NCBI GenBank assembly: GCA_018660265.1
Contig: JABJKS010000051.1
Coordinates: 186,001 to 250,000, forward strand
Origin: Rhodospirillaceae bacterium
Lineage (GTDB): Bacteria > Pseudomonadota > Alphaproteobacteria > GCA-2731375
DNA length: 64,000 nt
Reading direction: 5' to 3'
Shown: positions 1 through 64,000 of the stretch, piece by piece
How positions within the stretch are numbered: the stretch's first letter is position 1
Layout of the letters: each line of letters begins with the position of its first letter
Program-made: the position numbers and the translations under genes
The notes under the pieces: generated by a model
Told to the model about the DNA's origin: nothing
What the model saw: the letters and a program-made list of their open reading frames with translations, nothing else
Database searches by the model: none

Positions 1-115
1 TGCCGCAATCGGCACACCGTTGCAGGCGCATGTTGTGTTCCTTCATGCTGTCCCAGAACGGTTTTGTTTCCCTGTTCAGGGGCGGCATGGGTTTGTCTTC
101 AACGGGATTTGTCAT
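1..115 (-). CDS. DUF35 OB-fold / zinc-ribbon protein, N-terminal part only
   Basis: Only the first 38 codons lie in the window; the gene runs off the left edge. The visible protein has an acidic/proline leader, then ETKPFWDSMKEH and LQRCADCG. The F-W followed by an L-Q-R-C-x-x-C ribbon half is the usual start of DUF35 proteins, which place a rubredoxin-like zinc ribbon before an OB fold. It starts 16 nt after the stop of the thiolase-fold gene on the same strand, so the two are probably co-transcribed. In steroid and acyl-CoA pathways DUF35 proteins bind thiolase-fold partners, and that pairing is the likely role here. The family call rests on a short stretch. Confidence 0.7.
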   Translation of the reverse strand, partial: MTNPVEDKPMPPLNRETKPFWDSMKEHNMRLQRCADCG

Positions 116-131
116 AAATTTCTGCTCTTTA

Positions 132-1286
132 CTAGTTGCGCATGATGGCAACGGCACCATCACCCATATCGCCGTAACCGGTGACCAAACCAATTTCGGC
201 ATTGGCCACCTGGGCCTTGCCGCCGGTGCCGCGCAACTGTTTCACCAGTTCGCAGACATGGTTCATGCCCACCATGTGGGCTTGGGAAAGCAGGCCGCCA
301 TGGGTGTTGATGGGCAATTCACCGCCCAGGGCAATACGCCCGTTGGAAATGAAATCGCCGCCTTCGCCTTTTTTGCAGAAGCCAAGGTCTTCCAGCTGGC
401 ACATCACAATATATGTGAAGCAGTCATAGATCTCGGCCACATCAATATCGTTGCGGTCGATGCCTGCCATGTTGAAGGCCCGTGGCGCGGCCTTGGCCGT
501 GCCGAGGGTCATCATGTCTGGGCGTTGGGTGATGGCGGAGGGTGAATCGGGATGTCCTTCGCCCACGCCCATGATGTAGATGGGCTTTTGCGACAGATCT
601 TTCGCCCGCTCCGTGCTGGAGACAATAATGGCTGTGGCGCCGTCGCTTTCCAGGCAGCAATCAAACAGGCGCAGGGGATCTGAAATCATGCGGGAGTTTT
701 GATGATCCTCAATCGTCATGGGCGACGTCATAATGGCATTGCCGTTCAGAATGGCATTGGCCCGGGTGCTGACGGCAATTTCGGCCAGTTGCTCCGATTT
801 GGTGCCATACAACTCCATATGCCGGCGCGCCATGTGGGCATACAGCTGTGCCGGTGCAATGTTGCCGGACGGCATTTCGAATTCACCGATAATACGGAAT
901 TGCGGCATTTCCCCGGCGCGGGCCCCAATGCAGGTACCGGACGAACCGTTGCGCCCGACAATCAGCAGGACATGATTGCAAACGCCCGCCGCAATGGCCG
1001 TCACCGCAGCCTGGATCGCCGCGACGGAACTGGCTCCGCCCAAAGGTGTGATCGCGGAATAGCGTAGATCCTCAATGCCAAGGTTGGTAATGAATTCTTC
1101 TGCCACCACTTCCATATTGCCGTAGGGAATGATCCCATCAATGTCATTCGGCGTCAGCCCGGCATCATTGATTGCCTTAAGGGCAGCTTCCATTTCCATG
1201 GAAACCACTGATCTGCCAGAATTCCTCGAATATTCAGTTTCACCAATCCCAGTGACAGCACATTTGTCTTTCAGGCCTGACATCAT
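132..1286 (-). CDS. Thiolase-fold protein (SCP-x/Ltp2-like) without thiolase cysteines
   Basis: 384 aa, about full length for a single-domain SCP2-type thiolase. The fold is recognisable from the HGG motif at residues 329-331 and the C-terminal glycine-rich strand. The usual nucleophilic cysteine site reads GGASS (residues 83-87), and the second catalytic cysteine site reads TGYGDMGDGA (from 369), so both expected cysteines are missing. Tyrosines are present at Y287 (IYDCF) and Y371. Loss of the cysteines together with a DUF35 partner is typical of Ltp2-type retro-aldolases acting on CoA thioesters. I infer an aldolase or other non-thiolytic acyl-CoA role rather than beta-ketothiolysis. Two adjacent ATG codons open the gene. 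Confidence 0.8.
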   Translation of the reverse strand: MMSGLKDKCAVTGIGETEYSRNSGRSVVSMEMEAALKAINDAGLTPNDIDGIIPYGNMEVVAEEFITNLGIEDLRYSAITPLGGASSVAAIQAAVTAIAAGVCNHVLLIVGRNGSSGTCIGARAGEMPQFRIIGEFEMPSGNIAPAQLYAHMARRHMELYGTKSEQLAEIAVSTRANAILNGNAIMTSPMTIEDHQNSRMISDPLRLFDCCLESDGATAIIVSSTERAKDLSQKPIYIMGVGEGHPDSPSAITQRPDMMTLGTAKAAPRAFNMAGIDRNDIDVAEIYDCFTYIVMCQLEDLGFCKKGEGGDFISNGRIALGGELPINTHGGLLSQAHMVGMNHVCELVKQLRGTGGKAQVANAEIGLVTGYGDMGDGAVAIMRN

Positions 1287-1633
1287 ATTTCTCCAAATTC
1301 AGTTCCACGATCACTTTGTCCCCATTATCCCGCACATTTTGTAGCTTCGCCAGCAAATTACGATGTGCGGCGCTGGACTTCCCCTATGACCCGGCGTTAT
1401 AAGGACGCCGTCGTCATGATGGCGATGAAAAGGGAAGCTTGTCGTGATCCAGTCTGTGGATATCTATCTGCGAATTATCACCTTGCCGGGGTTATGTACC
1501 GGTGAGCGGTGTGCCGGCGTTGCCTGCACAGCTCGATGTTGCGCCTGACCTAAGGCCGCTTCGCGCCAACTTAGCGAAAAATGGCGCACTATTAGAACAG
1601 CATCTGAAATTTATTCCGGCGGGGCCAATCCCG
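1287..1633. other. Divergent intergenic region between thiolase-fold gene and cysS
   Basis: No gene seen. This 347-nt spacer separates the minus-strand thiolase/DUF35 pair from the plus-strand cysS gene, so it should hold promoters in both directions. It contains a perfect 8-bp inverted repeat (CCGCACAT at 1330-1337, ATGTGCGG at 1363-1370), listed separately. An in-frame upstream extension of cysS from 1502 exists. The conserved cysteinyl-tRNA synthetase N-terminus begins only near 1634, so I treat the extension as non-coding. Confidence 0.5.
1330..1370. repeat. 8-bp perfect inverted repeat, possible operator
   Basis: CCGCACAT at 1330-1337 and ATGTGCGG at 1363-1370 are exact reverse complements separated by 25 nt. 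A second short pair (CCAGC at 1350, GCTGG at 1372) could form an overlapping alternative structure. It lies 44 nt upstream of the thiolase-fold start. It could be a repressor site or a structured leader for the minus-strand pair. No regulator gene is nearby. Confidence 0.35.
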
Positions 1634-3004
1634 ATGTCCAAATTATTGCAACTTCATAATACCGCGACCCGAAGCAAACAGACCTTCACGCCCATGCGCG
1701 AGGATGCGGTCGGTCTGTACGTCTGCGGCCCCACTGTCTATGACCTGGCCCACGTGGGCAATGCCCGTCCCGTGGTGGTATTCGACAGCTTCGTCCGCCT
1801 GCTGCGCCGCCTGTACGGCACGGTAACTTACGTTCGCAATATCACGGATATTGAGGACAAGATTATCGACAGGGCGCATGAATTGGGTGTCACCATTGCC
1901 GAGCTGACGGCGGACACAACGCAGGCCTTTCATGACGATATGGCCGCCCTTGGCGCACTGCCACCTGATCATGAACCGCGCGCGACGGAACATGTGGACG
2001 GCATGATCGCCATGACCGAGGTGTTGATCGAAAAGAACCATGCCTATGAGGCCGACGGCCATGTGTTGTTCGATACCACATCTATGGAGGACTATGGCGT
2101 CTTCTCCAAACGCAGTCAGCGTGAGTTGATCGCCGGGGCCAGGGTTGAGGTCGCACCCTACAAGCGCAATGCCACGGATTTCGTTTTGTGGAAACCTTCG
2201 AACGAGGAACAGCCCGGCTGGGACAGCCCCTGGGGCAAGGGCCGGCCTGGCTGGCATTTGGAATGCTCGGTCATGTCAGAGGCGTTGTTGGGACAGACCT
2301 TTGACATTCATGGTGGCGGCATTGATCTGGTCTTTCCGCATCATCAAAACGAAATCGCCCAGAGCACCTGCGCCCATGATGGTGCGGCCTTCGCCAACTA
2401 TTGGATGCATAATGGCCACGTCACAGTGGGCGGGGAAAAGATGTCTAAATCCCTGGGCAATTTCCTCACGGTGCATGAATTGCTGGAGGAGTTCCCCGGC
2501 GAGGCGATCCGTCTGACCCTATTGTCGGCCCATTATCGTCAGCCGTTGGATTTCACCAAAGAGGCGATTGGGGAGTCCCGGCGTATCCTGGACAAGTGGT
2601 ATCGCGCGGTGGGCCAGGCGACGGCGTCGTCCGATCTGCCGGTAGCGGTCGAGGCCGCTTTGTGTGATGACCTGAACACGCCCAAGGCGATTGCAGAGAT
2701 GCATCGCCTGTCGGATTTGGCCATGGCCGGGGATGGTGCTGCGGCCTCTGATCTGAAGGCGGTCGGCGAAGTTCTTGGTTTGCTGCAGGCCAGCGCGGAA
2801 ACCTGGTTTCAGGGTGGGGGCGGTGACGATGATCTTTCGGCGGAAGCCATCGAAAACTTAATCGAACAGCGGCGGGAGGCCCGCGCGAACAAGGATTTCG
2901 CCGCCTCCGATCAAATTCGTGACGATCTGGCGGCGCAAGGCATCGTATTGGAAGACGGCGCAGGTGGCACCACCTGGCGGCGGGGCCAAGGGGCGGGAAG
3001 CTAA
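1634..3004 (+). CDS. cysS: Cysteinyl-tRNA synthetase
   Basis: 456 aa class I aminoacyl-tRNA synthetase that charges tRNA-Cys in the cytoplasm. The HIGH signature appears as HVGN at residues 40-43 after the CGPTVYD zinc/active-site segment (C31). KMSKS is intact at 269-273. The C-terminal helical anticodon region contains the usual EARANKDFAASDQIRD stretch. I chose the ATG at 1634 because the conserved N-terminus starts there; a longer in-frame start at 1502 would add 44 unconserved residues. It is followed after 4 nt by citramalate synthase and may be co-transcribed with it. Confidence 0.97.
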   Translation: MSKLLQLHNTATRSKQTFTPMREDAVGLYVCGPTVYDLAHVGNARPVVVFDSFVRLLRRLYGTVTYVRNITDIEDKIIDRAHELGVTIAELTADTTQAFHDDMAALGALPPDHEPRATEHVDGMIAMTEVLIEKNHAYEADGHVLFDTTSMEDYGVFSKRSQRELIAGARVEVAPYKRNATDFVLWKPSNEEQPGWDSPWGKGRPGWHLECSVMSEALLGQTFDIHGGGIDLVFPHHQNEIAQSTCAHDGAAFANYWMHNGHVTVGGEKMSKSLGNFLTVHELLEEFPGEAIRLTLLSAHYRQPLDFTKEAIGESRRILDKWYRAVGQATASSDLPVAVEAALCDDLNTPKAIAEMHRLSDLAMAGDGAAASDLKAVGEVLGLLQASAETWFQGGGGDDDLSAEAIENLIEQRREARANKDFAASDQIRDDLAAQGIVLEDGAGGTTWRRGQGAGS

Positions 3005-3008
3005 GATA

Positions 3009-4613
3009 ATGGCAAAAGAACGGCTTTATATATTCGATACCACATTGCGCGATGGGGCCCAGACTTCCGGCGTTGATTTCTCGGTCGAGGATAAGCGTGC
3101 CATTGCCGTGGCCCTGGATCGTTTGGGCGTGGATTATATCGAGGGTGGCTGGCCCGGTGCCAACCCCACCGACAGCAGCTTTTTCCAGGATCCGCCCAGC
3201 CTGAAACGGGCCATCTTTACCTCATTCGGGATGACCAAGCGGCCGGGACGCAGCGCAGATAACGATCCGGGGTTATCGGAAGTGGTCAACGCGGATGTCG
3301 GTGCGGTTTGTCTGGTGGGCAAGACCTGGGACTATCACGTGGATGTGGCCCTGGGGATTGAGCGGGATGAGAACGTCGCCATGGTCGGCGACTCCATCGC
3401 TCATATAAATAAAAAGGGCCGCGAGGCCCTGTTCGATGCGGAGCATTTCTTTGACGGCTACAAGGCGAACCCGGAATTTGCCCTGGCCTGTCTGAAGTCC
3501 GCTTACGAGGCCGGGGCCCGTTGGGTCGTGCTGTGTGATACCAACGGCGGTGCGCTGCCGCATGAAATCTCCCGCATCGTGGGTGAAGTGGTGGAACATA
3601 TCCCCGGTGATCATCTGGGCATTCATTGTCACAACGATACGGGCAATGCCATCGCCGGGTCCCTGGCCGCGGTGCAGGCCGGTGTGCGCCAGGTTCAAGG
3701 CAGCCTGAATGGCCTGGGGGAACGTTGCGGCAATGCGGATCTGGTGGCATTAATCCCGATCCTGAAATTAAAGCCGGGCTTTGCCGAGAACTTCGAAATC
3801 GGCGTTGATGATGACGGCCTGCGCCATTTGACGACGACGTCCCATTTGCTGGATGAATTGTTGAACCGGGCCCCCGCCCGGCAGGCGCCCTTTGTCGGTG
3901 CCTCCGCCTTTGCCCATAAGGGCGGCTTGCATGTCTCCGCAGTTTTGAAAAACCCGCAAACGTATGAACATATTGATCCCGCCTTGGTGGGCAACAGCCG
4001 TCAGGTCCTGGTCTCCAACCAGGCGGGACGTTCCAATATTCTGGCAAGGCTGGTGGAGGTGGGGATTGAGATTGATCCGAAGCACCCAAAGGTCGACCGA
4101 TTGTTGGAACAGGTGAAGCAGAAAGAGTTCGAAGGCTATGCCTATGATGGGGCCGAGGCGAGTTTCGAGTTGATGGCCCGGCGGGCCTTGGGCGAGGTGC
4201 CTGATTATTTCGCCGTCAATGGCTTCCGCGTCATGGTCGAACGCCGCCATAACGCCAAGGGCGAATTGATCACCGTATCGGAGGCGACGGTCAAACTTGC
4301 CATCGATGGGCGGGAAATTATGTCCGTGGCGGAAGGCAACGGCCCGGTCAACGCCCTTGATGGGGCCATGCGCAAAGATATCGGGCGCTTCGCTGCCTAT
4401 ATCGAGGATTTGGCCTTGGTGGATTTTAAGGTCCGAATCCTGGATGGCGGTACGGGTGCGGTGACACGGGTGCTGATCGAAAGCATGGACGGCAAGGGGC
4501 GGCGTTGGTTCACCGTTGGTGTCTCACCGAATATTGTTGATGCATCGTTCCAGGCCCTGGTGGATTCCATTACCTACAAATTATTCAACGATGGTGCGAA
4601 AGCACAATTGTAA
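3009..4613 (+). CDS. cimA: (R)-citramalate synthase
   Basis: 534 aa member of the isopropylmalate/citramalate synthase family. It condenses pyruvate with acetyl-CoA to (R)-citramalate, an isoleucine route that bypasses threonine. The TIM-barrel opens with FDTTLRDGAQ (residues 9-18), which carries the catalytic Arg/Asp. The metal-binding HCHND starts at H206 and is followed by GLGERCGNAD. After the barrel comes a LeuA-type regulatory dimer domain in roughly the last 130 residues, the usual site of end-product feedback. Length and the TSGVDFSVEDK segment fit CimA better than 2-isopropylmalate synthase. Its stop shares one base with the trmJ start codon, so the two are translationally coupled. 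Confidence 0.9.
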   Translation: MAKERLYIFDTTLRDGAQTSGVDFSVEDKRAIAVALDRLGVDYIEGGWPGANPTDSSFFQDPPSLKRAIFTSFGMTKRPGRSADNDPGLSEVVNADVGAVCLVGKTWDYHVDVALGIERDENVAMVGDSIAHINKKGREALFDAEHFFDGYKANPEFALACLKSAYEAGARWVVLCDTNGGALPHEISRIVGEVVEHIPGDHLGIHCHNDTGNAIAGSLAAVQAGVRQVQGSLNGLGERCGNADLVALIPILKLKPGFAENFEIGVDDDGLRHLTTTSHLLDELLNRAPARQAPFVGASAFAHKGGLHVSAVLKNPQTYEHIDPALVGNSRQVLVSNQAGRSNILARLVEVGIEIDPKHPKVDRLLEQVKQKEFEGYAYDGAEASFELMARRALGEVPDYFAVNGFRVMVERRHNAKGELITVSEATVKLAIDGREIMSVAEGNGPVNALDGAMRKDIGRFAAYIEDLALVDFKVRILDGGTGAVTRVLIESMDGKGRRWFTVGVSPNIVDASFQALVDSITYKLFNDGAKAQL

Positions 4614-5383
4614 TGTCCGGCACGGATTCGACAAAAGCGGCAGTTGTCGTCGGGCCCAGCCCGGCGATCATATTGGTGCGTCCGCAAATGGGCGAAAATA
4701 TTGGTGCCGCCGCCCGCGCCATGAAGAATTTTGGCCTCAATCAAATGCGTATTGTCGACCCCCGCGATGGCTGGCCGAATGAAAAGGCCCATGCCATGTC
4801 CAGCCGGGCCGATGATATTCTGGACGGCGCAACGCTGTATGATGATGCCCCGGCCGCTGTCGCCGATCTGCACGCTGTCTATGCCACCACGGCGCGGGCG
4901 CGGGAGATGGAAAAGCCTTGTCTGACCCCGCGTGAGGCCGTGGGCGATATGCGGCAACGTCTGGCGCGGGGCCAGGAAATCGGCATTCTGTTCGGGGGAG
5001 AGAAGGCGGGCCTGCACAATGATGACGCCACTTTGGCGCAAAACATCATTCAAATCCCCGCAAATCCAGCCTTTTCATCCATAAATTTAGGCCAGGCGGT
5101 GTTGCTGGTGGCCTATGAATGGTTCACTGCCGGCCCGCTACCAGAAGCTGTGATCGCGGGTGACAGTTTACCGGCAACCCTGGACGAGCTGGCCTATTTC
5201 GAAAATCGACTGGAGGCGGAGTTGTTGGAAAAAGGTTTCCTCAAACCGCCCGAGAAACGCCCGTCGATGATGCGGAACCTGCGCAATATCTTTCGCCGGG
5301 CCGATCTGACGGGCCAGGAAGTGCGTTCTTTGCATGGGGTGATATCGGCCCTGATCCGCCGCGAAGGTGATAGTGATGATTAG
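4613..5383 (+). CDS. trmJ: tRNA (cytidine/uridine-2'-O-)-methyltransferase TrmJ, SpoU family
   Basis: 256 aa SPOUT-class methyltransferase expected to 2'-O-methylate position 32 of the tRNA anticodon loop with S-adenosylmethionine. The three knot motifs are visible: NIGAAARAMKNFG near the N-terminus, LFGGEKAGLHNDD mid-protein and IPANPAFSSINLGQAV. A C-terminal helical tail of roughly 90 residues matches TrmJ length. The ATG overlaps the cimA stop by one base. Position 32 specificity is inferred from family membership, not from a visible residue. Confidence 0.9.
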   Translation: MSGTDSTKAAVVVGPSPAIILVRPQMGENIGAAARAMKNFGLNQMRIVDPRDGWPNEKAHAMSSRADDILDGATLYDDAPAAVADLHAVYATTARAREMEKPCLTPREAVGDMRQRLARGQEIGILFGGEKAGLHNDDATLAQNIIQIPANPAFSSINLGQAVLLVAYEWFTAGPLPEAVIAGDSLPATLDELAYFENRLEAELLEKGFLKPPEKRPSMMRNLRNIFRRADLTGQEVRSLHGVISALIRREGDSDD

Positions 5384-5419
5384 CGGGGCGTTTTTGGCTG
5401 ATTTGTCAGAAATTGCCAT

Positions 5420-5447
5420 TTGACTTGCGCTCATGGATTGGTATAAC
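5420..5447 (+). promoter_or_regulatory. Sigma-70-type promoter for rpsD
   Basis: TTGACT (5420-5425), a 16-nt spacer and TATAAC (5442-5447) lie about 100 nt upstream of the rpsD start, in the only spacer between trmJ and rpsD. The long 5' leader would leave room for S4 feedback on translation, but I could not define a specific leader structure. Confidence 0.6.
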
Positions 5448-5550
5448 TCCGCCACCTTGTGCGCCCCCCAGGATTTAAAATATCATGGGTTGGCTGCGCT
5501 TTGGCTTACGCCACATATTTTAGCTCAAATTTGCTGAGAGACCGAATTAG

Positions 5551-6168
5551 ATGACGAAGCGACTACGCTCGAAATACAAGCTGAACCGCCGGTTGGGCGA
5601 AAACATTTGGGGCCGCCCCAAAAGCCCGGTTAACAAGCGGGATTATCCCCCGGGGCAACACGCCCAGGGTCGTCGCCGGAAGCCGTCTGATTACGGTATT
5701 CAGCTGGCTGCGAAGCAAAAGCTGCGCGGTTATTACGGCAACATCACGGAAAAACAATTCCGCCGTACCTACAACGAAGCCGTGAAGGTCAAGGGCGACA
5801 CCACCGAGGGCCTGATCGGCCTTTTGGAGCGACGCCTGGACGCCGTGGTCTATCGCATGAAATTCGTGCCTACGGTCTTCTCATCCCGCCAGTTCATCAA
5901 CCACGGCCACATCACAGTCAATGGCAAGAAGGTCAACATCGCCTCTTACCGGGTCAATGAAGGCGACGTGATCGAGATTAAGGAAAAATCCCGCGAGATC
6001 ATCATGGTCCTCGAAGCCATGGACAGTTCCGAGCGGGACGTGCCTGAATACATCGAAGTAGACTTCGGTAAACGCAAGGGCACCTTCGTCCGCACCCCAA
6101 AATTCGCCGAGGTACCCTACCCGGTACCGATGGAGCCGAACCTGGTGATCGAGTATTATTCCAGATAG
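5551..6168 (+). CDS. rpsD: 30S ribosomal protein S4
   Basis: 205 aa, the normal bacterial S4 length. It begins [10 protein letters not shown] and has the conserved [15 protein letters not shown] segment. The S4 RNA-binding domain (about residues 95-155) carries [31 protein letters not shown] and [16 protein letters not shown]. The protein nucleates 16S rRNA assembly. In many bacteria S4 sits in the alpha operon; here it stands alone with its own promoter and terminator, as is common in alphaproteobacteria. Confidence 0.98.
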
Positions 6169-6192
6169 ATAGCTTCGACACAGTTCCCGGAA

Positions 6193-6219
6193 AAGGTCGG
6201 CTTCGTGCCGGCCTTTTTT
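6193..6219 (+). terminator. Rho-independent terminator after rpsD
   Basis: AAGGTCGGC (6193-6201), a 5-nt loop and GCCGGCCTT (6207-6215) form a 9-bp stem with one G-U pair, followed by a T run to 6219. It lies 25 nt after the rpsD stop and just before the end of the convergent DUF1330 gene. Confidence 0.85.
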
Positions 6220-6224
6220 GTGGC

Positions 6225-6515
6225 CTATTTAATTCCGTCAACAACGATAATGTTCGTTTTTGCCGTTCTTTCCCGAATTGGTTTTATTGCAACATAATCG
6301 TGATCCTCGAAGAGGTCGTAGACGGCCTGGCGATTAGGGAACTGAAACATCACCATACGATGGGGCTGCCAATCGCCTTCAAGAATTTCAAACTCACCAT
6401 CAAGCACCATATATTCGCCGCCATATTTGGCAACAAGGACTGGGACGTCATTTCCATAGGCAGCAAAGCCCTCAGGATCGTAGATTTCCAAATCAACAAT
6501 CATGTATGCCGTCAT
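6225..6515 (-). CDS. DUF1330 family protein, copy 1
   Basis: 96 aa small alpha/beta dimeric ferredoxin-like protein of the DUF1330 family. It opens with MTAYMIVDL and carries the family's DPEGFAAY and RMVMFQFPN segments. I chose the start at 6515 because it aligns exactly with the downstream paralogue; an ATG four codons earlier is also possible. About 66 of 96 residues are identical to the neighbour by eye, so this is a tandem duplication. No enzymatic role is established for the family. It is the last gene of a minus-strand cluster with a dimethylformamidase-like protein and a GlcG-like protein. Confidence 0.88.
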   Translation of the reverse strand: MTAYMIVDLEIYDPEGFAAYGNDVPVLVAKYGGEYMVLDGEFEILEGDWQPHRMVMFQFPNRQAVYDLFEDHDYVAIKPIRERTAKTNIIVVDGIK

Positions 6516-6574
6516 TGGACGCTCCAATTTATGATTGGTTATAGCTCAGAACAGGACACAAAGGCGCTAGTTAG

Positions 6575-6865
6575 CTAATCCATACCATCGACGACGATGA
6601 TGTTCGATTTCGCCGTTCTTTCTCGCAATGCCTTTAGTTCAGCGTAATCCGGGTCGGCGAACATGTTGTGGACGGCTTGGCGGTTGGGGAATTGGAACAT
6701 CACCATTCGATGGGGCTGCCATTCGCCTTCGAGGACGTCGAAGTCACCACCACGAACGATATATTGGCCACCGTGCTTGCTGACCAAGGCCGGTACCCCG
6801 TCGCGATAGGCTGCAAAACCTTCCGGGTCGTGGACGTCCAAGTCGACAATCATATACGCTGTCAT
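6575..6865 (-). CDS. DUF1330 family protein, copy 2
   Basis: 96 aa, the second of two tandem DUF1330 genes separated by 59 nt. The N-terminal MTAYMIVDL, the QPHRMVMFQFPNRQAV core and the C-terminal NIIVVDG tail are shared with copy 1. Differences are spread along the length, so this is an established rather than fresh duplication. A good Shine-Dalgarno (GGAGAGG on the minus strand) precedes the ATG. It is probably co-transcribed with the GlcG-like gene 23 nt upstream. Function is unknown. Confidence 0.9.
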   Translation of the reverse strand: MTAYMIVDLDVHDPEGFAAYRDGVPALVSKHGGQYIVRGGDFDVLEGEWQPHRMVMFQFPNRQAVHNMFADPDYAELKALRERTAKSNIIVVDGMD

Positions 6866-6888
6866 GAACCTCTCCTGTTTGAAGTGAC

Positions 6889-7284
6889 TTAAAGCAACTC
6901 CACACCCGCCCGGGCGCAGTCTTCGTCTTCCTGGCCGGTGCCGCCGCCTACGCCGCAGGCACCTATGACGACGCCACTCCGCAGAATGGGGACGGCCCCT
7001 TGGCCGAAGATCATGTGGTTGCCTTCGTGTTCCCGGATGGCGCGAAAAGTTGGATGTTCGGCGCGCTCCGCCAGATTGCCGCTAGGCACTCCGAACGAGG
7101 CAGAGGCGACGGCCTTGCCCTGGCTGCCGTAGGCACCGGCCCACATGGCATCATCCATGCGTTGAAAGGCAACCAAGCGTCCGCCGACGTCACAGACGGC
7201 AACGTTGATCTTGATGTTCCGCGCCACAGCCTCTGCCAGGGCGCCTTTGGCGATGCGGTTGGCTTCTTCCAGAGTGATTTTCAT
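6889..7284 (-). CDS. GlcG/HbpS-family (DUF336) heme-binding-like protein
   Basis: 131 aa single-domain protein of the GlcG/HbpS family. Recognisable segments are an N-terminal helix rich in A and E, then INVAVCDVGGRLVAFQRMDDA, the GNHMIFGQGAVPIL segment and a GACGVGGGTGQEDEDCARAG end. Family members bind heme or act as accessory proteins beside catabolic enzymes; some PduO-type relatives act on cobalamin. It lies 24 nt downstream of the dimethylformamidase-like gene on the same strand. Its precise role cannot be read from the sequence. Confidence 0.88.
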   Translation of the reverse strand: MKITLEEANRIAKGALAEAVARNIKINVAVCDVGGRLVAFQRMDDAMWAGAYGSQGKAVASASFGVPSGNLAERAEHPTFRAIREHEGNHMIFGQGAVPILRSGVVIGACGVGGGTGQEDEDCARAGVELL

Positions 7285-7308
7285 TGTTGTCTCCTATTCT
7301 TCGAGAAA

Positions 7309-9450
7309 CTATTCGCCAAGAAAGCGATTTAGTACGTTGAGGGTCAGGCGCGAGATGTTGTTGTCGCCACCATTCCAGGGCAGACAGCCGCAATAGGTGA
7401 TGGAGCCGGTGGAAAAGACATGGCCCCCCGACGGTGTGTCATAAAACAGCATATCGGCCCGGATCAGGTCCTCGGTGGGTTCCTTGGACCAGTTCATTAT
7501 GTGGGTCAACATCTCCTCCGGCACCATGATGGTGGTGTCGTCATGCCCTTCGGAGCGCGCGATGATGACCGCGTTTTGCGGTGTGCCCAGGCGTTTGTCG
7601 GCCCGGTCCAATTCAAACCCTGCCGCACCGCCGCCACTAAGGCCGAAATCTCCCAGGATATCGCCCTCAATGCCGTCGAATATCCAGTCCAACCCGGCAG
7701 CCTTGGCTTCAGGCGTGCGGCGATAGTGGGAGGCGGTGAAATTGCCCTGAGCCGTGAAACCCAGCCCCGCGATGGATTGCGGGGCCCGTCCGTTGCGCCG
7801 CCACATGCCGCCATAGTTGCCGTCAAAGGCGTTGAAATATTCTCCCGGTTCGGCGGCCCAGGCGCGAATGCCGCCTTCGCCGCGTCTGATCTCCAGCGCG
7901 CCGTCTTCTTCTTCGTGCAGGGCAATGCGCCAATAGAAACCATTGCCGCCCAAATACATAAAATTGCCGCCATTATCGCGATAAGCCTCAATCGCATCCA
8001 GGGTTTGGGCGGTGTGGTATTCGGGATGGCTGCCCGTGGTCAAAACCTGATAGGGGGCTATTGCCGCATAGCCGTCTGCGTGCAGTTGGTGATCCGTGAT
8101 CAGATCATACTCAATGCCCTTTTGATCAAGCCAGGTGAGCAGGTGCGTATCGGCAGGCAAATGCCGCATGCCGGAATCCGCCGCATCCGTGGAGGACAAA
8201 TATTCCGGGCGAACATTGAATAAGGGCCGGTTGTTGGAGGCATGGCAAATGCCGCTGCCATCGCCGTGGAAGTTATAGGTGGACAGGCCATATTCGGGAT
8301 GCACCGCAGGGTTCCACGGATAGGCATCCCATTCAGAAACCCGGCTGTGCCAGGATTCGTGATAAGTGGGCCGGGCATAGTTGCCATAGATCACATATGT
8401 GAAGGTAGAGACCAGGACGCACAATTTAGCCCGTGGTTTGCCCCCAGGTGCTACTCGGGGTGGCACGACGAAAAAGGGAATGCTGTCCTTATGGTCATTA
8501 CAGGTAATGCGGGCGTGATAGGCGCCCGAGGGCAGGTCATCTGGAATGGTAAAGGTAAAATCCGTCTCCCACTCAAAATCATAGATATCGTCGTCATGGA
8601 AGTGGATCGCGCCGTAATCAGCAGGGGCATGGCGGAAACACATGTCCCGTCCGCTCCAAGAGGACCCGGTCATGGCGCGGGCGGGCAGGTTGATCAATTT
8701 GCCATGCAGGCCGTTATGACTTGTGTCCTCAACATGGGTGGAGGAAAAATCACGGGTGAAATCCCATTGCGCCAATAACGCACCGTCATTGCCATGGATG
8801 CTGGGGGCCTCAATCTTGCCATTGAAGTGCGCGCCAATGCCGTTGCGCATACCGTTGTTGATGGCATTGTTGATATTGTCTGCCTCCATCGCGCCGATGA
8901 TGGGTTTACCTGATAGTTCCAATCCGCGCACACTTGTCGACCCGGTGGTGTCATGGCCCGCCTTCACGGGTTCCTGCCCGACGGCAAGTGTCGCACCGTC
9001 ATAGGTTAACCAAACCCGATACCAGACCCGTGTCTCCAACGGGGCCGAAGTGGCGATCCGGTGTTGGCCTGCCTGGGCGGTAACGTTACCGTTTTCGTCC
9101 AGCATCAATGTGATATCGCCGACCGACAGGATCGCCTGTTCACCCTTCAGGGGCAGGGTTGGCCAGATGGTGGCGCTGAGACGAAAGTCGCTGTAGGTCG
9201 ATGGCAGATCGCCGTTCGCGATGGCGTAGGAGCCGGGATAGAATTCCTGTACCCGTGAGGGATAGCTGCCTGAAATGGAGGAGGCGACGGGGCGCTCGAT
9301 AACGCCGGGGCCGGCTGGGTTCGGATCAGCGGAGATGGAGCGGAACAATTCCGCCTCAAACGGCTCAGCTGAAATTGAGCTGACTTTGAAAGAGATGGTA
9401 TCACCGGGACGACCGGACAGACGGTCGGAATAGCCAATCAAAGGGATCAC
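7309..9450 (-). CDS. N,N-dimethylformamidase large-subunit-like protein
   Basis: 713 aa from a GTG start at 9450, preceded by GGAGG. I prefer this to the longer start at 9513 because IPLIGYSDRLSGRPGD is where the conserved protein begins. The N-terminal half has an Ig-like segment and a LamG/concanavalin-like stretch (ILSVGDITLMLDENGNV onward). The C-terminal half holds the DMFase-type core: WDAYPWNPAVHPEYGLSTYN, TTGSHPEYHT and GGNFMYLGGNGFYWR. Known DMFases are mononuclear-iron amidohydrolases made of this subunit plus a small subunit of about 130 aa. I see no small-subunit gene next to it, so substrate and activity are open. Confidence 0.82.
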   Translation of the reverse strand: MIPLIGYSDRLSGRPGDTISFKVSSISAEPFEAELFRSISADPNPAGPGVIERPVASSISGSYPSRVQEFYPGSYAIANGDLPSTYSDFRLSATIWPTLPLKGEQAILSVGDITLMLDENGNVTAQAGQHRIATSAPLETRVWYRVWLTYDGATLAVGQEPVKAGHDTTGSTSVRGLELSGKPIIGAMEADNINNAINNGMRNGIGAHFNGKIEAPSIHGNDGALLAQWDFTRDFSSTHVEDTSHNGLHGKLINLPARAMTGSSWSGRDMCFRHAPADYGAIHFHDDDIYDFEWETDFTFTIPDDLPSGAYHARITCNDHKDSIPFFVVPPRVAPGGKPRAKLCVLVSTFTYVIYGNYARPTYHESWHSRVSEWDAYPWNPAVHPEYGLSTYNFHGDGSGICHASNNRPLFNVRPEYLSSTDAADSGMRHLPADTHLLTWLDQKGIEYDLITDHQLHADGYAAIAPYQVLTTGSHPEYHTAQTLDAIEAYRDNGGNFMYLGGNGFYWRIALHEEEDGALEIRRGEGGIRAWAAEPGEYFNAFDGNYGGMWRRNGRAPQSIAGLGFTAQGNFTASHYRRTPEAKAAGLDWIFDGIEGDILGDFGLSGGGAAGFELDRADKRLGTPQNAVIIARSEGHDDTTIMVPEEMLTHIMNWSKEPTEDLIRADMLFYDTPSGGHVFSTGSITYCGCLPWNGGDNNISRLTLNVLNRFLGE

Positions 9451-9555
9451 GGGGTCGTATCCTCCAAAACATGAAAACCGAGTGAAAGACAGGTTAACGG
9501 TAAACCTCAGCAATGGCTATAATGGCGACCGTCATTCAATTCCAGGGACCCTGCC

Positions 9556-10218
9556 ATGATCGACCTTTATACCTCGCCCACGCCAAACGGCTGGAAAGTC
9601 GCCATTGCGTTGGAGGAGTTGGAGCTGCCCTATCAAACCCATGTCCTGCAATTGAGCGAGAAGAAGCAGTACGAGGATTGGTTCAAGGCCATGAACCCCA
9701 ACAGCCGCATCCCCGTCATCGTCGATCGTGCGGAAAGCGATCTGACAATTTTTGAGTCAGGCGCCATTCTGATTTACCTGGCGGAGAAAACCGGTCGCCT
9801 CATGCCCACGGACGTGGCGGGCCGCATGGCGGTGATGCAATGGTTGATGTTTCAAATGGCCGCCATTGGGCCGATGCAGGGCCAGGCGGTTTCATTCGAA
9901 CGCTATTTTCCAGAAGACGTGCCGGCAGCCCGCAAACGCTATCACAACGAAACCCGTCGCCTGTACGAGGTGCTGGATGGCCATCTCGGCGACAACGAAT
10001 GGCTGGCCGGTGACTATTCCATTGCCGATATCGCCAACTGGTCATGGCTGCGCAGCCACAAATGGGCCCGTGTGCCCACGGACGGTCTGGAACATCTGGA
10101 ACGATGGATGGCGGCGAATGCGGCCCGCCCGGGTAGCCAGCGCGGCGTATTGGTGCCGCCATCGCCAGGCAAGGCGGAACTGGTCGCTGCGGGCGGTGCG
10201 CAAATCGTCACGCAATAG
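9556..10218 (+). CDS. Glutathione S-transferase family protein (YfcG/YghU-like)
   Basis: 220 aa cytosolic GST. The N-terminal thioredoxin fold contains [29 protein letters not shown] and [13 protein letters not shown] (glutathione site). The all-helical domain contains [17 protein letters not shown]. The TPNGWK start and the N-terminal Asn instead of Tyr/Ser resemble the disulfide-bond oxidoreductase class (YfcG/YghU). It is divergent from the DMFase-like gene across about 100 nt. Role in stress or xenobiotic handling is inferred. Confidence 0.9.
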
Positions 10219-10245
10219 ATGCCGCTTAGGTGTTCGAAGAACTGG

Positions 10246-10635
10246 TTAGTCGTGTTCCTTGATGCGGAGCTTTATGATCTGTCGGCGATGATAATTTCCG
10301 ATAATCCAAGAGAAGAAATCTCCAATACGAAATTTAAGGCCGTATTTTCTCCGTAAGTAGCCATAGGCGCGTTGAACAGTTTCGGCCTCATTAACGAGGG
10401 CCGCGCTGGTTTCAATCCATTCACCGGTTAGTTTGCCGCTGTAACTGCACGACGCAATTTTTACATCGGGGAAATTTCTAATTCTTTTGACTTTTCCTGA
10501 TTTTTGCAAGGCAAAGACATAGAAACAATTTCCGTCGCCTGCCTGTGCAAACCAAACAGGTGTATCGATAAAGCTGCCATCTCTCTTCCGTGTCGACAGA
10601 TTGATGTATTGCTCACGATCGGAAATGAATTCCAT
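10246..10635 (-). CDS. PPOX-class (split-barrel) flavin/F420-binding protein
   Basis: 129 aa single split-barrel domain. It has the usual order: an N-terminal YINLSTRKRDGSFIDTPVWF strand pair, CFYVFALQKSGKVKRIRNFPDVKIASC, then GEWIETSAALVNEAE. This layout matches small PPOX proteins that bind FMN or coenzyme F420 and reduce or sequester small molecules. The ATG at 10635 was chosen because upstream residues in the longer frame overlap the PhyH gene and are not PPOX-like. It follows the dioxygenase gene on the same strand by 34 nt. Cofactor identity is not decided by the sequence. Confidence 0.85.
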   Translation of the reverse strand: MEFISDREQYINLSTRKRDGSFIDTPVWFAQAGDGNCFYVFALQKSGKVKRIRNFPDVKIASCSYSGKLTGEWIETSAALVNEAETVQRAYGYLRRKYGLKFRIGDFFSWIIGNYHRRQIIKLRIKEHD

Positions 10636-10669
10636 GTTTGAATTCTTCCGCCCCGTTTGAACCAGACAA

Positions 10670-11497
10670 TTACGGCTGACGTTGCAACAGCGCCATGGGA
10701 CTGCCCACATCGACCACGCCGATCGCTTCATGGGCTTTGTAGCCCAACAGCTCCTGAATGCGCACGGGCATGTGGCGTACTTTTTCGATGGGCACGGTGA
10801 GAAAGCTGTTTTCCTCCGCCCGCAGCCAGCCGACCACATAGCCAAGGAACATGCCGCGGCGATGTTGAGCCTTTGTCTGATTGCCGCCGCCGCCATGAAT
10901 GGCTGAACCGAGATACATCAGGGCCGATCCTGCGGGCATCACGGCCTGGACAATTTCTTCGGGCCGTGCCTGGCGCTCGGGCGGCCATAAATGGCTGCCC
11001 GGTACGACCTGGGTCGCGCCGTTCTCTATTGTGAAATCCGTCAAGGCAAACATCGCCTCAACCTCCAGGGGATGTTTTGGTGCCTTTAGAAAGCTCCACG
11101 CATCTTCGTCCCGGTGCAATCGTTGCGGACTTTCGCCAGGGCCTATTTGGATCAACTGGCCCGTGTTGAAGATATAGTCATGGCAGTGCGGCAACAGGAA
11201 ATGATCCGCCGCAGCGCACAACAGCGGGCTTGCCATGACCTCGACAAATGTTTCGGACTTACCGGGAAGCCCATCAATACGGACCGTGGAAAGACCATAA
11301 AAATCGACCATCCTCTCGGCTGCCGGGTGACGGAGGCCCGGCGCGGTCGTGGCGATCAGGTTATCCAATTCCTGGTTTAGTTGGCGCAATTTCTCCGGCT
11401 CAAGAATATTCTCGACCACAACTGCGCCATCCCGCTGTAGCAACTCGAAAACATCTTCCGGCTCAGCAGTGGATTGAAGCTGTTCAAGTTTTGGCAT
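10670..11497 (-). CDS. Phytanoyl-CoA dioxygenase (PhyH) family protein
   Basis: 275 aa Fe(II)/2-oxoglutarate-dependent oxygenase of the PhyH family. The facial triad is visible as H128-x-D130 (LHRDEDAW) and H201 (SAIHGGGGN); R213/R214 are candidates for 2-oxoglutarate binding. The VVPGSHLWPPER loop is characteristic. A strong GGGGGGAGG Shine-Dalgarno lies 11 nt before the ATG. The substrate could be a fatty acyl-CoA or a secondary metabolite; nothing nearby fixes it. Confidence 0.9.
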   Translation of the reverse strand: MPKLEQLQSTAEPEDVFELLQRDGAVVVENILEPEKLRQLNQELDNLIATTAPGLRHPAAERMVDFYGLSTVRIDGLPGKSETFVEVMASPLLCAAADHFLLPHCHDYIFNTGQLIQIGPGESPQRLHRDEDAWSFLKAPKHPLEVEAMFALTDFTIENGATQVVPGSHLWPPERQARPEEIVQAVMPAGSALMYLGSAIHGGGGNQTKAQHRRGMFLGYVVGWLRAEENSFLTVPIEKVRHMPVRIQELLGYKAHEAIGVVDVGSPMALLQRQP

Positions 11498-11687
11498 GGC
11501 TAAAAATACCTCCCCCCTTGGTGTGAGCGTCTAGTGGTCCGATAATGTCATTGTAGCCACATCGGAACGGATTTCCAGATAGATGCTCTGTCCGGTTATG
11601 GCGTAAAGTCAACAAGGCGTGTACGATTTCCCTGATGATAGAATGTCTGCTTATTGGCCCGGTTTCATAGGTAAGGAACACAGAAAA

Positions 11688-12488
11688 ATGAAGACAGCTC
11701 AAGTCTCAACGGGTTCTCCGGCAACTGGGCCGGATATTTTGCCCGTGCGAACAATCGAAATATTGGAGCTTTTGGCGATTGCCTTGCGTGATTTTCGGGC
11801 CTCATACGTCTATGGCCTATCTATCAGCGGCATCTACACGGTGGGCGGATGGGTTCTTGTCCTGTTACTTGTGTACTTCGAGCTGCCCTATCTCGTCTAT
11901 CCGTTGGCCGCCGGCTTTGCCTTGATTGCGCCATTTATTGCCATTGCATTCTATGCCGTCAGCCGAAGCATTGAACGTGGAGAGACCCTTTCATGGCGCG
12001 GCATCCTCAACTCTGTACGGACCGCAGCCCGCGGCGACCTGGGCTGGATGGCTCTGGTTACGGGCTTCTCCCTTTTCATTTGGATGGATATTGCCGCGTT
12101 GTTGTTCTTTGGCTTCATCGGCTTGAAACCCTTTGATATCCAGGAACTGCTGCGCGTAATTTTCACCACGCCCATGGGTTTGTTGTTCCTCATGATAGGT
12201 AACGGTGTGGGGGCGATCCTTGCGTTTGCCGTCTTCTCTTTTTCGGTGATTTCCTTTCCGATGCTGTTTGACCGCGATGTGGATTTTGTTACTGCCATGA
12301 TCACCAGCGTGAAGGTCGTGCTGACCAACCGAAAGGCGATGACCGTGTGGTGCATAACGATTGCCATACTGATAGGTTTGTCCCTGCTGTCCGGCCTTAT
12401 CGGACTTCTTGTGATACTGCCTATACTCGGGCACGCATCGTGGCATCTATACCGCCGCGCCATTCCTAATAGACCGGTTGACGGGTAG
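11688..12488 (+). CDS. DUF2189 integral membrane protein
   Basis: 266 aa inner-membrane protein with about six hydrophobic helices after a polar N-terminus of roughly 35 residues. The C-terminal part has the DUF2189 pattern: FPMLFDRDVDFVTAMITSVKVV, then a helix pair ending ILGHASWHLYRR. I chose the ATG at 11688 because AGGAA sits about 10 nt upstream; an in-frame ATG at 11643 would add 15 residues. Family members often sit near respiratory or stress genes, but no molecular function is established. Confidence 0.85.
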   Translation: MKTAQVSTGSPATGPDILPVRTIEILELLAIALRDFRASYVYGLSISGIYTVGGWVLVLLLVYFELPYLVYPLAAGFALIAPFIAIAFYAVSRSIERGETLSWRGILNSVRTAARGDLGWMALVTGFSLFIWMDIAALLFFGFIGLKPFDIQELLRVIFTTPMGLLFLMIGNGVGAILAFAVFSFSVISFPMLFDRDVDFVTAMITSVKVVLTNRKAMTVWCITIAILIGLSLLSGLIGLLVILPILGHASWHLYRRAIPNRPVDG

Positions 12489-12552
12489 GCCTGGATTTAT
12501 ACCAACACCACTTCCAGCGTACGAAGGTGGACGGTGGACGGGAGACTGCGAC

Positions 12553-13728
12553 ATGACAACTGTAATCGAAGGCTTTTCCAATCCGGCATACCAAGCCGTG
12601 GCGGATGCTTTTGCCGCGAATTTTGACAACAACGATGAAGTTGGTGCCAGCGTCTGCCTAACCGTAGATGGGGAGACCGTCGTCGATCTTTGGGGCGGCG
12701 TCAAAGATACGGATACGGGGGCGGCTTGGGACAAGGATACGGTGTCTGTGGTCTTTTCCTGCACCAAAGCTGCGACCGCCCTGTGTGCCCAACGCTTGAT
12801 TGATCGCGGCGAATTAGACCTGGACGAAAAAATGTCCACCTATTGGCCCGGTTTCCGGGGCGAGGGCAAGGATAATGCCACCGTGCGGATGGCGCTGAAC
12901 CATTCGCTTGGTCTGCCGGCCTTTCGCGAACCGCTCAAAGACGGCGCTTACAATGATTGGGATTACATGGTTGAACGCCTCGAGGCGGAGGCACCGTGGT
13001 GGACGCCGGGCGAGAAGAACGGTTATCACATGGCCTCCTTCGGGTGGACAGTGGGGGAACTTGTCCGGCGCGTGTCCGGGAAATCACTGGGCGCGTTTTT
13101 TCAGGACGAAATCGCTGGGCCTCTTGGTCTTGATTTCTGGATTGGCCTGCCCGAGGAAATTGAGCCCCGGGTCGCCCCGGTTATCGGATTTATCCCCGAT
13201 GCGGATTTCGTGCCGACGGATTTTGTCAAAGCGGTGATGAGCGACAAAACATCGATCTCCCATCTGGCATTTCTTAACAGTGGGAAATTCTATCCCAATG
13301 GCCGTGAGGCCCGTGCTGCCGAAATCGGCGGGGCCTGTGGTGTTGGCAATGCCCGAAGCCTGGCGATGATGTACCGGCCCCTGGCCAATGGCGGTACCAT
13401 CGACGGCTATACTTTGCTGTCACCGGAACGCATCGAAGACATGCGCCAGCCGTCCATGGAGACCGACAGGGACCAGACCCTGTTGATCCCGAGCCGATTT
13501 GGCCAGGGCTTTATGCTGTCTATGGAAAACCAGGACCTGCCCGAGGGTAATTCCGCAGCGATTGGTGAAAAGGCCTTTGGCCATGTTGGTGCGGGCGGCA
13601 GCATTGGTTTCGCCGACCCGGAGCGAAAATTCTCTTTCGGCTATACCATGAACAAAATGGGCGGCGGTATCCTTTTGAACCAGCGCGGCCAGTCGCTGAT
13701 TGATGCGGCCTATGGCTGTTTAATTTAG
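12553..13728 (+). CDS. Serine hydrolase, beta-lactamase/EstB family
   Basis: 391 aa class C beta-lactamase-fold esterase. The catalytic S-x-x-K is SCTK at residues 69-72, and a YHMASFGW segment supplies the probable tyrosine. GHVGAGGSIGFADPERKFSFGYTMNKM is the C-terminal KTG-equivalent region. EstB-like members usually hydrolyse short acyl esters rather than beta-lactams. The start at 12553 has a GGAG 10 nt upstream. The longer frame overlapping the DUF2189 gene is less likely. It heads a plus-strand run with the crotonase, LLM oxidoreductase and MDR reductase. Confidence 0.9.
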   Translation: MTTVIEGFSNPAYQAVADAFAANFDNNDEVGASVCLTVDGETVVDLWGGVKDTDTGAAWDKDTVSVVFSCTKAATALCAQRLIDRGELDLDEKMSTYWPGFRGEGKDNATVRMALNHSLGLPAFREPLKDGAYNDWDYMVERLEAEAPWWTPGEKNGYHMASFGWTVGELVRRVSGKSLGAFFQDEIAGPLGLDFWIGLPEEIEPRVAPVIGFIPDADFVPTDFVKAVMSDKTSISHLAFLNSGKFYPNGREARAAEIGGACGVGNARSLAMMYRPLANGGTIDGYTLLSPERIEDMRQPSMETDRDQTLLIPSRFGQGFMLSMENQDLPEGNSAAIGEKAFGHVGAGGSIGFADPERKFSFGYTMNKMGGGILLNQRGQSLIDAAYGCLI

Positions 13729-13750
13729 TTGCAGTAGAGGTTTTTTTTTT

Positions 13751-14437
13751 ATGACTGATTTCGTCGACTACCAAATGAAAGACGGGGTCGCCACCCTGAC
13801 CATGAATGACGGCAAGGCCAATGCCTTTGGCATGGGCATGATGGCGGCGTTGACCGAGGGTTTGGATCGGGCAGCGGCTTTGGCGGATGTGGTTGTGATC
13901 GTGGGCAGGCCCGGATTGCTATGTGGCGGCTTTGATCTGAAGGTTATCAACGGCCCGGCTGAAGGTGTGCGGGAGATGGTGGAGGCAGGGGCGGAATTGT
14001 TGCTGAAAATCTATATGCATCCACAGCCCGTGATCATTGGCTGTACCGGCCATGCGGTCGCCGCCGGCGCGCTATTGTTGTTGACCGGGGACTATCGGGT
14101 TGGGGTTTCAGGTGATTTCAAAATCGGCCTGAACGAAACCGCGATTGGGTTGAGCCTGCCGACCTTTGGGTTGGAGTTGGCCCGCGATCGTCTGGATGGG
14201 CGCTACTTGAACCGGGCCACCATGGGCGCGGAATTGTATCCACCTACGACGGCAGCAGAGGTCGGCTATCTGGATGAAGCTGTGCGCGAGGGTGATTTTG
14301 GGGCGGCGTTAGAGGCCAAGGCGGCTGAACTGCGAGCGCTGGACCGGGATGCCTATACGGTGATCAAACATCGTCTGCGTGGTGCGCGGGAGACCTTGAT
14401 CCGGGATGGATTGCAGGCTGAAATGGACGCGCGTTAA
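13751..14437 (+). CDS. Enoyl-CoA hydratase/isomerase (crotonase) family protein
   Basis: 228 aa, shorter than the usual 255-265. The crotonase oxyanion-hole segment GLLCGGFDLKVI and the GHAVAAGALLLLTGDYRVG helix are present. The second catalytic region reads NETAIGLSLPTFGLELARDRL, lacking the usual PGxGGTxRL, and the C-terminal trimerisation helices are trimmed. A hydratase, isomerase or hydrolase role on an acyl-CoA is likely but the reaction is open. Ten consecutive T residues (13741-13750) separate its AGAGG ribosome site from the ATG, noted in findings. Confidence 0.85.
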   Translation: MTDFVDYQMKDGVATLTMNDGKANAFGMGMMAALTEGLDRAAALADVVVIVGRPGLLCGGFDLKVINGPAEGVREMVEAGAELLLKIYMHPQPVIIGCTGHAVAAGALLLLTGDYRVGVSGDFKIGLNETAIGLSLPTFGLELARDRLDGRYLNRATMGAELYPPTTAAEVGYLDEAVREGDFGAALEAKAAELRALDRDAYTVIKHRLRGARETLIRDGLQAEMDAR

Positions 14438-14457
14438 TATTTGCAGGAGAGAGCAGC

Positions 14458-15312
14458 ATGGAAGCCGGCGTATTTTTGGCCCTGAACGACACCACCCCGC
14501 CCGAGATCATTGCCCAAACGGCAGAGGCAATTGAGGAGCGCGATTTCCAGGCTATTTGGGTGCCGGAGCATGTGGTGCTGTTCGATGATTACGAGCCGAA
14601 CTATCCCTATTCCCCGGACGGTCGCATCGGCGCTTTCGGCAAGGGGATGATGGAGCCGTTTACCGCCCTGACCTATCTGGCGGCTCATACCAAGACCGTT
14701 CGTCTGGGCACCTCCATCTGTTTGATCACCCAGCGCAACCCGGTCTATACCGCCAAGCAGGTGGCGGATCTGGATTTCCTCTCCAACGGCCGGGTTAATT
14801 TCGGTATCGGCCTTGGTTGGTTGAAGGAGGAGTTCGAGGCCCTGAACGTGCCGTGGGAACAGCGGGGCAAGCGGGCCAATGAACATATCGCGGTGATGAA
14901 GGCGTTGTGGCAGGAAGAAGTCTCCTCCTTCGAAGGGGAGCTTTATCAACTGCCCAATTGCGTGATGTATCCAAAGCCGGTGCAAACGCCACATCCGCCC
15001 ATTTTTGTCGGCGGGGAAGGGGATGCGGCCCTGCGACGGGTGGCCGACCTGGCCCAGGGCTGGATGGGCGCGGGCGTCAACCCGGATGAATTGGTGGAAC
15101 GCATCGCGACCTTGCATGGCATGTTGCGGGAGAGGGGCCGCGCACCAGACGACGTTAAAATCTATACCCTGCCCAACCGCCGCCCTGATTGGGATCGTTG
15201 CCGCCGCCTCGAAGATGCCGGCGTTGAACAAGTCCTGCATATGGTGCCCATGCGCGAGATTGGTGAGACCAAAACCGCGCTTGATGATTTCGCGCGCATC
15301 GCCTTTGGTTGA
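14458..15312 (+). CDS. LLM-class flavin/F420-dependent oxidoreductase
   Basis: 284 aa luciferase-like monooxygenase fold. It shows the TIGR03619-type order: IWVPEHVVLFDDYEP, KTVRLGTSICLITQRNPVYTAKQVADLD, FGIGLGWLKEEFEAL, then PHPPIFVGGEGDAALRRVADLAQGW. These enzymes use FMN or coenzyme F420. A strong AGGAG precedes the ATG and the gene is 20 nt after the crotonase. Together with the crotonase and MDR reductase it looks like part of a small catabolic or redox operon, substrate unknown. Confidence 0.88.
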   Translation: MEAGVFLALNDTTPPEIIAQTAEAIEERDFQAIWVPEHVVLFDDYEPNYPYSPDGRIGAFGKGMMEPFTALTYLAAHTKTVRLGTSICLITQRNPVYTAKQVADLDFLSNGRVNFGIGLGWLKEEFEALNVPWEQRGKRANEHIAVMKALWQEEVSSFEGELYQLPNCVMYPKPVQTPHPPIFVGGEGDAALRRVADLAQGWMGAGVNPDELVERIATLHGMLRERGRAPDDVKIYTLPNRRPDWDRCRRLEDAGVEQVLHMVPMREIGETKTALDDFARIAFG

Positions 15313-15326
15313 GGCGAAAAATTATT

Positions 15327-16394
15327 ATGAACAACATGATAAACAGACTGGTCACCCTATCGGCCCGCCCGGATCAGAACGCGGGCAGTCACAGCCAGCT
15401 ATCCCCTGACAGCTTTAAGATTATCGAGCGCCCGGTGCCCGAGTTAGGGCCGGGCGAAGTCCTGCTGGCCAATATGTATCTCAGCCTTGATCCTTATATG
15501 GCGGCCTATAGTTTCTCGGTTCAAGCTTTGCAAGACGCGGTGGAGGCGCGCGTGGTCGCCCGTGTCGTTGCCTCTGACAACGCAGATCTGGCCGTCGGCG
15601 ATGTGGTCTGGGGTTTCTTCGGGTGGGAGCTGTATACGGTGCTGCCCGCGACGTTGCAGGACCACAAAGGCTATGACGTACGGCCCAACCGGATCGATCC
15701 GGCCACCTGGCCCAAAGATGCGCCATTGTCCTACGCCGTCTCGTTATTGGGGATGCCGGGTCTGACGGCCTATGTGGGCATCGTCGATATCGGCAAGGCT
15801 CAGGCGGGGGAGACGGTTTATATATCCTCTGCCGCCGGACCATTGGGTCAGGTCGCCGGGCAAATCGCGAAACAGCGCGGCTGTTATGTGGTCGGTAGTG
15901 CGGGCAGTGATGACAAGGTCGATTTCGTTCTCAGCCTTGGTTACGACGCGGCCTTTAACTACAAGACGACGCCGGATGGCATTCAAGCCGCGTTGGAAAC
16001 TCACTGCCCCAAAGGCATCGATGTCTATTTTGACAATGTCGGGGGTGAGACGTTGGATGCGGTGTTTATGGTCATGAACAAGGGCGCGCGTTTGGCCCTG
16101 TGCGGTATGATCTCCACCTATCAGAGCGACGATCCCTATCGCCTGGGGAATATGTTCATGGCGGTGCGCAAGACGGCGACCATGACCGGCTTCGTGATCT
16201 ATGATCACTTCCCGCAAAAAATGCCGGCCTATATTTCGCAAATGGGACAATGGTTGGCTGAGGGCAAGATACGTTATCAGGATGCGACGGTGGAGGGGTT
16301 GGATAATTTGCCAGAGGCCTTTATCGCCATGTTATCCGGACAGCACGGCCTGGGAAAATGTGTGATCGCATTGCCTGAGGCAGCCAAACCTTAG
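15327..16394 (+). CDS. NADP-dependent MDR-family oxidoreductase (CurA/leukotriene B4 dehydrogenase-like)
   Basis: 355 aa zinc-independent medium-chain reductase that should reduce an alpha,beta-unsaturated carbonyl with NADPH. The Rossmann part contains VYISSAAGPLGQVAGQIAKQRGCYVVGSAGS; FDNVGGETLDAVF and the N-terminal YLSLDPYMAAY are typical of CurA-like reductases. No structural zinc cysteines are seen. The ATG at 15327 is preceded by GAGG, which overlaps the LLM stop codon; two codons (TTG at 15309, ATG at 15336) are alternatives. Confidence 0.9.
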   Translation: MNNMINRLVTLSARPDQNAGSHSQLSPDSFKIIERPVPELGPGEVLLANMYLSLDPYMAAYSFSVQALQDAVEARVVARVVASDNADLAVGDVVWGFFGWELYTVLPATLQDHKGYDVRPNRIDPATWPKDAPLSYAVSLLGMPGLTAYVGIVDIGKAQAGETVYISSAAGPLGQVAGQIAKQRGCYVVGSAGSDDKVDFVLSLGYDAAFNYKTTPDGIQAALETHCPKGIDVYFDNVGGETLDAVFMVMNKGARLALCGMISTYQSDDPYRLGNMFMAVRKTATMTGFVIYDHFPQKMPAYISQMGQWLAEGKIRYQDATVEGLDNLPEAFIAMLSGQHGLGKCVIALPEAAKP

Positions 16395-16688
16395 AATTAC
16401 CACATCACGGCCACGTTTCCGCCTTGATTACCCACCAGGTTTAATTTGATCTGTTGGAATGACGGGCTCGTGCCGAAAACGACCTGATAAGCAAATTGTG
16501 AAGATGAATTTCTTGATTTAAAGGAAATATTTACCAAATTAAACATAAGCTGCTTATGTCAAAAAACGGTATTATGGCAATAGCGAATCAGTAGTTAACA
16601 AAGTGTTTAAAAAGAAAAGTAGGAAGGCGTCGGAAGACAACTTGGAGAAATTCGGTCTGTAACAGCAACCTAAGGAGATATGATCCCT
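16395..16688. promoter_or_regulatory. AT-rich control region upstream of the PrkA operon
   Basis: No protein gene in this 294-nt stretch, which is clearly AT-richer than its surroundings. It carries a perfect 8-1-8 inverted repeat at 16543-16559, a TATTAT hexamer at 16570-16575 that could be a -10 element, and TTAA-N7-TTTA at 16595-16609, one mismatch from the CtrA consensus. AAGGAG at 16672-16677 precedes a possible leader ORF. No good -35 hexamer fits the TATTAT, as expected if an activator or alternative sigma factor is used. Confidence 0.5.
16543..16559. promoter_or_regulatory. Perfect 17-nt palindrome (8-1-8), candidate operator
   Basis: ACATAAGC-T-GCTTATGT is an exact inverted repeat. 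Its centre is about 20 nt before the candidate -10 hexamer TATTAT at 16570, so it overlaps where a -35 box would be. This suits a dimeric regulator acting on the PrkA operon. No candidate regulator is encoded beside it. Confidence 0.5.
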
Positions 16689-16751
16689 ATGTATATGTTC
16701 AGTGCTACCCAACACCTTAATCGTCACGTTTTCGAAGGGGGCTGGTCATGA
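16689..16751 (+). CDS. Possible 20-residue leader peptide upstream of prkA
   Basis: A 21-codon frame starting at ATG 16689, 11 nt after a clean AAGGAG, ends in TGA at 16749-16751 overlapping the prkA ATG at 16748 (ATGA). The peptide has Met/Tyr/Phe, then two His and a GGW end. An ATG at 16680 in frame is too close to the AAGGAG. prkA has its own AGGGGG 7 nt before its start, so the leader is not required for its translation but could couple to it. The call rests on spacing and overlap only. Confidence 0.4.
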   Translation: MYMFSATQHLNRHVFEGGWS

Positions 16752-18682
16752 ACGTATTTCAGGCTTTCACAGACGAATATCATCGCCAAGCTGCCGAAGA
16801 AATTGGTCTGCAGGATTATCTGCAGGGTTGCCGCGAAGACCCCATGATGTATGCCAGCGCGGCCGAACGTATGATTGCCGCCATTGGCGAAGAAGAAATT
16901 GTAGATACGTCTACGGATCCCCGCCTGGGCCGGATCTTCCTCAATCGCACCATCAAACGCTACCCCGCATTCAAAGATTTCTACGGCATGGAGCAGACGA
17001 TCGAACGCATCGTCGGTTATTTCCGTTATGCCGCCCAGGGATTGGAAGAGCGTAAGCAGATCCTTTATTTGCTGGGCCCGGTGGGTGGGGGTAAATCCTC
17101 TATCGCGGAGCGCCTGAAAGCTTTGATGGAGACCTATCCGGTTTATGTGCTGAAGGCAGGCGACGAGATCAGCCCGATATTTGAAAGCCCCTTGGGTTTG
17201 TTCGATGCGGAGCGGTTCGGCGAATTGCTGGAAGATAAATATGGCATCCCGCCCCGTCGTCTGACCGGCCTGATGTCACCCTGGGCGGTGAAGCGCCTGG
17301 ACGAATTCGACGGCGATCTATCCCGCTTTACAGTGTTGAAGATGATGCCGTCAAAATTGCGTCAGATCTGTATCGCCAAAACTGAACCGGGCGATGAGAA
17401 TAACCAGGATATCTCGGCCCTGGTGGGTAAGCTTGATATCCGCCAGTTGGAACATTTCAGCCAGGCGGATCCGGATGCCTATTCATTCTCCGGCGGTCTG
17501 AACCGGACCACCCAAGGCATGCTGGAATTTGTGGAGATGTTCAAAGCACCAATCAAAGTACTGCATCCGCTGCTCACCGCGACCCAGGAAGGTAATTATG
17601 TAGGGACCGAGAATTTTGGTGCCTTCCCCTTCCAGGGTATCATTTTGGCCCATTCGAACGAGGCGGAATGGCAGCAGTTCCGCAACAACAAGAACAATGA
17701 AGCCTTCCTGGATCGGATTTCCGTGGTCAAGGTGCCCTATTGTTTGCGTGTCACGGAGGAAGCTGAGATCTATCAAAAGCTGTTGAAAAACAGCGAGCTG
17801 CATGGTGCCAAATGTGCGCCCGAGACTTTGGATATGTTATCCAAGTTCTGCGTCTTGACCCGGTTGCGGGAGCATGAGAATTCAAATCTCTATTCCAAAC
17901 TGCGGGTCTACGACGGCGAGAATATCAAGGAAGCCGACCCGAAGGCGAAATCACCCCAGGAATACCATGATGCCGCAGGCGTTGATGAAGGTATGAACGG
18001 GGTTTCCACCCGCTTTGCCTTTAAGGTGCTGTCGGAAACCTTCAACTATGACCTTGATGAAGTGGCCGCCGATCCGGTGCATTTGATGTATGTCTTGGAG
18101 CAGGCCGTCAAGCGGGCGCAATACCCGGAAGAGACGGAGAAAAATTATCTGGAATTCATCAAGGCCGAATTGGCCCCGCGATATGCTGAATTCATCGGTA
18201 ACGAAATCCAGAAGGCATATTTGGAATCCTATACGGAATATGGCCAAAACCTCTTTGATCGCTATATCGCCTATGCGGACGCCTGGATAGAGGAGCAGGA
18301 TTTCAAGGACCCGGACACGGGACAGATTTTCAACCGCGAAATCCTCGATACGGAATTGAGCAAGATTGAAAAGCCCGCTGGCGTCGCCAACTCGAAAGAC
18401 TTCCGCAACGAGGTGGTGAAATTCGCCCTGCGCCATCGGGCCAACAATGATGGCAGCAACCCGGCCTGGGCCTCTTATGAGAAACTCCGCGAAGTGATCG
18501 AAAAGCGCATGTTCGGTCAGGTCGAGGATTTGTTGCCGGTCATCAGCTTCGGTTCAAAAAAAGACAGCGACAGCGACCGTAAGCATGTGGAATTCGTCGA
18601 ACGGTTGGAGAACCGCGGCTATACCCAACGGCAGGTCCGCCGTCTGGTAGAATGGTACATGCGGGTTAATAAGGCCGGGTAG
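16748..18682 (+). CDS. prkA: PrkA/YeaG family serine protein kinase (AAA+ type)
   Basis: 644 aa cytoplasmic protein. The PrkA AAA domain has Walker A GPVGGGKS at 110-117. The C-terminal PrkA kinase-like domain lies after about residue 430. Family members are nutrient-stress and stationary-phase proteins reported to phosphorylate Ser/Thr substrates. In non-spore-formers they are almost always beside YeaH and SpoVR/YcgB homologues, as here. The start is set by AGGGGG and by the conserved MNVFQAFTDEYHRQAAEE. It is first in a three-gene operon with spacings of 11 and 1 nt. Confidence 0.95.
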   Translation: MNVFQAFTDEYHRQAAEEIGLQDYLQGCREDPMMYASAAERMIAAIGEEEIVDTSTDPRLGRIFLNRTIKRYPAFKDFYGMEQTIERIVGYFRYAAQGLEERKQILYLLGPVGGGKSSIAERLKALMETYPVYVLKAGDEISPIFESPLGLFDAERFGELLEDKYGIPPRRLTGLMSPWAVKRLDEFDGDLSRFTVLKMMPSKLRQICIAKTEPGDENNQDISALVGKLDIRQLEHFSQADPDAYSFSGGLNRTTQGMLEFVEMFKAPIKVLHPLLTATQEGNYVGTENFGAFPFQGIILAHSNEAEWQQFRNNKNNEAFLDRISVVKVPYCLRVTEEAEIYQKLLKNSELHGAKCAPETLDMLSKFCVLTRLREHENSNLYSKLRVYDGENIKEADPKAKSPQEYHDAAGVDEGMNGVSTRFAFKVLSETFNYDLDEVAADPVHLMYVLEQAVKRAQYPEETEKNYLEFIKAELAPRYAEFIGNEIQKAYLESYTEYGQNLFDRYIAYADAWIEEQDFKDPDTGQIFNREILDTELSKIEKPAGVANSKDFRNEVVKFALRHRANNDGSNPAWASYEKLREVIEKRMFGQVEDLLPVISFGSKKDSDSDRKHVEFVERLENRGYTQRQVRRLVEWYMRVNKAG

Positions 18683-18693
18683 GAGTTTGTTTC

Positions 18694-20019
18694 ATGGCGA
18701 TGCATCATTTCATCGACCGAAGACAAAACCCAGGCGGTCGCAGCCTGGGCAACCGGCAACGTTTCATTCGCCGTGCCAAGGCCCAGATCAAGGAAGCCCT
18801 GGATAAATCCATCCATGATCGCAAGTTGGGCGATGTGGCCAATGGTGAAGACCTGTCAATCCCGGCCAAAGGCATTGCCGAACCGCGTCTGCGGCAGGCC
18901 GCGAACGAGGGGCAGCGGGGCCGGGTCCTGCCGGGTAACAAGGAATTCGTCACTGGCGATCAAATCAAGAAACCCCCCAAAGGCGGCGGTGAGGGTGCGG
19001 GCAAAGAAGGTTCCGACGATGGCGAAGGGGAGGACGAATTCCGCTTTACCTTAAGCCGGGACGAATTTCTGGAGCTGTTTTTTGAGGATCTGGAATTACC
19101 CGATCTGATCAAAACGGATTTGCGGGAAATTACCTCCGTTGTCTATCGCCGCGCCGGCTTTGCCCGCGACGGCACACCGGCCAATCTGGATGTCATGCGG
19201 ACCATGCGCAATTCTCTGGGCCGGCGGATCGCCCTTAGCCGCCCCGAGGGGAAAGATGTCGCAACGTTGGAGGCGGAGATCAAGGCGCTGGAGGAGACCA
19301 CGGAACCCGATCTAGAGGACCGGGGTCGTCTTGATGCGCTCTACGAAGAACTGGAGGGCCTGAAACGGCGGCAAAAGATCGTCGCCTATATTGATCCCGT
19401 CGATGTGCGCTATCGCCAGCGTACGCCGGAACCGGTGCCCAATACCCAAGCGGTGATGTTCTGTCTTATGGACGTCTCCGGCTCTATGGGGGAGCGGGAG
19501 AAAGATCTGGCGAAGCGGTTTTTCGTCTTGCTTCATCTGTTTCTCAAACGCCGTTATGAACGTATCGAACTGGTCTTCATCCGCCATACCCATGAGGCCC
19601 AGGAGGTGGACGAGGACACCTTCTTCTATAGCCGGCAAAGCGGTGGCACCGTGGTCTCCACCGCCCTGACCAAGATGATGGAAGTCGTCCGGGACCGCTA
19701 TCCGGCTGATACCTGGAACATCTATGCGGCCCAAGCCTCGGACGGTGAGAATTTTTCTGGCGATAGCGCGCGCTGTTCGAAATTGCTGGCCGAGGAAGTG
19801 ATCCCGGCCTGTCAGTACTATGCCTATGTGGAAATTTTGGATGAGCGGGAGTTTGAACTGTTCGGCAATCCCGATGCGGGTGCCGCCCTGTGGCGATCTT
19901 ATCGGGACGTGGCAGCTGAACGTGAAAATTTTGCCATGAAGCGGGTCACCAAGCCAGCGGATATCTATCCGGTTTTCCGGGAATTATTCCTGCGTCAGGG
20001 GCAGAGGGAGAGGGTGTGA
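18694..20019 (+). CDS. yeaH: YeaH/YhbH family protein (DUF444), VWA-like
   Basis: 441 aa DUF444 protein. The N-terminus is basic (FIDRRQNPGGRSLGNRQRFIRR), followed by a Gly/Asp/Glu-rich linker near 95-115. The C-terminal half is a von Willebrand A-like domain with a MIDAS-type D260-x-S-x-S (MDVSGSMGE). It is genetically and functionally tied to PrkA/YeaG and SpoVR in stress survival. It starts 11 nt after prkA. The biochemical role is unknown; a metal-dependent protein contact is inferred from the MIDAS. Confidence 0.94.
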   Translation: MAMHHFIDRRQNPGGRSLGNRQRFIRRAKAQIKEALDKSIHDRKLGDVANGEDLSIPAKGIAEPRLRQAANEGQRGRVLPGNKEFVTGDQIKKPPKGGGEGAGKEGSDDGEGEDEFRFTLSRDEFLELFFEDLELPDLIKTDLREITSVVYRRAGFARDGTPANLDVMRTMRNSLGRRIALSRPEGKDVATLEAEIKALEETTEPDLEDRGRLDALYEELEGLKRRQKIVAYIDPVDVRYRQRTPEPVPNTQAVMFCLMDVSGSMGEREKDLAKRFFVLLHLFLKRRYERIELVFIRHTHEAQEVDEDTFFYSRQSGGTVVSTALTKMMEVVRDRYPADTWNIYAAQASDGENFSGDSARCSKLLAEEVIPACQYYAYVEILDEREFELFGNPDAGAALWRSYRDVAAERENFAMKRVTKPADIYPVFRELFLRQGQRERV

Positions 20020-20020
20020 T

Positions 20021-21631
20021 ATGAGCAAAGCTTATGCAGACGCTCCAACCGGCGCCCCAACCGGCACCCCAACCGATGACGCGACCGGCGATCTTGGGGA
20101 TCTGCTGTTTGATGATGCCGATTGGAACTTTAAGATTCTTTCAAAGACCTACGATGCCATAGAGCGTGTGGCCTTGGATGATCTGGGCCTGAATGTCTAT
20201 CCCAATCAGGTGGAGATTATCTCGACGGAGCAGATGCTGGATGCCTATTCGTCTTTTGGAATGCCGTTGATGTATCGTCATTGGTCGTTCGGCAAGCATT
20301 TTGCGCGCGACGAGAAATCCTACCGCCAGGGCCATAGCGGCCTGGCCTATGAAATCGTTATCAACGCCAATCCCTGCATCAGCTATAATCTTGAAGACAA
20401 CAGCATGCCCTTGCAGGCCCTGGTCATGGCGCACGCGGCCTTTGGTCACAATCATTTTTTCAAGAACAATTATCTTTTCCGGCAATGGACCGATGCGGAT
20501 GGGGTGCTGGACTATTTCCAGTACGCCAAGGAATTCATCACATCAGTTGAAGAACGACATGGCCTGGAAGAAGTAGAGGCGGTGCTGGATGCCGCCCATG
20601 CCATTATGGATCAGGGGGTTTTTCGTTATCGCCGGGCACCGGAGTTGACCCGGGAACAGCGGGAAACCCGCAAACGGGAAATTGAAGAATATCGCGAACG
20701 CACCTTCAATGACCTGTGGCGCACGGTTCCAGATGGGGACGCGGTGGCGGATCTGTCCGAGGCTGAGAAAGAAAAGATCGTCCGGGCGAGGCAGATGCAT
20801 TTGCCTGAGGAGAACCTGTTGTTCTTCCTGGAACTTAACAGCCCGGTTTTAGAGGGTTGGCAGCGGGAAGTGTTGTCCATCGTTCGTAATGTGGCGCAGT
20901 ATTTTTATCCCCAACGCCAGACCAAGGTGATGAACGAAGGCTGTGCCACCTTTACGCACCATTACATCATGAACGCCCTGTATGACCGCGGCCAGATCAG
21001 CGAAGGGGCGATGTTGGAGGTCTTGCATTCCCATTCCAACGTGCTGTTCCAACCGGATTTTGACGACCCGCGATTTAACGGCATCAATCCCTACGCCCTG
21101 GGGTTCGCGATGATGTGCGATATTCGCCGCATCTGCACAGAACCAACGGACGAAGACCGTGAATGGTTCCCGGACCTGGCGGGTAATGAGGACTGGCGCG
21201 GCGCCCTGCGTCATGCCTGGGAGAACTATCGTGATGAAAGTTTCATCCGCCAGTATCTGAGTCCCTATCTGATCCGAAAAATGAAACTGTTCGACCTGAC
21301 CGACCGGGCGGAGGACGGCCATTATGTCGTCGGTGCTATTCACGATGAACAAGGCTATCGCAAAGTACGCGACGCCCTGGCCAACAATCACGACCCCGCC
21401 CATACGGATGCGGATATCCAGGTCATCGATGCGGACCTGCGGGGTGATCGCCAGTTGTTCCTGGAACACAGCGTCCGCAACGGCGTCGGCCTGGATGAGG
21501 GCAGCCGCACAAACGTGCTCAAACACATCCGTACCTTATGGGGCTACGACGTCACCCTGTCCGGCGTCGATCACGACAACGGTAATCAGCTCTATCGCAC
21601 CTCGACCCTGGAGGTTGAGGACGGGGCGTAA
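20021..21631 (+). CDS. SpoVR/YcgB family protein
   Basis: 536 aa, the normal SpoVR size. Typical segments include YPNQVEIISTEQMLDAYSS, a histidine-rich MAHAAFGHNHFFKNN, NEGCATFTHHYIMNALYD and NPYALGFAMMCDIRR. The clustered histidines suggest metal binding but no activity is proven. In Bacillus the homologue acts in spore cortex formation; in Gram-negatives it accompanies PrkA and YeaH. The first residues (PTGAPTGTPTDDATGD) form a short repetitive linker. It starts 1 nt after the yeaH stop. Confidence 0.95.
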   Translation: MSKAYADAPTGAPTGTPTDDATGDLGDLLFDDADWNFKILSKTYDAIERVALDDLGLNVYPNQVEIISTEQMLDAYSSFGMPLMYRHWSFGKHFARDEKSYRQGHSGLAYEIVINANPCISYNLEDNSMPLQALVMAHAAFGHNHFFKNNYLFRQWTDADGVLDYFQYAKEFITSVEERHGLEEVEAVLDAAHAIMDQGVFRYRRAPELTREQRETRKREIEEYRERTFNDLWRTVPDGDAVADLSEAEKEKIVRARQMHLPEENLLFFLELNSPVLEGWQREVLSIVRNVAQYFYPQRQTKVMNEGCATFTHHYIMNALYDRGQISEGAMLEVLHSHSNVLFQPDFDDPRFNGINPYALGFAMMCDIRRICTEPTDEDREWFPDLAGNEDWRGALRHAWENYRDESFIRQYLSPYLIRKMKLFDLTDRAEDGHYVVGAIHDEQGYRKVRDALANNHDPAHTDADIQVIDADLRGDRQLFLEHSVRNGVGLDEGSRTNVLKHIRTLWGYDVTLSGVDHDNGNQLYRTSTLEVEDGA

Positions 21632-21703
21632 CCTGTCGAAAACCGTCGACGTTATCCAACAAACTCGGTTACCTTGATACTTGATGAGTATGGGGAGGGT
21701 GCG

Positions 21704-23041
21704 TTGAAGCGTGAGCAAATTGTCGTCTTGGGCGCGGGTATCGGCGGGTTGTTAGCGGCGGGTGCGGCAGCACCATATTTTGACCGGGTTATCGTCGTTG
21801 AAAAAGATCAATTGCCTGATCAACCGCTGGCCGAACCCGTGCCGCGTAAAGGCGTGCCCCAGGGCCCCCAGGTCCATGCCATCATCAAGCGCGGTGAAAA
21901 CACGATCACCGGCATTTTTCCAGATTTTCCCGATCGCATGCGCGCAGCGGGCAGCGCAACCGTAATTGCGGGTTGGAACCTTCAGGTCCATGAAGGCGGG
22001 GGCTGGCATCCGCGCCGGGATTTTGGTTTTAGCATTTTCGCCCAGACCCGTGCCTTGATGGAGCAGGTGATCCGGGGTTGTCTGCTGGACTTGGCGAATG
22101 TGACCCTGAAGGCCGGTTGCCGTTTCACCGGTTTGGATCTATCGGACAATGGCGCGGTGAAGGCCGTGCGGATTTCTGGCGATGACCCCGGGGGTGGGGA
22201 CATTGCGGCTGATCTGGTGGTGGATGCCATGGGGCGGGGCAGTCCCATGCCCAAATGGTTGGACGATCATGGCCATGGCATGGTGCGGCGATCACGGGCG
22301 GGTATCAATATTCACTATGTCACCATGCTGTTGCGCCGGCCCGAGGCTTATCGTGATAGTGCCGATGCCTGGGTTATCCGGGCCACGGCACCTGCCAAGG
22401 TTCGCGGCGCGACGTTGATCCCCATCGAAGGCGGCCGCTGGCTGCTGACCCTGGCCAGCCGCTTTGGAGACCTGCCGCCCCTGGATTTTCCCGACTGTCT
22501 GGAATTCGCCAGATCAGTTGAAGGCGGGGTTTTATATGACCTGATCAAGGATACAGAAGTTACCACAGCACCCCGGCGCTTTATGGTCCCCGAGGCGTTG
22601 TTGGCCCATTTCGATGAAATGGATGACTTGCCCGCCGGGCTGTTGCCGCTTGGTGATGTCATCGGCAATTTCAATCCCATGCTGGCCCAGGGAATGACGA
22701 TCGCCTCCCTACATGCGGAAAGCCTGGGTCATTGTTTGCAACAACTTGGGAAACCGGGCGGCGACCTGCAATCAGTCTCCCATGATTATATCTCGGCAGC
22801 CGTCGCCATCAGCGAAACTGCTTGGCAGGCGGCGGTCAACGCAGACTTCGCCTACCCAAAGACGGAAGGCAACCGCCCCCCTGATCTGGCCGAACAGCAA
22901 AAATTTCGCCGTGCGGTGCGGGAAATCATCGAAACAGACGCAGACCTCCATAAGGCCGCCATTGACGTGCAACAAATGCTGCAGCCGGGTTCTGCCCTGG
23001 CCCGCCCGGATGTTCTGGAACGGGTCCGTGAGTTAAGTTAA
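21704..23041 (+). CDS. FAD-dependent oxidoreductase/monooxygenase
   Basis: 445 aa from a TTG start at 21704, preceded by a strong GGGGAGGG at the right distance; an upstream TTG at 21674 lacks one. The protein opens with an FAD-binding dinucleotide fold ([18 protein letters not shown]). It has the R-K-G-V-P-Q-G-x-x-x-H segment seen in a monooxygenase group related to squalene epoxidases and halogenases, and [19 protein letters not shown] as the second FAD motif. The substrate is unknown. Its stop overlaps the convergent HPPD stop within TTAA. Confidence 0.85.
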
Positions 23042-24111
23042 GTCTCCAGCACGCCGCGCTCTATTTGGTCCCGCTCGATTGATTCGAACAAGGCCTGGAA
23101 ATTGCCTTCGCCGAACCCTTGATCGCCCTTGCGCTGGATGATCTCGAAAAACACCGGGCCCAGCATGGTTTGGGTGAAGATTTGCAGCAATAGCCTGGGG
23201 TCATCATCGCGGGTGCTACCGTCCAGCAGGATGCCGCGCTGGGCCAGGGCCGCGACGTCTTCGCCGTGGCCGGGCAGGCGGGTTGCCAGCATGTCGTAAT
23301 ATGTGGGCGGCGGGGCCGTCATGAATTCCAGGCCGTTGGCGCGGAGTTGATCTATTGTGGCAAAAATATCGTCCGTTGACAGTGCGATGTGCTGGATGCC
23401 TTCGCCATTGAACTGCATCAGGAATTCTTCGATTTGCCCGGTGCCTTGTGAACTTTCTTCGTTCAGGGGAATGCGAATGCGGCCATCGGGTGCGGCCATG
23501 GCGCGGGAATGCAGCCCTGTGTATTCGCCTTTGATATCGAAGTATCGGAATTCCCGAAAGTCGAACAGAGTTTCATAGAAGGCACCCCAATGCGCCATGC
23601 GTCCGCGATAGACATTGTGGGTCAGATGGTCGATATCGATCAGGCCGAAGCCTGTGGGTTTGCGTTCCGTGCCGTCCAAAAACTTGAAGTCGATGTCATA
23701 GATGCTGGCACCGTCCTGGTAGCGGTCGATCAGATAGATCGGCGCGCCGCCGATGCCTTTGAAGGCGGGCAACTTCAATTCCATGGGCCCTGTGGGCATC
23801 TCCATTGGCTGGCCGCCACGTTCCAGCACCAAATTATAGGCCTGATGGGCATCGCGGACCCGGAACGCCATGCCGCACGCGGAGGGGCCATGTTCATCGG
23901 CGAAATAGGCAGCCGGGCTTTTGGCCTCCCGATTGACGATAAAGTTGATGCCGCCCTGACGGTACAGGCCGACATCCTTAGATCGGTGGCGGGCAACCTC
24001 TGTAAAGCCCAACGTGGTCAACACCCCTTCGACCACCGTTGCATCGGGGCCTGCGAATTCCACAAATTCAAAACCATCGAGGCCTAATGGATTTTCAAAC
24101 AGATCAGCCAT
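23038..24111 (-). CDS. hppD: 4-hydroxyphenylpyruvate dioxygenase
   Basis: 357 aa Fe(II) dioxygenase that converts 4-hydroxyphenylpyruvate to homogentisate in tyrosine breakdown. It has two vicinal-oxygen-chelate halves. The three iron ligands are in place: H162 (DHLTHNV), H241 (IQHIALST) and E323 ([12 protein letters not shown]). The C-terminal [18 protein letters not shown] gate helix is complete. I chose ATG 24111; a GTG at 24126 would add five residues. It is divergent from the hydantoinase genes. MaiA, which acts two steps later, is encoded 6 kb away; hmgA and fahA are not in the window. Confidence 0.96.
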
Positions 24112-24181
24112 GTCAATTGTTCCCACTACGTCCGAACCTTTGGTATTATGGTCCTATTGATGTGTTTGGGGAGAGTAAATA

Positions 24182-25927
24182 ATGGACGTGGATATCACCA
24201 CACTGGCCACCATGCAGGGGGCGCTGACGTCCATTACGGACGAGATGTCGCAAGTTGTGGTGCGCACGGCACGCTCGCCTGTGTTCAAACTGGCCAAGGA
24301 TTTTTCCTGCACCCTGTGTGATTGGCAGGCACGGCAGATGATCCAGGGTGATGCGGAATTGCCGGTGCATGTGGGCTCCATCCCCTTTGTTTGCCAGGCT
24401 GCGGCGGAGGCCTATGCGGGCAATATCGCGCCCGGCGATACGTTTCTGTGTAACGATCCGGCCTTTGGCGGCCTGCATCTGAATGATGTTGCCCTGTTGC
24501 GGCCCATTTTTGTCGAGGATGAGTTGCTGTTCTGGGCCGTTATCAGGGCCCATTGGTTGGACATTGGCGGGCCTTCGCCGGCGGATTTACGCCGGGCACA
24601 ATCGGACAGCTATGGGGAGGGTGTCCGTATTCCGCCCCTCAAAATCATTGCAGCTGGTGAGCCGTGTGACGACGTCATGCGATTGTATTTCAACAACATC
24701 CGCTTTCCCCAAACGCAACATAGCGACATGCTGGCGATGATCGCGGCGGCAGAAATTGCGGGCCGACGTTTAACCACAATGGCCCATAAATATGGCGTGG
24801 AGGTGACCAAGGCGGGTGTTGAGGCGTTGTACGAAATGACAGAGCGCCGGGTACGCAAGGCCATCGGCGCGCTGCCTGACGGTGTGAGCCAGGGCTGCTC
24901 CTGGCTGTCAGCCCGGGAAGGCGATGACCATATCAAAATTGCGGCGGAGGTCACGGTGTCGGGGGAGGAGATGTCCATCAATCTGACATCGCCAACCCAA
25001 TTGCGCGAGGTACGCAATTCCCCCTTCGGTGCCACCCACGCCGCCGTGGGCCATGCGGTCACCATTGCCCTGGGTCTGCAACCACCCTTTAACGATGGCG
25101 TCTATCGTCCCCTGACCATTGATTATGGCCCCTTGGGCACCTTGACCAATGCCCAGGTGCCCCCCGCACCGACCCTGGGCTGTACCACGCAACCGTTTTG
25201 CGAGATCGTCGATAGTGTGCGTGACGCCCTCTCGAAAATTATCCCCATGGAGCGTCAAACCGCAGGCTGGGGGCCGGCGGCCAGTATCGTGCTGGCAGGC
25301 ATTCATCCCGATACCGGAAATTTCTACGGCCATTTCCATCCCAATGGCGGTAGTTCGGGCGGCGGTGGTGCCGCCTATGGCGCGGACGGGTGGTCGGGCG
25401 TCGGCTCTGAGAATTCCGGTGGTGCGGTCTTGAAAGAGCCGGTGGAGCTGTTGGAATACGAAATGCCGTTTCTGGTCAGTCGTTTGGAATATCGGATGGA
25501 TTCTGGCGGCGCCGGCAAATGGCGCGGCGGCCTGGCCCTGGATACGGAATGGGAGCCTATTGACCACGAACAGACCGCGCGCTTTCACGGCACCATCGAT
25601 ACCTTTCCAGCCTTGGGTGTGCAGGGCGCGAAATCAACTTTGCTGGAACCAAAATTGGGCCAGCGCAACGCCATTGACCCGGACGGCAGCGTGCGCAAAT
25701 CAGGCGGTGCATCGCGCCTGCATTCGATGCGCGGCGGCCGGTTGGAGATGTGTCCACCTGGCGGCGGCGGCGTCGGCGATGCCTTCGCCCGTGATGTGGA
25801 GGCGGTGCGCCAGGATGTCATCAACGGCTATGTTTCCATTCAAGGTGCCGCGCTTGACTATGGTGTTGTCATCGACCCTGTAACCCATGCCATCAACGGC
25901 GCGGAAACTGAAAAGTTGCGTACTTAA
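24182..25927 (+). CDS. hyuB: Hydantoinase B / oxoprolinase family protein
   Basis: 581 aa HyuB-type subunit. It starts with TTLATMQGALTSITDEMSQVV and has GDTFLCNDPAFGGLHLNDVALLRPIF, NSPFGATHAAVGHAV and SSGGGGAAYGADGW, then DSGGAGKWRGGLALD. These mark the B subunit of ATP-dependent hydantoinases, oxoprolinases and acetophenone/acetone carboxylases. The HyuA partner follows with a 1-nt overlap (TAATG). The substrate is a cyclic amide or a related compound and cannot be fixed here. Confidence 0.92.
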   Translation: MDVDITTLATMQGALTSITDEMSQVVVRTARSPVFKLAKDFSCTLCDWQARQMIQGDAELPVHVGSIPFVCQAAAEAYAGNIAPGDTFLCNDPAFGGLHLNDVALLRPIFVEDELLFWAVIRAHWLDIGGPSPADLRRAQSDSYGEGVRIPPLKIIAAGEPCDDVMRLYFNNIRFPQTQHSDMLAMIAAAEIAGRRLTTMAHKYGVEVTKAGVEALYEMTERRVRKAIGALPDGVSQGCSWLSAREGDDHIKIAAEVTVSGEEMSINLTSPTQLREVRNSPFGATHAAVGHAVTIALGLQPPFNDGVYRPLTIDYGPLGTLTNAQVPPAPTLGCTTQPFCEIVDSVRDALSKIIPMERQTAGWGPAASIVLAGIHPDTGNFYGHFHPNGGSSGGGGAAYGADGWSGVGSENSGGAVLKEPVELLEYEMPFLVSRLEYRMDSGGAGKWRGGLALDTEWEPIDHEQTARFHGTIDTFPALGVQGAKSTLLEPKLGQRNAIDPDGSVRKSGGASRLHSMRGGRLEMCPPGGGGVGDAFARDVEAVRQDVINGYVSIQGAALDYGVVIDPVTHAINGAETEKLRT

Positions 25928-27996
25928 TGACCCATCGTTTAGGCATCGACATCGGCGGTACATTCACGGATTTTGTTCTGTTGGCCGAGAACGGCGATCT
26001 GCAAACCGCAAAAGTCTCCTCCAACCCGGAAGATCTGGCATCGGTCATCCACGAAGGTTTAGGCCACTTGGCCGCGAACAGCGATGTGGATGTGGTTGCT
26101 TTGCTTGGGGATATTGATCTTGTCGTGCACGGCACCACGATTGCCACCAACGCCTTAATCCAGGGGAAGCTGGCGCGGACCGGTATGCTGTGTACCACGG
26201 GCTTTCGCGATATTCTTGAATTGCGCGAAGGTCTGAAGGAACGGCGCTATGACTATATTCAGCCACCCCCCACCCCCCTGGTGCCGCGCCATCTGCGCCT
26301 CCCCATAGACGAGCGGGTCAACAAGGACGGCATGGTTCTTGAACCTTTGGCGGAGGATCAAGTGCGGGCGGCTGCGGCGACCTTTCGCGAACAGGGGGTT
26401 GAGGCCGTGGCGGTCTGCCTGCTGTGGTCCATCGTCAATCCGATCCATGAAAACCGCATCAAGGATATCTTGGGGCAGGAATTGCCAGGCGTGCCGGTTT
26501 TTCTCTCCGCCCGGGTTTCACCTCAGCTTCGCGAGTACCCGCGTTTCAGTACCACCGCGCTGTGTGCCGCCCTGGCCGATCGCCTGCACGACTATATTGA
26601 CCGCCTGGAGGATAATCTGGCCGACGCTGGTTTTCGCCATGCCCTGCGTTATATTCAATGCAATGGCGGCACCACATCCGCAGCCGGTCTGCGGGAACGC
26701 CCGGTTCTGGCCTTGGATTCCGGCCCTGCCGCCGGACCCGCTGCGGGCCGTTTTTTTGGCCGGCTGTTTGATCTGGACAATATTATCACTCTCGATATGG
26801 GCGGGACATCATTGGATGTCAGCCTGGTTCATGATGGCCGGATCGATACCGCCAAGAACGTGGATGTGCACCGATATCGTGTGGCCGTGCCCATGGTCAA
26901 TGTGCGCACTTTGGGGGCCGGTGGTGGCTCCATCGCCAGGGTCGATGACAGTGGTTTGTTACAGATCGGCCCCACCAGTGCCGAGGCCTGGCCCGGACCC
27001 GCCTGTTATGGCCGGGGCGGCGAACGGGCCACGGTGACGGATGCCAACGTGGCGCTGGGTTATTTCTCCGATACTGACCTGCTGGGCGGGGCCATGGCCA
27101 TAACGGGGGATCTGGCCCGCAATGCCATTCGCGATACCATCGGTGGCCCGCTTGGGGTCGAGGGGCTGGAGGCGGCCTATGCGATTTACACATTGGTGAA
27201 CGAGAACATGGCCAACGCGGTGCGCCAGATCTCCACCGAACAAGGCCATGATTTGCGCGATTTTGCCTTTGTCTGCGGTGGCGGTTGCAGCGCTGCCCAT
27301 GCCGCACGCATCGCCGAAAGCCTTGGGGTCAGCCGTATTATCGTGCCCCGGGTCGCTTCACTATTATGTTCCTTCGGCGCGGTTATTACCGATGTTCGCC
27401 ATGACTACAGTCGCAACCACGCGGCCCACTTTGGTCAGTGTGACAGCGCTGTTATCAACGGTCATTTTGACGAGATGATGGCGGAGGCACGCGCCGATCT
27501 GGCAGGGGAAGGCTTTGCGCCGGAACAGATCCGTCTGCAACGCACCATGGATGTCCGTTATTTGGGAGAATTGGGCGTCCTGACCCTGTCCATGCCGGAA
27601 GACGAGACCTTCGCGGACGGTATGACAGCTACCGAGGCTTTGTTCGATCAAGCGCACGAGCGCGCCTTTACCTTTGCCGATCCTGATTGTGAGCGTGAGT
27701 TGATGGGCCTGGGCGTCATCGCCTATGGCGAACGTGGCGAGGCATTATCCCGAATTTCCATGCCTGTGGTCGGTGATCTGGACCCCGTCGCTGCGATCAG
27801 CCAAACCCGTCGGGCCAGCTTTGCCCCTGGCGAGACATCCCCGATCCCGGTCTATGCGGGGGGTAAAATGGCCTTTGGCAGCATGATTGAAGGCCCTGCC
27901 GTTATTGAGGAAGAAACCACGACTATCCTGGTGCCACCCGGCTGGCATGTGCGCCTGGATGACAGCCATGCCTGGTTTATGTGGCAGCCAGGTTGA
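25927..27996 (+). CDS. hyuA: Hydantoinase A / oxoprolinase family protein
   Basis: 689 aa ATP-binding HyuA-type subunit with two ASKHA actin-like lobes. The first has GIDIGGTFTDFVLL at the N-terminus and HGTTIATNALIQGK; the second has DMGGTSLDVSLV and LGAGGGSIARVD. With HyuB it should couple ATP hydrolysis to opening of a hydantoin or oxoproline ring, or to a carboxylation. The B-then-A gene order is the reverse of many hyuAB operons. The last 20 nt overlap the convergent FkbM-type gene. Confidence 0.93.
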   Translation: MTHRLGIDIGGTFTDFVLLAENGDLQTAKVSSNPEDLASVIHEGLGHLAANSDVDVVALLGDIDLVVHGTTIATNALIQGKLARTGMLCTTGFRDILELREGLKERRYDYIQPPPTPLVPRHLRLPIDERVNKDGMVLEPLAEDQVRAAAATFREQGVEAVAVCLLWSIVNPIHENRIKDILGQELPGVPVFLSARVSPQLREYPRFSTTALCAALADRLHDYIDRLEDNLADAGFRHALRYIQCNGGTTSAAGLRERPVLALDSGPAAGPAAGRFFGRLFDLDNIITLDMGGTSLDVSLVHDGRIDTAKNVDVHRYRVAVPMVNVRTLGAGGGSIARVDDSGLLQIGPTSAEAWPGPACYGRGGERATVTDANVALGYFSDTDLLGGAMAITGDLARNAIRDTIGGPLGVEGLEAAYAIYTLVNENMANAVRQISTEQGHDLRDFAFVCGGGCSAAHAARIAESLGVSRIIVPRVASLLCSFGAVITDVRHDYSRNHAAHFGQCDSAVINGHFDEMMAEARADLAGEGFAPEQIRLQRTMDVRYLGELGVLTLSMPEDETFADGMTATEALFDQAHERAFTFADPDCERELMGLGVIAYGERGEALSRISMPVVGDLDPVAAISQTRRASFAPGETSPIPVYAGGKMAFGSMIEGPAVIEEETTTILVPPGWHVRLDDSHAWFMWQPG

Positions 27997-28951
27997 TATT
28001 CACCAGATCGAGAATACCGTCGGAGGTTTCGAAGCTGCCCCATTGCGATTGATGTTGGCTGTTGGGGGCTAGATCGGTTTCGCACATCCATTCGTGATCA
28101 AAGAACAGATCCCACATATGTTTGTGCAACTCCATGCCATGGGTGGCCAGGTGAATGCGTTTTACCTTTTTATTGATAGCCTTCATGGCAGCGGGCAGGA
28201 CTTCCGCTTCGCCGCCCTGAATATCAATATCCATAATATCCACATGATCGAGGGTCTGTAGAATATCTATCAGGGGAATGGAGGAAACAAAGCCGAAATC
28301 AAAATTCCGAACGCCATCGGCGACATCGAACGGTTGTTGGACGCCGCAATTGCCGTGCCGCAACAAATTCCCCATGGCGGCTTCAACCATGCCGCCCTTA
28401 ACCAAGTTGGACAGCAGTTGCTCAATATGGCCGTCTGATACGATGCTATTGCCGTAAAACCCCTTACCCAGCAGGAATAGTTTCGGCAAGGTATCGTTGC
28501 CGACCAAGGCGTTGATCAGCCAATGGGCATCGGGATCAATGCCGTTGGCATGCATATGTTGCTTGGCCCATTCAAAATGGGTCGGTTCCGCCTCAACCAC
28601 AACAAGGCGGCAGGGCATTGGGTTATTACTTTGCAGGGCTGCATGGGCATCAACAGCGCGGGCAGCAAATCCGCCGCCCAATTCGACCATGATGAATTCA
28701 CCCTTGGCATCTTGTACGGCCCGGTGGATCGCGGCCTGTTCGTAGAACACTTCGCCATCGCTGAAATTTGGGGCCGGGGCAGATGTGCCTTTGTTATCGA
28801 CGGGCAACAGTTGATTGGAGGGGGCCTGATCAGCCACAAACGCTGTTTTTGTCATCACCCCGAGATAGTTGGGGAAATATCCATCCCGGACGTCACCTTG
28901 CCAAGGTGCCATCTCTGAGAACATGTGTGTTGTCGTTTCGAGAAAGTCCAT
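27977..28951 (-). CDS. FkbM-type SAM-dependent methyltransferase-like protein
   Basis: 324 aa. The central methyltransferase fold shows MVELGGGFAARAVDAHAAL (SAM-binding glycine-rich loop), CRLVVVEAEPTHFEWAKQHM (acidic end of the second strand), and VDIMDIDIQGGEAEVL, the FkbM hallmark. A final RIHLATHGMELH matches the family's C-terminal part. FkbM enzymes O-methylate sugars or polyketides. The N-terminal ~85 residues are not part of the core fold and I do not recognise them. It is convergent with hyuA and divergent from the DAO-family oxidase. Confidence 0.85.
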   Translation of the reverse strand: MDFLETTTHMFSEMAPWQGDVRDGYFPNYLGVMTKTAFVADQAPSNQLLPVDNKGTSAPAPNFSDGEVFYEQAAIHRAVQDAKGEFIMVELGGGFAARAVDAHAALQSNNPMPCRLVVVEAEPTHFEWAKQHMHANGIDPDAHWLINALVGNDTLPKLFLLGKGFYGNSIVSDGHIEQLLSNLVKGGMVEAAMGNLLRHGNCGVQQPFDVADGVRNFDFGFVSSIPLIDILQTLDHVDIMDIDIQGGEAEVLPAAMKAINKKVKRIHLATHGMELHKHMWDLFFDHEWMCETDLAPNSQHQSQWGSFETSDGILDLVNINLAAT

Positions 28952-29048
28952 GTTTTCCCTATTTGAATAGTATGCTCACCTTAGTAATCGATTATGATTA
29001 ATGGCGGCTTAAGGATAGTCTGAAGATTAATGCAGGGGATAGAACGAG

Positions 29049-30353
29049 ATGGCGGAAAATTTTGATGCGATCATCATCGGCGCAGGGGTTATCGGTGCTT
29101 CTGTTGGCCTGGAATTAGCGCGTCAGGGTTGGCGCACTTTGAACGTTGATCGTTTGCCCGCCGCCGGTTACGGCTCCACCTCCGCCTCATGCGCCATTAT
29201 CCGCAGTCATTATTCCACCCTGGACGGCACCGCCCTGGCGTTTGAAGGTTATCAATACTGGCGTCAATGGGCCGATCATCTGGGTGTGGACGATGAACGG
29301 GGCCTGGCACGGTTTGAGGAAGTCGGTTGCGCCATTATGAAAACGCCCTTGAACGGTCACATGGCATCCATTTGTGCGAATTTGGACGCCTTGGGGATCG
29401 CCTGGGAAGATTGGGATAACGAAACCCTGTCCAAACGGTTGCCGATCTATGATTTGCACTCTTATGCGCCCGCCAAACTGCCTGATGATCCGGGCTTTGG
29501 CGAGGCGACGGGGCCATCCATGCATGGTGCCATCTTCACGCCGCAAGCGGGCTATATCTCTGACCCGCAACTGGCAACCCATAATGTCCAAGTCGCGGCA
29601 GAGGCGGCGGGGGGTAAATTCCGCTTCAATTGCGATGTGATCGCGATCCGTCAGATGAATGGCCGGGCCTGCGGTATCACCTTGGCGAATGGTGATGAAA
29701 TCGATGCCGCTGTTGTCGTCAATGTCGCGGGTCCCCATTCATCCAAGGTCAACGAACTGGCCGGCGTTGCCGAAAGTATGACCATTAAGACCCGGGCCCT
29801 GCGCCAGGAAGTGGTGCATTTGCCGTCCCCCGACGGCTTTGACTATATGACCCACGGTCCGGTCACATCGGACAGCGATATTTCATGTTACAGCCGCCCG
29901 GAAGTTGGCAATCACATCCTCTTTGGCAGTGAGGACCCCGAGTGTGATGAGCGTGAATGGGTCGATCCCGATAACTACAACACTGAGTTTACGGCCCAAT
30001 GGCAAACCCAGGCCTTGCGGGCGGGACAACGCATTCCAAGCTTGAAAATCCCCAACCAGGCGACGGGTGTGGTCTCACTCTATGACGTCACCGATGATTG
30101 GATTCCAATCTATGATGTCTCCGATTTGCCGGGCTTTTATATGGCGGTTGGAACCTCCGGCAATCAGTTCAAGAACGCGCCCGTTGCCGGTGCCATGATG
30201 GCGGAGCTGATTGTTAAGTGTCAGGCCGGACATGATCATGACGCCGATCCAGTCTGTTTCGATTATCATTATACCAAGCGTCAGGCCAATATCGGTTTCT
30301 TCTCCCGCAACAGACAGATTAATCCCAACAGCAGCTTTTCGGTTCTGGGTTAG
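29049..30353 (+). CDS. FAD-dependent amine oxidoreductase (DAO family, sarcosine oxidase beta-like)
   Basis: 434 aa flavoprotein with an N-terminal FAD motif (DAIIIGAGVIGASVGLELARQG) and the SASCAIIRSHYS segment near the flavin. It has AAVVVNVAGPHS in the middle and GFYMAVGTSGNQFKNAPVAGAMMAELI at the C-terminus. This layout suits oxidation of an N-methyl or secondary amine, or a D-amino acid. AGGGG lies about 13 nt before the ATG. It is followed 12 nt later by maiA, so an operon is likely. The true substrate is unknown. Confidence 0.88.
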   Translation: MAENFDAIIIGAGVIGASVGLELARQGWRTLNVDRLPAAGYGSTSASCAIIRSHYSTLDGTALAFEGYQYWRQWADHLGVDDERGLARFEEVGCAIMKTPLNGHMASICANLDALGIAWEDWDNETLSKRLPIYDLHSYAPAKLPDDPGFGEATGPSMHGAIFTPQAGYISDPQLATHNVQVAAEAAGGKFRFNCDVIAIRQMNGRACGITLANGDEIDAAVVVNVAGPHSSKVNELAGVAESMTIKTRALRQEVVHLPSPDGFDYMTHGPVTSDSDISCYSRPEVGNHILFGSEDPECDEREWVDPDNYNTEFTAQWQTQALRAGQRIPSLKIPNQATGVVSLYDVTDDWIPIYDVSDLPGFYMAVGTSGNQFKNAPVAGAMMAELIVKCQAGHDHDADPVCFDYHYTKRQANIGFFSRNRQINPNSSFSVLG

Positions 30354-30365
30354 GAGAGGCGGGTC

Positions 30366-31004
30366 ATGCAACTGTACACTTATTGGCGATCTTCTGCGGC
30401 CTATCGGGTACGTATTGGTCTGAACCTAAAAGGTTTATCGGCGGAACAATTGTTCGTGCCTCTGCCGGAAGGGGCGCAGCGGGATACGGATTACCTGGCC
30501 CTAAACCCCCAAGGTCTGGTGCCCACCCTGATTGACGGTGATGTGCGCTTAACCCAGTCCATGGCGATCCTTGAATATCTTGACGAGATGCACCCCGATC
30601 CCGGATTACTGCCCAAGGATCCGGCAGGCCGGGCCCGGGTGCGTCAATTGGCCCAGGTTATGGCTTGCGATATTCATCCCGTTGACAATTTAAAGGTGCT
30701 GAATTTCCTTACCAAGCAAATGGGTGTATCCGATGACGCCCGTTTGACCTGGTATCGTCATTGGGTTGATGAAGGGTTGACCGGTCTGGAAGGTTTACTG
30801 GCCGGCAATCCCGATACTGGGCGATTTTGCCATGGTGATCAGCCCAGCCTGGCGGATTTATGTCTGGTGCCGCAACTCTATAATGCCCGGCGGTTCGACA
30901 TCGATTTGTCACCTTATCCAACAGTCGTGAAAATTGATGCGGCCTGTAACAGTCTTGATGCCTTTAAAATCGCAGCACCCGAAGCGCAAAAGGATGCGTT
31001 TTAA
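30366..31004 (+). CDS. maiA: Maleylacetoacetate isomerase (zeta-class GST)
   Basis: 212 aa zeta-class glutathione transferase. The N-terminal YWRSSAAYRVRIGLNLKGL holds the catalytic Ser-Ser of MaiA, followed by YLALNPQGLVPTLIDGD and SMAILEYLDEMHPDPGLLP. The helical domain has FCHGDQPSLADLCLVPQLYNARRF. It isomerises maleylacetoacetate to fumarylacetoacetate with glutathione, downstream of homogentisate. The presence of HPPD at 23-24 kb supports this over a generic GST role. AGGAG precedes the ATG. Confidence 0.93.
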   Translation: MQLYTYWRSSAAYRVRIGLNLKGLSAEQLFVPLPEGAQRDTDYLALNPQGLVPTLIDGDVRLTQSMAILEYLDEMHPDPGLLPKDPAGRARVRQLAQVMACDIHPVDNLKVLNFLTKQMGVSDDARLTWYRHWVDEGLTGLEGLLAGNPDTGRFCHGDQPSLADLCLVPQLYNARRFDIDLSPYPTVVKIDAACNSLDAFKIAAPEAQKDAF

Positions 31005-31102
31005 ATACGGCCCTAAAGCGCCCTATTTCCCGGAAATTGTATGAATTCATTAACTGGTCCTACCCCATCATGCGAGCGGGACAATATGTGAATGGAGTTC
31101 GT

Positions 31103-32410
31103 ATGTCGCTGCGCATTGATCAAAACGCGCTGCAGGAGAGATTGCTGTTGCATCGGCAGTTCTTAAAGGGCGTCCATGGTGGACAACGCCTTATTCTGAA
31201 GCTGCATGATGCTGCGGACCTGATTTTCACCAAACATAATGTGTCCTGGGCCGAACTGGCGGGGACCGATTTGCGCCGGTGTGCCTTCGTCAATGCCTCG
31301 ATGATTGGCATCTCCTTGTTCGGCGCGAATTTAGAGGGTGCGGACATGCGTGGTGCTGACCTGTCCAAAGGTGACTTGCGCGGCATTAATCTGCGAAAGG
31401 TAAATTTGGAAGGGGCAAATCTAGCGCAAGCCGATATCCGCGATGGCCGATTATTCGTACAAATTGAACATGGGGGGTACGAACCCTTTAGTGATGGTGT
31501 CAGTCGGATTGACGATGCGAACCTCTCGCGCGCCAATTTGCAAAGCGCCCGGCTTGGTCATGTGTTCGGACCTCGTACGGATCTAAGCGGGGCGAATTTG
31601 CGTCATGCTAATCTGGTGAAGGCCAACCTTTCCGAATCGGATTTGAGCGGCGCGGATTTGAGTGGTGCCGATCTGTCGCATGCCAATTTGGGCGGCTGTG
31701 TTCTCCACGGGGCCGTGTTGCTGGGCGCGACCATGGATGGCACCAATTTCGGTGGCGCGGACCTGACCGCGTCTTTGTTCAAGAAATCCGATATGGCACC
31801 GGACCAGCTTAACGATGCAGTCGTGGCACCATCCTTGAAAGAAGCTGGTGGCACGATTGCTGATATATTGCGGGAGCATTCGGTTTGGGTTCGCACCCTG
31901 GGTGCAGAAGGCGCGCAGGCGGACATGAGCGGTATTGATCTGACAGGAATGTCTTTGAGTGGGGTTGAACTGTCGGCGGTAAAGATGGCGCGGGCCACCC
32001 TAACAAATGTCAATATGACGGGTTGTAGCCTGTCAATGGCGCAATTGGATGGTGCCTTGATGCGAAACGTCAAATGCAACGACGCCGATTTGCGCGGCGC
32101 GCAACTGGTGGGCACCAATTTGACCGGTGCAAACCTTAGCCGGGCCCGTATGGGCCTCGTACATATTGCTGGTGGGGTTGACGCGGAATGGCCAACAAAT
32201 CTTTCCGGTGCGGATTTGCGCGGCGCGAATTTGAGCCACGCCGATCTTCGCAACGCCAACCTTGAAGGTGCAAATTTGCAAAAGGCTGACTTGCGCCAGG
32301 CGAATTTGGCCGGTGCTATTCTGTTGGATGCGAATGTCACCGGGACTGATTTTCGTGATGCGAATTTGACTGAAGCTGATTTCCGTGGTGCCAAGGGTTT
32401 CAAGCATTAA
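31103..32410 (+). CDS. Pentapeptide-repeat protein, two repeat blocks
   Basis: 435 aa. Residues 1-50 are a non-repeat helical region. Block one, about 51-230, and block two, about 274-430, are built from A(D/N)LxG repeats that should fold as right-handed quadrilateral beta helices. A non-repeat linker (about 238-268) separates the blocks. A short insertion (115-137) interrupts block one. The ATG at 31103 has GGAG 5 nt upstream; an earlier in-frame start at 31037 is possible. There is no signal peptide. Some pentapeptide proteins shield DNA gyrase, but this one is larger and its role is unknown. Confidence 0.9.
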   Translation: MSLRIDQNALQERLLLHRQFLKGVHGGQRLILKLHDAADLIFTKHNVSWAELAGTDLRRCAFVNASMIGISLFGANLEGADMRGADLSKGDLRGINLRKVNLEGANLAQADIRDGRLFVQIEHGGYEPFSDGVSRIDDANLSRANLQSARLGHVFGPRTDLSGANLRHANLVKANLSESDLSGADLSGADLSHANLGGCVLHGAVLLGATMDGTNFGGADLTASLFKKSDMAPDQLNDAVVAPSLKEAGGTIADILREHSVWVRTLGAEGAQADMSGIDLTGMSLSGVELSAVKMARATLTNVNMTGCSLSMAQLDGALMRNVKCNDADLRGAQLVGTNLTGANLSRARMGLVHIAGGVDAEWPTNLSGADLRGANLSHADLRNANLEGANLQKADLRQANLAGAILLDANVTGTDFRDANLTEADFRGAKGFKH

Positions 32411-32558
32411 TACCCAAAGCAATTTTCAATTAGTCAGAATAGCCCCTGTCGCCCAATTGGTGCGACATAAGTATTTGGTTCAATTGCTCGTTTCTTCAGA
32501 GTCAGTGCGTATTTGGAATAAATGCGCTTTAGGAAGCGACAAGTAAGGTTTGGAACCC

Positions 32559-32587
32559 TGGACGGGGAAAGACCTTGCGCGTATATA
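32559..32587 (+). promoter_or_regulatory. Possible sigma-70-type promoter for the serS operon
   Basis: TGGACG (32559-32564), a 17-nt spacer and TATATA (32582-32587) lie about 105 nt before serS, within the 281-nt spacer after the pentapeptide gene. The -35 matches only four of six consensus bases. The same spacer holds TGTCGC and GCGACA as an inverted repeat at 32447-32467. No gene is seen in the rest of the spacer. Confidence 0.35.
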
Positions 32588-32691
32588 AAGGCCCTGCGCG
32601 GGTGTGGGGCGCATCATTTTGCGACCTGCTATACCACCTGGTCGCGGCATTCATGAAACCAATTAGAGACCTATTTTAGAGATACATTGCC

Positions 32692-33960
32692 ATGTATGAT
32701 TTGCGCTGGATCAGGGACAACCCAGAGGCCTTCGATGCGGGTTTAGCGGCCCGTGGAATGGCACCATTGGCGAAGGATATTCTGGCGCGGGATGAAAAGG
32801 CCAGGGCCAACCGCACCCAACTACAGGAAATCCAGAACCGCCGAAATGCCCTCTCCAAACAGATCGGTGCCGCGAAATCCAAAGGTGAGGACGCCGAAAG
32901 CCTGATCGCCGAGGTGGGCCAATTAAAAGGCGCACTGCAGGCTGGTGAAGAGGTTGAGCGGGAATTGTCCGGGGCCCTGCGTGAGACGCTGTCGGAGCTA
33001 CCCAATCAACCCGAACCCGACGTGCCTGTTGGCCAGGATGAGGAGACGAATGTTGAGGTGCGCCGTCATGGCGAGCCGCCGGTATTTGATTTCGAACCGA
33101 AACAGCATTTCGAAATTGGCGAAGCGTTGGGCCTGATGGATTTTGAAGCGGCCTCGAAGGTTTCCGGCGCGCGGTTTGTGGTGTTGCGTGGTGCCCTGGC
33201 CCGGATCGAACGGGCGTTGGCGGCTTTCATGCTGGACATCCACACCCTCGAATTCGACTACACGGAAATCTCCCCACCTCTGTTGGTGCGTGAACATACA
33301 GCCTTTGGCACCGGCAATCTGCCGAAGTTCGAAGAAGATCTGTTCAAGACTACGGACGATTTCTATCTGCTGCCAACGGCCGAGATGGTGCTGACCAATT
33401 TGGTTCGCGATGAGGTTTTGGCGGAGGCGGAGCTACCCCTGCGCTTTACGGCCCATACGCCTTGTTTCCGATCCGAAGCCGGTGCGGCGGGACGGGACAC
33501 CCGGGGCATGTTGCGCCAGCATCAATTCTACAAGGTGGAAATGGTCTCCATCAGTCATCCCGATCAGTCGGGCGAAGAGCTGGACCGGATGACGAATTGT
33601 GCCGAAACCATTCTCCAACGCCTTGGCATTCCCTATCGGGCGATGTTGTTAAGCAGTGGTGATATGGGCTTCTCCGCCAAGCGGACCTATGATTTGGAAG
33701 GCTGGATGCCGGGGCAGGATTGTTACCGTGAAATATCCTCCTGCTCCAATTGTGGCGACTTCCAGGCCCGGCGCATGGGCGCGCGGTTCAAACCGAACCA
33801 GGGCAAGGGCACGAATTTCGTCCATACCTTGAATGGCTCCGGCTTGGCAGTGGGGCGCACATTGATCGCGGTGATGGAAAATTATCAACTGGCGGGGGGA
33901 GGCTTTGCCATTCCCGAAGCCCTGCAGCCCTATGTGGGCGGAATGACGAGGATTGCCTAG
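32692..33960 (+). CDS. serS: Seryl-tRNA synthetase
   Basis: 422 aa class II synthetase for tRNA-Ser (and tRNA-Sec). The N-terminal coiled-coil arm spans about residues 30-105. The class II core has [27 protein letters not shown], the motif 2 loop [26 protein letters not shown] and motif 3 [19 protein letters not shown]. The gene order serS-surE-pcm is typical of alphaproteobacteria. serS and surE are separated by 3 nt and surE and pcm by 2 nt, so they form one operon. Confidence 0.98.
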
Positions 33961-33963
33961 AAA

Positions 33964-34758
33964 ATGGCTAAAAAGCCCACTCCAAAACGAGCCAATTTGA
34001 AGAATAAGCGTATTTTGTTGACCAACGACGACGGTATTAATGCGCCTGGCATGAAGGTACTGCAACGGATCGCACGGGAATTGTCCGATGATGTCTGGGT
34101 CGTGGCACCCGAGACGGAACATAGCGGGGCGGGGCATTCCCTGACCTTGACCGCGCCATTGCGGTTGCGAAAAATTTCTAGCCGAAAATTCGCCGTCCAA
34201 GGCACGCCAACTGATTGCGTGATGATGGCCTTGAACCAGGTTATGGCAGACAAGCGCCCGGATCTGCTGCTGTCTGGCGTCAACCGGGGCGCCAATATGG
34301 GCGAGGACGTGACCTATTCCGGCACCATCGCCGCTGCCATGGAAGGGACTTTGGTCGGCGTGCCCTCTATTGCGTTGAGCCAATCGTTCGCCAACCGCAG
34401 GGTGATGCATTGGGCGACGGCGGAAAAACATAGCGCCGATATTGTTCGTCGTCTTGTGGCCATTGGCTGGTCCAAGGATGTTTTGATGAACGTCAACTTC
34501 CCCGATGTTCTGCCCGGCGATGTGCAGGGGATCGAAATCTGCCGCCAGGGTCGGCGCGATATTACCGCCCTGAATATTGAAGAGCGGATCGATGCGCGGG
34601 AGCGGCCTTATTACTGGATCGGTTTTCGTCCCCAGCACGGCAGTCCTGCTGAAAACACTGATCTGTCCGCGACTGAGGCAGGGCGTATCGCCATTACGCC
34701 CCTGCACATGGACCTGACCGAAAACAAGGCGCTGAAACAGCTTAAAGCGGCGTTTTAG
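33964..34758 (+). CDS. surE: 5'/3'-nucleotidase SurE
   Basis: 264 aa divalent-metal nucleotidase and exopolyphosphatase of the stress/stationary-phase set. The metal site NDDGINAPG has D22 and D23, and the core segments AGHSLTLTAPLR, GTPTDCVMMAL, LLSGVNRGANMGEDVTYSGTIAAAMEG are intact. A lysine-rich extension of about 15 residues precedes the usual RILLTNDDG start. It sits between serS and pcm in a tight operon. Confidence 0.96.
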   Translation: MAKKPTPKRANLKNKRILLTNDDGINAPGMKVLQRIARELSDDVWVVAPETEHSGAGHSLTLTAPLRLRKISSRKFAVQGTPTDCVMMALNQVMADKRPDLLLSGVNRGANMGEDVTYSGTIAAAMEGTLVGVPSIALSQSFANRRVMHWATAEKHSADIVRRLVAIGWSKDVLMNVNFPDVLPGDVQGIEICRQGRRDITALNIEERIDARERPYYWIGFRPQHGSPAENTDLSATEAGRIAITPLHMDLTENKALKQLKAAF

Positions 34759-34760
34759 GC

Positions 34761-35402
34761 ATGAGTTACGAGGCGCACAAAATCCGCCTCATCATGGAAC
34801 TGCGCAAGCAGGGGATTACCGACAAACGGGTCCTGGGCGCGGTTGAACGTGTGCCCCGGGAATTGTTCGTGGCGGATGCCATGCGGTCAGAGGCATATGA
34901 GAATATTCCTTTGCCCATATCCCAGGGCCAGACCATCAGCCAACCCTTCATTGTCGCCTATATGACCCAGGCTTTGGCGTTGGGAGAGCGTGACCGGGTG
35001 TTGGAGATCGGCACCGGCTCCGGTTATCAGTCGGCTGTACTGGCGCATCTATGCCGCCGGGTCTGTACCATCGAACGCTATCGCACTTTGTTGGCCCAGG
35101 CTGAAACCCGCTTCGAAACACTGAAGCTGCACAACATCACAACGCGCCTGGGGGATGGCGGTAAGGGCTGGCCGGAATTGGCACCCTTTGCCCGTATTAT
35201 CGTGACCGCAGCCGCCCCGACCATGCCATCGGCCCTGGCCGATCAACTGGACGAGGATGGCGGGATCATGGTGGTGCCTGTGGGCCAGCCCGGTGCACAA
35301 ACCCTGATCCGGGTCCGTCGTGACGATGCTGGGTTCCATGAGGAGCGATTGCTGGATGTACGCTTTGTGCCCCTGGTGGACGGTATGCCACAGGGACGGT
35401 AA
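34761..35402 (+). CDS. pcm: Protein-L-isoaspartate O-methyltransferase
   Basis: 213 aa SAM-dependent repair enzyme that methylates isoaspartyl residues in damaged proteins. The PCMT signature VPRELFV is followed by PLPISQGQTISQPFIVAYMTQAL, the SAM motif VLEIGTGSGYQSAVLA and RIIVTAAAPTMPSALADQL. The pairing with surE is widely conserved. It starts 2 nt after surE. The 156 nt that follow, before the lipoprotein gene, hold no recognisable gene. Confidence 0.96.
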   Translation: MSYEAHKIRLIMELRKQGITDKRVLGAVERVPRELFVADAMRSEAYENIPLPISQGQTISQPFIVAYMTQALALGERDRVLEIGTGSGYQSAVLAHLCRRVCTIERYRTLLAQAETRFETLKLHNITTRLGDGGKGWPELAPFARIIVTAAAPTMPSALADQLDEDGGIMVVPVGQPGAQTLIRVRRDDAGFHEERLLDVRFVPLVDGMPQGR

Positions 35403-35558
35403 CGATCAGCAGAAGGTCGCGATTTGGTCCAATGGTTTTTGACCGTCGCATGTGCAGGCTATTTGTCTCCAACGGTATGGGGGCGGTGGAAATAGTCAAG
35501 CCAGCGCATGTATCACCTCCCGTTTGCCGTCGTCGGGGGGAAGGGGTATCTTCCGCCC

Positions 35559-36542
35559 ATGTGTGGTAGAGCAGCAAAATTCGTAATCGGGGTAGCCATG
35601 GTGTTTGCCCTGGCCGCCTGTGGCCGCTCTGTTCCCGCACCACTGATTTATGGCACAACCACCACCGCCGCCACCGCCGCCAGGGCGAAACCAACCAACC
35701 AATCAAAGGCGATGCCCGTATCGGCCGGAACCTACAGGGTTGCGGCACAGGAAACGCTGTATGCAATATCCCGCCGCTCCGGCGTCGGTCTGGGTGAATT
35801 GATCACCGCCAATAAATTGCAGCCGCCCTATCGTTTACGCCGTGGACAAACTTTGCAAATCCCGGCTTTGCGCTATCACAAAGTCGCAGCGGGCGAGACT
35901 TTGTATTCCATCTCTCGCCGCTATCGGGTTTCCGTATATTCTCTTGCGCGCGGTAATAAACTGTCGCCCCCCTACAGCATTCAATCCGGACAACGCCTGG
36001 CGCTACCAGTCTCTGGCAATGCCGCGCCCGCGCCCACACCTGCATACGTCGTGGGAACGGTCAGCAAGGCAAAACCGAGAACCCAAACCAGACGGGCCCC
36101 GGTCAAAACCAAACCGCCGGCCCGCTCCGGTGGACGGTTCGCCTGGCCCGTGCAGGGACGGGTCATCTCGCGCTTTGGGGTCAAAGCCAACGGACTGCAT
36201 AACGACGGCATCAATATCGCCGTCAAACAAGGTACGGCGGTCCGTGCGGCAGATAACGGCGTCGTGGTCTATGCGGGTAACGAACTGCGGGGCTTTGGCA
36301 ATCTGTTGCTGTTACGCCATCAGGGGGGCTGGTTGACCGCCTATGGTCACAACCGGAACCTGGATGTGAAAGTCGGCGATATTGTGCACCGTGGCCAGCG
36401 GATCGCGCGTTCCGGTGCGACGGGCAACATCACCCGCCCGCAACTGCATTTTGAGGTGCGCAAGGGTCGTCGCGCGGTCAACCCGACCCGCTATCTGGCA
36501 ACCAAGCAGGCCATGCGCGGGCTGCCGTCTAGTCGATCCTGA
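35559..36542 (+). CDS. nlpD: NlpD-like lipoprotein with two LysM and a degenerate M23 domain
   Basis: 327 aa. A lipoprotein signal ends in LAAC (Cys21). Two LysM motifs follow (YRVAAQETLYAIS and HKVAAGETLYSIS), then a Pro/Thr linker and a C-terminal M23 domain. In active LytM enzymes the first zinc motif is H-x-x-x-D; here it reads HNDGIN, so a metal ligand is lost, while YGHN and LHFEVR remain. This suits an activator of cell-wall amidases, as NlpD is, rather than an endopeptidase. I chose the ATG at 35559 because it gives a proper signal peptide; 35508 is possible. It follows pcm and overlaps the DUF815 gene by 14 nt. Confidence 0.88.
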   Translation: MCGRAAKFVIGVAMVFALAACGRSVPAPLIYGTTTTAATAARAKPTNQSKAMPVSAGTYRVAAQETLYAISRRSGVGLGELITANKLQPPYRLRRGQTLQIPALRYHKVAAGETLYSISRRYRVSVYSLARGNKLSPPYSIQSGQRLALPVSGNAAPAPTPAYVVGTVSKAKPRTQTRRAPVKTKPPARSGGRFAWPVQGRVISRFGVKANGLHNDGINIAVKQGTAVRAADNGVVVYAGNELRGFGNLLLLRHQGGWLTAYGHNRNLDVKVGDIVHRGQRIARSGATGNITRPQLHFEVRKGRRAVNPTRYLATKQAMRGLPSSRS

Positions 36543-37392
36543 CGCCCAGACGGCCTGCCAGGTCCTGGATGAACTGCCAGGCCACCCGGCCGTTGCGGGC
36601 GCCGCGGGTCACGGACCATTCAATGGCCTGGGCGCGCAGATCTTCCGAACCAATTGGCAAATTGAAATGCTTGCAATAGCCCTCCAGCATGGCGAAAAAT
36701 TCGTCCTGGCTGCAATTGTGAAACCCCAGCCACAGGCCAAACCGATCCGACAAAGATACCTTCTCCTCAACCGCCTCGGACGGATTGATGGAGGTGGAGC
36801 GTTCGTTTTCCATCATATCCCGTGGCATCAGGTGACGCCGGTTCGATGTGGCGTAAAAGATCACGTTGTTGGGCCGCCCTTCAATGCCGCCGTCCAGGAT
36901 GGCCTTGAGGGATTTGTAAGACGCATCATCATTATCAAATGACAGATCATCGCAAAACAGGACATAGCGTTTATCGCCATAGCGCAGCAGTTTCAGTAGT
37001 TGGGGCAGGGTGGGTATGTCTTCCCGATGGATTTCCACCAGTTTTAGCTGGCCGGGCATTTTCGCGACAATGGCCCCGTGAATAGCCTTAACAAGGCTGC
37101 TTTTACCCATGCCGCGCGCGCCCCATAACAGGGCATTGTTGGCGGGCAGACCATCGGCGAAGCGCTGGGTGTTCTGGGTCAGGGTTTCGCATTGCTGTTC
37201 GATGCCCTGTAGCAAATGCAAATCGATCCGGCTGACCTTTGTAATCGGATCCAACGTGCCTTCGTCCGCATGCCAGACAAAGGCGTCGGCACCATCCAGA
37301 TTGACGTCCTCCATGCGCGGTGGGGACAACCTGTCCAAGGCATCTGCGATGCGATTAAGGACGGGAACGAGTTCGTTATCTAGGTTGGACAT
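36529..37392 (-). CDS. DUF815 AAA+ ATPase
   Basis: 287 aa ATPase of the DUF815 family. The Walker A is GARGMGKSSLVKAI, and the Walker B is FCDDLSF. SNRRHLMPRDMMENER is the family's post-sensor signature, and the C-terminus ends with the GARNGRVAWQFIQDLAGR lid helix. The family is common in alpha- and other proteobacteria next to yajC-secDF, but its target is unknown. The ATG at 37392 was preferred to one six codons upstream because it matches the usual MSN start. The minus strand places it divergent from yajC. Confidence 0.9.
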   Translation of the reverse strand: MSNLDNELVPVLNRIADALDRLSPPRMEDVNLDGADAFVWHADEGTLDPITKVSRIDLHLLQGIEQQCETLTQNTQRFADGLPANNALLWGARGMGKSSLVKAIHGAIVAKMPGQLKLVEIHREDIPTLPQLLKLLRYGDKRYVLFCDDLSFDNDDASYKSLKAILDGGIEGRPNNVIFYATSNRRHLMPRDMMENERSTSINPSEAVEEKVSLSDRFGLWLGFHNCSQDEFFAMLEGYCKHFNLPIGSEDLRAQAIEWSVTRGARNGRVAWQFIQDLAGRLGVRID

Positions 37393-37526
37393 GGGGAACC
37401 TGTGGAGCAAATATTACGGAGTGGCCGGGAACCTAATCATCCCCGCCTTGGCGGTCAACGGTCGTGATTAGATAAGTGTTTTGCAGGGCTTCAGATGGCG
37501 GTGGAAATGGTGTATTGCTTTAGCGT

Positions 37527-37554
37527 TTGCAATCCGCAACGGCGGGGCTATAGT
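37527..37554 (+). promoter_or_regulatory. Sigma-70-type promoter for yajC-secDF
   Basis: TTGCAA (37527-37532), a 16-nt spacer and TATAGT (37549-37554) lie 35 nt upstream of the yajC start, in the divergent spacer with the DUF815 gene. This should drive the yajC-secD-secF operon. Confidence 0.5.
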
Positions 37555-37588
37555 CCGCCCGCCTCATGCTAAATACCGGAGATTTATA

Positions 37589-38053
37589 ATGCTGATTTCG
37601 CCCGCTTATGCGCAGGCCGGCGGTGCGCCCGGCGGTGATATGTTCGTGCAGTTGATGCCGCTGCTGCTGATTTTCGTTGTTTTCTGGTTCTTTTTGATCC
37701 GGCCACAGCAGAAAAAAGCCAAAGAGCACCGGGAAATGGTCTCGAACGTGCGCCGTGGTGATCAAGTGGTCACAGCCGGTGGTATGTTCGGTAAAGTGAC
37801 CAAGGTTATTGATGAGGGCACTGTTCAGGTCGAATTGGCCGAAAATGTCCGGGTCAAAGTTGTCACGTCCACACTGACCGATGTGCTGAACAAAGGTGCC
37901 CCTGTCGCCGGTAGCAGTGGTGGTAGCAGCGCCAATGACGACGATAAGGATAGCGGCGGCGATAACGGTGGTAGCGACGGCGGTGGCAACGGCGGCGGCG
38001 GCGGTTCTGCGCCGGAGAAAAAGTCCCTGTTCAGCTTCGGCTTCAAGAAATAG
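37589..38053 (+). CDS. yajC: Sec translocon accessory protein YajC
   Basis: 154 aa. A single transmembrane helix (about residues 18-35) is followed by FLIRPQQKKAKEHREMVSNVRRGDQVVTAGGMFGKV, the YajC signature. It works with SecD and SecF at the inner membrane. The C-terminal ~45 residues are an unusual low-complexity Gly/Ser/Asp run before a short basic KKSLFSFGFKK end. GGAG lies 8 nt before the ATG. The start at 37589 matches the family; an earlier in-frame start is not supported. Confidence 0.95.
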   Translation: MLISPAYAQAGGAPGGDMFVQLMPLLLIFVVFWFFLIRPQQKKAKEHREMVSNVRRGDQVVTAGGMFGKVTKVIDEGTVQVELAENVRVKVVTSTLTDVLNKGAPVAGSSGGSSANDDDKDSGGDNGGSDGGGNGGGGGSAPEKKSLFSFGFKK

Positions 38054-38071
38054 GACGTAGCGGCCCGCCTC

Positions 38072-39694
38072 ATGTTGTATTTCGCCCCCTGGAAAGCCAC
38101 CCTGATCGCCGTTCTGTGTGTTCTTGGGTTGGTATTTACTGCCCCCAACTTTGTTTCAAAGCAAACCGCAGAAGGCTTGCCCGATTGGCTGCCTCATAAG
38201 CAGGTAAACCTGGGCCTTGATTTGCAAGGCGGCTCTCACCTGTTGTTGGAGGTAGAGGCCAGCGTGGTGGTCCAGGAACGCCTGAACGCCCTGGTGGATA
38301 GCGTACGTCCTGCCTTGCGCGGCAAACGTATCGGCTATCGTGACCTGGGATTGCGCAACGACGCGGTCGTCGTCACGATCCGTAAGCCGGAGCAGCTGGA
38401 ACTGGCTTTGGAAGAAGTCAAAAAACTTTCGGTCCCCGTACAAGGCAATACGGTTAGCGGCATCGCAGGCGGACGGGATATCGCTGTCGAAGTCGTGAAT
38501 GACAATCAGATCAGCGTGACATTGACGGAAGACGCCATTCGGGAACGTCGACGCTCTGCGATTGAACAATCCATTGAGATCGTCCGCCGCCGGATTGATG
38601 AGCTGGGCACCCGGGAGCCGACGATCCAACGCCAGGGTGACGAACGTATTTTGGTTCAGGTGCCAGGTTTGCAGGATCCCGAACGTCTGAAGTCAATTCT
38701 GGGCAAGACGGCGAAAATGGTCTTCCGGCTGGTCGATGTGACCACATCACCTGGTGAGATCATTGCTGGTTCCCGCACCCCGCCCGGTTCGGATTTGTTG
38801 GAATCTGACGAGCGTAATGCCGATGGTACCCCGGCCAATATGTATGTGGTGCGCAAGCGGGTGATGGTCAGCGGTGATACTTTGGTGGATAGTTCCGCTA
38901 CCTTCCAGGATAATATGCCCGTCGTTTCCTTCCGCTTTGACAGCGTTGGGGCAAAACGGTTTGGCGATGCCACGGCCAAGAACGTCGGCCGGCCCTTTGC
39001 TATTGTACTCGATCGCCGGGTTATATCGGCCCCTGTGATCAGGGAACCGATTTTGGGCGGCACCGGTATTATCAGCGGCAATTTCACGGTCCAGGAAGTC
39101 CAGGATCTGTCGTTGTTGTTGCGTGCCGGTGCGTTGCCGGCACCTTTGAAAATTTTGGAAGAACGTACGGTGGGCCCGGCGTTGGGTGCCGATTCCGTGG
39201 CAGCGGGTAAAATAGCCTGCATCATCGCCTTTATTGCGGTCATGGTCTTTATGGTTTTGTCTTATGGCGTCTTTGGCATCGCCGCCGACTTGGCCTTGTT
39301 GGTCAACCTGTTCCTGATTATGGGAGCGTTGTCCCTGTTACAGGCGACCCTGACCCTGCCGGGCATTGCCGGCATCGTTCTGACAATTGGTATGGCGGTG
39401 GATGCCAATGTTCTGGTGTTCGAGAGGATCAGGGAAGAGGTGCGGACGGGCAAGACGCCGTTCGCGGCCATGGAGGCTGGTTATCAGCGCGCTGTGGGGA
39501 CGATTTTCGATGCCAACATCACAACCTTTATTGCTGCCGTCATCCTGTTCGTCATGGGGTCTGGGCCCATCAAGGGCTTTTCCATTACCTTGGGTATCGG
39601 CATCATCACATCCGTCTTTACAGCCGTCACCGTGACCCGGTTGATGCTGGTGCTTTGGCTGCGCCGCAGGCGCCCAGCGGCCTTGCCGATCTAG
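38072..39694 (+). CDS. secD: Protein translocase subunit SecD
   Basis: 540 aa inner-membrane RND-type protein that uses the proton gradient to drive late steps of protein export. The first helix follows MLYFAPWKATLIAVL, with LGLDLQGGSHLLLEV just after. A large periplasmic domain (P1 and base) is followed by five membrane helices containing GAGALPAPL-like and TIGMAVDANVLVFERIREE segments. It lies 18 nt after yajC and 10 nt before secF. Confidence 0.98.
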   Translation: MLYFAPWKATLIAVLCVLGLVFTAPNFVSKQTAEGLPDWLPHKQVNLGLDLQGGSHLLLEVEASVVVQERLNALVDSVRPALRGKRIGYRDLGLRNDAVVVTIRKPEQLELALEEVKKLSVPVQGNTVSGIAGGRDIAVEVVNDNQISVTLTEDAIRERRRSAIEQSIEIVRRRIDELGTREPTIQRQGDERILVQVPGLQDPERLKSILGKTAKMVFRLVDVTTSPGEIIAGSRTPPGSDLLESDERNADGTPANMYVVRKRVMVSGDTLVDSSATFQDNMPVVSFRFDSVGAKRFGDATAKNVGRPFAIVLDRRVISAPVIREPILGGTGIISGNFTVQEVQDLSLLLRAGALPAPLKILEERTVGPALGADSVAAGKIACIIAFIAVMVFMVLSYGVFGIAADLALLVNLFLIMGALSLLQATLTLPGIAGIVLTIGMAVDANVLVFERIREEVRTGKTPFAAMEAGYQRAVGTIFDANITTFIAAVILFVMGSGPIKGFSITLGIGIITSVFTAVTVTRLMLVLWLRRRRPAALPI

Positions 39695-39704
39695 GGGATA
39701 GGAA

Positions 39705-40643
39705 ATGTTTCAATTAAAGCTGGTCCCCGCAAAAACCAATGTTCAGTTCGTTGCCTGGCGCAAGCCCGCCATGGCCTGTTCGGCGCTTTTGGTTCTGATC
39801 TCTGTTATCATGAGTTACACGCCGGGGCTGAATTTTGGCATCGATTTTCGTGGTGGCATTCTGGTTGAAGTCCAAACGAAAGGCCCTGCAAACCTGGGCG
39901 ATATGCGCAGCCGCCTTGGTGGTTTGGGTCTGGGCGAAGTCTCCTTGCAGGAATTTGGTGCCGCGGACACGGTTTTGATCCGCATTGAAAAACAGCCCGG
40001 TGATGCCTCCGCCCAGCAAAAGGCGGTGGAGAAAGTGCGTGCCGGGTTAGGCGACGGGCTGGATTATCGCCGCACTGAATTTGTCGGCCCCAAGGTCAGT
40101 GGCGAGTTGATTGAGGCCGGTGCCATCGCCATAGCGCTCTCTGTCGTGTTGATGTTGATATACATCTGGTTCCGCTTTGAATGGCATTTCGGTGTTGGCG
40201 CGGTTGTCGCCTTGGTCCATGACGTAGCCCTATCGGTGGGCATGTTTGCCGTGACGCAGATGGAGTTTAATCTTTCCACTATTGCGGCCCTTTTGACCAT
40301 TGTCGGCTATTCCATCAATGATACCGTCGTGGTCTATGATCGGGTCAGGGAAAATCTGCGTAAATACAAGACCATGTCTTTGCCTAGCGTTCTGAACATG
40401 GCCATCAACGATACGCTGTCGCGGACCACCATGACCTCCGTCACCACATTGCTGGCCCTGGTGGTGTTGTTCACCTTTGGCGGCGCCGTCATACAAGGTT
40501 TTGTCTTTGCCATGATCTGGGGTGTCATCATCGGTACCTATTCATCGATCTTTGTCGCCGCACCTTTGTTGATCGTGCTTGGTTTGGGTGATCGCCATCG
40601 CAGTGGTGAGGATGATAAGGGCGCGGCGCAACAGACCAGCTAG
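39705..40643 (+). CDS. secF: Protein translocase subunit SecF
   Basis: 312 aa partner of SecD with six predicted membrane helices. It has GIDFRGGILVEV after the first helix, a small periplasmic domain, then IVGYSINDTVVVYDRVRENLRKY and the C-terminal SRTTMTSVTTLLALVVLFTFGG. The Asp/Arg of the VVYDRVRE segment are the conserved SecF residues. Confidence 0.98.
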   Translation: MFQLKLVPAKTNVQFVAWRKPAMACSALLVLISVIMSYTPGLNFGIDFRGGILVEVQTKGPANLGDMRSRLGGLGLGEVSLQEFGAADTVLIRIEKQPGDASAQQKAVEKVRAGLGDGLDYRRTEFVGPKVSGELIEAGAIAIALSVVLMLIYIWFRFEWHFGVGAVVALVHDVALSVGMFAVTQMEFNLSTIAALLTIVGYSINDTVVVYDRVRENLRKYKTMSLPSVLNMAINDTLSRTTMTSVTTLLALVVLFTFGGAVIQGFVFAMIWGVIIGTYSSIFVAAPLLIVLGLGDRHRSGEDDKGAAQQTS

Positions 40644-40679
40644 GCCCCAGACCCGGCAGACCCGACAGCCCCAGAAACC

Positions 40680-41057
40680 ATGGATATCACGCCCCCCGTT
40701 GCCGCCGACAGACAGTTGATCCAGGGCTATGGTGACGGCGGCTTCCGTATCTCCGGCGTCCGCTATAAGGGGCCTGCGTTGGTGTTGCCGGGACAGACCA
40801 TGGCCTGGACGGTCCAATCTATCGGCGAAATGACGATTGACGATTTGGCCCCCGTTCGCGATGCCGCCGAACCGGTAGGTGTGTTGTTGATCGGTTGCGG
40901 TGAGAAAATGGTTCTGATCCCGCCGCAATTGCGGGCAGAAGCGCGCGCATGGGGTGTGGTGATCGAAGCCATGGGCACAGGTGCAGCGTGTCGCACCTAT
41001 AATGTTCTGCTCAGTGAAGGCCGCGATGTGGCGACCGCACTGATCCCGATCGATTGA
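40680..41057 (+). CDS. Mth938-like domain protein (DUF498)
   Basis: 125 aa single-domain protein. Recognisable parts are GDGGFRISGVRYKGPALVLPG near the start, then PVGVLLIGCGEKMVLIPPQLRAEARAWGVVIEAMGTGAACRTYNVLLSEGRDVA, which is the Mth938/NDUFAF3-like fold. In alphaproteobacteria the gene often follows secF, as here (36 nt). The mitochondrial relative NDUFAF3 helps assemble complex I; a similar role in bacteria is not established. Confidence 0.9.
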   Translation: MDITPPVAADRQLIQGYGDGGFRISGVRYKGPALVLPGQTMAWTVQSIGEMTIDDLAPVRDAAEPVGVLLIGCGEKMVLIPPQLRAEARAWGVVIEAMGTGAACRTYNVLLSEGRDVATALIPID

Positions 41058-41068
41058 GAGTGGCGTAG

Positions 41069-41977
41069 ATGTTTTCCTACTGGATCCCGATCACGATTTT
41101 TGCCGCCTTCATGCAGAACCTGCGTTCTGTCCTGCAAAAGTACATCAAGGGACGGTTATCCACCGGCGGGGCATCTTATGTACGTTTTCTTTATGCCTTT
41201 CCCCTGGCCTTGATTTATCTGTGGGGGGTACACCACTACGGCGGTTATCCCATACCCGAGGTCAATGCCCTGTTCCTGCTCTATTGTCTGTTGGGCAGTC
41301 TGTCGCAGATCCTCTTTACCTTCGTATTGCTGTACCTGTTTTCCCTGCGTAATTTCACCGTCGGCACCACGTTTTCAAAAACTGAGATCCTGCAGATCGC
41401 CATTCTGGGCCTGATCCTGCTGGGGGATGAGGTCAGTTTGGCAGGCTCCGGTGCCATCGGTGTGGGGTTGATTGGCGTCATCCTGTTATCCATGGCGCAA
41501 TCTTCCATCACCTGGCGCAACCTGGTTACCTCATTGTTTGAGAAATCCACGGTTGTGGGCCTTGTCTGTGGCGCGTTCCTTGGTTCCTCCGTAGTGTTCT
41601 TTCGTGGTGCCACATTGGCGTTGGGGGATGGCGAGGTGATGATGCGCGCTTCTTTCTCCCTCGCCGTCGCCCTGACCATGCAGACGATCATTATGGGCGT
41701 CTATTTGCTGGTACGGGAACCGGGCCAGATCAGGGCGGTGATCCGTCATTGGAAGCCGGCCTCCGCCGTGGGTATCGCGGGCTTCCTCGGCTCAGTGGGC
41801 TGGTTCACCGCTTTCACCCTGCAAAACGCTGCTTATGTTCGGGCGGTAGGGCAGATCGAATTGATCTTCACCTTCTTGGCCTCAATCTTCATCTTCAAGG
41901 AGAAGACCTCTCGCATGGAGATGGCCGGCATCGCCCTGATCCTGGTCGCCATCGTCTCGATTATTCTGACGGGTTGA
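41069..41977 (+). CDS. EamA/DMT-type membrane transporter
   Basis: 302 aa with ten hydrophobic helices arranged as two EamA-like halves. The first half ends near residue 140, and the second contains IAGFLGSVGWFTAFTLQNAAYVRAVGQIELIFTFLASIFIFKEK, a common DMT signature. DMT members export metabolites such as amino acids or are uncharacterised. It follows the Mth938-like gene by 11 nt on the same strand. No substrate clue. Confidence 0.88.
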   Translation: MFSYWIPITIFAAFMQNLRSVLQKYIKGRLSTGGASYVRFLYAFPLALIYLWGVHHYGGYPIPEVNALFLLYCLLGSLSQILFTFVLLYLFSLRNFTVGTTFSKTEILQIAILGLILLGDEVSLAGSGAIGVGLIGVILLSMAQSSITWRNLVTSLFEKSTVVGLVCGAFLGSSVVFFRGATLALGDGEVMMRASFSLAVALTMQTIIMGVYLLVREPGQIRAVIRHWKPASAVGIAGFLGSVGWFTAFTLQNAAYVRAVGQIELIFTFLASIFIFKEKTSRMEMAGIALILVAIVSIILTG

Positions 41978-41990
41978 GCCCGCAGCGGGT

Positions 41991-42950
41991 CTATCCCTGC
42001 ATGCGGTTCAGCCCGGCCAGGATGCCATAGCAGGTTTCGATGGTCGGGACCGCCAAACCAAACGCTTTGGCCTGTTGCACCACATGGCCAAAGGTTTCTT
42101 CCACTTCGAACTGTTTGCCCTTGTCCACGTCCTGCAACATGGACTGGCGAAAGTTTGGCGCTGTGGTGCGTTGCGCCTCGCCCCGTTCCACCAACAAAGC
42201 CGTGGCGGCGTCTTCACCGATGGTGGTGATGAGGTCCAGGCTAAAGGCACCGCCGGCCTTCAGGGGGATGTCCAGATGCCGGGGCAGTTGGGCTGCTTCG
42301 CGAACGATGCGGGCCACGATACGGGCGCTGTCCTCATCCGCCAGGAATTTCCAGGTTTCCCGCCGGGTCAGAACCGCCAGGGCGGACAGGCCCAGCCAGC
42401 CGACGAACTTGGTCCATTCCTCGCTGAGGATATTGTCGGCGACAGCGGCGGATAATCCCGAATTGGTAAAACGGTTGACGATGTCGCTGGTTCGAGCGCT
42501 GGCATCGCCTGATAGTTCCCCGATCAATGTGGGATTGCCCATGATGTAGTTGGCAGTGCCGTCGGCCTGGATAGCGCCACCGATCATGCAGATCGAACCC
42601 AGCACAAGATCCTGGCCGAATGCTGCGGCTAACAGATCGTTCTTCATCACACCGTTTTGGATCGAGAAGACGCTGCCAACACCCATATGTTGGACAGAGG
42701 CGATAGCGGCGGCAGTATCGTAGGTCTTGGTGGCGAGGATAAGAACATCCGCGCTGGTTACCATAACAGGGTCGTCGGCAATCTCCACTTGGGTCGTGAA
42801 ATCATCCAGACCAGTGACCGTGACGCCGTTTTCTATCAAAAGTTTCGCCCGCGCCCCACGGGCGATCAGGGTTACATCCTCACCGGATCGTGTCAGGTAT
42901 GCGGCAATAATGGTCCCCAGGGCACCAGCACCCAGTATGACAAATTTCAT
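41991..42950 (-). CDS. 2-dehydropantoate 2-reductase (PanE/ApbA family)
   Basis: 319 aa. The N-terminal NADP motif is FVILGAGALGTIIAAYL. VTSADVLILATKTYD and VFSIQNGVMKNDLLAA are the ketopantoate reductase core, and the C-terminal helical domain has the SEEWTKFVGWLGLSALAVLT segment. PanE makes pantoate for CoA. Because no other pantothenate gene is near and the enolase-superfamily gene is adjacent, it may instead be one of the many PanE paralogues acting on other 2-oxo acids. It follows the enolase-superfamily gene by 15 nt. Confidence 0.85.
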   Translation of the reverse strand: MKFVILGAGALGTIIAAYLTRSGEDVTLIARGARAKLLIENGVTVTGLDDFTTQVEIADDPVMVTSADVLILATKTYDTAAAIASVQHMGVGSVFSIQNGVMKNDLLAAAFGQDLVLGSICMIGGAIQADGTANYIMGNPTLIGELSGDASARTSDIVNRFTNSGLSAAVADNILSEEWTKFVGWLGLSALAVLTRRETWKFLADEDSARIVARIVREAAQLPRHLDIPLKAGGAFSLDLITTIGEDAATALLVERGEAQRTTAPNFRQSMLQDVDKGKQFEVEETFGHVVQQAKAFGLAVPTIETCYGILAGLNRMQG

Positions 42951-42965
42951 GTCTGGTCCTTATTC

Positions 42966-44141
42966 CTAAATCGGCGGGTGGGCGCGGATGACGTCTTCGT
43001 TCAATTCCGTACCCCAGCCGGGACCTTTGGGCAGCTTCAGATATCCGTCTTCGATTTCCGGCACGTAGGTGACGATGTCGTCTTTCCAGGGTACGTCGTC
43101 CACATCGATTTCCATGACCCTGAAGTTCGGTACGGCGGCGCACATATGGGCCGACATGATGGAAGATAGATGACCGTAGAAATTGTGCGGCGCGACGTTG
43201 ATCTCATAAGCTTCCGCCATGGCCGCGATCTTCATGGAATGGAAAATGCCGTTCCATGGCAGATCAATGATGGCGACGTCCATGGAATGATTCTCAAAGA
43301 ATGGCCGGAACTCCCGCAGGCGGAACAGGCTTTCACATGATGCAATGGGCGTCGATACGGAATTGCGGATGTGGCGCAGGGCCTCCGGGTCATAAAGATC
43401 AATTTCGAACCAGGTCAGACCCAGATCATCCAGGGCGCGGGTCATCTGCAAATAGCCTTCGGTTTTGCAATTGAAGTTGATGTCCAGGTGAATACCCATG
43501 TCTGGGCCGGCACCTTCACGGAAGGCTTCCAATTGGGCCCGCAGGTTGCGAATGACCTTTCTATCCAAATTTAATTCGGGATAACCGGGCCCGCGGCCAA
43601 AGCCGGGCATATACATCCCCGGCTCCTCACCGAACATAAAGATATTGGTTTTCAGGCCTTTGTAGCCGCTGGCCTTGACCCGCGCGCCCAGGGCGACCAC
43701 ATCGTCAAGGTTGTTGACCATGTCCAGGCCCATGACCTCTGCCGCTTTCGGGTTGCGCAGATAGCTGCCGCAATGGGACCAATAGAGCTGCATCTTGTCC
43801 CGCACCGCGCCGCCCAACAGATCATAGACCGGCACGCCCAGGGCCTTGCCCTTGATGTCCATCATGGCGTTCTCGATGGCTGCCATGGCCTGTTGATTGA
43901 TGCCGCCCGGTGCCTGTCGCGTCATGGCATAGAGGCATTGCGAGATCGCCTCGTGATTACAGGGGTTTTCACCAATCTGGGTTTCCACCAACGCCTCGAT
44001 TACGCCGGTCAGCCCCTTGGAGCCATAGCTTTCATTGTACTCCGAAATGCCGGTGATGCCGTCGTCGGTTTGCAGTTTTAGAAAGGAAAAATTACGCCAA
44101 CCCGCACCGCAATGCAGGGTTTCACAGCCGGTGATTTTCAT
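42966..44141 (-). CDS. Mandelate racemase/muconate lactonizing enzyme family protein
   Basis: 391 aa enolase-superfamily enzyme. The capping domain spans about residues 1-115 and ends KALGVPVYDLLGG. In the barrel, K164 (GLKTN) is a candidate base. Likely metal ligands are D220 (HLDIN), E246 (WFEID) and E270 (SCES), with H319 (APHN) as a second candidate catalytic residue. This pattern fits the mandelate racemase subgroup, often sugar-acid dehydratases. The substrate is unknown. It is divergent from the acyl-CoA ligase operon and probably co-transcribed with the PanE-like gene. Confidence 0.88.
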   Translation of the reverse strand: MKITGCETLHCGAGWRNFSFLKLQTDDGITGISEYNESYGSKGLTGVIEALVETQIGENPCNHEAISQCLYAMTRQAPGGINQQAMAAIENAMMDIKGKALGVPVYDLLGGAVRDKMQLYWSHCGSYLRNPKAAEVMGLDMVNNLDDVVALGARVKASGYKGLKTNIFMFGEEPGMYMPGFGRGPGYPELNLDRKVIRNLRAQLEAFREGAGPDMGIHLDINFNCKTEGYLQMTRALDDLGLTWFEIDLYDPEALRHIRNSVSTPIASCESLFRLREFRPFFENHSMDVAIIDLPWNGIFHSMKIAAMAEAYEINVAPHNFYGHLSSIMSAHMCAAVPNFRVMEIDVDDVPWKDDIVTYVPEIEDGYLKLPKGPGWGTELNEDVIRAHPPI

Positions 44142-44280
44142 AGGTTTGTCCTGATGGTTGGTGAACTATTTTGGTTGCCCTCAGCTTAGCAACTGAAGAG
44201 TGGCCGGGATAATTGTTTTACGGCGCAATTCGCGATACGGTTTGCCCATAAAATTGAACAGTGGGCATGGAGGCCGATAA

Positions 44281-45972
44281 ATGTCGCGACCCTGGGAAAA
44301 ATACTACACAGATGAAGCCAAGGCATTCGATGTGGCAACAATGCCCTACGCAACCATCCCGGCCATGATCAATAGCGCGGGGGCAGAGTTTGCTAATCGT
44401 TCGGCTGCGACGACAATCCTTCCCAATGGTGCGACAGCGACTATCACGTATGCCGAACTGTTGAGCTATGCCAACGATTTTGCGGCATATTTGCGCGAAA
44501 CGGCGGGTCTGCAACGGGGTGAAACAGTGGCGTTGATGACGCCCAATTGCATCGATTTCAACATTGCATCCTGCGGCGCATTTTTGGCCGGTGCCGTGTG
44601 TACCAATATCAACCCCCTCTATACCGCGCCTGAAATGGAACATCAGCTGAACGATTCCAAGGCCAAGGTGCTGGTGATCATCGATATGTTCGGCGACAAA
44701 GTGGATGAGGTCGTTGCCAATACGGGCGTCCGCCAGGTGGTGACGATCTCGTTGCTGGAATTCTTTCCCACTTTGAAAAAACTGATCATCGGTTTTGTTC
44801 TGAAACGGGTGAAAAAGGTTATTCCGGACTTGCGCCACGCACATACGAAATTTGCCGATGCCTTGGCCTCTGGCTCAAGTGCTAGGAAGGGCGGCGATAT
44901 CGCTGCCTATACCGAAGGTCTGCAGGGCACCGATACGGCACTGTTCCAATATACCTCCGGCACCACGGGGCGCAGCAAGGGGGCTGAATTAAGCCACCAA
45001 GGCATCCTGGCCAATGCCCATCAGGCCAATACCCTGATCGGACATCTGCGTTTGTCCGAGGGCGATACCACGTTGGTGATCCTGCCGCTTTACCACATTA
45101 CCGCATTTGCTTTGATTTTCGTGGTCGGGATGGGTGCGGGCGATCATCTTGTCCTTGTGCCATCGCCCAGGCCGCCGTCGAACCTGCAATCGGCGTTCGA
45201 GAATTTTGAAGTCACCATTTTCACCGGCATCAACACCCTTTTCGCCGCCCTGATGGAGGAACCTTGGTTCGACAAAAGCCTGTTTAAATCAGTTAATTTT
45301 TGCGGCTCGGGCGGGGCAGCGCAGCAAACCGGCGTGGCCCAACGTTGGGAGGACGCCACGGGCATAGAGATCTATCAGGGTTATGGCATGACGGAATGCT
45401 GTGGTGTGATGAGCCTGAACCCGGTTGGGGACAATCGCCTCGGCTCGGTCGGCATCCCCGTACCTGGGTTGGCGGTGAAAATCATCGATGACGATGGCGT
45501 CGAACAACCCATCGGCTCGCCGGGCGAATTGTTGTTCAAAGGCCCGACCATCATGAAAGGTTATTTCGGTCGGCCGGAGGCAACGGCTGAAACGATTGTG
45601 GATGGTTGGCTGCATTCGGGCGATATCGCGATAATGGACGAGGACGGCTTTTTGGAAATCGTTGATCGCAAAAAGGACATGATCCTGGTCTCCGGCTTCA
45701 ACGTCTCTCCGAACGAGATTGAGGACGTAATCGCCAAGATCCCCGGTGTGGTTGAGGTCGGTGTGGTCGGTATCCCGGACGAAAAATCCTCGGAAACACC
45801 CATGGCCTTCATCGTCAAAAATAATGATTTGACGGAGGAAGCCGTAACCGCCGCCTGCCGCGAGGCATTGACCAATTACAAGGTGCCCAAGCACATCAAA
45901 TTCATCGATGACATCCCAAAATCCCCCGTTGGCAAGGTTTTGCGTCGGGAACTCCGCGACATGGTGGTTTAA
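44281..45972 (+). CDS. Acyl-CoA synthetase (AMP-forming, FadD-like)
   Basis: 563 aa adenylate-forming enzyme that activates a carboxylic acid to its CoA thioester. The P-loop-like YTSGTTGRSKGAEL motif, YQGYGMTECCGV (A5), GWLHSGDIAIMDEDGFLEIVDRKKDM (A7/A8) and the catalytic lysine region SPVGKVLRRELRD at the C-terminus are complete. Length is that of long-chain acyl-CoA ligases. It starts a six-gene plus-strand catabolic run. Confidence 0.93.
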   Translation: MSRPWEKYYTDEAKAFDVATMPYATIPAMINSAGAEFANRSAATTILPNGATATITYAELLSYANDFAAYLRETAGLQRGETVALMTPNCIDFNIASCGAFLAGAVCTNINPLYTAPEMEHQLNDSKAKVLVIIDMFGDKVDEVVANTGVRQVVTISLLEFFPTLKKLIIGFVLKRVKKVIPDLRHAHTKFADALASGSSARKGGDIAAYTEGLQGTDTALFQYTSGTTGRSKGAELSHQGILANAHQANTLIGHLRLSEGDTTLVILPLYHITAFALIFVVGMGAGDHLVLVPSPRPPSNLQSAFENFEVTIFTGINTLFAALMEEPWFDKSLFKSVNFCGSGGAAQQTGVAQRWEDATGIEIYQGYGMTECCGVMSLNPVGDNRLGSVGIPVPGLAVKIIDDDGVEQPIGSPGELLFKGPTIMKGYFGRPEATAETIVDGWLHSGDIAIMDEDGFLEIVDRKKDMILVSGFNVSPNEIEDVIAKIPGVVEVGVVGIPDEKSSETPMAFIVKNNDLTEEAVTAACREALTNYKVPKHIKFIDDIPKSPVGKVLRRELRDMVV

Positions 45973-45978
45973 ATATCG

Positions 45979-46818
45979 ATGGATCTGAAAGTCACCAGAA
46001 GCGAAATTGCCGACGGTGTGGGCACGGTGTTCCTGCATCGTCCGGGCCGGGGCAATTCCTGGAGCAAGCGGATGAATGTGGAGTACCGCTGGCTGATGGC
46101 GCAGATGGACGATAACCCCGATGTCCGCGTAATTGTGGTCACGGGCACGGGGCGGCAGTTCTGTGTGGGGGCCGATTTCGATGCCTTGGATCACTACAAG
46201 AACGGCAAGGACGATTACGTCACCTCCCTGACTGATGACAGCATGGCGGAACCGGGCCATGGGGTGCGCCCGGAATTCGATGCCGATATGGCCTGGCATT
46301 GGGGATTGCGCACGCCGGTGATTGCCGCCATCAACGGGGCCTGCGCCGGTGTCGCCATGGCTTTGGCGGGGTTCTGTGATCTGCGATATGGCATGGCGGA
46401 TACCAAGTACACCACAGCAGCGCCTCGCCTGGGTTTGCCGGCCGAATACGGCCTGGCCTGGTTGTTGCCCCGTATGATCGGTCTCACTTATGCCGCCGAT
46501 GTGCTGTTGAGCGGGCGCATCATTATGGCTGGGGAAATGAAAGAGATGGGATTTTTGAATGCGGTTTACGCATCGGAAGATTTCCATGCTGAAGTCGCCG
46601 CCACTGCGAAATATATGGCGGAACAGGTCTCTCCCCTGGCCGCGACCACGACCAAGCGACAGCTTTACGGGGAAATTATGCAGCATGATCCAGGCGCGGC
46701 GGTGGATCATTCGAAACACTTGATCGGCGAATTGATGCGCAGCGCGGATTATCGGGAAGGCGTTGCGGCCCAGCAGGAGGGGCGTGCGCCAAAATTTATA
46801 ATGGGGTCAGAGAAGTGA
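45979..46818 (+). CDS. Enoyl-CoA hydratase/isomerase family protein
   Basis: 279 aa crotonase. Oxyanion-hole parts are RQFCVGADFDAL and INGACAGVAMALAGFCDLRYG, and the second catalytic region is PRLGLPAEYGLAWLLPRMIG, including Glu at PAEYG. It should hydrate or otherwise process the acyl-CoA made by the neighbouring ligase 6 nt upstream. Its TGA overlaps the GTG of the amidohydrolase (GTGA), so translation is coupled. A 476-codon frame on the opposite strand is a shadow of this gene and the ligase. Confidence 0.92.
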   Translation: MDLKVTRSEIADGVGTVFLHRPGRGNSWSKRMNVEYRWLMAQMDDNPDVRVIVVTGTGRQFCVGADFDALDHYKNGKDDYVTSLTDDSMAEPGHGVRPEFDADMAWHWGLRTPVIAAINGACAGVAMALAGFCDLRYGMADTKYTTAAPRLGLPAEYGLAWLLPRMIGLTYAADVLLSGRIIMAGEMKEMGFLNAVYASEDFHAEVAATAKYMAEQVSPLAATTTKRQLYGEIMQHDPGAAVDHSKHLIGELMRSADYREGVAAQQEGRAPKFIMGSEK

Positions 46819-47921
46819 CACATCGGATTATCGACGCAGACGGCCATATTTGTGAAACCAAGGAGCTGTGGGAGGAATATATTCCCGCCGCCTATCGAGA
46901 CCGAACCATCCGCATGGACAAAGGCGATAATGGCCTGGACCGTTTCTGTATCAATGGCGTTGGCACCGAGAATGTGCATTCCGCCCGGGCCTGTTTGCCC
47001 TGGGGCATGGATGATCCGGACAATCCGCCATCCTGGGATGATATTATCCCAGGATCCTACGATGGCGCCGCCCGTGTGGGCGTGATGGATGAAGAGGGTA
47101 TTGAGCATGCCTTGCTGTTCCCCTCCATCTATTTGCGTTGCGGTGATATCACCGACCCGGATGTTGCCGCCGCTGCCGCCTATGGTTACAACGAATGGAT
47201 CGCCGATATGTGTAAGGACGGCAAGGGCCGTCTGGACGCTGTCGGCTTGGTGCCCCTGCAAAGCGCGGAGGCAGCCGCGAAAGAAGTCACCCACATTGCA
47301 CAATTGGGCTTGAAAGGCGTTGCCTTTCGCCCGGAACGCTACAATGGTTTAGCCCTTTATGATGAGGCCCTGATCCCGTTCTGGAATGCGGTCAGTGAGC
47401 ATGGTTTGTTTGCCGGTGTGCATGGCAGCTTTGGCATTCAAATGCCCAGCTTTGCCAACAGCCGCTATACCAATCGTTTCTTCACCCATATGGTCTGCCA
47501 TCCGTTCGAACAGATGGCCGCCTGCCTGGATATGGTTTGCGGCGGTGTGTTGCAGCGGCATCCGGATCTACGCGTGGCATTTTTGGAATCCGGCCTGGGC
47601 TGGCTGGAATATTGGCTGGGGCGTATGGATGAGCATTTTGAGGTCATGGGCGCTGAAGTCCCTTGGTTGACCCGCCGGCCGTCGGAATTATTCCGGGAAC
47701 AATGCTTCATCTCGATAGAGGCGGACGAGGCGCACCGCCTGCCGAAAATTAAGGAAATGGGCCTTGAACATTGCGTCTTTTGGGGCGCGGATTACCCCCA
47801 TTTCGACTGCACCTTTCCAGGCGCGGTGGCTGAGTTGGAAGAGCATTTAAAGCCGATCGATCCCGCCGTGGCCGATTTAATACGCCACGGCAACGCGGCG
47901 CGCTTCATTGGTATCGGATAA
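46815..47921 (+). CDS. Amidohydrolase-2 family protein (ACMSD-like)
   Basis: 368 aa metal-dependent TIM-barrel enzyme starting from GTG. The first metal site is DADGH (residues 7-11). Later conserved segments are GLFAGVHGSFG, MVCHPFEQMA, FLESGLGWLEYWLGRMDEHF and FWGADYPHFD. The family contains decarboxylases such as ACMSD and gamma-resorcylate decarboxylase as well as hydrolases. A decarboxylase or hydrolase for an intermediate of the neighbouring CoA pathway is inferred. The TGA of the crotonase overlaps its start. Confidence 0.9.
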   Translation: MTHRIIDADGHICETKELWEEYIPAAYRDRTIRMDKGDNGLDRFCINGVGTENVHSARACLPWGMDDPDNPPSWDDIIPGSYDGAARVGVMDEEGIEHALLFPSIYLRCGDITDPDVAAAAAYGYNEWIADMCKDGKGRLDAVGLVPLQSAEAAAKEVTHIAQLGLKGVAFRPERYNGLALYDEALIPFWNAVSEHGLFAGVHGSFGIQMPSFANSRYTNRFFTHMVCHPFEQMAACLDMVCGGVLQRHPDLRVAFLESGLGWLEYWLGRMDEHFEVMGAEVPWLTRRPSELFREQCFISIEADEAHRLPKIKEMGLEHCVFWGADYPHFDCTFPGAVAELEEHLKPIDPAVADLIRHGNAARFIGIG

Positions 47922-47922
47922 T

Positions 47923-47942
47923 CAGGCAAGGAACGCCTGTTT
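47923..47942 (+). terminator. Weak hairpin, possible terminator after the amidohydrolase
   Basis: CAGGC (47923-47927), a 7-nt loop and GCCTG (47935-47939) followed by TTT form a short stem just after the TAA. The stem has only five pairs and a brief T run, so attenuation is more likely than full termination. Confidence 0.25.
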
Positions 47943-48044
47943 GGCATCAATTTGTCCTGAGCGAATACGGGCGGGGCCCTCTTCACCAATCAAGGCGAAC
48001 ACTCTAGAATAGGGTTTTGCGCATTTGTATGGGGATTAATTATT

Positions 48045-49733
48045 ATGGATTACGATGTAAAAATTGTCGGCGGTACCATAATGGACGGCACAGGCAACCA
48101 GGGTTATCGCGGCGACCTTGGAATTCAGGGTGGACGGGTTGTCGCCTTGGGAGAGGCCAAGGGAGAGGCCGGGCGCACCATTGATGCAGGGGGCCTTGTG
48201 GTCTGCCCCGGCTTCGTCGATATCCATACCCATTACGATGCCCAGGTTCTGTGGGACCAGATGCTGACGATATCGCCCTGGCATGGCGTCACCACCGCCG
48301 TTATGGGCAATTGCGGCTTTGGTGTCGCACCTATGCGCCCCGCCGACCGGCAGGACATCATGAAGACCCTGGAAAAGGTCGAAGGGATGAGCTATGCGGC
48401 GTTGGAGGCGGGCTTGGGCCTGGATTGGCCGTTTGAAAGCTTCCCCGAATATATGGACGTGGTCCAGCAAGGCGGTACGGCCATCAACATGGCGGCCTTT
48501 ATCGGCCACACGCCCCTGCGCATCTATGTCATGGGCGACGATGCCATGGAGCGGGAGGCAACGGGCGCAGAAGTTGAGGCCATGGCGCAGATCGTGCGTG
48601 AGGCCATGGCGGCGGGTGCCATTGGTTTCTCCACTTCGCAGGCTGCCACCCATAATGCCTTTGATGGCCGGCCCATTCCATCACGCCTGGCATCGTTTTC
48701 GGAACTGGATGCCCTGGTTGGTGCCATGGCCGAGAGTGGCCGGGGTATCATGCAATGCACCATCGGCAAGACCTTGTTCCATGATGAGATGAGCGAGCTG
48801 GCCCGCCGCCATAATGTTCCCGTGACCTGGACCGCATTGCTGGCAGGTCTGTCCGGCCCCGGTTCCCACAAAAAACATCTTAAACGGACGGCGGAAGAAC
48901 GGGCCGAGGGGCTACACATTGTCCCGCAAGTGGCCTGCCGACCAATTATGTTCGATTTTGATTTCGGCGAGCCTTTCCCGTTCGAAATGCGCCCGATTTT
49001 CAAAGAAACCATGCAGACGGATCAACACGGCAAAAAGGCGATTTATGCGGACGATAGCTTTCGCCAGAATTTCCGTGCCGATACGGATCCATCCGCCAAG
49101 AACATGCTGGCCGGTTGGGCGCAACGGGCGGTGATTTCTGCTGCGCCATCGGATCACAGTTTGGAAGAACGTTCCCTGGTCGACGTGGCGGCGGAGCAAG
49201 GCAAGGATCCCATCGATCTGGCATTGGATATGTCTATCGACAGTGATTTCGCCGCCCGCTTCCGGGTGCCCCTGGTGAATTTTGACCATGAAGAGGTGCG
49301 GGAATTGCTGGGTGATGACAACACTGTGGTGGCCCTGTCGGACGCGGGCGCGCACGCCTCGCAGCTGTGCGATGCCTGCTATTCCACCCATCTGCTGGGC
49401 CATTGGAGCCGGGATGAGGGCGCAATGGAAATGGAAAAAGCCGTCCATATGCTGACGCAAAAGCCCGCCGACTTAATGGGTATCACGGATCGCGGCCTGC
49501 TGGCCCAGGGACGCCCGGCGGATGTGGTCCTGTTTGACCCTGAGGTCGTGGGTGCCACGGGCCTGACAAGGGTCTACGACCAACCCGCAGGCCAGGATCG
49601 ACTGGTGGCCCAGGCCAAGGGTATCCAGGCGGTCATTGTCAACGGCACCGTCATCCGTGAAGACAATAAGGACGCGGTCAGCCCTGGTGAGGCTCTGCCG
49701 GGCCAGATGCTGCGCGGCGGCAAAGCCGTTTAA
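48045..49733 (+). CDS. N-acyl-D-amino-acid deacylase / D-aminoacylase family amidohydrolase
   Basis: 562 aa amidohydrolase-superfamily enzyme. Metal-binding H61 and H63 lie in VDIHTHYDAQ; VTTAVMGNCGFGVAP, AAFIGHTPLRIYVMG, AGAIGFSTSQA and LSDAGAHAS mark the D-aminoacylase/dihydropyrimidinase-like group. A C-terminal LAQGRPADVVLFDPE completes it. It hydrolyses an N-acyl or cyclic amide bond. A second, partial paralogue lies at 62.7-64 kb with matching segments. A GGGGA precedes the ATG. The substrate is unknown. Confidence 0.9.
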   Translation: MDYDVKIVGGTIMDGTGNQGYRGDLGIQGGRVVALGEAKGEAGRTIDAGGLVVCPGFVDIHTHYDAQVLWDQMLTISPWHGVTTAVMGNCGFGVAPMRPADRQDIMKTLEKVEGMSYAALEAGLGLDWPFESFPEYMDVVQQGGTAINMAAFIGHTPLRIYVMGDDAMEREATGAEVEAMAQIVREAMAAGAIGFSTSQAATHNAFDGRPIPSRLASFSELDALVGAMAESGRGIMQCTIGKTLFHDEMSELARRHNVPVTWTALLAGLSGPGSHKKHLKRTAEERAEGLHIVPQVACRPIMFDFDFGEPFPFEMRPIFKETMQTDQHGKKAIYADDSFRQNFRADTDPSAKNMLAGWAQRAVISAAPSDHSLEERSLVDVAAEQGKDPIDLALDMSIDSDFAARFRVPLVNFDHEEVRELLGDDNTVVALSDAGAHASQLCDACYSTHLLGHWSRDEGAMEMEKAVHMLTQKPADLMGITDRGLLAQGRPADVVLFDPEVVGATGLTRVYDQPAGQDRLVAQAKGIQAVIVNGTVIREDNKDAVSPGEALPGQMLRGGKAV

Positions 49734-49737
49734 AGCC

Positions 49738-50637
49738 ATGCCAGATCAAATCATTGCCATCATCGCACCCGGTGATATGGGGGGCGGGGTTGGAGAGGCC
49801 TTGATCAAGGCCGGCCATGACGTTGTCACGACCCTGGTCGGGCGCAGTGATGAAAGCAGGGCCCGGGCCGAACGGGTTGGCTTTCGGGCCTTGCCGGACC
49901 TGGACGCGGTTGTTCAGGAGGCATCGCTGGTTCTATCAATTCTGCCGCCCGCCAATGCCATTGATTTGGCCCGCGATGTTGCCGCTGCCGTTGCAAGGAC
50001 AGGGGCTGAACGGACAGAGGTCGGGCCGGTCTATATGGATTGCAATGCGATCTCTCCTGACACCACAAAACAGGTCGGTGACATCATAATTGGTGCGGGA
50101 CTGGCCTATATCGATTGCGGCATCATCGGCTGGGCACCGGGCAAGGGGCCGCAGCCGACACGGTTCTATGTCTCGGGCCCTGATCTGGTTCCAAGCGATG
50201 TATTGGCCGTAGACGGCATCATGGTCAAATCTGCGGGGGCGGAGATCGGCCAGGCCTCCGCCCTGAAGATGCTCTATGCGGGCCTGAACAAAGGCCGCTT
50301 TTCATTGTTCGCCACCATGGCCACAGCGGCCGAGGCCATGGGCCTGCTGGATGCGTTTGGCGAGGAACTGGCGTTCAGCCAGAAGGATACCTGGAACTAT
50401 ATGCAAGGTGGTATCTCCCGCCTGCCAGCGGATTCAGAACGCTGGTGGCCGGAAATGGACGAGATTGCCGCGACCATGGAGGCAGCCGGTGTTACCGGCG
50501 ATTTCCACCGCGGGGCTTCCTGGATCCTGCAGTTGATGGCGGCGACGCCCCTGGCGGCGGAAACCCGTGAAACCATCGATGGCGAGCGTACATTGGCGGA
50601 AACCGTGGCAATATTTGTCGATCAGCTAAAAAAATAG
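49738..50637 (+). CDS. NAD(P)-dependent oxidoreductase with DUF1932 C-terminus
   Basis: 299 aa protein of the 6-phosphogluconate/beta-hydroxyacid dehydrogenase superfamily. The N-terminal Rossmann motif IAPGDMGGGVGEALIKAGHDVVT is followed by LVLSILPPANAIDLARDVA and VYMDCNAISPDTTKQVG. A DUF1932 helical domain contains SALKMLYAGLNKGRFSLFATMATAAEAMG. The lysine of SALKMLYAGLNKG is the usual catalytic region. The ATG at 49738 is 4 nt after the deacylase stop and better supported than the longer frame from 49636. The substrate is unknown. Confidence 0.9.
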   Translation: MPDQIIAIIAPGDMGGGVGEALIKAGHDVVTTLVGRSDESRARAERVGFRALPDLDAVVQEASLVLSILPPANAIDLARDVAAAVARTGAERTEVGPVYMDCNAISPDTTKQVGDIIIGAGLAYIDCGIIGWAPGKGPQPTRFYVSGPDLVPSDVLAVDGIMVKSAGAEIGQASALKMLYAGLNKGRFSLFATMATAAEAMGLLDAFGEELAFSQKDTWNYMQGGISRLPADSERWWPEMDEIAATMEAAGVTGDFHRGASWILQLMAATPLAAETRETIDGERTLAETVAIFVDQLKK

Positions 50638-50719
50638 CACTGCCGGTTTGAGGGATTGCGGTGGCGCTCCCGCTTTGCCACACTCATGCTCCCGAACAAA
50701 TGATCACGGTTGGATTTTC

Positions 50720-52249
50720 ATGACATATCACGTCTATAGCGGCCCGCGCAAAGTGGCGTTGAGCGAAGTTGCCTTGAACGGTGCAAAGTTGGCCGCCGGT
50801 TTGAAATCCATAGGCGTGGGAGATGGCGACAGCTTCGCCACCGTGATGCGCAATGATATCGCCATGTTGGAAACCATGGTCGCGGGCAACCTGATCGGGG
50901 CCTACGCGGTGCCGGTGAATTGGCATGCCACGGGTGAAGAAGCGGGCTATATGCTGACGGATTCAGGGGCCAAGGCGATTGTTGTTCATGCGGATCTGAT
51001 GCCGGGCATCGCCAGCCATATGCCCGATGGCGTGCCTGTGCTGGTGGTGGCGACAGCACCCGAAATCGCCGCTGCCTATGGCGTCCCACCGGCGCTGTGT
51101 GAGGTGCCCGAAGGTGCCACGGATTACGAAGAATGGCGGGACAGCTTTCCGCCCTGGACTGAGGCACCACCCCTGGAGCGGGGCAGCATGATCTATACCT
51201 CCGGCACCACCGGCAACCCAAAAGGTGTGCGGCGGGAGCCGACAACACCCGAACGTCAGGCCAGGATTGGTGAATTGGCCATGCGCGCCTTTGGTATCGG
51301 GGCGGGTGGCGTTGCCGCCATGACGGGTCCTATGTATCATTCCGCGCCGAACGCCTATGCCCGCCTTGCCATGGCGCTGGGCAATGATATCCATTTATTG
51401 CCCCGGTTTGACCCTGAAGAGCTGTTGCAGGCCATCGAAATCCATAAATTGAGCCACATGCATGTGGTGCCAACCATGTTTGTGCGCATGTTGCGTCTGC
51501 CTGAGGAAGTTAAGGCGAAATATGATTTGTCCTCGTTGGTCCATGTCATCCATGGGGCCGCGCCCTGCCCACCGGATGCCAAGGCTGGCATGATCGAATG
51601 GTGGGGGGATGTGATCTTTGAATATTATGGCTCAACCGAGGCCGGCATCGTCTCCATAGCCACCTCTGCCGATGCCTTGATCAAACCGGGAACTGTCGGC
51701 CGGCCCCTGGATGGTACGATTGTCCGCATCTATGACGATGATGGCAAAGTCCTGCCCGACGGGGAAAGTGGCGAGATCTATATGAATATGAATGACCTCT
51801 CCGACTTCACCTATCACAACAAGGATGACAAGCGGGTTGAGATTGAGCGGGAGGGGCTGGTGACCAACGGCGATGTTGGCTATCTGGACCCGGACGGCTA
51901 CCTGTTTCTGAATGATCGAAAGCGGGACATGATAATCTCGGGTGGTGTCAATATCTATCCGGCAGAGATTGAGGCCGCGTTACAAGGTATGCCGGGTGTA
52001 CAGGACTGTGCCGTGTTCGGTATTCCGCATGACGAATTCGGTGAATCAATCGCCGCTGCTATTGAAAGCCAGCCTGGGGTGTCCCTGACACCGGATGCGG
52101 TGAAGGACTATCTGCGCGACCATATCTCTGCTTATAAAGTCCCGCGCGAGGTTACCTTTCACGATGCCATGCCCCGTGAAGACACGGGCAAGATATTTAA
52201 AAGAAAATTGCGCCAACCGTACTGGGAACGGGCAGGCAGGCAAATTTAA
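50720..52249 (+). CDS. Acyl-CoA synthetase (AMP-forming)
   Basis: 509 aa adenylate-forming enzyme. The YTSGTTGNPKGVRR P-loop, FEYYGSTEAGIVS, GYLYFLN-like NGDVGYLDPDGYLFLNDRKRDMIISGG and the C-terminal DTGKIFKRKLR lysine region are present. It is about 50 residues shorter than the ligase at 44 kb and more like crotonobetaine or medium-chain acid ligases. I chose ATG 50720 because the upstream in-frame ATG at 50648 adds unconserved residues. It follows the DUF1932 dehydrogenase by 82 nt. Confidence 0.92.
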   Translation: MTYHVYSGPRKVALSEVALNGAKLAAGLKSIGVGDGDSFATVMRNDIAMLETMVAGNLIGAYAVPVNWHATGEEAGYMLTDSGAKAIVVHADLMPGIASHMPDGVPVLVVATAPEIAAAYGVPPALCEVPEGATDYEEWRDSFPPWTEAPPLERGSMIYTSGTTGNPKGVRREPTTPERQARIGELAMRAFGIGAGGVAAMTGPMYHSAPNAYARLAMALGNDIHLLPRFDPEELLQAIEIHKLSHMHVVPTMFVRMLRLPEEVKAKYDLSSLVHVIHGAAPCPPDAKAGMIEWWGDVIFEYYGSTEAGIVSIATSADALIKPGTVGRPLDGTIVRIYDDDGKVLPDGESGEIYMNMNDLSDFTYHNKDDKRVEIEREGLVTNGDVGYLDPDGYLFLNDRKRDMIISGGVNIYPAEIEAALQGMPGVQDCAVFGIPHDEFGESIAAAIESQPGVSLTPDAVKDYLRDHISAYKVPREVTFHDAMPREDTGKIFKRKLRQPYWERAGRQI

Positions 52250-52282
52250 GACCTTGTCATCGCGTCTTGGTATTATTTCCAA

Positions 52283-52459
52283 TCAACCGGCAGATTTTAT
52301 CCGCGTCCAATTCTCTGTCATCTGTTGGTTTAGCGTTTGAAGCGGCTTCTTTTCTTCCTGGCGCATGGTTTCAGCCTGATCTTTCCGGGCTTCATCAAGA
52401 GATCGCAGCGGCCTTTCTAGATAAGGGCTAACGGGACCTCTTCGATTTAACTTATCCAT
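52283..52459 (-). CDS. Small hydrophilic protein of 58 aa, unrecognised
   Basis: A 59-codon frame on the minus strand, running from ATG 52459 to TGA at 52283. It starts MDKLNRRGPVSPYLERPL, is strongly charged (K/R/E/Q-rich) and ends TRIKSAG. There is no membrane helix or signal. AAGG lies about 13 nt before the ATG, a weak ribosome site. The only promoter region available is the AT-rich island with DnaA-like and CtrA-like sites directly upstream. The RGPVSPYLERPLRSLDEA part looks compact and gene-like, but I cannot assign a family. Confidence 0.5.
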   Translation of the reverse strand: MDKLNRRGPVSPYLERPLRSLDEARKDQAETMRQEEKKPLQTLNQQMTENWTRIKSAG

Positions 52460-52460
52460 T
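52452..52460 (+). promoter_or_regulatory. DnaA-box-like 9-mer (TTATCCATT)
   Basis: TTATCCATT shares the TTATCCA core of the TTATCCACA DnaA box and differs at the last two positions. It overlaps the start codon of the 58-aa gene, which may explain it as coding sequence. Listed because of the three related 9-mers just downstream. Confidence 0.2.
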
Positions 52461-52474
52461 GCTTTTTCACAGCC

Positions 52475-52507
52475 TTATTAACAGGGTTATTCACAGAGTT
52501 ATTCACA
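52475..52507 (+). repeat. Three DnaA-box-like 9-mers in exact 12-bp phase
   Basis: TTATTAACA (52475), TTATTCACA (52487) and TTATTCACA (52499) repeat with a 12-bp period. TTATTCACA differs from the DnaA consensus TTATCCACA at one base; TTATTAACA differs at two. Direct, closely spaced boxes are typical of DnaA-bound origins and of iteron arrays. An AT-rich stretch follows. This is a sequence match only. Confidence 0.5.
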
Positions 52508-52766
52508 TCCGGTGACTATAATATGACGGTGTTTAGTTAACAAATGGTTAACATATCTTTCAATTTGGCAACGAGTATTACCAAGATGTTTACAGATCGA
52601 TCCATTTTTTGAAAGTATTGGCTGATTTCAGCGGTTCTCAAAATCGCGTAAATGCAGGCCTATAATCGCGATGTCTTCGGTGAATTTATCTGCACAAAAT
52701 TTAGGCACAGGTTAAAATCGGGAAATCAGTGCATTAATTTCGAATCATATTCCGAAATGTGAGAAA
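52508..52766. other. AT-rich non-coding island between the 58-aa gene and selB
   Basis: About 260 nt with no credible gene. It is visibly richer in A/T than the rest of the window. It contains a perfect TTAA-N7-TTAA site (52537-52551), a GAATC site for CcrM-type methylation at 52742-52746 and an imperfect TTAG-N7-TTAA pair near 52703. Because selB ends here and the 58-aa gene starts on the other side, its only transcriptional role could be to drive that small gene. Confidence 0.5.
52536..52552. promoter_or_regulatory. CtrA-type binding site, TTAA-N7-TTAAC
   Basis: TTAACAAATGGTTAAC at 52537-52552 is a perfect TTAA-N7-TTAAC, the consensus for the alphaproteobacterial cell-cycle regulator CtrA. 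The core also forms a GTTAAC repeat pair (52536-52541 and 52547-52552). It is 30 bp from the three DnaA-like boxes. The match is exact but such a motif can occur by chance in AT-rich DNA. Confidence 0.5.
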
Positions 52767-54704
52767 TCAGCCATCGCCGAAGACCTCGGCTGCGGGGCGT
52801 CGAAGTGAGCGGCTGTTGCCGTTACGTCGGGTCAATCCAGAGGTGTCGAAAAACTCCAGCACTTCGATCGCCACATTACGTCCAATACCTGTTTTGTTCT
52901 TGAAATCGGCGGCGGAAAATCCGTCTTCGGGCGCATCGGCGCACAGTGCCTCTACCACAGCGGCCAATTCCCACACAGCGGCGGGGGGAAAGAAGCGGTT
53001 GGGGGCCACGGCCATAAGGCGTCCCTGCCGCGCACAGCGCATCATGAAGGCTTCCATACGCTTTGGTTCTACTCTTAACTCTTCCGCGACTTCGCGGACC
53101 CTTGGTGGACGAATGCCGCCCTCCTCCAGAATCAGGGAAACCTGTTTCCAAAGTTCCAGATCCGCATCAGAGGGGCGCGGGCTGTGGCTGGGCAGACGTA
53201 ACGAGATGCCATCACGAATAATGCTGCGTTGCTCTATCATAGCCGCGATTGCCGCTGCCAATAACTTAGGCGCAGGTGGGGTTTCCAGGGCGCTTCGCAA
53301 GCTGTTGTCGTTGGGCCCGACTGTGTCCGGTTGTTTTTTGTGTATGGCCGCCAGGGCCTCAAGAACAGCCTGTTCGATGCGGCTCCATCGATCCTGTGAC
53401 AACATCAGATCGCCGTCGTTACCGCTCAGAATGACTTGCCCGTCTAGTTGACGTAGGCCTGCCGTCTCTGACGCTAGAAAATTTCGGGTCTGGCAGAATT
53501 GTTGGAAATTCACGCCATTGTCGGCGACTTTGACCATTGCCGAAAGGGCCGCCGCAGGGTCCGTGGCCTCCATAGCAGCTAACATTTTCAGACGTTCCGG
53601 CTTGGCCCGGCCACGATGGGGCGGGAAGGGGTCTATCACCGTACCGCCGGCCAAGGTCCGTTGGGCGGATTGATCCCGCAGGATAAAACGATCACCAAAC
53701 AGGGCACCGATTGGCGCATCCAGAACCAACTGTGCCAGGGCGTCTTCACCGCTGGGAATGCGGCGGTCTCCCAGAACGGCGATCCGTCCCGTGACATCGC
53801 CTGCGGCAAGATGCAGATGCACCGGCGTCCAATGGGCCAGCGGCTTCGCCTCGCTTTCCAACACCCGGACACGGGCGTCAAATTTGCGAACGGGCGGTAA
53901 AACGTCCTCTCCCTGCAGCCAATCACCCCGGCTGACCAGGGTTTGATGCAAATCCCCACCGGCAATATTAATGGCACAGCGCTGGCCTGCCCGGCCGACG
54001 TCGGCGTCACGGTCCAGGGCCCGCAGGCCGCGGACCCTTGCTTCGATGCCTTCGCCTTTGTCCTGGCTGGACAGTATTAGGCGGTCACCTACAGCGACCT
54101 GGCCGGAAAATACCGCACCCGTTACGATCAGGCCTGCGCCCGGCACTGTGAAGGCGCGATCAATGGACAGGCGAAACCGGCCCTCTACGGCGCGGTCGGC
54201 ATGATGACGGGCGGCGTCCTGCAAATGCGTTTTCAGGGCGGCCATACCGCTACCGGTTTCGCCTGATACAGGAAACAGCGGCGCGCCGGCCAGGGGCGTT
54301 TTGGCCAAAAGGGCACTGACTTGCGCTGCCACCTCTGCCACTCTTTCGGGATCAACCCGATCGATTTTAGAGATCGCGACAGCGCCTTGGGGAATGCCCA
54401 ACAGGCCCAGGATCGCCAGATGCTCCTCCGTTTGCGGCATCACGCCGTCATCGGCAGCCACCACCAATAGGGCGAAATCTATGGTCGCGACGCCGGCCAG
54501 CATATTTTTTACAAAACGTTCGTGGCCCGGTACATCGACAAAGCCCATGATGACGCCAGGCTCAACCTCCTCGTAGGCGAAGCCGATGTCTATGGTCAGG
54601 CCGCGCTTCTTTTCTTCGGGCAGCCGATCCGTATCGACCCCCGTCAGGGCCCTTACCAGGGTTGTCTTGCCATGATCTACATGGCCGGCTGTCGCAATAA
54701 TCAT
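52767..54704 (-). CDS. selB: Selenocysteine-specific elongation factor SelB
   Basis: 645 aa translational GTPase. The G domain has GHVDHGKTT (G1, residues 7-15), KKRGLTIDIGFAY (switch), DVPGHERFVKNM (G3) and SKIDR (G4). Three beta-barrel domains follow. The C-terminal winged-helix repeats, which read the SECIS element, end near PEDGFSAADFKNKTGIGRNVAIEVLEFFDTSGLTRRNGNSR. It delivers Sec-tRNA to UGA codons. It follows selA by 3 nt in an operon. Confidence 0.97.
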   Translation of the reverse strand: MIIATAGHVDHGKTTLVRALTGVDTDRLPEEKKRGLTIDIGFAYEEVEPGVIMGFVDVPGHERFVKNMLAGVATIDFALLVVAADDGVMPQTEEHLAILGLLGIPQGAVAISKIDRVDPERVAEVAAQVSALLAKTPLAGAPLFPVSGETGSGMAALKTHLQDAARHHADRAVEGRFRLSIDRAFTVPGAGLIVTGAVFSGQVAVGDRLILSSQDKGEGIEARVRGLRALDRDADVGRAGQRCAINIAGGDLHQTLVSRGDWLQGEDVLPPVRKFDARVRVLESEAKPLAHWTPVHLHLAAGDVTGRIAVLGDRRIPSGEDALAQLVLDAPIGALFGDRFILRDQSAQRTLAGGTVIDPFPPHRGRAKPERLKMLAAMEATDPAAALSAMVKVADNGVNFQQFCQTRNFLASETAGLRQLDGQVILSGNDGDLMLSQDRWSRIEQAVLEALAAIHKKQPDTVGPNDNSLRSALETPPAPKLLAAAIAAMIEQRSIIRDGISLRLPSHSPRPSDADLELWKQVSLILEEGGIRPPRVREVAEELRVEPKRMEAFMMRCARQGRLMAVAPNRFFPPAAVWELAAVVEALCADAPEDGFSAADFKNKTGIGRNVAIEVLEFFDTSGLTRRNGNSRSLRRPAAEVFGDG

Positions 54705-54707
54705 GGC

Positions 54708-56171
54708 CTATTGTACCCGTAAATCCGTCAATTGCCCTAGCCATGCCGCCTCATCCTCCAGGCAGCGGAGGTCGAAATGCAGGCTGTCATCGGAAATCCG
54801 GCCCAGAACCGGGATGGGCAGGCCGCGAAATGCTGTGGCCAGGCGTTTCAAGGCCCCGCCCGTGCCCCTGCCTTTGCCCCCACTTTTGCTGCGGCCACCC
54901 TTGCCGTGTGTATTGGGGCGGATGCTCAAAGCAACGCTGTCCAGGCTCTCCACCGGCAGGGAGCCGCTGCCGATTTGTCCGGTGCAGGGCGAAATCTCCA
55001 CCTGCGCGGCATCCCCCATGGCGGCCTGTAAGGCCGGGCGCAGGCGCTCCGCCATGGCCTGGATTTCAGCAACGGGCCGTGTCAGCAGGCGCAGGGTTGG
55101 CAGTTTGGCCTGCAAGGTTTCCGGCTGGGCATACAGACGCAGGGTGGCGGCCAGGGCGGCCATGGTTACCTTGTCGACCCGCAGGGCGCGTTTCATGGGA
55201 TTTTTCTTGATCTTGGCAACAAGGTCAGCCCGGCCGGCGATGAGACCGGCTTGCGGGCCGCCCAATAGTTTGTCGCCGGAAAAACTCACCAGATCCGCGC
55301 CTTTCGCCAGGGTCTCGGTCACCGTCGTCTCGTGGGGCAGACCAAGGGCGGCCATATCAATCAGGGAACCTGCACCGAGATCAACGATGTAGGGAATGTC
55401 GTGTTGATGGGCCAAGGCGGACAGATCCTCGTCGGAAACCTCAGCCGTGAAACCTTGCACCACGTAGTTGGAGGTATGAACCTTCATCAAGGTTCCGGTT
55501 TTCGGTGACAGAGCCTCTGTGAAGTCCTTCAAATGGGTGCGGTTGGTGGTCCCGACCTCCACCAGGCGGCAACCGGCCCGGCGCATGATCTCGGGTATGC
55601 GAAAGGCACCGCCGATCTCGATCAATTCTCCGCGCGACACAGGGACCTCCCTGCGGTTCGCCAGAGTGTTCAGCATTAACAAAACCGCGGCCGCGTTGTT
55701 GTTGACTACCGTAGCAGCCTCCGCCCCGGTCAGGCGGCACAGCCAGTCTTCCACATGATCGTCCCGGTCGCCCCGACGGCCCTTGTCCAGATCAAACTCT
55801 AAGTTGGTGGCGCCACGGGCCACGGCTGACATTGCCTCGATAGCTTCTTCCGCCAAAGGCGCACGGCCCAGATTAGTGTGAAGGGTGGTGCCGGTCAGAT
55901 TGAAAACCGGTTGCAATGACATGGCCAGGGCACTGGCGACCCGCGCTTCAATCCGCTGGGCCAGGGCATCCAGGGTGACATCGACGTTCTTATTCTGAAT
56001 AAGACGCTGACGGGTTTGCGTGATCTCGGCGCGGGTTTCTTCTACGACCAAATCGCGGCCGGTTCGGCCCAACAGTTGCTGCATTGCCGGTTCCCGCAAC
56101 AACCGATCCAATGAAGGAATGGCGCTTTGCTTATGCGCCTGCTGGTCTGGCTCTGATTTTGATGAAGGCAT
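54708..56171 (-). CDS. selA: L-seryl-tRNA(Sec) selenium transferase SelA
   Basis: 487 aa PLP enzyme that converts Ser-tRNA-Sec to Sec-tRNA-Sec with selenophosphate. The PLP lysine is K301 in SFSGDKLLGGPQAG. TNLEFDLDKGRRGDRDDHVE and ATVVNNNAAAVLLMLNTLA are the family core. The C-terminus contains a basic low-complexity insert (HGKGGRSKSGGKGRG) not usual in E. coli SelA. It is the first gene of selA-selB. No selC or selD gene is visible. Confidence 0.97.
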   Translation of the reverse strand: MPSSKSEPDQQAHKQSAIPSLDRLLREPAMQQLLGRTGRDLVVEETRAEITQTRQRLIQNKNVDVTLDALAQRIEARVASALAMSLQPVFNLTGTTLHTNLGRAPLAEEAIEAMSAVARGATNLEFDLDKGRRGDRDDHVEDWLCRLTGAEAATVVNNNAAAVLLMLNTLANRREVPVSRGELIEIGGAFRIPEIMRRAGCRLVEVGTTNRTHLKDFTEALSPKTGTLMKVHTSNYVVQGFTAEVSDEDLSALAHQHDIPYIVDLGAGSLIDMAALGLPHETTVTETLAKGADLVSFSGDKLLGGPQAGLIAGRADLVAKIKKNPMKRALRVDKVTMAALAATLRLYAQPETLQAKLPTLRLLTRPVAEIQAMAERLRPALQAAMGDAAQVEISPCTGQIGSGSLPVESLDSVALSIRPNTHGKGGRSKSGGKGRGTGGALKRLATAFRGLPIPVLGRISDDSLHFDLRCLEDEAAWLGQLTDLRVQ

Positions 56172-56250
56172 GGTCCTGCGTGCCGCTTACTGCTCTTTTG
56201 GAAGCAGTGAAGCTAGGCCCACAGGACACGCTGGTCAACGTTTCTGGAAG

Positions 56251-56763
56251 TTAATGGACGACTTTATGTGAATAGGCACCATAGATGAAATCGATCTTAT
56301 CGTTCATGGCGCGTACTGGCATCAGGATGCAACGAAACAGGACTTCGCGGCTTTCATCGTCGTGATACTTGCCTTCGATTGGTACGGGTGATCCCGTTGC
56401 CAGGGATTCGCTGCAACCGTCCGTGAAACGATCACACAGTTCGCCGGGCAGGATATCTTCAAGGGTACAGCCCAAACGCTCCATTTGCCAATTCGACTGA
56501 ACACCTTCGCCACAGGCGATAAAGACGGAACGGGGCATATGACGATCACTGCGAATTAGGAAACGGTCGTGCCATTCTTTCATATCTCCGCTAACACTCA
56601 GGTTCGCCAGGGTTGGGTGATCCTCCGCGCCGCGGGCATCGTGCCAGACGGTACCGGCGCGTGTGGTGGCGCGACGCTCATCCGTGCTTTCATTGGTGTC
56701 GAGGGGCTCTGTAGAGCTATAAGAGGCTGGTTCAGCAGTATGATCTAAACTGTGTAGTGACAT
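56251..56763 (-). CDS. PAS-like domain protein, unassigned
   Basis: 170 aa, soluble. Residues 1-55 are polar and disordered-looking. From about 60 a PAS-like fold may run: WHDRFLIRSDRHMPRSVFIACGEG, WQMERLGCTLEDILPGELCDRFTDGC and VLFRCILMPVRAMNDKIDFIYGAYSHK. The layout resembles the short PAS-type proteins (PAS_5-like) common in alphaproteobacteria. There is no effector domain, so it could be a sensor module for an unlinked partner. The assignment is tentative. The region 56172-56250 between it and selA is non-coding. Confidence 0.65.
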   Translation of the reverse strand: MSLHSLDHTAEPASYSSTEPLDTNESTDERRATTRAGTVWHDARGAEDHPTLANLSVSGDMKEWHDRFLIRSDRHMPRSVFIACGEGVQSNWQMERLGCTLEDILPGELCDRFTDGCSESLATGSPVPIEGKYHDDESREVLFRCILMPVRAMNDKIDFIYGAYSHKVVH

Positions 56764-56933
56764 TTATACAGGTCTCCAAAAATACAAACAAACTGCCCTC
56801 TGTTCATAGATATGCAGAAACCATGCCAAGTTTTTCAGCCGATTTTCGGCGGAAATCCGGCTTTCGGCCATTTTTGCCTAGCGTTGGTTGCGTCGGCTAG
56901 GAAAAATCGCCCTATTGCCGCTTAGGTGGAAAA
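56764..56933. other. Non-coding spacer with several inverted repeats
   Basis: 170 nt between the PAS-like gene and the crotonase gene. It holds several small stem-forming repeats (GCCGA-TTT-TCGGC near 56838; TTTTTGCCTAGC with GCTAGGAAAAA at 56871-56906). In the second pair the T run is on the 5' arm and the A run on the 3' arm, so it does not form a normal terminator on either strand. I see no tRNA here. Confidence 0.4.
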
Positions 56934-57818
56934 CTATTCCGCTGCCTCGCCTTTGTGGTCAGTTTTCTTAACAAATCGACCCCGCATGCTCTCGGGCAGG
57001 CCGCCTGGATCAACGGGGATGCCATGAACCTGAACATTGTGGCTGTGGCAAAGCTGATGCAGGGAAAACACCTGTGCCATGGCCGTTGGGCGGCCCATGG
57101 TGTCCTGCGTTTGATTGACCGCCTCCTTGGTCAATTTCAGGGCAAACAGCGGTTTTTGTGCGATCCGTTCCGCCATGGCCAGGGCCGTGGGTAGCAGTTC
57201 GTCCCGTGGCACCACCTGATTGACCATGCCCAGCTGTTTCGCCTCCTCCGCGCGGAGCCAATCCGCTGTGAACAGTAATTCTTTGGCTTTGCGGACGCCA
57301 ACCTCCCATGGATGGGCAAAGAATTCGACGCCGCAGACGCCCATTTCCACCACCGGGTCGCGGAATTCCGCATCCTCCGCCGCAATAATGATATCACAGG
57401 CCCAGGCCAGCATCAGGCCACCGGCGATGCATTTGCCCTGAACGGCGGCAATTGTGGGTTTCGGGATATTGCGCCAGCGTTCGGTCATGCCAAGATAGAT
57501 TTCGCTTTCGCGGGCATAGCGGCCTTCGGCACCGGGGGGATCAAAACTGCCCCAGGTGGTGACCTGGGGAAAATCCTGCCAGGTTTTGCCGCTGTCGCCT
57601 GATAAATCGTGGCCGGCGCAAAAATGCGGGTCTGATCCGGCCAGGATAATCACCTTGACCTCGTCATCCCCTGCGGCGCGGTCAAAGGCGGCATTCAGAT
57701 CATAGGTCATCTGCAGATCCTGGGCATTGCGCGCCTTGGGCCTGTTCAGGGTGATCTGGGCAACGCCGGGCAGAGGGGCGGTGTAGGTGATGGTTTCGTA
57801 TGTTGTTTGCTCTGTCAT
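56934..57818 (-). CDS. Enoyl-CoA hydratase family protein
   Basis: 294 aa crotonase, longer than usual by an extended N-terminus and a C-terminal tail. The oxyanion segment is DPHFCAGHDLSGD; VQGKCIAGGLMLAWACDIIIAAEDAEF is the main helix, and the second region reads GVCGVEFFAHPWEVG instead of PGxGGTxR. The missing second Gly-rich loop and the H at AHPWE suggest an unusual active site. It is the last gene of the minus-strand cyclase-esterase-dusA operon, 24 nt after dusA. Confidence 0.9.
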   Translation of the reverse strand: MTEQTTYETITYTAPLPGVAQITLNRPKARNAQDLQMTYDLNAAFDRAAGDDEVKVIILAGSDPHFCAGHDLSGDSGKTWQDFPQVTTWGSFDPPGAEGRYARESEIYLGMTERWRNIPKPTIAAVQGKCIAGGLMLAWACDIIIAAEDAEFRDPVVEMGVCGVEFFAHPWEVGVRKAKELLFTADWLRAEEAKQLGMVNQVVPRDELLPTALAMAERIAQKPLFALKLTKEAVNQTQDTMGRPTAMAQVFSLHQLCHSHNVQVHGIPVDPGGLPESMRGRFVKKTDHKGEAAE

Positions 57819-57842
57819 CCGACAAAATTCCTTAAGTGAGAG

Positions 57843-58835
57843 CTAAGCAGCGATGGGCATTTGCGCCAGCGCATCTTCCAACAGGCCGGGGGCGGCGCCG
57901 CCGAGGTGGCTGCGTTCGCTGATATAACGACGCCAGGTTCTGGCACCCGGTTGGCCGTAATATAGTCCCAGCATATGGCGACTGATCGCGTTCAGGCGCA
58001 CGCCCCTGGCCATCTGTGCGGCGATATAGGGCAGCATGGCGTGTACCAAGTCCGAACGGGAGGGCAGGGCTGCGCTATCCCCGTATAGATCACGATCTAC
58101 AGGTGCCATCATATAAGGCGATTGATAAGCCGCCCGCCCGACCATGACGCCGTCAAGGTGGGCCAGGTGTGTCTGGCATTGTTCCAGGTTCTCGATGCCG
58201 CCGTTTATGATGATTTCAAGCTGGGGATAATCCGACTTCAAGCGATAGACCCGGTCATAATCCAAGGGCGGGACCTCACGGTTCTGCTTTGGGCTCAACC
58301 CTGACAGGATGGCCTTGCGCGCGTGCACGATAAATGTCGTGCATCCCGCTGCGGCCACTGTCTCGACGAACTGACGCAAAAAATCATAACTATCCTGATC
58401 ATCGATCCCGATCCGGGATTTTACTGTAATGGGTAGATCCGTCGCCGCCGTCATGGCTTTAACCGAGGCGGCAACCAGTTCAGGCTCCGCCATCAGGCAG
58501 GCACCGAAGCGGCCTGATTGCACCCGGTCGCTGGGGCAGCCGACATTGATATTGACCTCGTCATAACCGAAACTCTGGCCAATCTCCGCCGCCATTGTCA
58601 TACGCGCTGGGTCGGAGCCGCCCAACTGTAGTGCGATGGGATGTTCTGCATCCGAGAAACCCAACAGGCGCTCTTTATCGCCGTGTATGACGGCCTCGGC
58701 CGTGACCATTTCCGTATACAGCAAGGCATGGCGGGAAATCTGGCGCAGGAAATAGCGCTCGTGCCGGTCGGTATATTCCATCATGGGCGCGACACAAAAA
58801 CGCCGGTTGAGAGTTTTGAGAGCGTGCTGCGTCAT
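57843..58835 (-). CDS. dusA: tRNA-dihydrouridine synthase A
   Basis: 330 aa FMN enzyme that reduces uridines in the D-loop of tRNA. The start [21 protein letters not shown] is the DusA signature; [21 protein letters not shown] holds the catalytic Cys100. [33 protein letters not shown] and the [15 protein letters not shown] segment complete it. The C-terminal helical domain is present. The start overlaps the esterase stop by 4 nt. Confidence 0.96.
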
Positions 58836-59779
58836 GGAGTTTCAAAGGCCGATCGCAGGGCGGCAGCCGCATGATCCAGGGCTACGATGCCTTCATCAAC
58901 CTTGCCGCCCATGCGGGCAAAGCCGTGCAGCATGCCTTTATAGCATTTGTATTCCACCGCCACGCCCGCTTTGGCCAGGGTTTCCGCATAGGCCCGGCCT
59001 TCGTCGCGCAGGGGATCATATTCCGCTGTTTGGATCCAGGCGCGCGGCAGATTGACGTGATACTTCGCCAACTGGGGGGAGGCGCGGGGGTCGGACCTGG
59101 CATCCCGGTCGGGCAGGTACAGATCGGCAAAAGTTTCGAGGGACCGGTGGGTCAGTAAATAGCCCTCGCCGTTCTCAACCTTGGATTTGTTGTCCGCAGT
59201 GAAATCGAGGGTCGGATAAATCAAAATCTGCAGTTTCAATTGAATGTGCTTGTCCGTATCAGATAGGACCAGGGCGACGGAGGCAGCGAGATTACCGCCG
59301 GCGGAATCGCCGACCACCGCCAGGCGCGCGGGATCGCCGCCGAAATTTTCGGCCTCTGCCGCCACCCAACGTGTAGCTGCCAGGCAATCTTCTAATCCGG
59401 CAGGAAATTTATGTTCCGGTGCCAGGCGATAATCGACCGAGACAATGATGCAGCCTGCTTCATGGGCCAGATAACGGCACATATGGTCATGGCTTTCTAA
59501 CGAGCCGATGACCCAGCCACCGCCATGAAAAAATATGCCCACGGGCAAGGCAGTGGTCACGGATACGGGCGTGTAGATGCGAATAGGCAAATCGTTGTTG
59601 TCGCCGCCCGGGATCGTCCGATCCTCCACCGTATGCAAATCACCACTGGCATGGTGATAAACCGAGGTGCGCGCCTCATAGGCGGCGCGGGCGATAAGAT
59701 GATCATCTTGTCCCAAGGCGCCACCGCCTGCGGCGGCTATCTCCTGCAAAATCGCAGCGCATTGTGGGTCCAGGGTCAT
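58832..59779 (-). CDS. Alpha/beta hydrolase, HSL (hormone-sensitive lipase) family
   Basis: 315 aa esterase. The HSL oxyanion motif HGGGW is at 85-89 and the nucleophile S159 is in GDSAGG. DPLRDEG and GMLHGFARM supply the probable Asp and His of the triad. HSL-type bacterial enzymes favour short acyl esters. It lies between the membrane cyclase and dusA with 4-nt overlaps on both sides, so it is translated as part of one operon. Confidence 0.93.
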
Positions 59780-61092
59780 AAACTCTCCTCTTTACCGTCC
59801 AGCAAATACCACGTCGTCATCTCACCCTTGCCCTTTACCGTGATCTCACCACGGGGGGCAAGATTATATCTATTATCCAGGCGTTGGCGCAGATCATCGG
59901 AAACCTGAATTCGGTCCGGCTCACCCAAGGTTTGCATACGCGAGGCGGTGTTTACAGTATCGCCCCACAGATCATACATAAAGCGGCGCTGGCCAATAAC
60001 CCCCGCCGTCAGGCTGCCGACATGAATGCCGATCCGTAAATGCAGCGGCTGGCCATCAGGATCATGTACTGCCGTTGCCGCCCTGCGCATGGCCAAGGCC
60101 AAATCCGCCATGGCACTGGGGTAGTTGCCGCCGTCATCGGGCACGCCGCCTGCAACCATATAGCTGTCACCAATGGTCTTAATCTTCTCCAACCCATAAT
60201 GCGCCGTCAGGTTGTCGAAACTGGCAAACAACTGGTTCAGCAGGGCCAGGATCTGGTCCGGGCGGCTGCGGGCGGCAATTTCCGTGAACCCGACAATATC
60301 GGCAAACAACACCGTCGCATCGCCATATTCATCCACCACCGTTTCACCCCGCTGCAGCCGCTCCGCCACGGGGGCGGGCAGGATAGACGTCAGCAGATCA
60401 TGATAACGGGCCCGCTGATCATCCAGACGCCGGGTATTCAGATGATCCATGCGCTGTTGTTTCTCCGCCCGATACAGGGCTGCGATGCCGACAACATTGG
60501 CCGCGAACAGTTGCGCCGCCAACATGCCGAGGAGCTGTGGATCCACGACGTCAGCGAAGGACGTAAATACCAGGTAGACCACACTGGCCGTCGTAACGGT
60601 CGATATGCAATAGGCAAAAATCAAAGGAACGACGAGGTAGCTTGCCAGCACCAACAGCATAAAGCCGGGTAAATACATTTGCGGCACGTCTACCATGACA
60701 TTGGTGAGGCACGTCGCCAGCGTCATGGCGTGAACGGCAAAGGCCATCAGGGCCGGCCAGCGGGTACGGAAAAATTCCGTGTAGGTCAACGCCTGCAGAC
60801 CCAAAAGGCACAGGGTCAATAGTGCCGTGCGCCACAACACGAAGGTCATGGCACCGGCGGGCAGGACAAGGGGGTCGATCGCAGCGAAACCCAATTCCAC
60901 CGCGATGGCCAACCACAGGACAAATCGCGCCTGGCCAAGGTTACGGCTGCGTTCCGTGCTGCGGAAATCCCGCTCCAGATCATTATCCAGAAACACCAGA
61001 CGGGGCCCCATGTGTCCCCATTCAAGGTTTTCCATCGTTTGATCCCGCGCGATATTTAAGGCAGGCGTGATCGCTGCGTCACCGACCGTCAT
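59776..61092 (-). CDS. Membrane class III adenylyl cyclase
   Basis: 438 aa. Six hydrophobic helices span about residues 57-205, with no recognisable sensor domain. A linker of ~45 residues leads to a C-terminal class III cyclase. Metal aspartates are D265 (FADIVGF) and D309 (KTIGDSYM); K305 and D374 (MYDLWGD) give ATP rather than GTP specificity; N381 and R385 complete the active site. It should make cAMP. The start ATG is preceded by GGGAA. It opens the operon cyclase-esterase-dusA-crotonase and is divergent from a second cyclase. Confidence 0.94.
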
Positions 61093-61136
61093 TTCGTTCC
61101 CACTTCCATAGATAACAGCGCCGTATGATGGGCATA

Positions 61137-61153
61137 TGTGCTAATTAGGCACA
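61137..61153. promoter_or_regulatory. CRP-like inverted repeat between divergent cyclase genes
   Basis: TGTGC (61137-61141) and GCACA (61149-61153) are exact inverted repeats with a 7-nt spacer containing TAATTA. The CRP site is TGTGA-N6-TCACA, so this resembles it with one extra spacer base. It lies 44 nt before one cyclase start and 52 nt before the other. A cAMP feedback site would make sense here, but the fit is imperfect. Confidence 0.4.
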
Positions 61154-61205
61154 GTTGGCCGCAGTTTCCAGTCTGCTACTTGAATAGGCCGTGGATCATC
61201 CATAA

Positions 61206-62729
61206 ATGATAGCAAGAATGAGCGCCGCACAGCCCTATAGACTTAGCATCGAAACCGCATCAACCCCTGTTCAGGCGATGCGGAACGGTACCCTATTGGC
61301 GGAAAGTGCCGATACGCTGGTCATGCACGAAACCGGGTTGCAATCTTTTCATTATTTTCCCAGGGGCGCGGTCCAGGATGGCTTGCTGACGGCTTCGGAC
61401 CGGCGAACTTTTTGTCCCTTCAAAGGTACGGCCAGCTATTGGCACCTTAATGGTCCTGATGGGTTGGCTGAAAACGCCGCCTTCAGCTACGAAACGCCGT
61501 TCCCCGAGGTTGACGAAATTGCTGGGCATATTGCCTTTATGGACGATGTTCTGGATCAACCGTTGTGTCTGGCGGCCGCCGATACGGACCTGTCCGGCCC
61601 CTTGGTTGATTGGCTTTTGCGGGAGGCGTGGATGTACAAGACGCCGGGGGAGTTGACGGAACAGTTCGGCCGGCAGTTGGTTGCCATGGGCATGCCCTTG
61701 TGGCGGCTGGGGGTTGGCATCTGGACCTTGCATCCGCAACTGGCCGGGCGCAATTATCATTGGCTGCGTGATGGCGATGGGGTTGTTGAGGGGTCGACGC
61801 CCCATGGCATGTTGCTGACGCCGGCCTATTTGAACAGTCCGGTCCGTCAGGTCAGTGAAGGCTTGGGCGGGGTCCGCCAGCGGCTGAACCAACCCGGCAA
61901 GTCAGAATTCCAGTTTCCCGTGATGGAGGATTTGCGTGCACGGGGCGGTACCGACTATGTCGCCATGCCATTGCCGTTTTCCGATGGCCAGATCAATACC
62001 CTGACCCTGACCTCCGATCATCCGGACGGCTTTTCCACCGCCGATCTTGGCGCGGTCTTTCAATGTGTTTTTGGCCTTAGCCGGTTTTATGAAACCATGT
62101 CCCTGCATCAAAACACCCGCACTTTGTTGACCACGTATTTGGGTCTACGTTCGGGCACACGTGTTCTGAACGGGCAGACCCAACGTGGTCAGGGGGAGGA
62201 AATTCGTGCCGCAATTCTATTTTGCGATCTGCGCAATTCCACCCAACTGGCAGCCGCCATGCCCAGGCGTGACTATCTTGATTTGCTGAACAATTATTTC
62301 GAAATCGTGGCGGACCCAATTTTAAGTCGTTGGGGTGAGGTCCTGAAATTTATCGGTGATGCTGTTCTAGCGATCTTTCCCGTTGAAGGTGATCCCCGTG
62401 CGGCCTGTGCATTGGCCCGTGATGCGGCACAGGAGATCGTTGCCCGTCTGGCAGAGACAGAGGGGCCAGCCCTGCGTTGTGCCATTGGGGTGCATGTGGG
62501 CGAAGTGACCTTTGGCAACGTGGGCGCGCCGGAGCGGTTGGATTTCACTGTCATCGGCTCTGCCGCGAACCTGGCCGCGCGCCTGTCGGAACAATGCAAG
62601 GTCCTTGATGAGGCCTTGCTATTTTCCGGTGCCGTGCAGAATGCGCTGCCCGATGACATGACCACCCTGGGCCGTCACGATCTGCACAACATCGCCGACG
62701 GAACGGAAATATTTAAAATTCCAGCCTAA
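61206..62729 (+). CDS. Cyclase with N-terminal DUF427-like domain and C-terminal class IIIb adenylyl cyclase
   Basis: 507 aa soluble protein. Residues ~24-115 look like DUF427: HETGLQSFHYFPRGAVQDGLL, TFCPFKGTASYWHL and AAFSYETPFPEVDEIAGHIAFM. A middle region (about 145-310), seen at the start of many alphaproteobacterial cyclases, precedes the catalytic domain. Metal D341 (FCDLRNST) and D385 (KFIGDAVLAIF), K381, N455 and R459 are all present. T448 replaces the Asp used by class IIIa, as in bicarbonate-responsive class IIIb enzymes. ATG 61218 is an alternative start. No membrane helix. Confidence 0.9.
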   Translation: MIARMSAAQPYRLSIETASTPVQAMRNGTLLAESADTLVMHETGLQSFHYFPRGAVQDGLLTASDRRTFCPFKGTASYWHLNGPDGLAENAAFSYETPFPEVDEIAGHIAFMDDVLDQPLCLAAADTDLSGPLVDWLLREAWMYKTPGELTEQFGRQLVAMGMPLWRLGVGIWTLHPQLAGRNYHWLRDGDGVVEGSTPHGMLLTPAYLNSPVRQVSEGLGGVRQRLNQPGKSEFQFPVMEDLRARGGTDYVAMPLPFSDGQINTLTLTSDHPDGFSTADLGAVFQCVFGLSRFYETMSLHQNTRTLLTTYLGLRSGTRVLNGQTQRGQGEEIRAAILFCDLRNSTQLAAAMPRRDYLDLLNNYFEIVADPILSRWGEVLKFIGDAVLAIFPVEGDPRAACALARDAAQEIVARLAETEGPALRCAIGVHVGEVTFGNVGAPERLDFTVIGSAANLAARLSEQCKVLDEALLFSGAVQNALPDDMTTLGRHDLHNIADGTEIFKIPA

Positions 62730-62730
62730 T

Positions 62731-64000
62731 CTAGGTTCGCGCCAACGGTCCGCGTAAAAGCTGTCCCGGCAAAGCACCGGTGTGCACGTTGTCTCGCAGG
62801 ACCACCTGGCCATTGATGATGGTCGCTGCAATGCCGTCGGCCAATTGTTTCAGGCGTTGGGCACCGGCGGGCAGATCATGTTCCACGGTGGGCATTTGCG
62901 GCGTGATGCGTTCGGGATCAAAGACGACGATGTCGGCTGCCATGCCTTCGCGCAGCAGACCACGATCATGGAAGCCCCAACTGGTTGCTGTATCATAGGT
63001 GATCATGCGGACAGCCTGTTCCAGGGAAAACTCCTGGCGCTCGCGGACCCAATGGCTCAACAAGTGGGTCTGCAATGAACTATCCATGATTTGGCTGACA
63101 TGCGCCCCTGAATCCGAAAACGTCACCACGGAACGAGGATGCTTCATAATGGCCAAGGCACCCTCTTCATCCTCATTCGAAATGGGCTGGCGGAAAAAGG
63201 TCTTCAGATCATGTTCCAGGGCAATATCGATCATGGCTTCGATAGGCTCCACGCCGCGCTCCCGCGCAATATCGGCCATGCTGCGGTGGGGCCAGGTGAC
63301 ACTATCCATATGGTAGAAATATTCCCATTCCGGCGGGCGTGCCTCACCCCCCGTTGTGGTGCTGTTGGATTTGGTCGTGGTCGCGCTGTGGATCAGTTTC
63401 TGCTTCATCTCTCCGTCACGCAGGGCGGCCTTCTGTTGCTCCAGAGGTAACTTGCGCATCTCACTCCACACCGGCCAATTGTCGAACGGCAGCTGGGTCT
63501 GGAAGGACAGAATGACATTTATCTCGCGCGCGTGGACCTGGGTGAAGATCCGCGCGCCATCAAGGTTGCCCTGTTCGACGATGTCATAAAGGTCTTTCCA
63601 GGCACCGGGATTACTGCGCCGGGTCAGGCTGCCAAACGTGATGGGACGGCCGCTTTCCTTGGACAGATTAACGATGCGGTCGTAATGGGCACATAATTCC
63701 TCGTTCGTGCCCCGGTCCATGGCGAGTTGGAAGATACCAGCACCGATGTCACCCATGCCATTGACGATGGCGGCCACTTCAGAAAAATCCGCGATGCGGG
63801 AGGCGACAGGCCGGTTATCGGGCTGTAGATGCGCCGTGCTGCGCGAGGTCGAAAAGCCGATGGCACCGGCCTTAACGGAATCCTGTACATTGGCGACCAT
63901 GGCCTTCAGGTCATCTTCGGTGGCCTGTTCATCAAAGGCGCGTTCTCCCATGACATAGGTGCGCAGGGCGGAATGGCCCACATACCCGGCATAGTTCATA
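62731..64000 (-). CDS. N-acyl-D-amino-acid deacylase family amidohydrolase, N-terminus outside window
   Basis: At least 422 residues, cut by the right edge. The visible part starts within YAGYVGHSALRTYVMGERAF, which aligns with the internal GHTPLRIYVMG segment of the 562-aa paralogue at 48 kb, so about 150 residues including the metal-binding HxH are missing here only because of the window. AGAIGFSTSRS, FSDSGAHVSQIMDSSLQTHLLSHWVRE and LREGMAADIVVFDPE are conserved. It ends convergently 1 nt from the DUF427-cyclase stop. Substrate is unknown. Confidence 0.9.
   Translation of the reverse strand, partial: MNYAGYVGHSALRTYVMGERAFDEQATEDDLKAMVANVQDSVKAGAIGFSTSRSTAHLQPDNRPVASRIADFSEVAAIVNGMGDIGAGIFQLAMDRGTNEELCAHYDRIVNLSKESGRPITFGSLTRRSNPGAWKDLYDIVEQGNLDGARIFTQVHAREINVILSFQTQLPFDNWPVWSEMRKLPLEQQKAALRDGEMKQKLIHSATTTKSNSTTTGGEARPPEWEYFYHMDSVTWPHRSMADIARERGVEPIEAMIDIALEHDLKTFFRQPISNEDEEGALAIMKHPRSVVTFSDSGAHVSQIMDSSLQTHLLSHWVRERQEFSLEQAVRMITYDTATSWGFHDRGLLREGMAADIVVFDPERITPQMPTVEHDLPAGAQRLKQLADGIAATIINGQVVLRDNVHTGALPGQLLRGPLART

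Follow-up and report, generated by a model that had tools for sequence, protein, structure and literature searches.

Why does a 20-codon open reading frame with its own ribosome-binding signal end on the start codon of prkA, the first gene of a PrkA-YeaH-SpoVR stress operon, and is it the peptide or the act of translating it that matters there? The window (the whole stretch of DNA analysed, 64 kb, G000:C1:186001-250000) belongs to an alphaproteobacterial genome, and the named loci nearest to it come from proteobacterial, mostly alphaproteobacterial, metagenome-assembled genomes. By Pfam the operon reads PrkA, DUF444 (the YeaH family), SpoVR. An earlier note on this DNA had described an 8-1-8 inverted repeat about 20 nt from a TATTAT hexamer, an AAGGAG well spaced for a 20-residue ORF whose TGA overlaps the prkA ATG, and a ribosome site belonging to prkA itself, and had proposed control by translation or by an amino acid. 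The sequence elements are all found as described, and the comparisons below establish a real, lineage-specific coupled leader ORF whose kind of control is already known. The elements concerned are these:

16485..16600, plus strand: conserved block, probable promoter and 5′ UTR, with TTTACCAAAT, TTATG, TATTATGG and CGAATCA (16584-16590), as seen in 10-nt window identity
16543..16559, no strand assigned: perfect 8-1-8 palindrome ACATAAGCTGCTTATGT (ACATAAGC-T-GCTTATGT), perfect in the window genome only
16570..16575, plus strand: TATTAT, a -10-like hexamer kept in seven genus members and in L018
16672..16677, plus strand: SD1, the AAGGAG of the leader ORF; positions -75..-70 are 95% identical in seven genus members, and the SD duplex is -5.8 to -9.3 kcal/mol in 9/9
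16689..16751, plus strand: leader ORF MYMFSATQHLNRHVFEGGWS, 20 codons, ATG at 16689 and TGA at 16751, in ATGA overlap with the prkA ATG at 16748; same ATG position, length and overlap in 9/9 of the prkA lineage
16689..16709, plus strand: putative anti-start, leader ORF codons 1-7, whose complementarity to the prkA start was judged by duplex energy against shuffles, a position scan and 309 control genes
16735..16741, plus strand: SD2, the AAGGGGG of prkA, within the leader ORF; duplex -9.3 to -12.4 kcal/mol in 9/9
16748..18682, plus strand: prkA (PF08298, 1.5e-177; PF06798, 3.4e-73)
18694..20019, plus strand: DUF444 (YeaH-like) gene of the operon (PF04285, 1.8e-167)
20021..21631, plus strand: spoVR-like gene of the operon (PF04293, 2e-163)

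Ten of the 15 genomes examined from the order carry prkA at E 1e-100 or better, and nine of these ten have the leader ORF with its ATG at exactly -59, its 20 codons and its ATGA overlap (the window, L004-L009, L018 and L019). The same search did not find prkA in G004, G006, G008, G009 and G013; four of these five genomes are at least 93% complete, and they probably represent losses in the lineage. Eighty further prkA loci, the best 80 of 575 confirmed, were added for comparison. A match reaching the PrkA N-terminus is present in 101 of the 105 loci scanned (none in L002 and L023-L025), and leaving out four duplicates, namely L001 (which repeats the window), L026 and L027 (from the genomes of L009 and L008) and L032 (on the contig of L010), gives a survey set of 97. 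The ORF in this form is found at 0 of the 88 other loci in that set, six of which (L011, L012, L015, L029, L040 and L105) have SD-led ORFs of differing lengths and start codons that end at the prkA start. In a PrkA protein tree built from 58 of the 97 loci the nine carriers form one branch (83/97), and L011, from the tenth prkA-bearing genome of the order (G012:C1:1595486-1597411), sits in a separate one (95/95). Since the carriers form a single branch from which the L011 gene is separate, the leader ORF is a trait of one prkA lineage, and no break was found within that lineage. The case that the earlier note had named as telling against its ORF, a frame broken in relatives with prkA intact, occurs in 0 of 9, and the ORF stands. 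The L011 prkA groups with other alphaproteobacteria, apart from its own family, as though it were an old paralogue or had been replaced through horizontal transfer.

Conservation within the lineage is unevenly distributed. Among seven genus members identity is 86% from SD1 to ATG1, 100% at ATG1, 57% in the ORF interior (codons 2-14) and 71% at SD2, and 0 of 20,000 column permutations match the value from SD1 to ATG1; over all nine sequences the first three figures are 73%, 100% and 48%. In 10-nt steps, identity drops to 0.40 in the interior at -31 to -17, the minimum between SD1 and prkA. The leader frame has internal stops in none of the nine, and each of the two other sense frames is broken in six; by column shuffling that keeps relatedness, this openness has P 0.054 for codons 2-15 and 0.021 for codons 2-20, which is borderline as evidence on its own. 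Mean NG86 rates for the ORF are dN 0.88 and dS 0.66 (28 pairs of eight sequences), compared with dN 0.04 and dS 0.87 for prkA, and the BLOSUM score of the leader peptides shows no excess over shuffles (P 0.16 for nine sequences, 0.49 for seven). These rates show the peptide to be a by-product that evolves without purifying selection. The distance from ATG1 to prkA is constant, whereas that from CGAATCA to prkA varies from -160 to -174 in eight sequences. Given the fixed spacing of the one, the varying spacing of the other and a drifting peptide, the natural reading is that what matters is for ribosomes to initiate at ATG1 and to terminate at the start of prkA, not the peptide.

The same patterns bear on other ways of accounting for the ORF. 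In an attenuation or arrest leader the ribosome would stall on particular codons or on the nascent peptide and switch prkA in response to an amino acid or a drug. A short SD-led ORF before a stress operon and the partial conservation of Thr/Ser around codons 7-8 agree with this, but the peptide is unconserved, with dN at least as high as dS; no repeated regulatory codon or run of a single amino acid was found in the ORF; terminator-like hairpins number 0 in 16380-16800, so that neither a terminator nor an antiterminator is in evidence there; and no Rfam leader matches. The last result, for which covariance models were run over 16380-16900 and gave 0 matches with E up to 1, also tells against a known Rfam cis-regulatory RNA. 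With a drifting peptide behind a conserved SD1 and ATG1, it is unlikely that the ORF encodes an amino-acid-sensing or arrest peptide, and we give attenuation as a whole a low probability. On these grounds the two halves of the earlier proposal part company: control by translation is the best-supported reading, and control by an amino acid finds no support. Repression of the CsrA/RsmA type through GGA motifs would suit the seven genus leaders, each of which has three to four such motifs before or at SD1/SD2, with some near -104 and -74; CsrA itself (PF02599), however, is found in 0 of 11 genus genomes by a search that is positive in E. coli and B. subtilis, an absence that contradicts a CsrA-regulated leader unless the genus has a divergent homologue, and that leaves this reading next to no credit. 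The main rival is an incidental ORF in a long 5′ UTR, in which something else (a standby ribosome site, RNA stability or an sRNA target) accounts for the conserved SD1 block and translating the ORF serves no purpose. Short coupled ORFs with an ATGA or TRATG end and a loosely scored SD precede 17 of 310 genes in sampled parts of the genome, further UTR blocks are conserved as well, and SD2 is strong. Among those 17, only the ORF of prkA combines an ATG start with an SD duplex at or below -8 kcal/mol. An ORF with no role does not sit easily with an ATG1 that is invariant in 9/9 at a fixed 59 nt, with an open frame, or with conservation that, from SD1 to prkA, is weakest in the ORF interior. The leader rises above chance because it is conserved in relatives, and we consider the incidental reading unlikely.

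Further upstream, the palindrome ends 10 nt before TATTAT (21 nt centre to centre). It is only mildly unusual, because 3.3% of shuffles of the 353-nt leader hold at least one perfect 8-arm palindrome; the window contains three perfect 8-1-8 palindromes and six with perfect 8-nt arms and a loop of 0-6. Binding of a dedicated transcription factor at the palindrome, as the operator of this operon, would accord with a perfect dyad near a -10-like box and with L004, where the outer 6-bp arm is different and again perfect (CCATAA/TTATGG), and because of this L004 arm a weak dyad may exist at the site. Set against such an operator, arm pairing in the eight alignable leaders is 8, 6, 5, 6, 4, 4, 5 and 5 of 8 positions, hence 4-6 in the seven other than the window, and the relaxed pattern (M)CATAAN5TTATG(K) has one match in its own genome and 0-3 in ten others, with no excess over the reversed control. 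Arm decay in relatives and the single genomic match rule out a regulon operator; a dedicated operator for this operon is improbable, and the palindrome appears to be mostly incidental. TTATG, TATTATG and CGAATCA, unlike the palindrome, are conserved in the leaders. Identity over 10 nt in the surrounding block is 0.46-0.95 in the seven genus members, against 0.07-0.45 further upstream, and the pattern TATTATGNNAANNNCGAATCA, built on TATTATG and CGAATCA, occurs with at most one mismatch at the prkA leader in 7/7 prkA-bearing genus genomes, the extra match being one unrelated 1-mismatch site in G004. Judged by its conservation the block is probably a promoter, and TATTAT is a credible -10 box; a promoter scan returned nothing above chance on the plus strand and no -35, and its sole sigma-70-like match lies on the minus strand at chance level.

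Other short frames occur before prkA. A second micro-ORF candidate, TTG GAG ... of 6-7 codons (16642-16662 in the window, about -106), is present in 7/7 genus members and would encode LEKFGL, LEMIGL, LEIFIRN, LEMICP, LEIFVRN, LEMICP and LEMICP across the window and L004-L009; no clear SD precedes it in the seven, and it may have arisen by chance within the conserved CTTGGAGA block. In the Rhizobiaceae loci L072-L102 a TTG/ATG-AGCGAGCCG block is conserved about 55 nt upstream of prkA. In the TTG group this block shares the prkA frame and might extend the protein at its N-terminus; in L075, L096 and L099 it begins a 23-codon ORF of its own that overlaps the prkA start.

Folding predictions suggest how the leader ORF and the prkA start might be linked. 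Predicted openness of the SD2-AUG stretch falls below that of 83-99% of 75 strong-SD controls from the same genome in eight of nine species; the percentiles for L003 (the window), L004-L009, L018 and L019 are 0.11, 0.61, 0.01, 0.01, 0.17, 0.01, 0.01, 0.12 and 0.03, and the prkA start of L004 (0.61) is thus not unusually closed. The SD2 stretch is predicted to pair mostly with the leader ORF (pairing share 0.42-0.84 in 9/9), and SD1 lies at the 53rd-95th percentile of openness among 309 controls, in a fold window that ends at -29 and leaves out the prkA start. Complementarity of the first 21 nt of the ORF to the prkA start exceeds that of their own shuffles with a combined P of 1.3e-4 for the nine loci, which are related and not independent, and 4.8e-4 for five representatives; P values by locus, in the order L003-L009, L018 and L019, are 0.017, 0.183, 0.019, 0.012, 0.269, 0.024, 0.175, 0.16 and 0.233. 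The whole ORF to -18 gives 6.4e-4 (nine loci) and 0.006 (five), and its downstream half alone shows no excess (0.56 and 0.37). These three segments were chosen after inspection of a fold, with a position scan and 309 genes as control. The scan of 21-nt segments from -185 to -21 reaches its minima at -65..-45 and -53..-33. Applied to the 309 control genes, this test is flat (3.2% no higher than 0.05), and the combined value of the leader is reached by 0 of 5000 random control sets of nine or of five. The predicted pairing uses AUGACC with GGUCAU in L006, L008 and, in part, L009, and A(C/U)GUUC with GAACGU in L003, L004, L005 and L007. Because these registers differ between species, classical covariation support for the pairing is missing. 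No conserved RNA fold was found across the leader or 5′ UTR (RNAalifold z 0.0 for nine sequences, -1.0 for seven, -0.2 for eight and -1.0 for eight over a shorter stretch), and the shifting registers may explain the missing consensus. A milder test that shuffles the leader only puts SD2-AUG at the 4-63% level, and by it SD2 is barely less accessible than expected. In sum, low predicted accessibility in eight of nine species and excess complementarity are consistent with a downstream start that would stay closed until the ORF is translated, yet there is no consensus fold.

We return to the leader ORF as a ribosome-delivery device for prkA acting through translational coupling, a reading that we hold with somewhat better than even confidence. 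A coupled leader ORF is well supported. What evolution has preserved in it is its place before prkA, not the peptide, and its probable function is to supply that gene with ribosomes. Transcription would probably start near the TATTAT box. A ribosome would then initiate at SD1/ATG1, where conservation of the ORF's own initiation signals reveals purifying selection on both, and its passage would open the predicted pairing between the first ORF codons and the prkA start. Termination at the TGA within ATGA would place it directly over SD2 and the prkA ATG, and either the same ribosome or a new 30S subunit would go on to initiate PrkA synthesis, as the architecture and published work on -4 spacing suggest. 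Counterpoints are that SD2 is strong and could work alone, and that the TGA of the leader is a free by-product of the Met-Asn start of prkA. The leader might also be a sensor of translation capacity, with the prkA start locked by the first ORF codons through changing registers; we regard this as distinctly doubtful. If true, PrkA would be made only during efficient initiation at SD1, and a starvation kinase would be tied to the availability of ribosomes or initiation factors with no conserved peptide or fold involved.

Attenuator leader peptides such as trpL are short SD-led ORFs upstream of an operon, and the prkA leader resembles them in that arrangement; unlike them, it has no regulatory codon run and no terminator, and its peptide drifts. 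Another likeness is to coupled short upstream ORFs at -4 (NTGA) spacing, which together with ribosome delivery by short ORFs is established or proposed in PMC12548453: the stop overlaps the next start, as it does in 9/9 of the lineage, and ribosome delivery is the proposed sole purpose. The prkA leader differs in the conservation, within a single lineage, of its length, start and SD, and in the complementarity of its first codons to the start downstream, this predicted anti-start complementarity being its less usual feature. Mycobacterial MIRU elements, described in the same source, likewise couple a short ORF at -4 to the next gene, but MIRUs are mobile repeats, whereas the promoter-block pattern marks a single prkA leader in each genome. 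For the PrkA-YeaH-SpoVR operon, PMC3188799 deals with transcriptional control, namely a strong dependence on (p)ppGpp and sigma-N in Rhizobium etli. The leader would add a translational layer to this stress operon, and among the titles listed in searches of an open literature library none describes a leader ORF at prkA/yeaG. It is a natural, evolutionarily tested example where conservation appears to fall on the translating of a leader and not on what is made, and it offers a search signature for such leaders: initiation signals kept, peptide free, and anti-start complementarity in shifting registers. A further parallel is found in synthetic bicistronic design (BCD) cassettes (PMC5995908). With such cassettes the prkA leader shares the stop-start overlap, a short leader cistron that bears SD2, an SD1 and the irrelevance of the peptide; it differs in being natural, specific to a stress operon and 20 codons long, and in the predicted sequestration of the downstream start. 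By this analogy the prkA leader is best read as a natural counterpart of bicistronic design.

Follow-up and report, generated by a model that had tools for sequence, protein, structure and literature searches.

Genes at the locus

The window, i.e., the whole 64,000-nucleotide stretch of DNA that was analyzed, contains an open reading frame at positions 61206-62729 of the forward strand that codes for 507 amino acids. According to the ORF, Pfam, and hydropathy analyses, it encodes a DUF427 domain, a putative GAF-like domain, and a class III cyclase domain, in this order. No transmembrane segment is found in the protein, with the top 19-residue hydropathy value equal to 1.15.

Upstream of the gene, a promoter-like block TTGAAT-N16-ATAAAT (61180-61207, forward strand) is kept in close orthologues, being present in 9 of their 10 upstream regions, each time 9-11 nt before the ATG that corresponds to Met5. 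This pattern matches the window once, against a chance expectation of 0.03, a figure that is optimistic since the pattern was picked after viewing the sequences. Some orthologues lack the ATG at 61206, which overlaps the -10-like element. Because the conserved block stands 9-11 nt before the Met5 codon, translation probably starts at Met5 (61218-61220, forward strand) and not at 61206. The arrangement also suggests that the mRNA of the fusion is leaderless or nearly so. An intergenic palindrome TGTGC-N7-GCACA was considered as a regulator site and dropped, as it is missing in relatives.

On the reverse strand, positions 59776-61092 hold a second class III cyclase (PF00211, E 1.3e-58), for which the hydropathy profile indicates an N-terminal hydrophobic (membrane) region. 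This gene is transcribed divergently from the fusion and retains its position next to it in most members of the genus, lying on the same contig in 8 genomes (G000, the genome of the window, and G002, G004, G005, G007, G009, G010, and G012). The two genes may share a control region. Among the more distant relatives examined, none showed this cyclase next to the fusion. Downstream, an amidohydrolase of the D-aminoacylase type (PF07969, 62731-63999, reverse strand) is convergent with the fusion; the relatives examined did not show it as a neighbor of the fusion. The search for an operon partner or a clue to a ligand found no neighbor shared beyond close relatives within the genus.

As for the rest of the genome (5.5 Mb), 33 class III cyclase domain matches were obtained, 2 of which apparently belong to one ORF, giving about 32 cyclases. 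Together with about 9 cNMP-binding proteins, they make up a large cAMP network for a genome of this size.

Domain composition of the fusion protein

The DUF427 domain anticipated in the original prediction is confirmed by the profile search: PF04248 matches residues 22-113 (61269-61544, forward strand) with E 1.7e-27 and 95.5 bits, covering positions 1-92 of the 93 in the profile, with the curated cut-off for this family equal to 22.1 bits. The motifs quoted in support of the domain are present as well, whereas its supposed limits, residues 1-90, have to be shifted to 22-113. In the comparison with PDB sequences, residues 27-115 align to the solved DUF427 protein 3djm (E 1.1e-12). The conserved core of the family, Y-x-P ... 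C-P-[FYW]-K-G-x-A ... W/F-x-Y ... F, was checked against free and tandem copies and is fully present. The domain is followed by a little conserved linker (residues 114-130, 61545-61595, forward strand).

The middle third of the protein, about residues 131-318 (61596-62159, forward strand), had been overlooked in the original prediction. In the protein of the window this region has no Pfam match, and a profile of it finds no relative in PDB (best E 0.7). The genome also encodes a paralogue with 38% identity over residues 133-504, which matches PF01590 (GAF) in the corresponding region at 1.1e-6, above the cut-off, and 1 of the 16 fusions scanned against Pfam matches GAF_2 weakly (0.0081). The region is read as a divergent GAF-like domain, mainly on the basis of the paralogue match. 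The putative GAF-like domain and the cyclase form a core common to a large set of alphaproteobacterial proteins, many of which have no DUF427.

The C-terminal domain (62160-62720, forward strand) matches PF00211 (Guanylate_cyc) over residues 335-463 with E 4.6e-9, and the cyclases OaPAC, CyaC, and CyaB among PDB sequences with E from 7e-20 to 1e-14. All six catalytic positions are intact, namely the metal-binding D341 and D385, the purine-specifying pair K381 and T448, as well as N455 and R459. Thus, the C-terminus is indeed a complete class III cyclase, with a PF00211 match, two metal aspartates, and the transition-state Asn and Arg. The threonine expected at the purine-specifying position is T448, and a pair of Lys plus Thr, not Asp, assigns the domain to class IIIb. 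Judging by these residues, the domain would convert ATP to cAMP, and the whole protein is best regarded as a soluble class IIIb adenylyl cyclase, predicted to be a dimer. Among the 30 fused proteins compared, T448 is present in all, K381 is kept in 25 and replaced by Arg in the other 5, and N455 is replaced by Ile in one; since these positions differ, cyclase activity or specificity may vary among the fusions.

Distribution and origin of the fusion

A survey of fusion frequency, as called for in the original prediction, covered 386 genomes sampled evenly from Alphaproteobacteria. A DUF427-cyclase fusion occurs in at least 20 of them, from 13 families; the strict cut-off makes this count a minimum. 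Both Pfam domains were found in all 16 fusions scanned. The fusion is present in most of the genus, and all 30 fused proteins compared have its N-terminal segment, the absence of which from all relatives would have spoken against the prediction. Two plasmids of Parasedimentitalea (Rhodobacterales) also carry the fusion, where RefSeq names the product "DUF427 domain-containing protein". In a phylum sample with a strict cut-off all fusion matches fall within Alphaproteobacteria, and no fused relative was found in the viral and phage collections. In the literature searched, no paper ties DUF427 to a cyclase, with some matches to the string "DUF427" being DUF4278, DUF4279, or a misprint. The fusion appears to be unstudied, though the architecture is already visible in RefSeq.

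DUF427 of any kind is found in 151 of the 386 genomes (about 39%), as well as in other phyla. It had been described as normally a stand-alone protein, which holds only in part: tandem DUF427-DUF427 proteins are common, one of them being encoded in this genome, and fusions to cyclases are found in the numbers given above. The tandem protein of this genome has 303 amino acids and is located at L001:1063-1971 (G000 C4:41668-42312). Such proteins recur over many alphaproteobacterial families, and in the tree their first repeats group apart from the second ones.

When 62 GAF-cyclase proteins are placed in a tree, those with the fusion cluster, with 3 changes of state versus 21 in shuffles, and one of these 3 is a relative with a frameshift-split gene that still carries DUF427. 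The whole fused group has moderate support (84), with one unfused protein near its base. These data are consistent with a single origin of the fusion. In the tree of the DUF427 domain, the fused copies adjoin the first repeats of tandem DUF427 proteins, which is to be taken as a lead, given the small number of alignment columns and the choice of free copies from the top-scoring matches. Because proteins with this GAF-cyclase core but no DUF427 are widespread, DUF427 would be a modular add-on input.

In a close relative, a one-base deletion near residue 155, at the GAF boundary, splits the fusion (L005:6001-7520, the same gene as G007 C54). Nucleotide identity of this gene is about 76% upstream of the deletion and about 88% downstream, a step that suggests recombination, an assembly join, or uneven constraint. 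The fusion gene is split in genome G131 as well.

Conservation and fold of DUF427

Within the fusions DUF427 evolves under purifying selection. In comparisons within the genus its dN is about 0.17-0.30 with dS above 1.1; the corresponding dN is 0.12-0.17 for the cyclase and the GAF-like domain, and it is mostly higher for the linker. Glu42, Pro52, Thr68, Cys70-Pro-Phe-Lys-Gly74, Ala76, Tyr95, and Phe111 are invariant in the 30 fused proteins. Most of these residues are conserved in free DUF427s too, and Cys70 and Lys73 are invariant both in fused and in nearly all free copies. Low dN versus dS, together with the invariant residues, argues that DUF427 in the fusions is functional and not a relic.

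A zinc-less version of the beta-tent fold has been attributed to DUF427; the cereblon CULT domain, MsrB, RIG-I, and MSS4 are reported to have the same fold (PMC4287342). Its defining trait is a pair of beta-meanders with a hairpin inserted. As this fold is that of the ligand-binding domain of cereblon and of MsrB, a small-molecule pocket is favored for DUF427. At the sequence level, DUF427 shows no significant similarity to other beta-tent domains, including MsrB. AlphaFold2 models built on shallow alignments have pLDDT equal to 32 for the whole protein and one relative, and 34 for residues 1-135 and two relatives, values too low to judge the fold, the pocket, or the dimer geometry.

Proposed mechanism and alternatives

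The working model is as follows. The GAF-like domain directly before the cyclase would act as a regulatory and dimerizing module, as in the large alphaproteobacterial cyclase family. A DUF427 related to the first repeat of tandem proteins would have joined the N-terminus once, early in the GAF-cyclase family. A small ligand would most likely bind in a conserved pocket that the beta-tent fold of this domain would provide, and the binding would make the GAF-cyclase dimer more or less active. The resulting cAMP would then work via the cNMP-binding proteins of the cell. Ligand control of cAMP appears to be the best explanation because it accounts for the GAF-cyclase core, for a selected add-on with an invariant Cys-Lys-aromatic core, and for the presence of about 32 cyclases and 9 cNMP-binding proteins. 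We consider it somewhat more probable than not that the protein works as a soluble class IIIb adenylyl cyclase, in the form of a homodimer, with a ligand-binding DUF427 that tunes cAMP output. In this model the domains, the residues, their conservation, the clustering, and the selection are observed, and cAMP production, the dimer, ligand binding, and the direction of control are inferred. The sensory role originally suggested for DUF427 is plausible, given the widespread core without DUF427 and the purifying selection. A broader version, in which DUF427 is a new ligand-sensing domain whose fused and free copies bind one metabolite in a cereblon-like beta-tent pocket, here setting cAMP, is more tentative and may well prove wrong.

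DUF427 could alternatively be structural or catalytic, not sensory. The GAF-like middle domain could be the main sensor, with DUF427 only stabilizing, localizing, or docking the protein, e.g., by pairing with free DUF427 proteins. Such an arrangement would agree with the many relatives in which the GAF-cyclase core occurs without DUF427, and with the fact that a separate DUF427 protein is found in 18 of the 20 fusion genomes versus 131 of the 366 others (Fisher p 1.5e-6, uncorrected for relatedness and genome size). However, this co-occurrence also fits a ligand shared by the fused and the separate proteins, and the invariant residues are of the pocket type (Cys, Lys, aromatic), not just surface ones, so we regard a GAF-like sensor with an auxiliary DUF427 as unlikely. 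Still less probable is that DUF427 is an enzyme, and that through the fusion a catalytic step on its substrate is linked to cAMP output or regulation works by turnover. Its conserved Cys70 and Lys73, as well as the fold it shares with MsrB, which is an enzyme (PMC4287342), point in this direction. At the same time, the sequence link to MsrB is not significant, the fold also occurs in binding proteins, the cereblon CULT domain among them, and no report of an activity or a ligand for DUF427 was found in the literature searched. Finally, the frameshift in L005/G007 and the split gene in G131 might be taken as signs of an assembly artefact or a decaying gene. The survey contradicts such an origin, which has a negligible probability: intact copies of the fusion come from many independent genomes, complete plasmids among them, and the gene is under purifying selection.

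Comparison with known systems

Upstream of their cyclase domains, CyaB and OaPAC carry N-terminal sensory domains, GAF in the former and BLUF in the latter. With Spirulina CyaC (1wc0), P. aeruginosa CyaB (3r5g), and OaPAC (5x4t), the protein of the window shares the catalytic domain, the metal aspartates, and the Thr at the purine position. However, all three have no DUF427, whereas the input part here consists of DUF427 and a divergent GAF-like domain. Closer to the fusion are GAF-like/cyclase proteins of Sinorhizobium and other alphaproteobacteria, which are 35-45% identical to it over residues about 130-505 and have both of these domains but not the N-terminal DUF427. Vice versa, free and tandem DUF427 proteins, such as 3djm and the 303-residue protein of the same genome, have the same domain and its hallmark residues but no cyclase. 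In the fusions the aromatic residue that follows Cys-Pro is Phe without exception, and in free DUF427s it is Trp, Tyr, or Phe. As for the cereblon CULT domain, MsrB, RIG-I, and MSS4, the fold is reported to be common, but DUF427 differs by having no zinc site (PMC4287342).

The conserved domain combination is thus a real variant on the class III cyclase theme, and DUF427 would widen the set of input modules of these bacteria, whose cyclase repertoire is very large. The fusion itself does not reveal what DUF427 binds; since the enzyme linked to it has a read-out that is easy to follow (cAMP), it offers a practical assay for finding the ligand. Among the genomes with DUF427, an unusual expansion is observed in the 2.7-Mb alphaproteobacterial genome G093, which has 13 matches to the domain.
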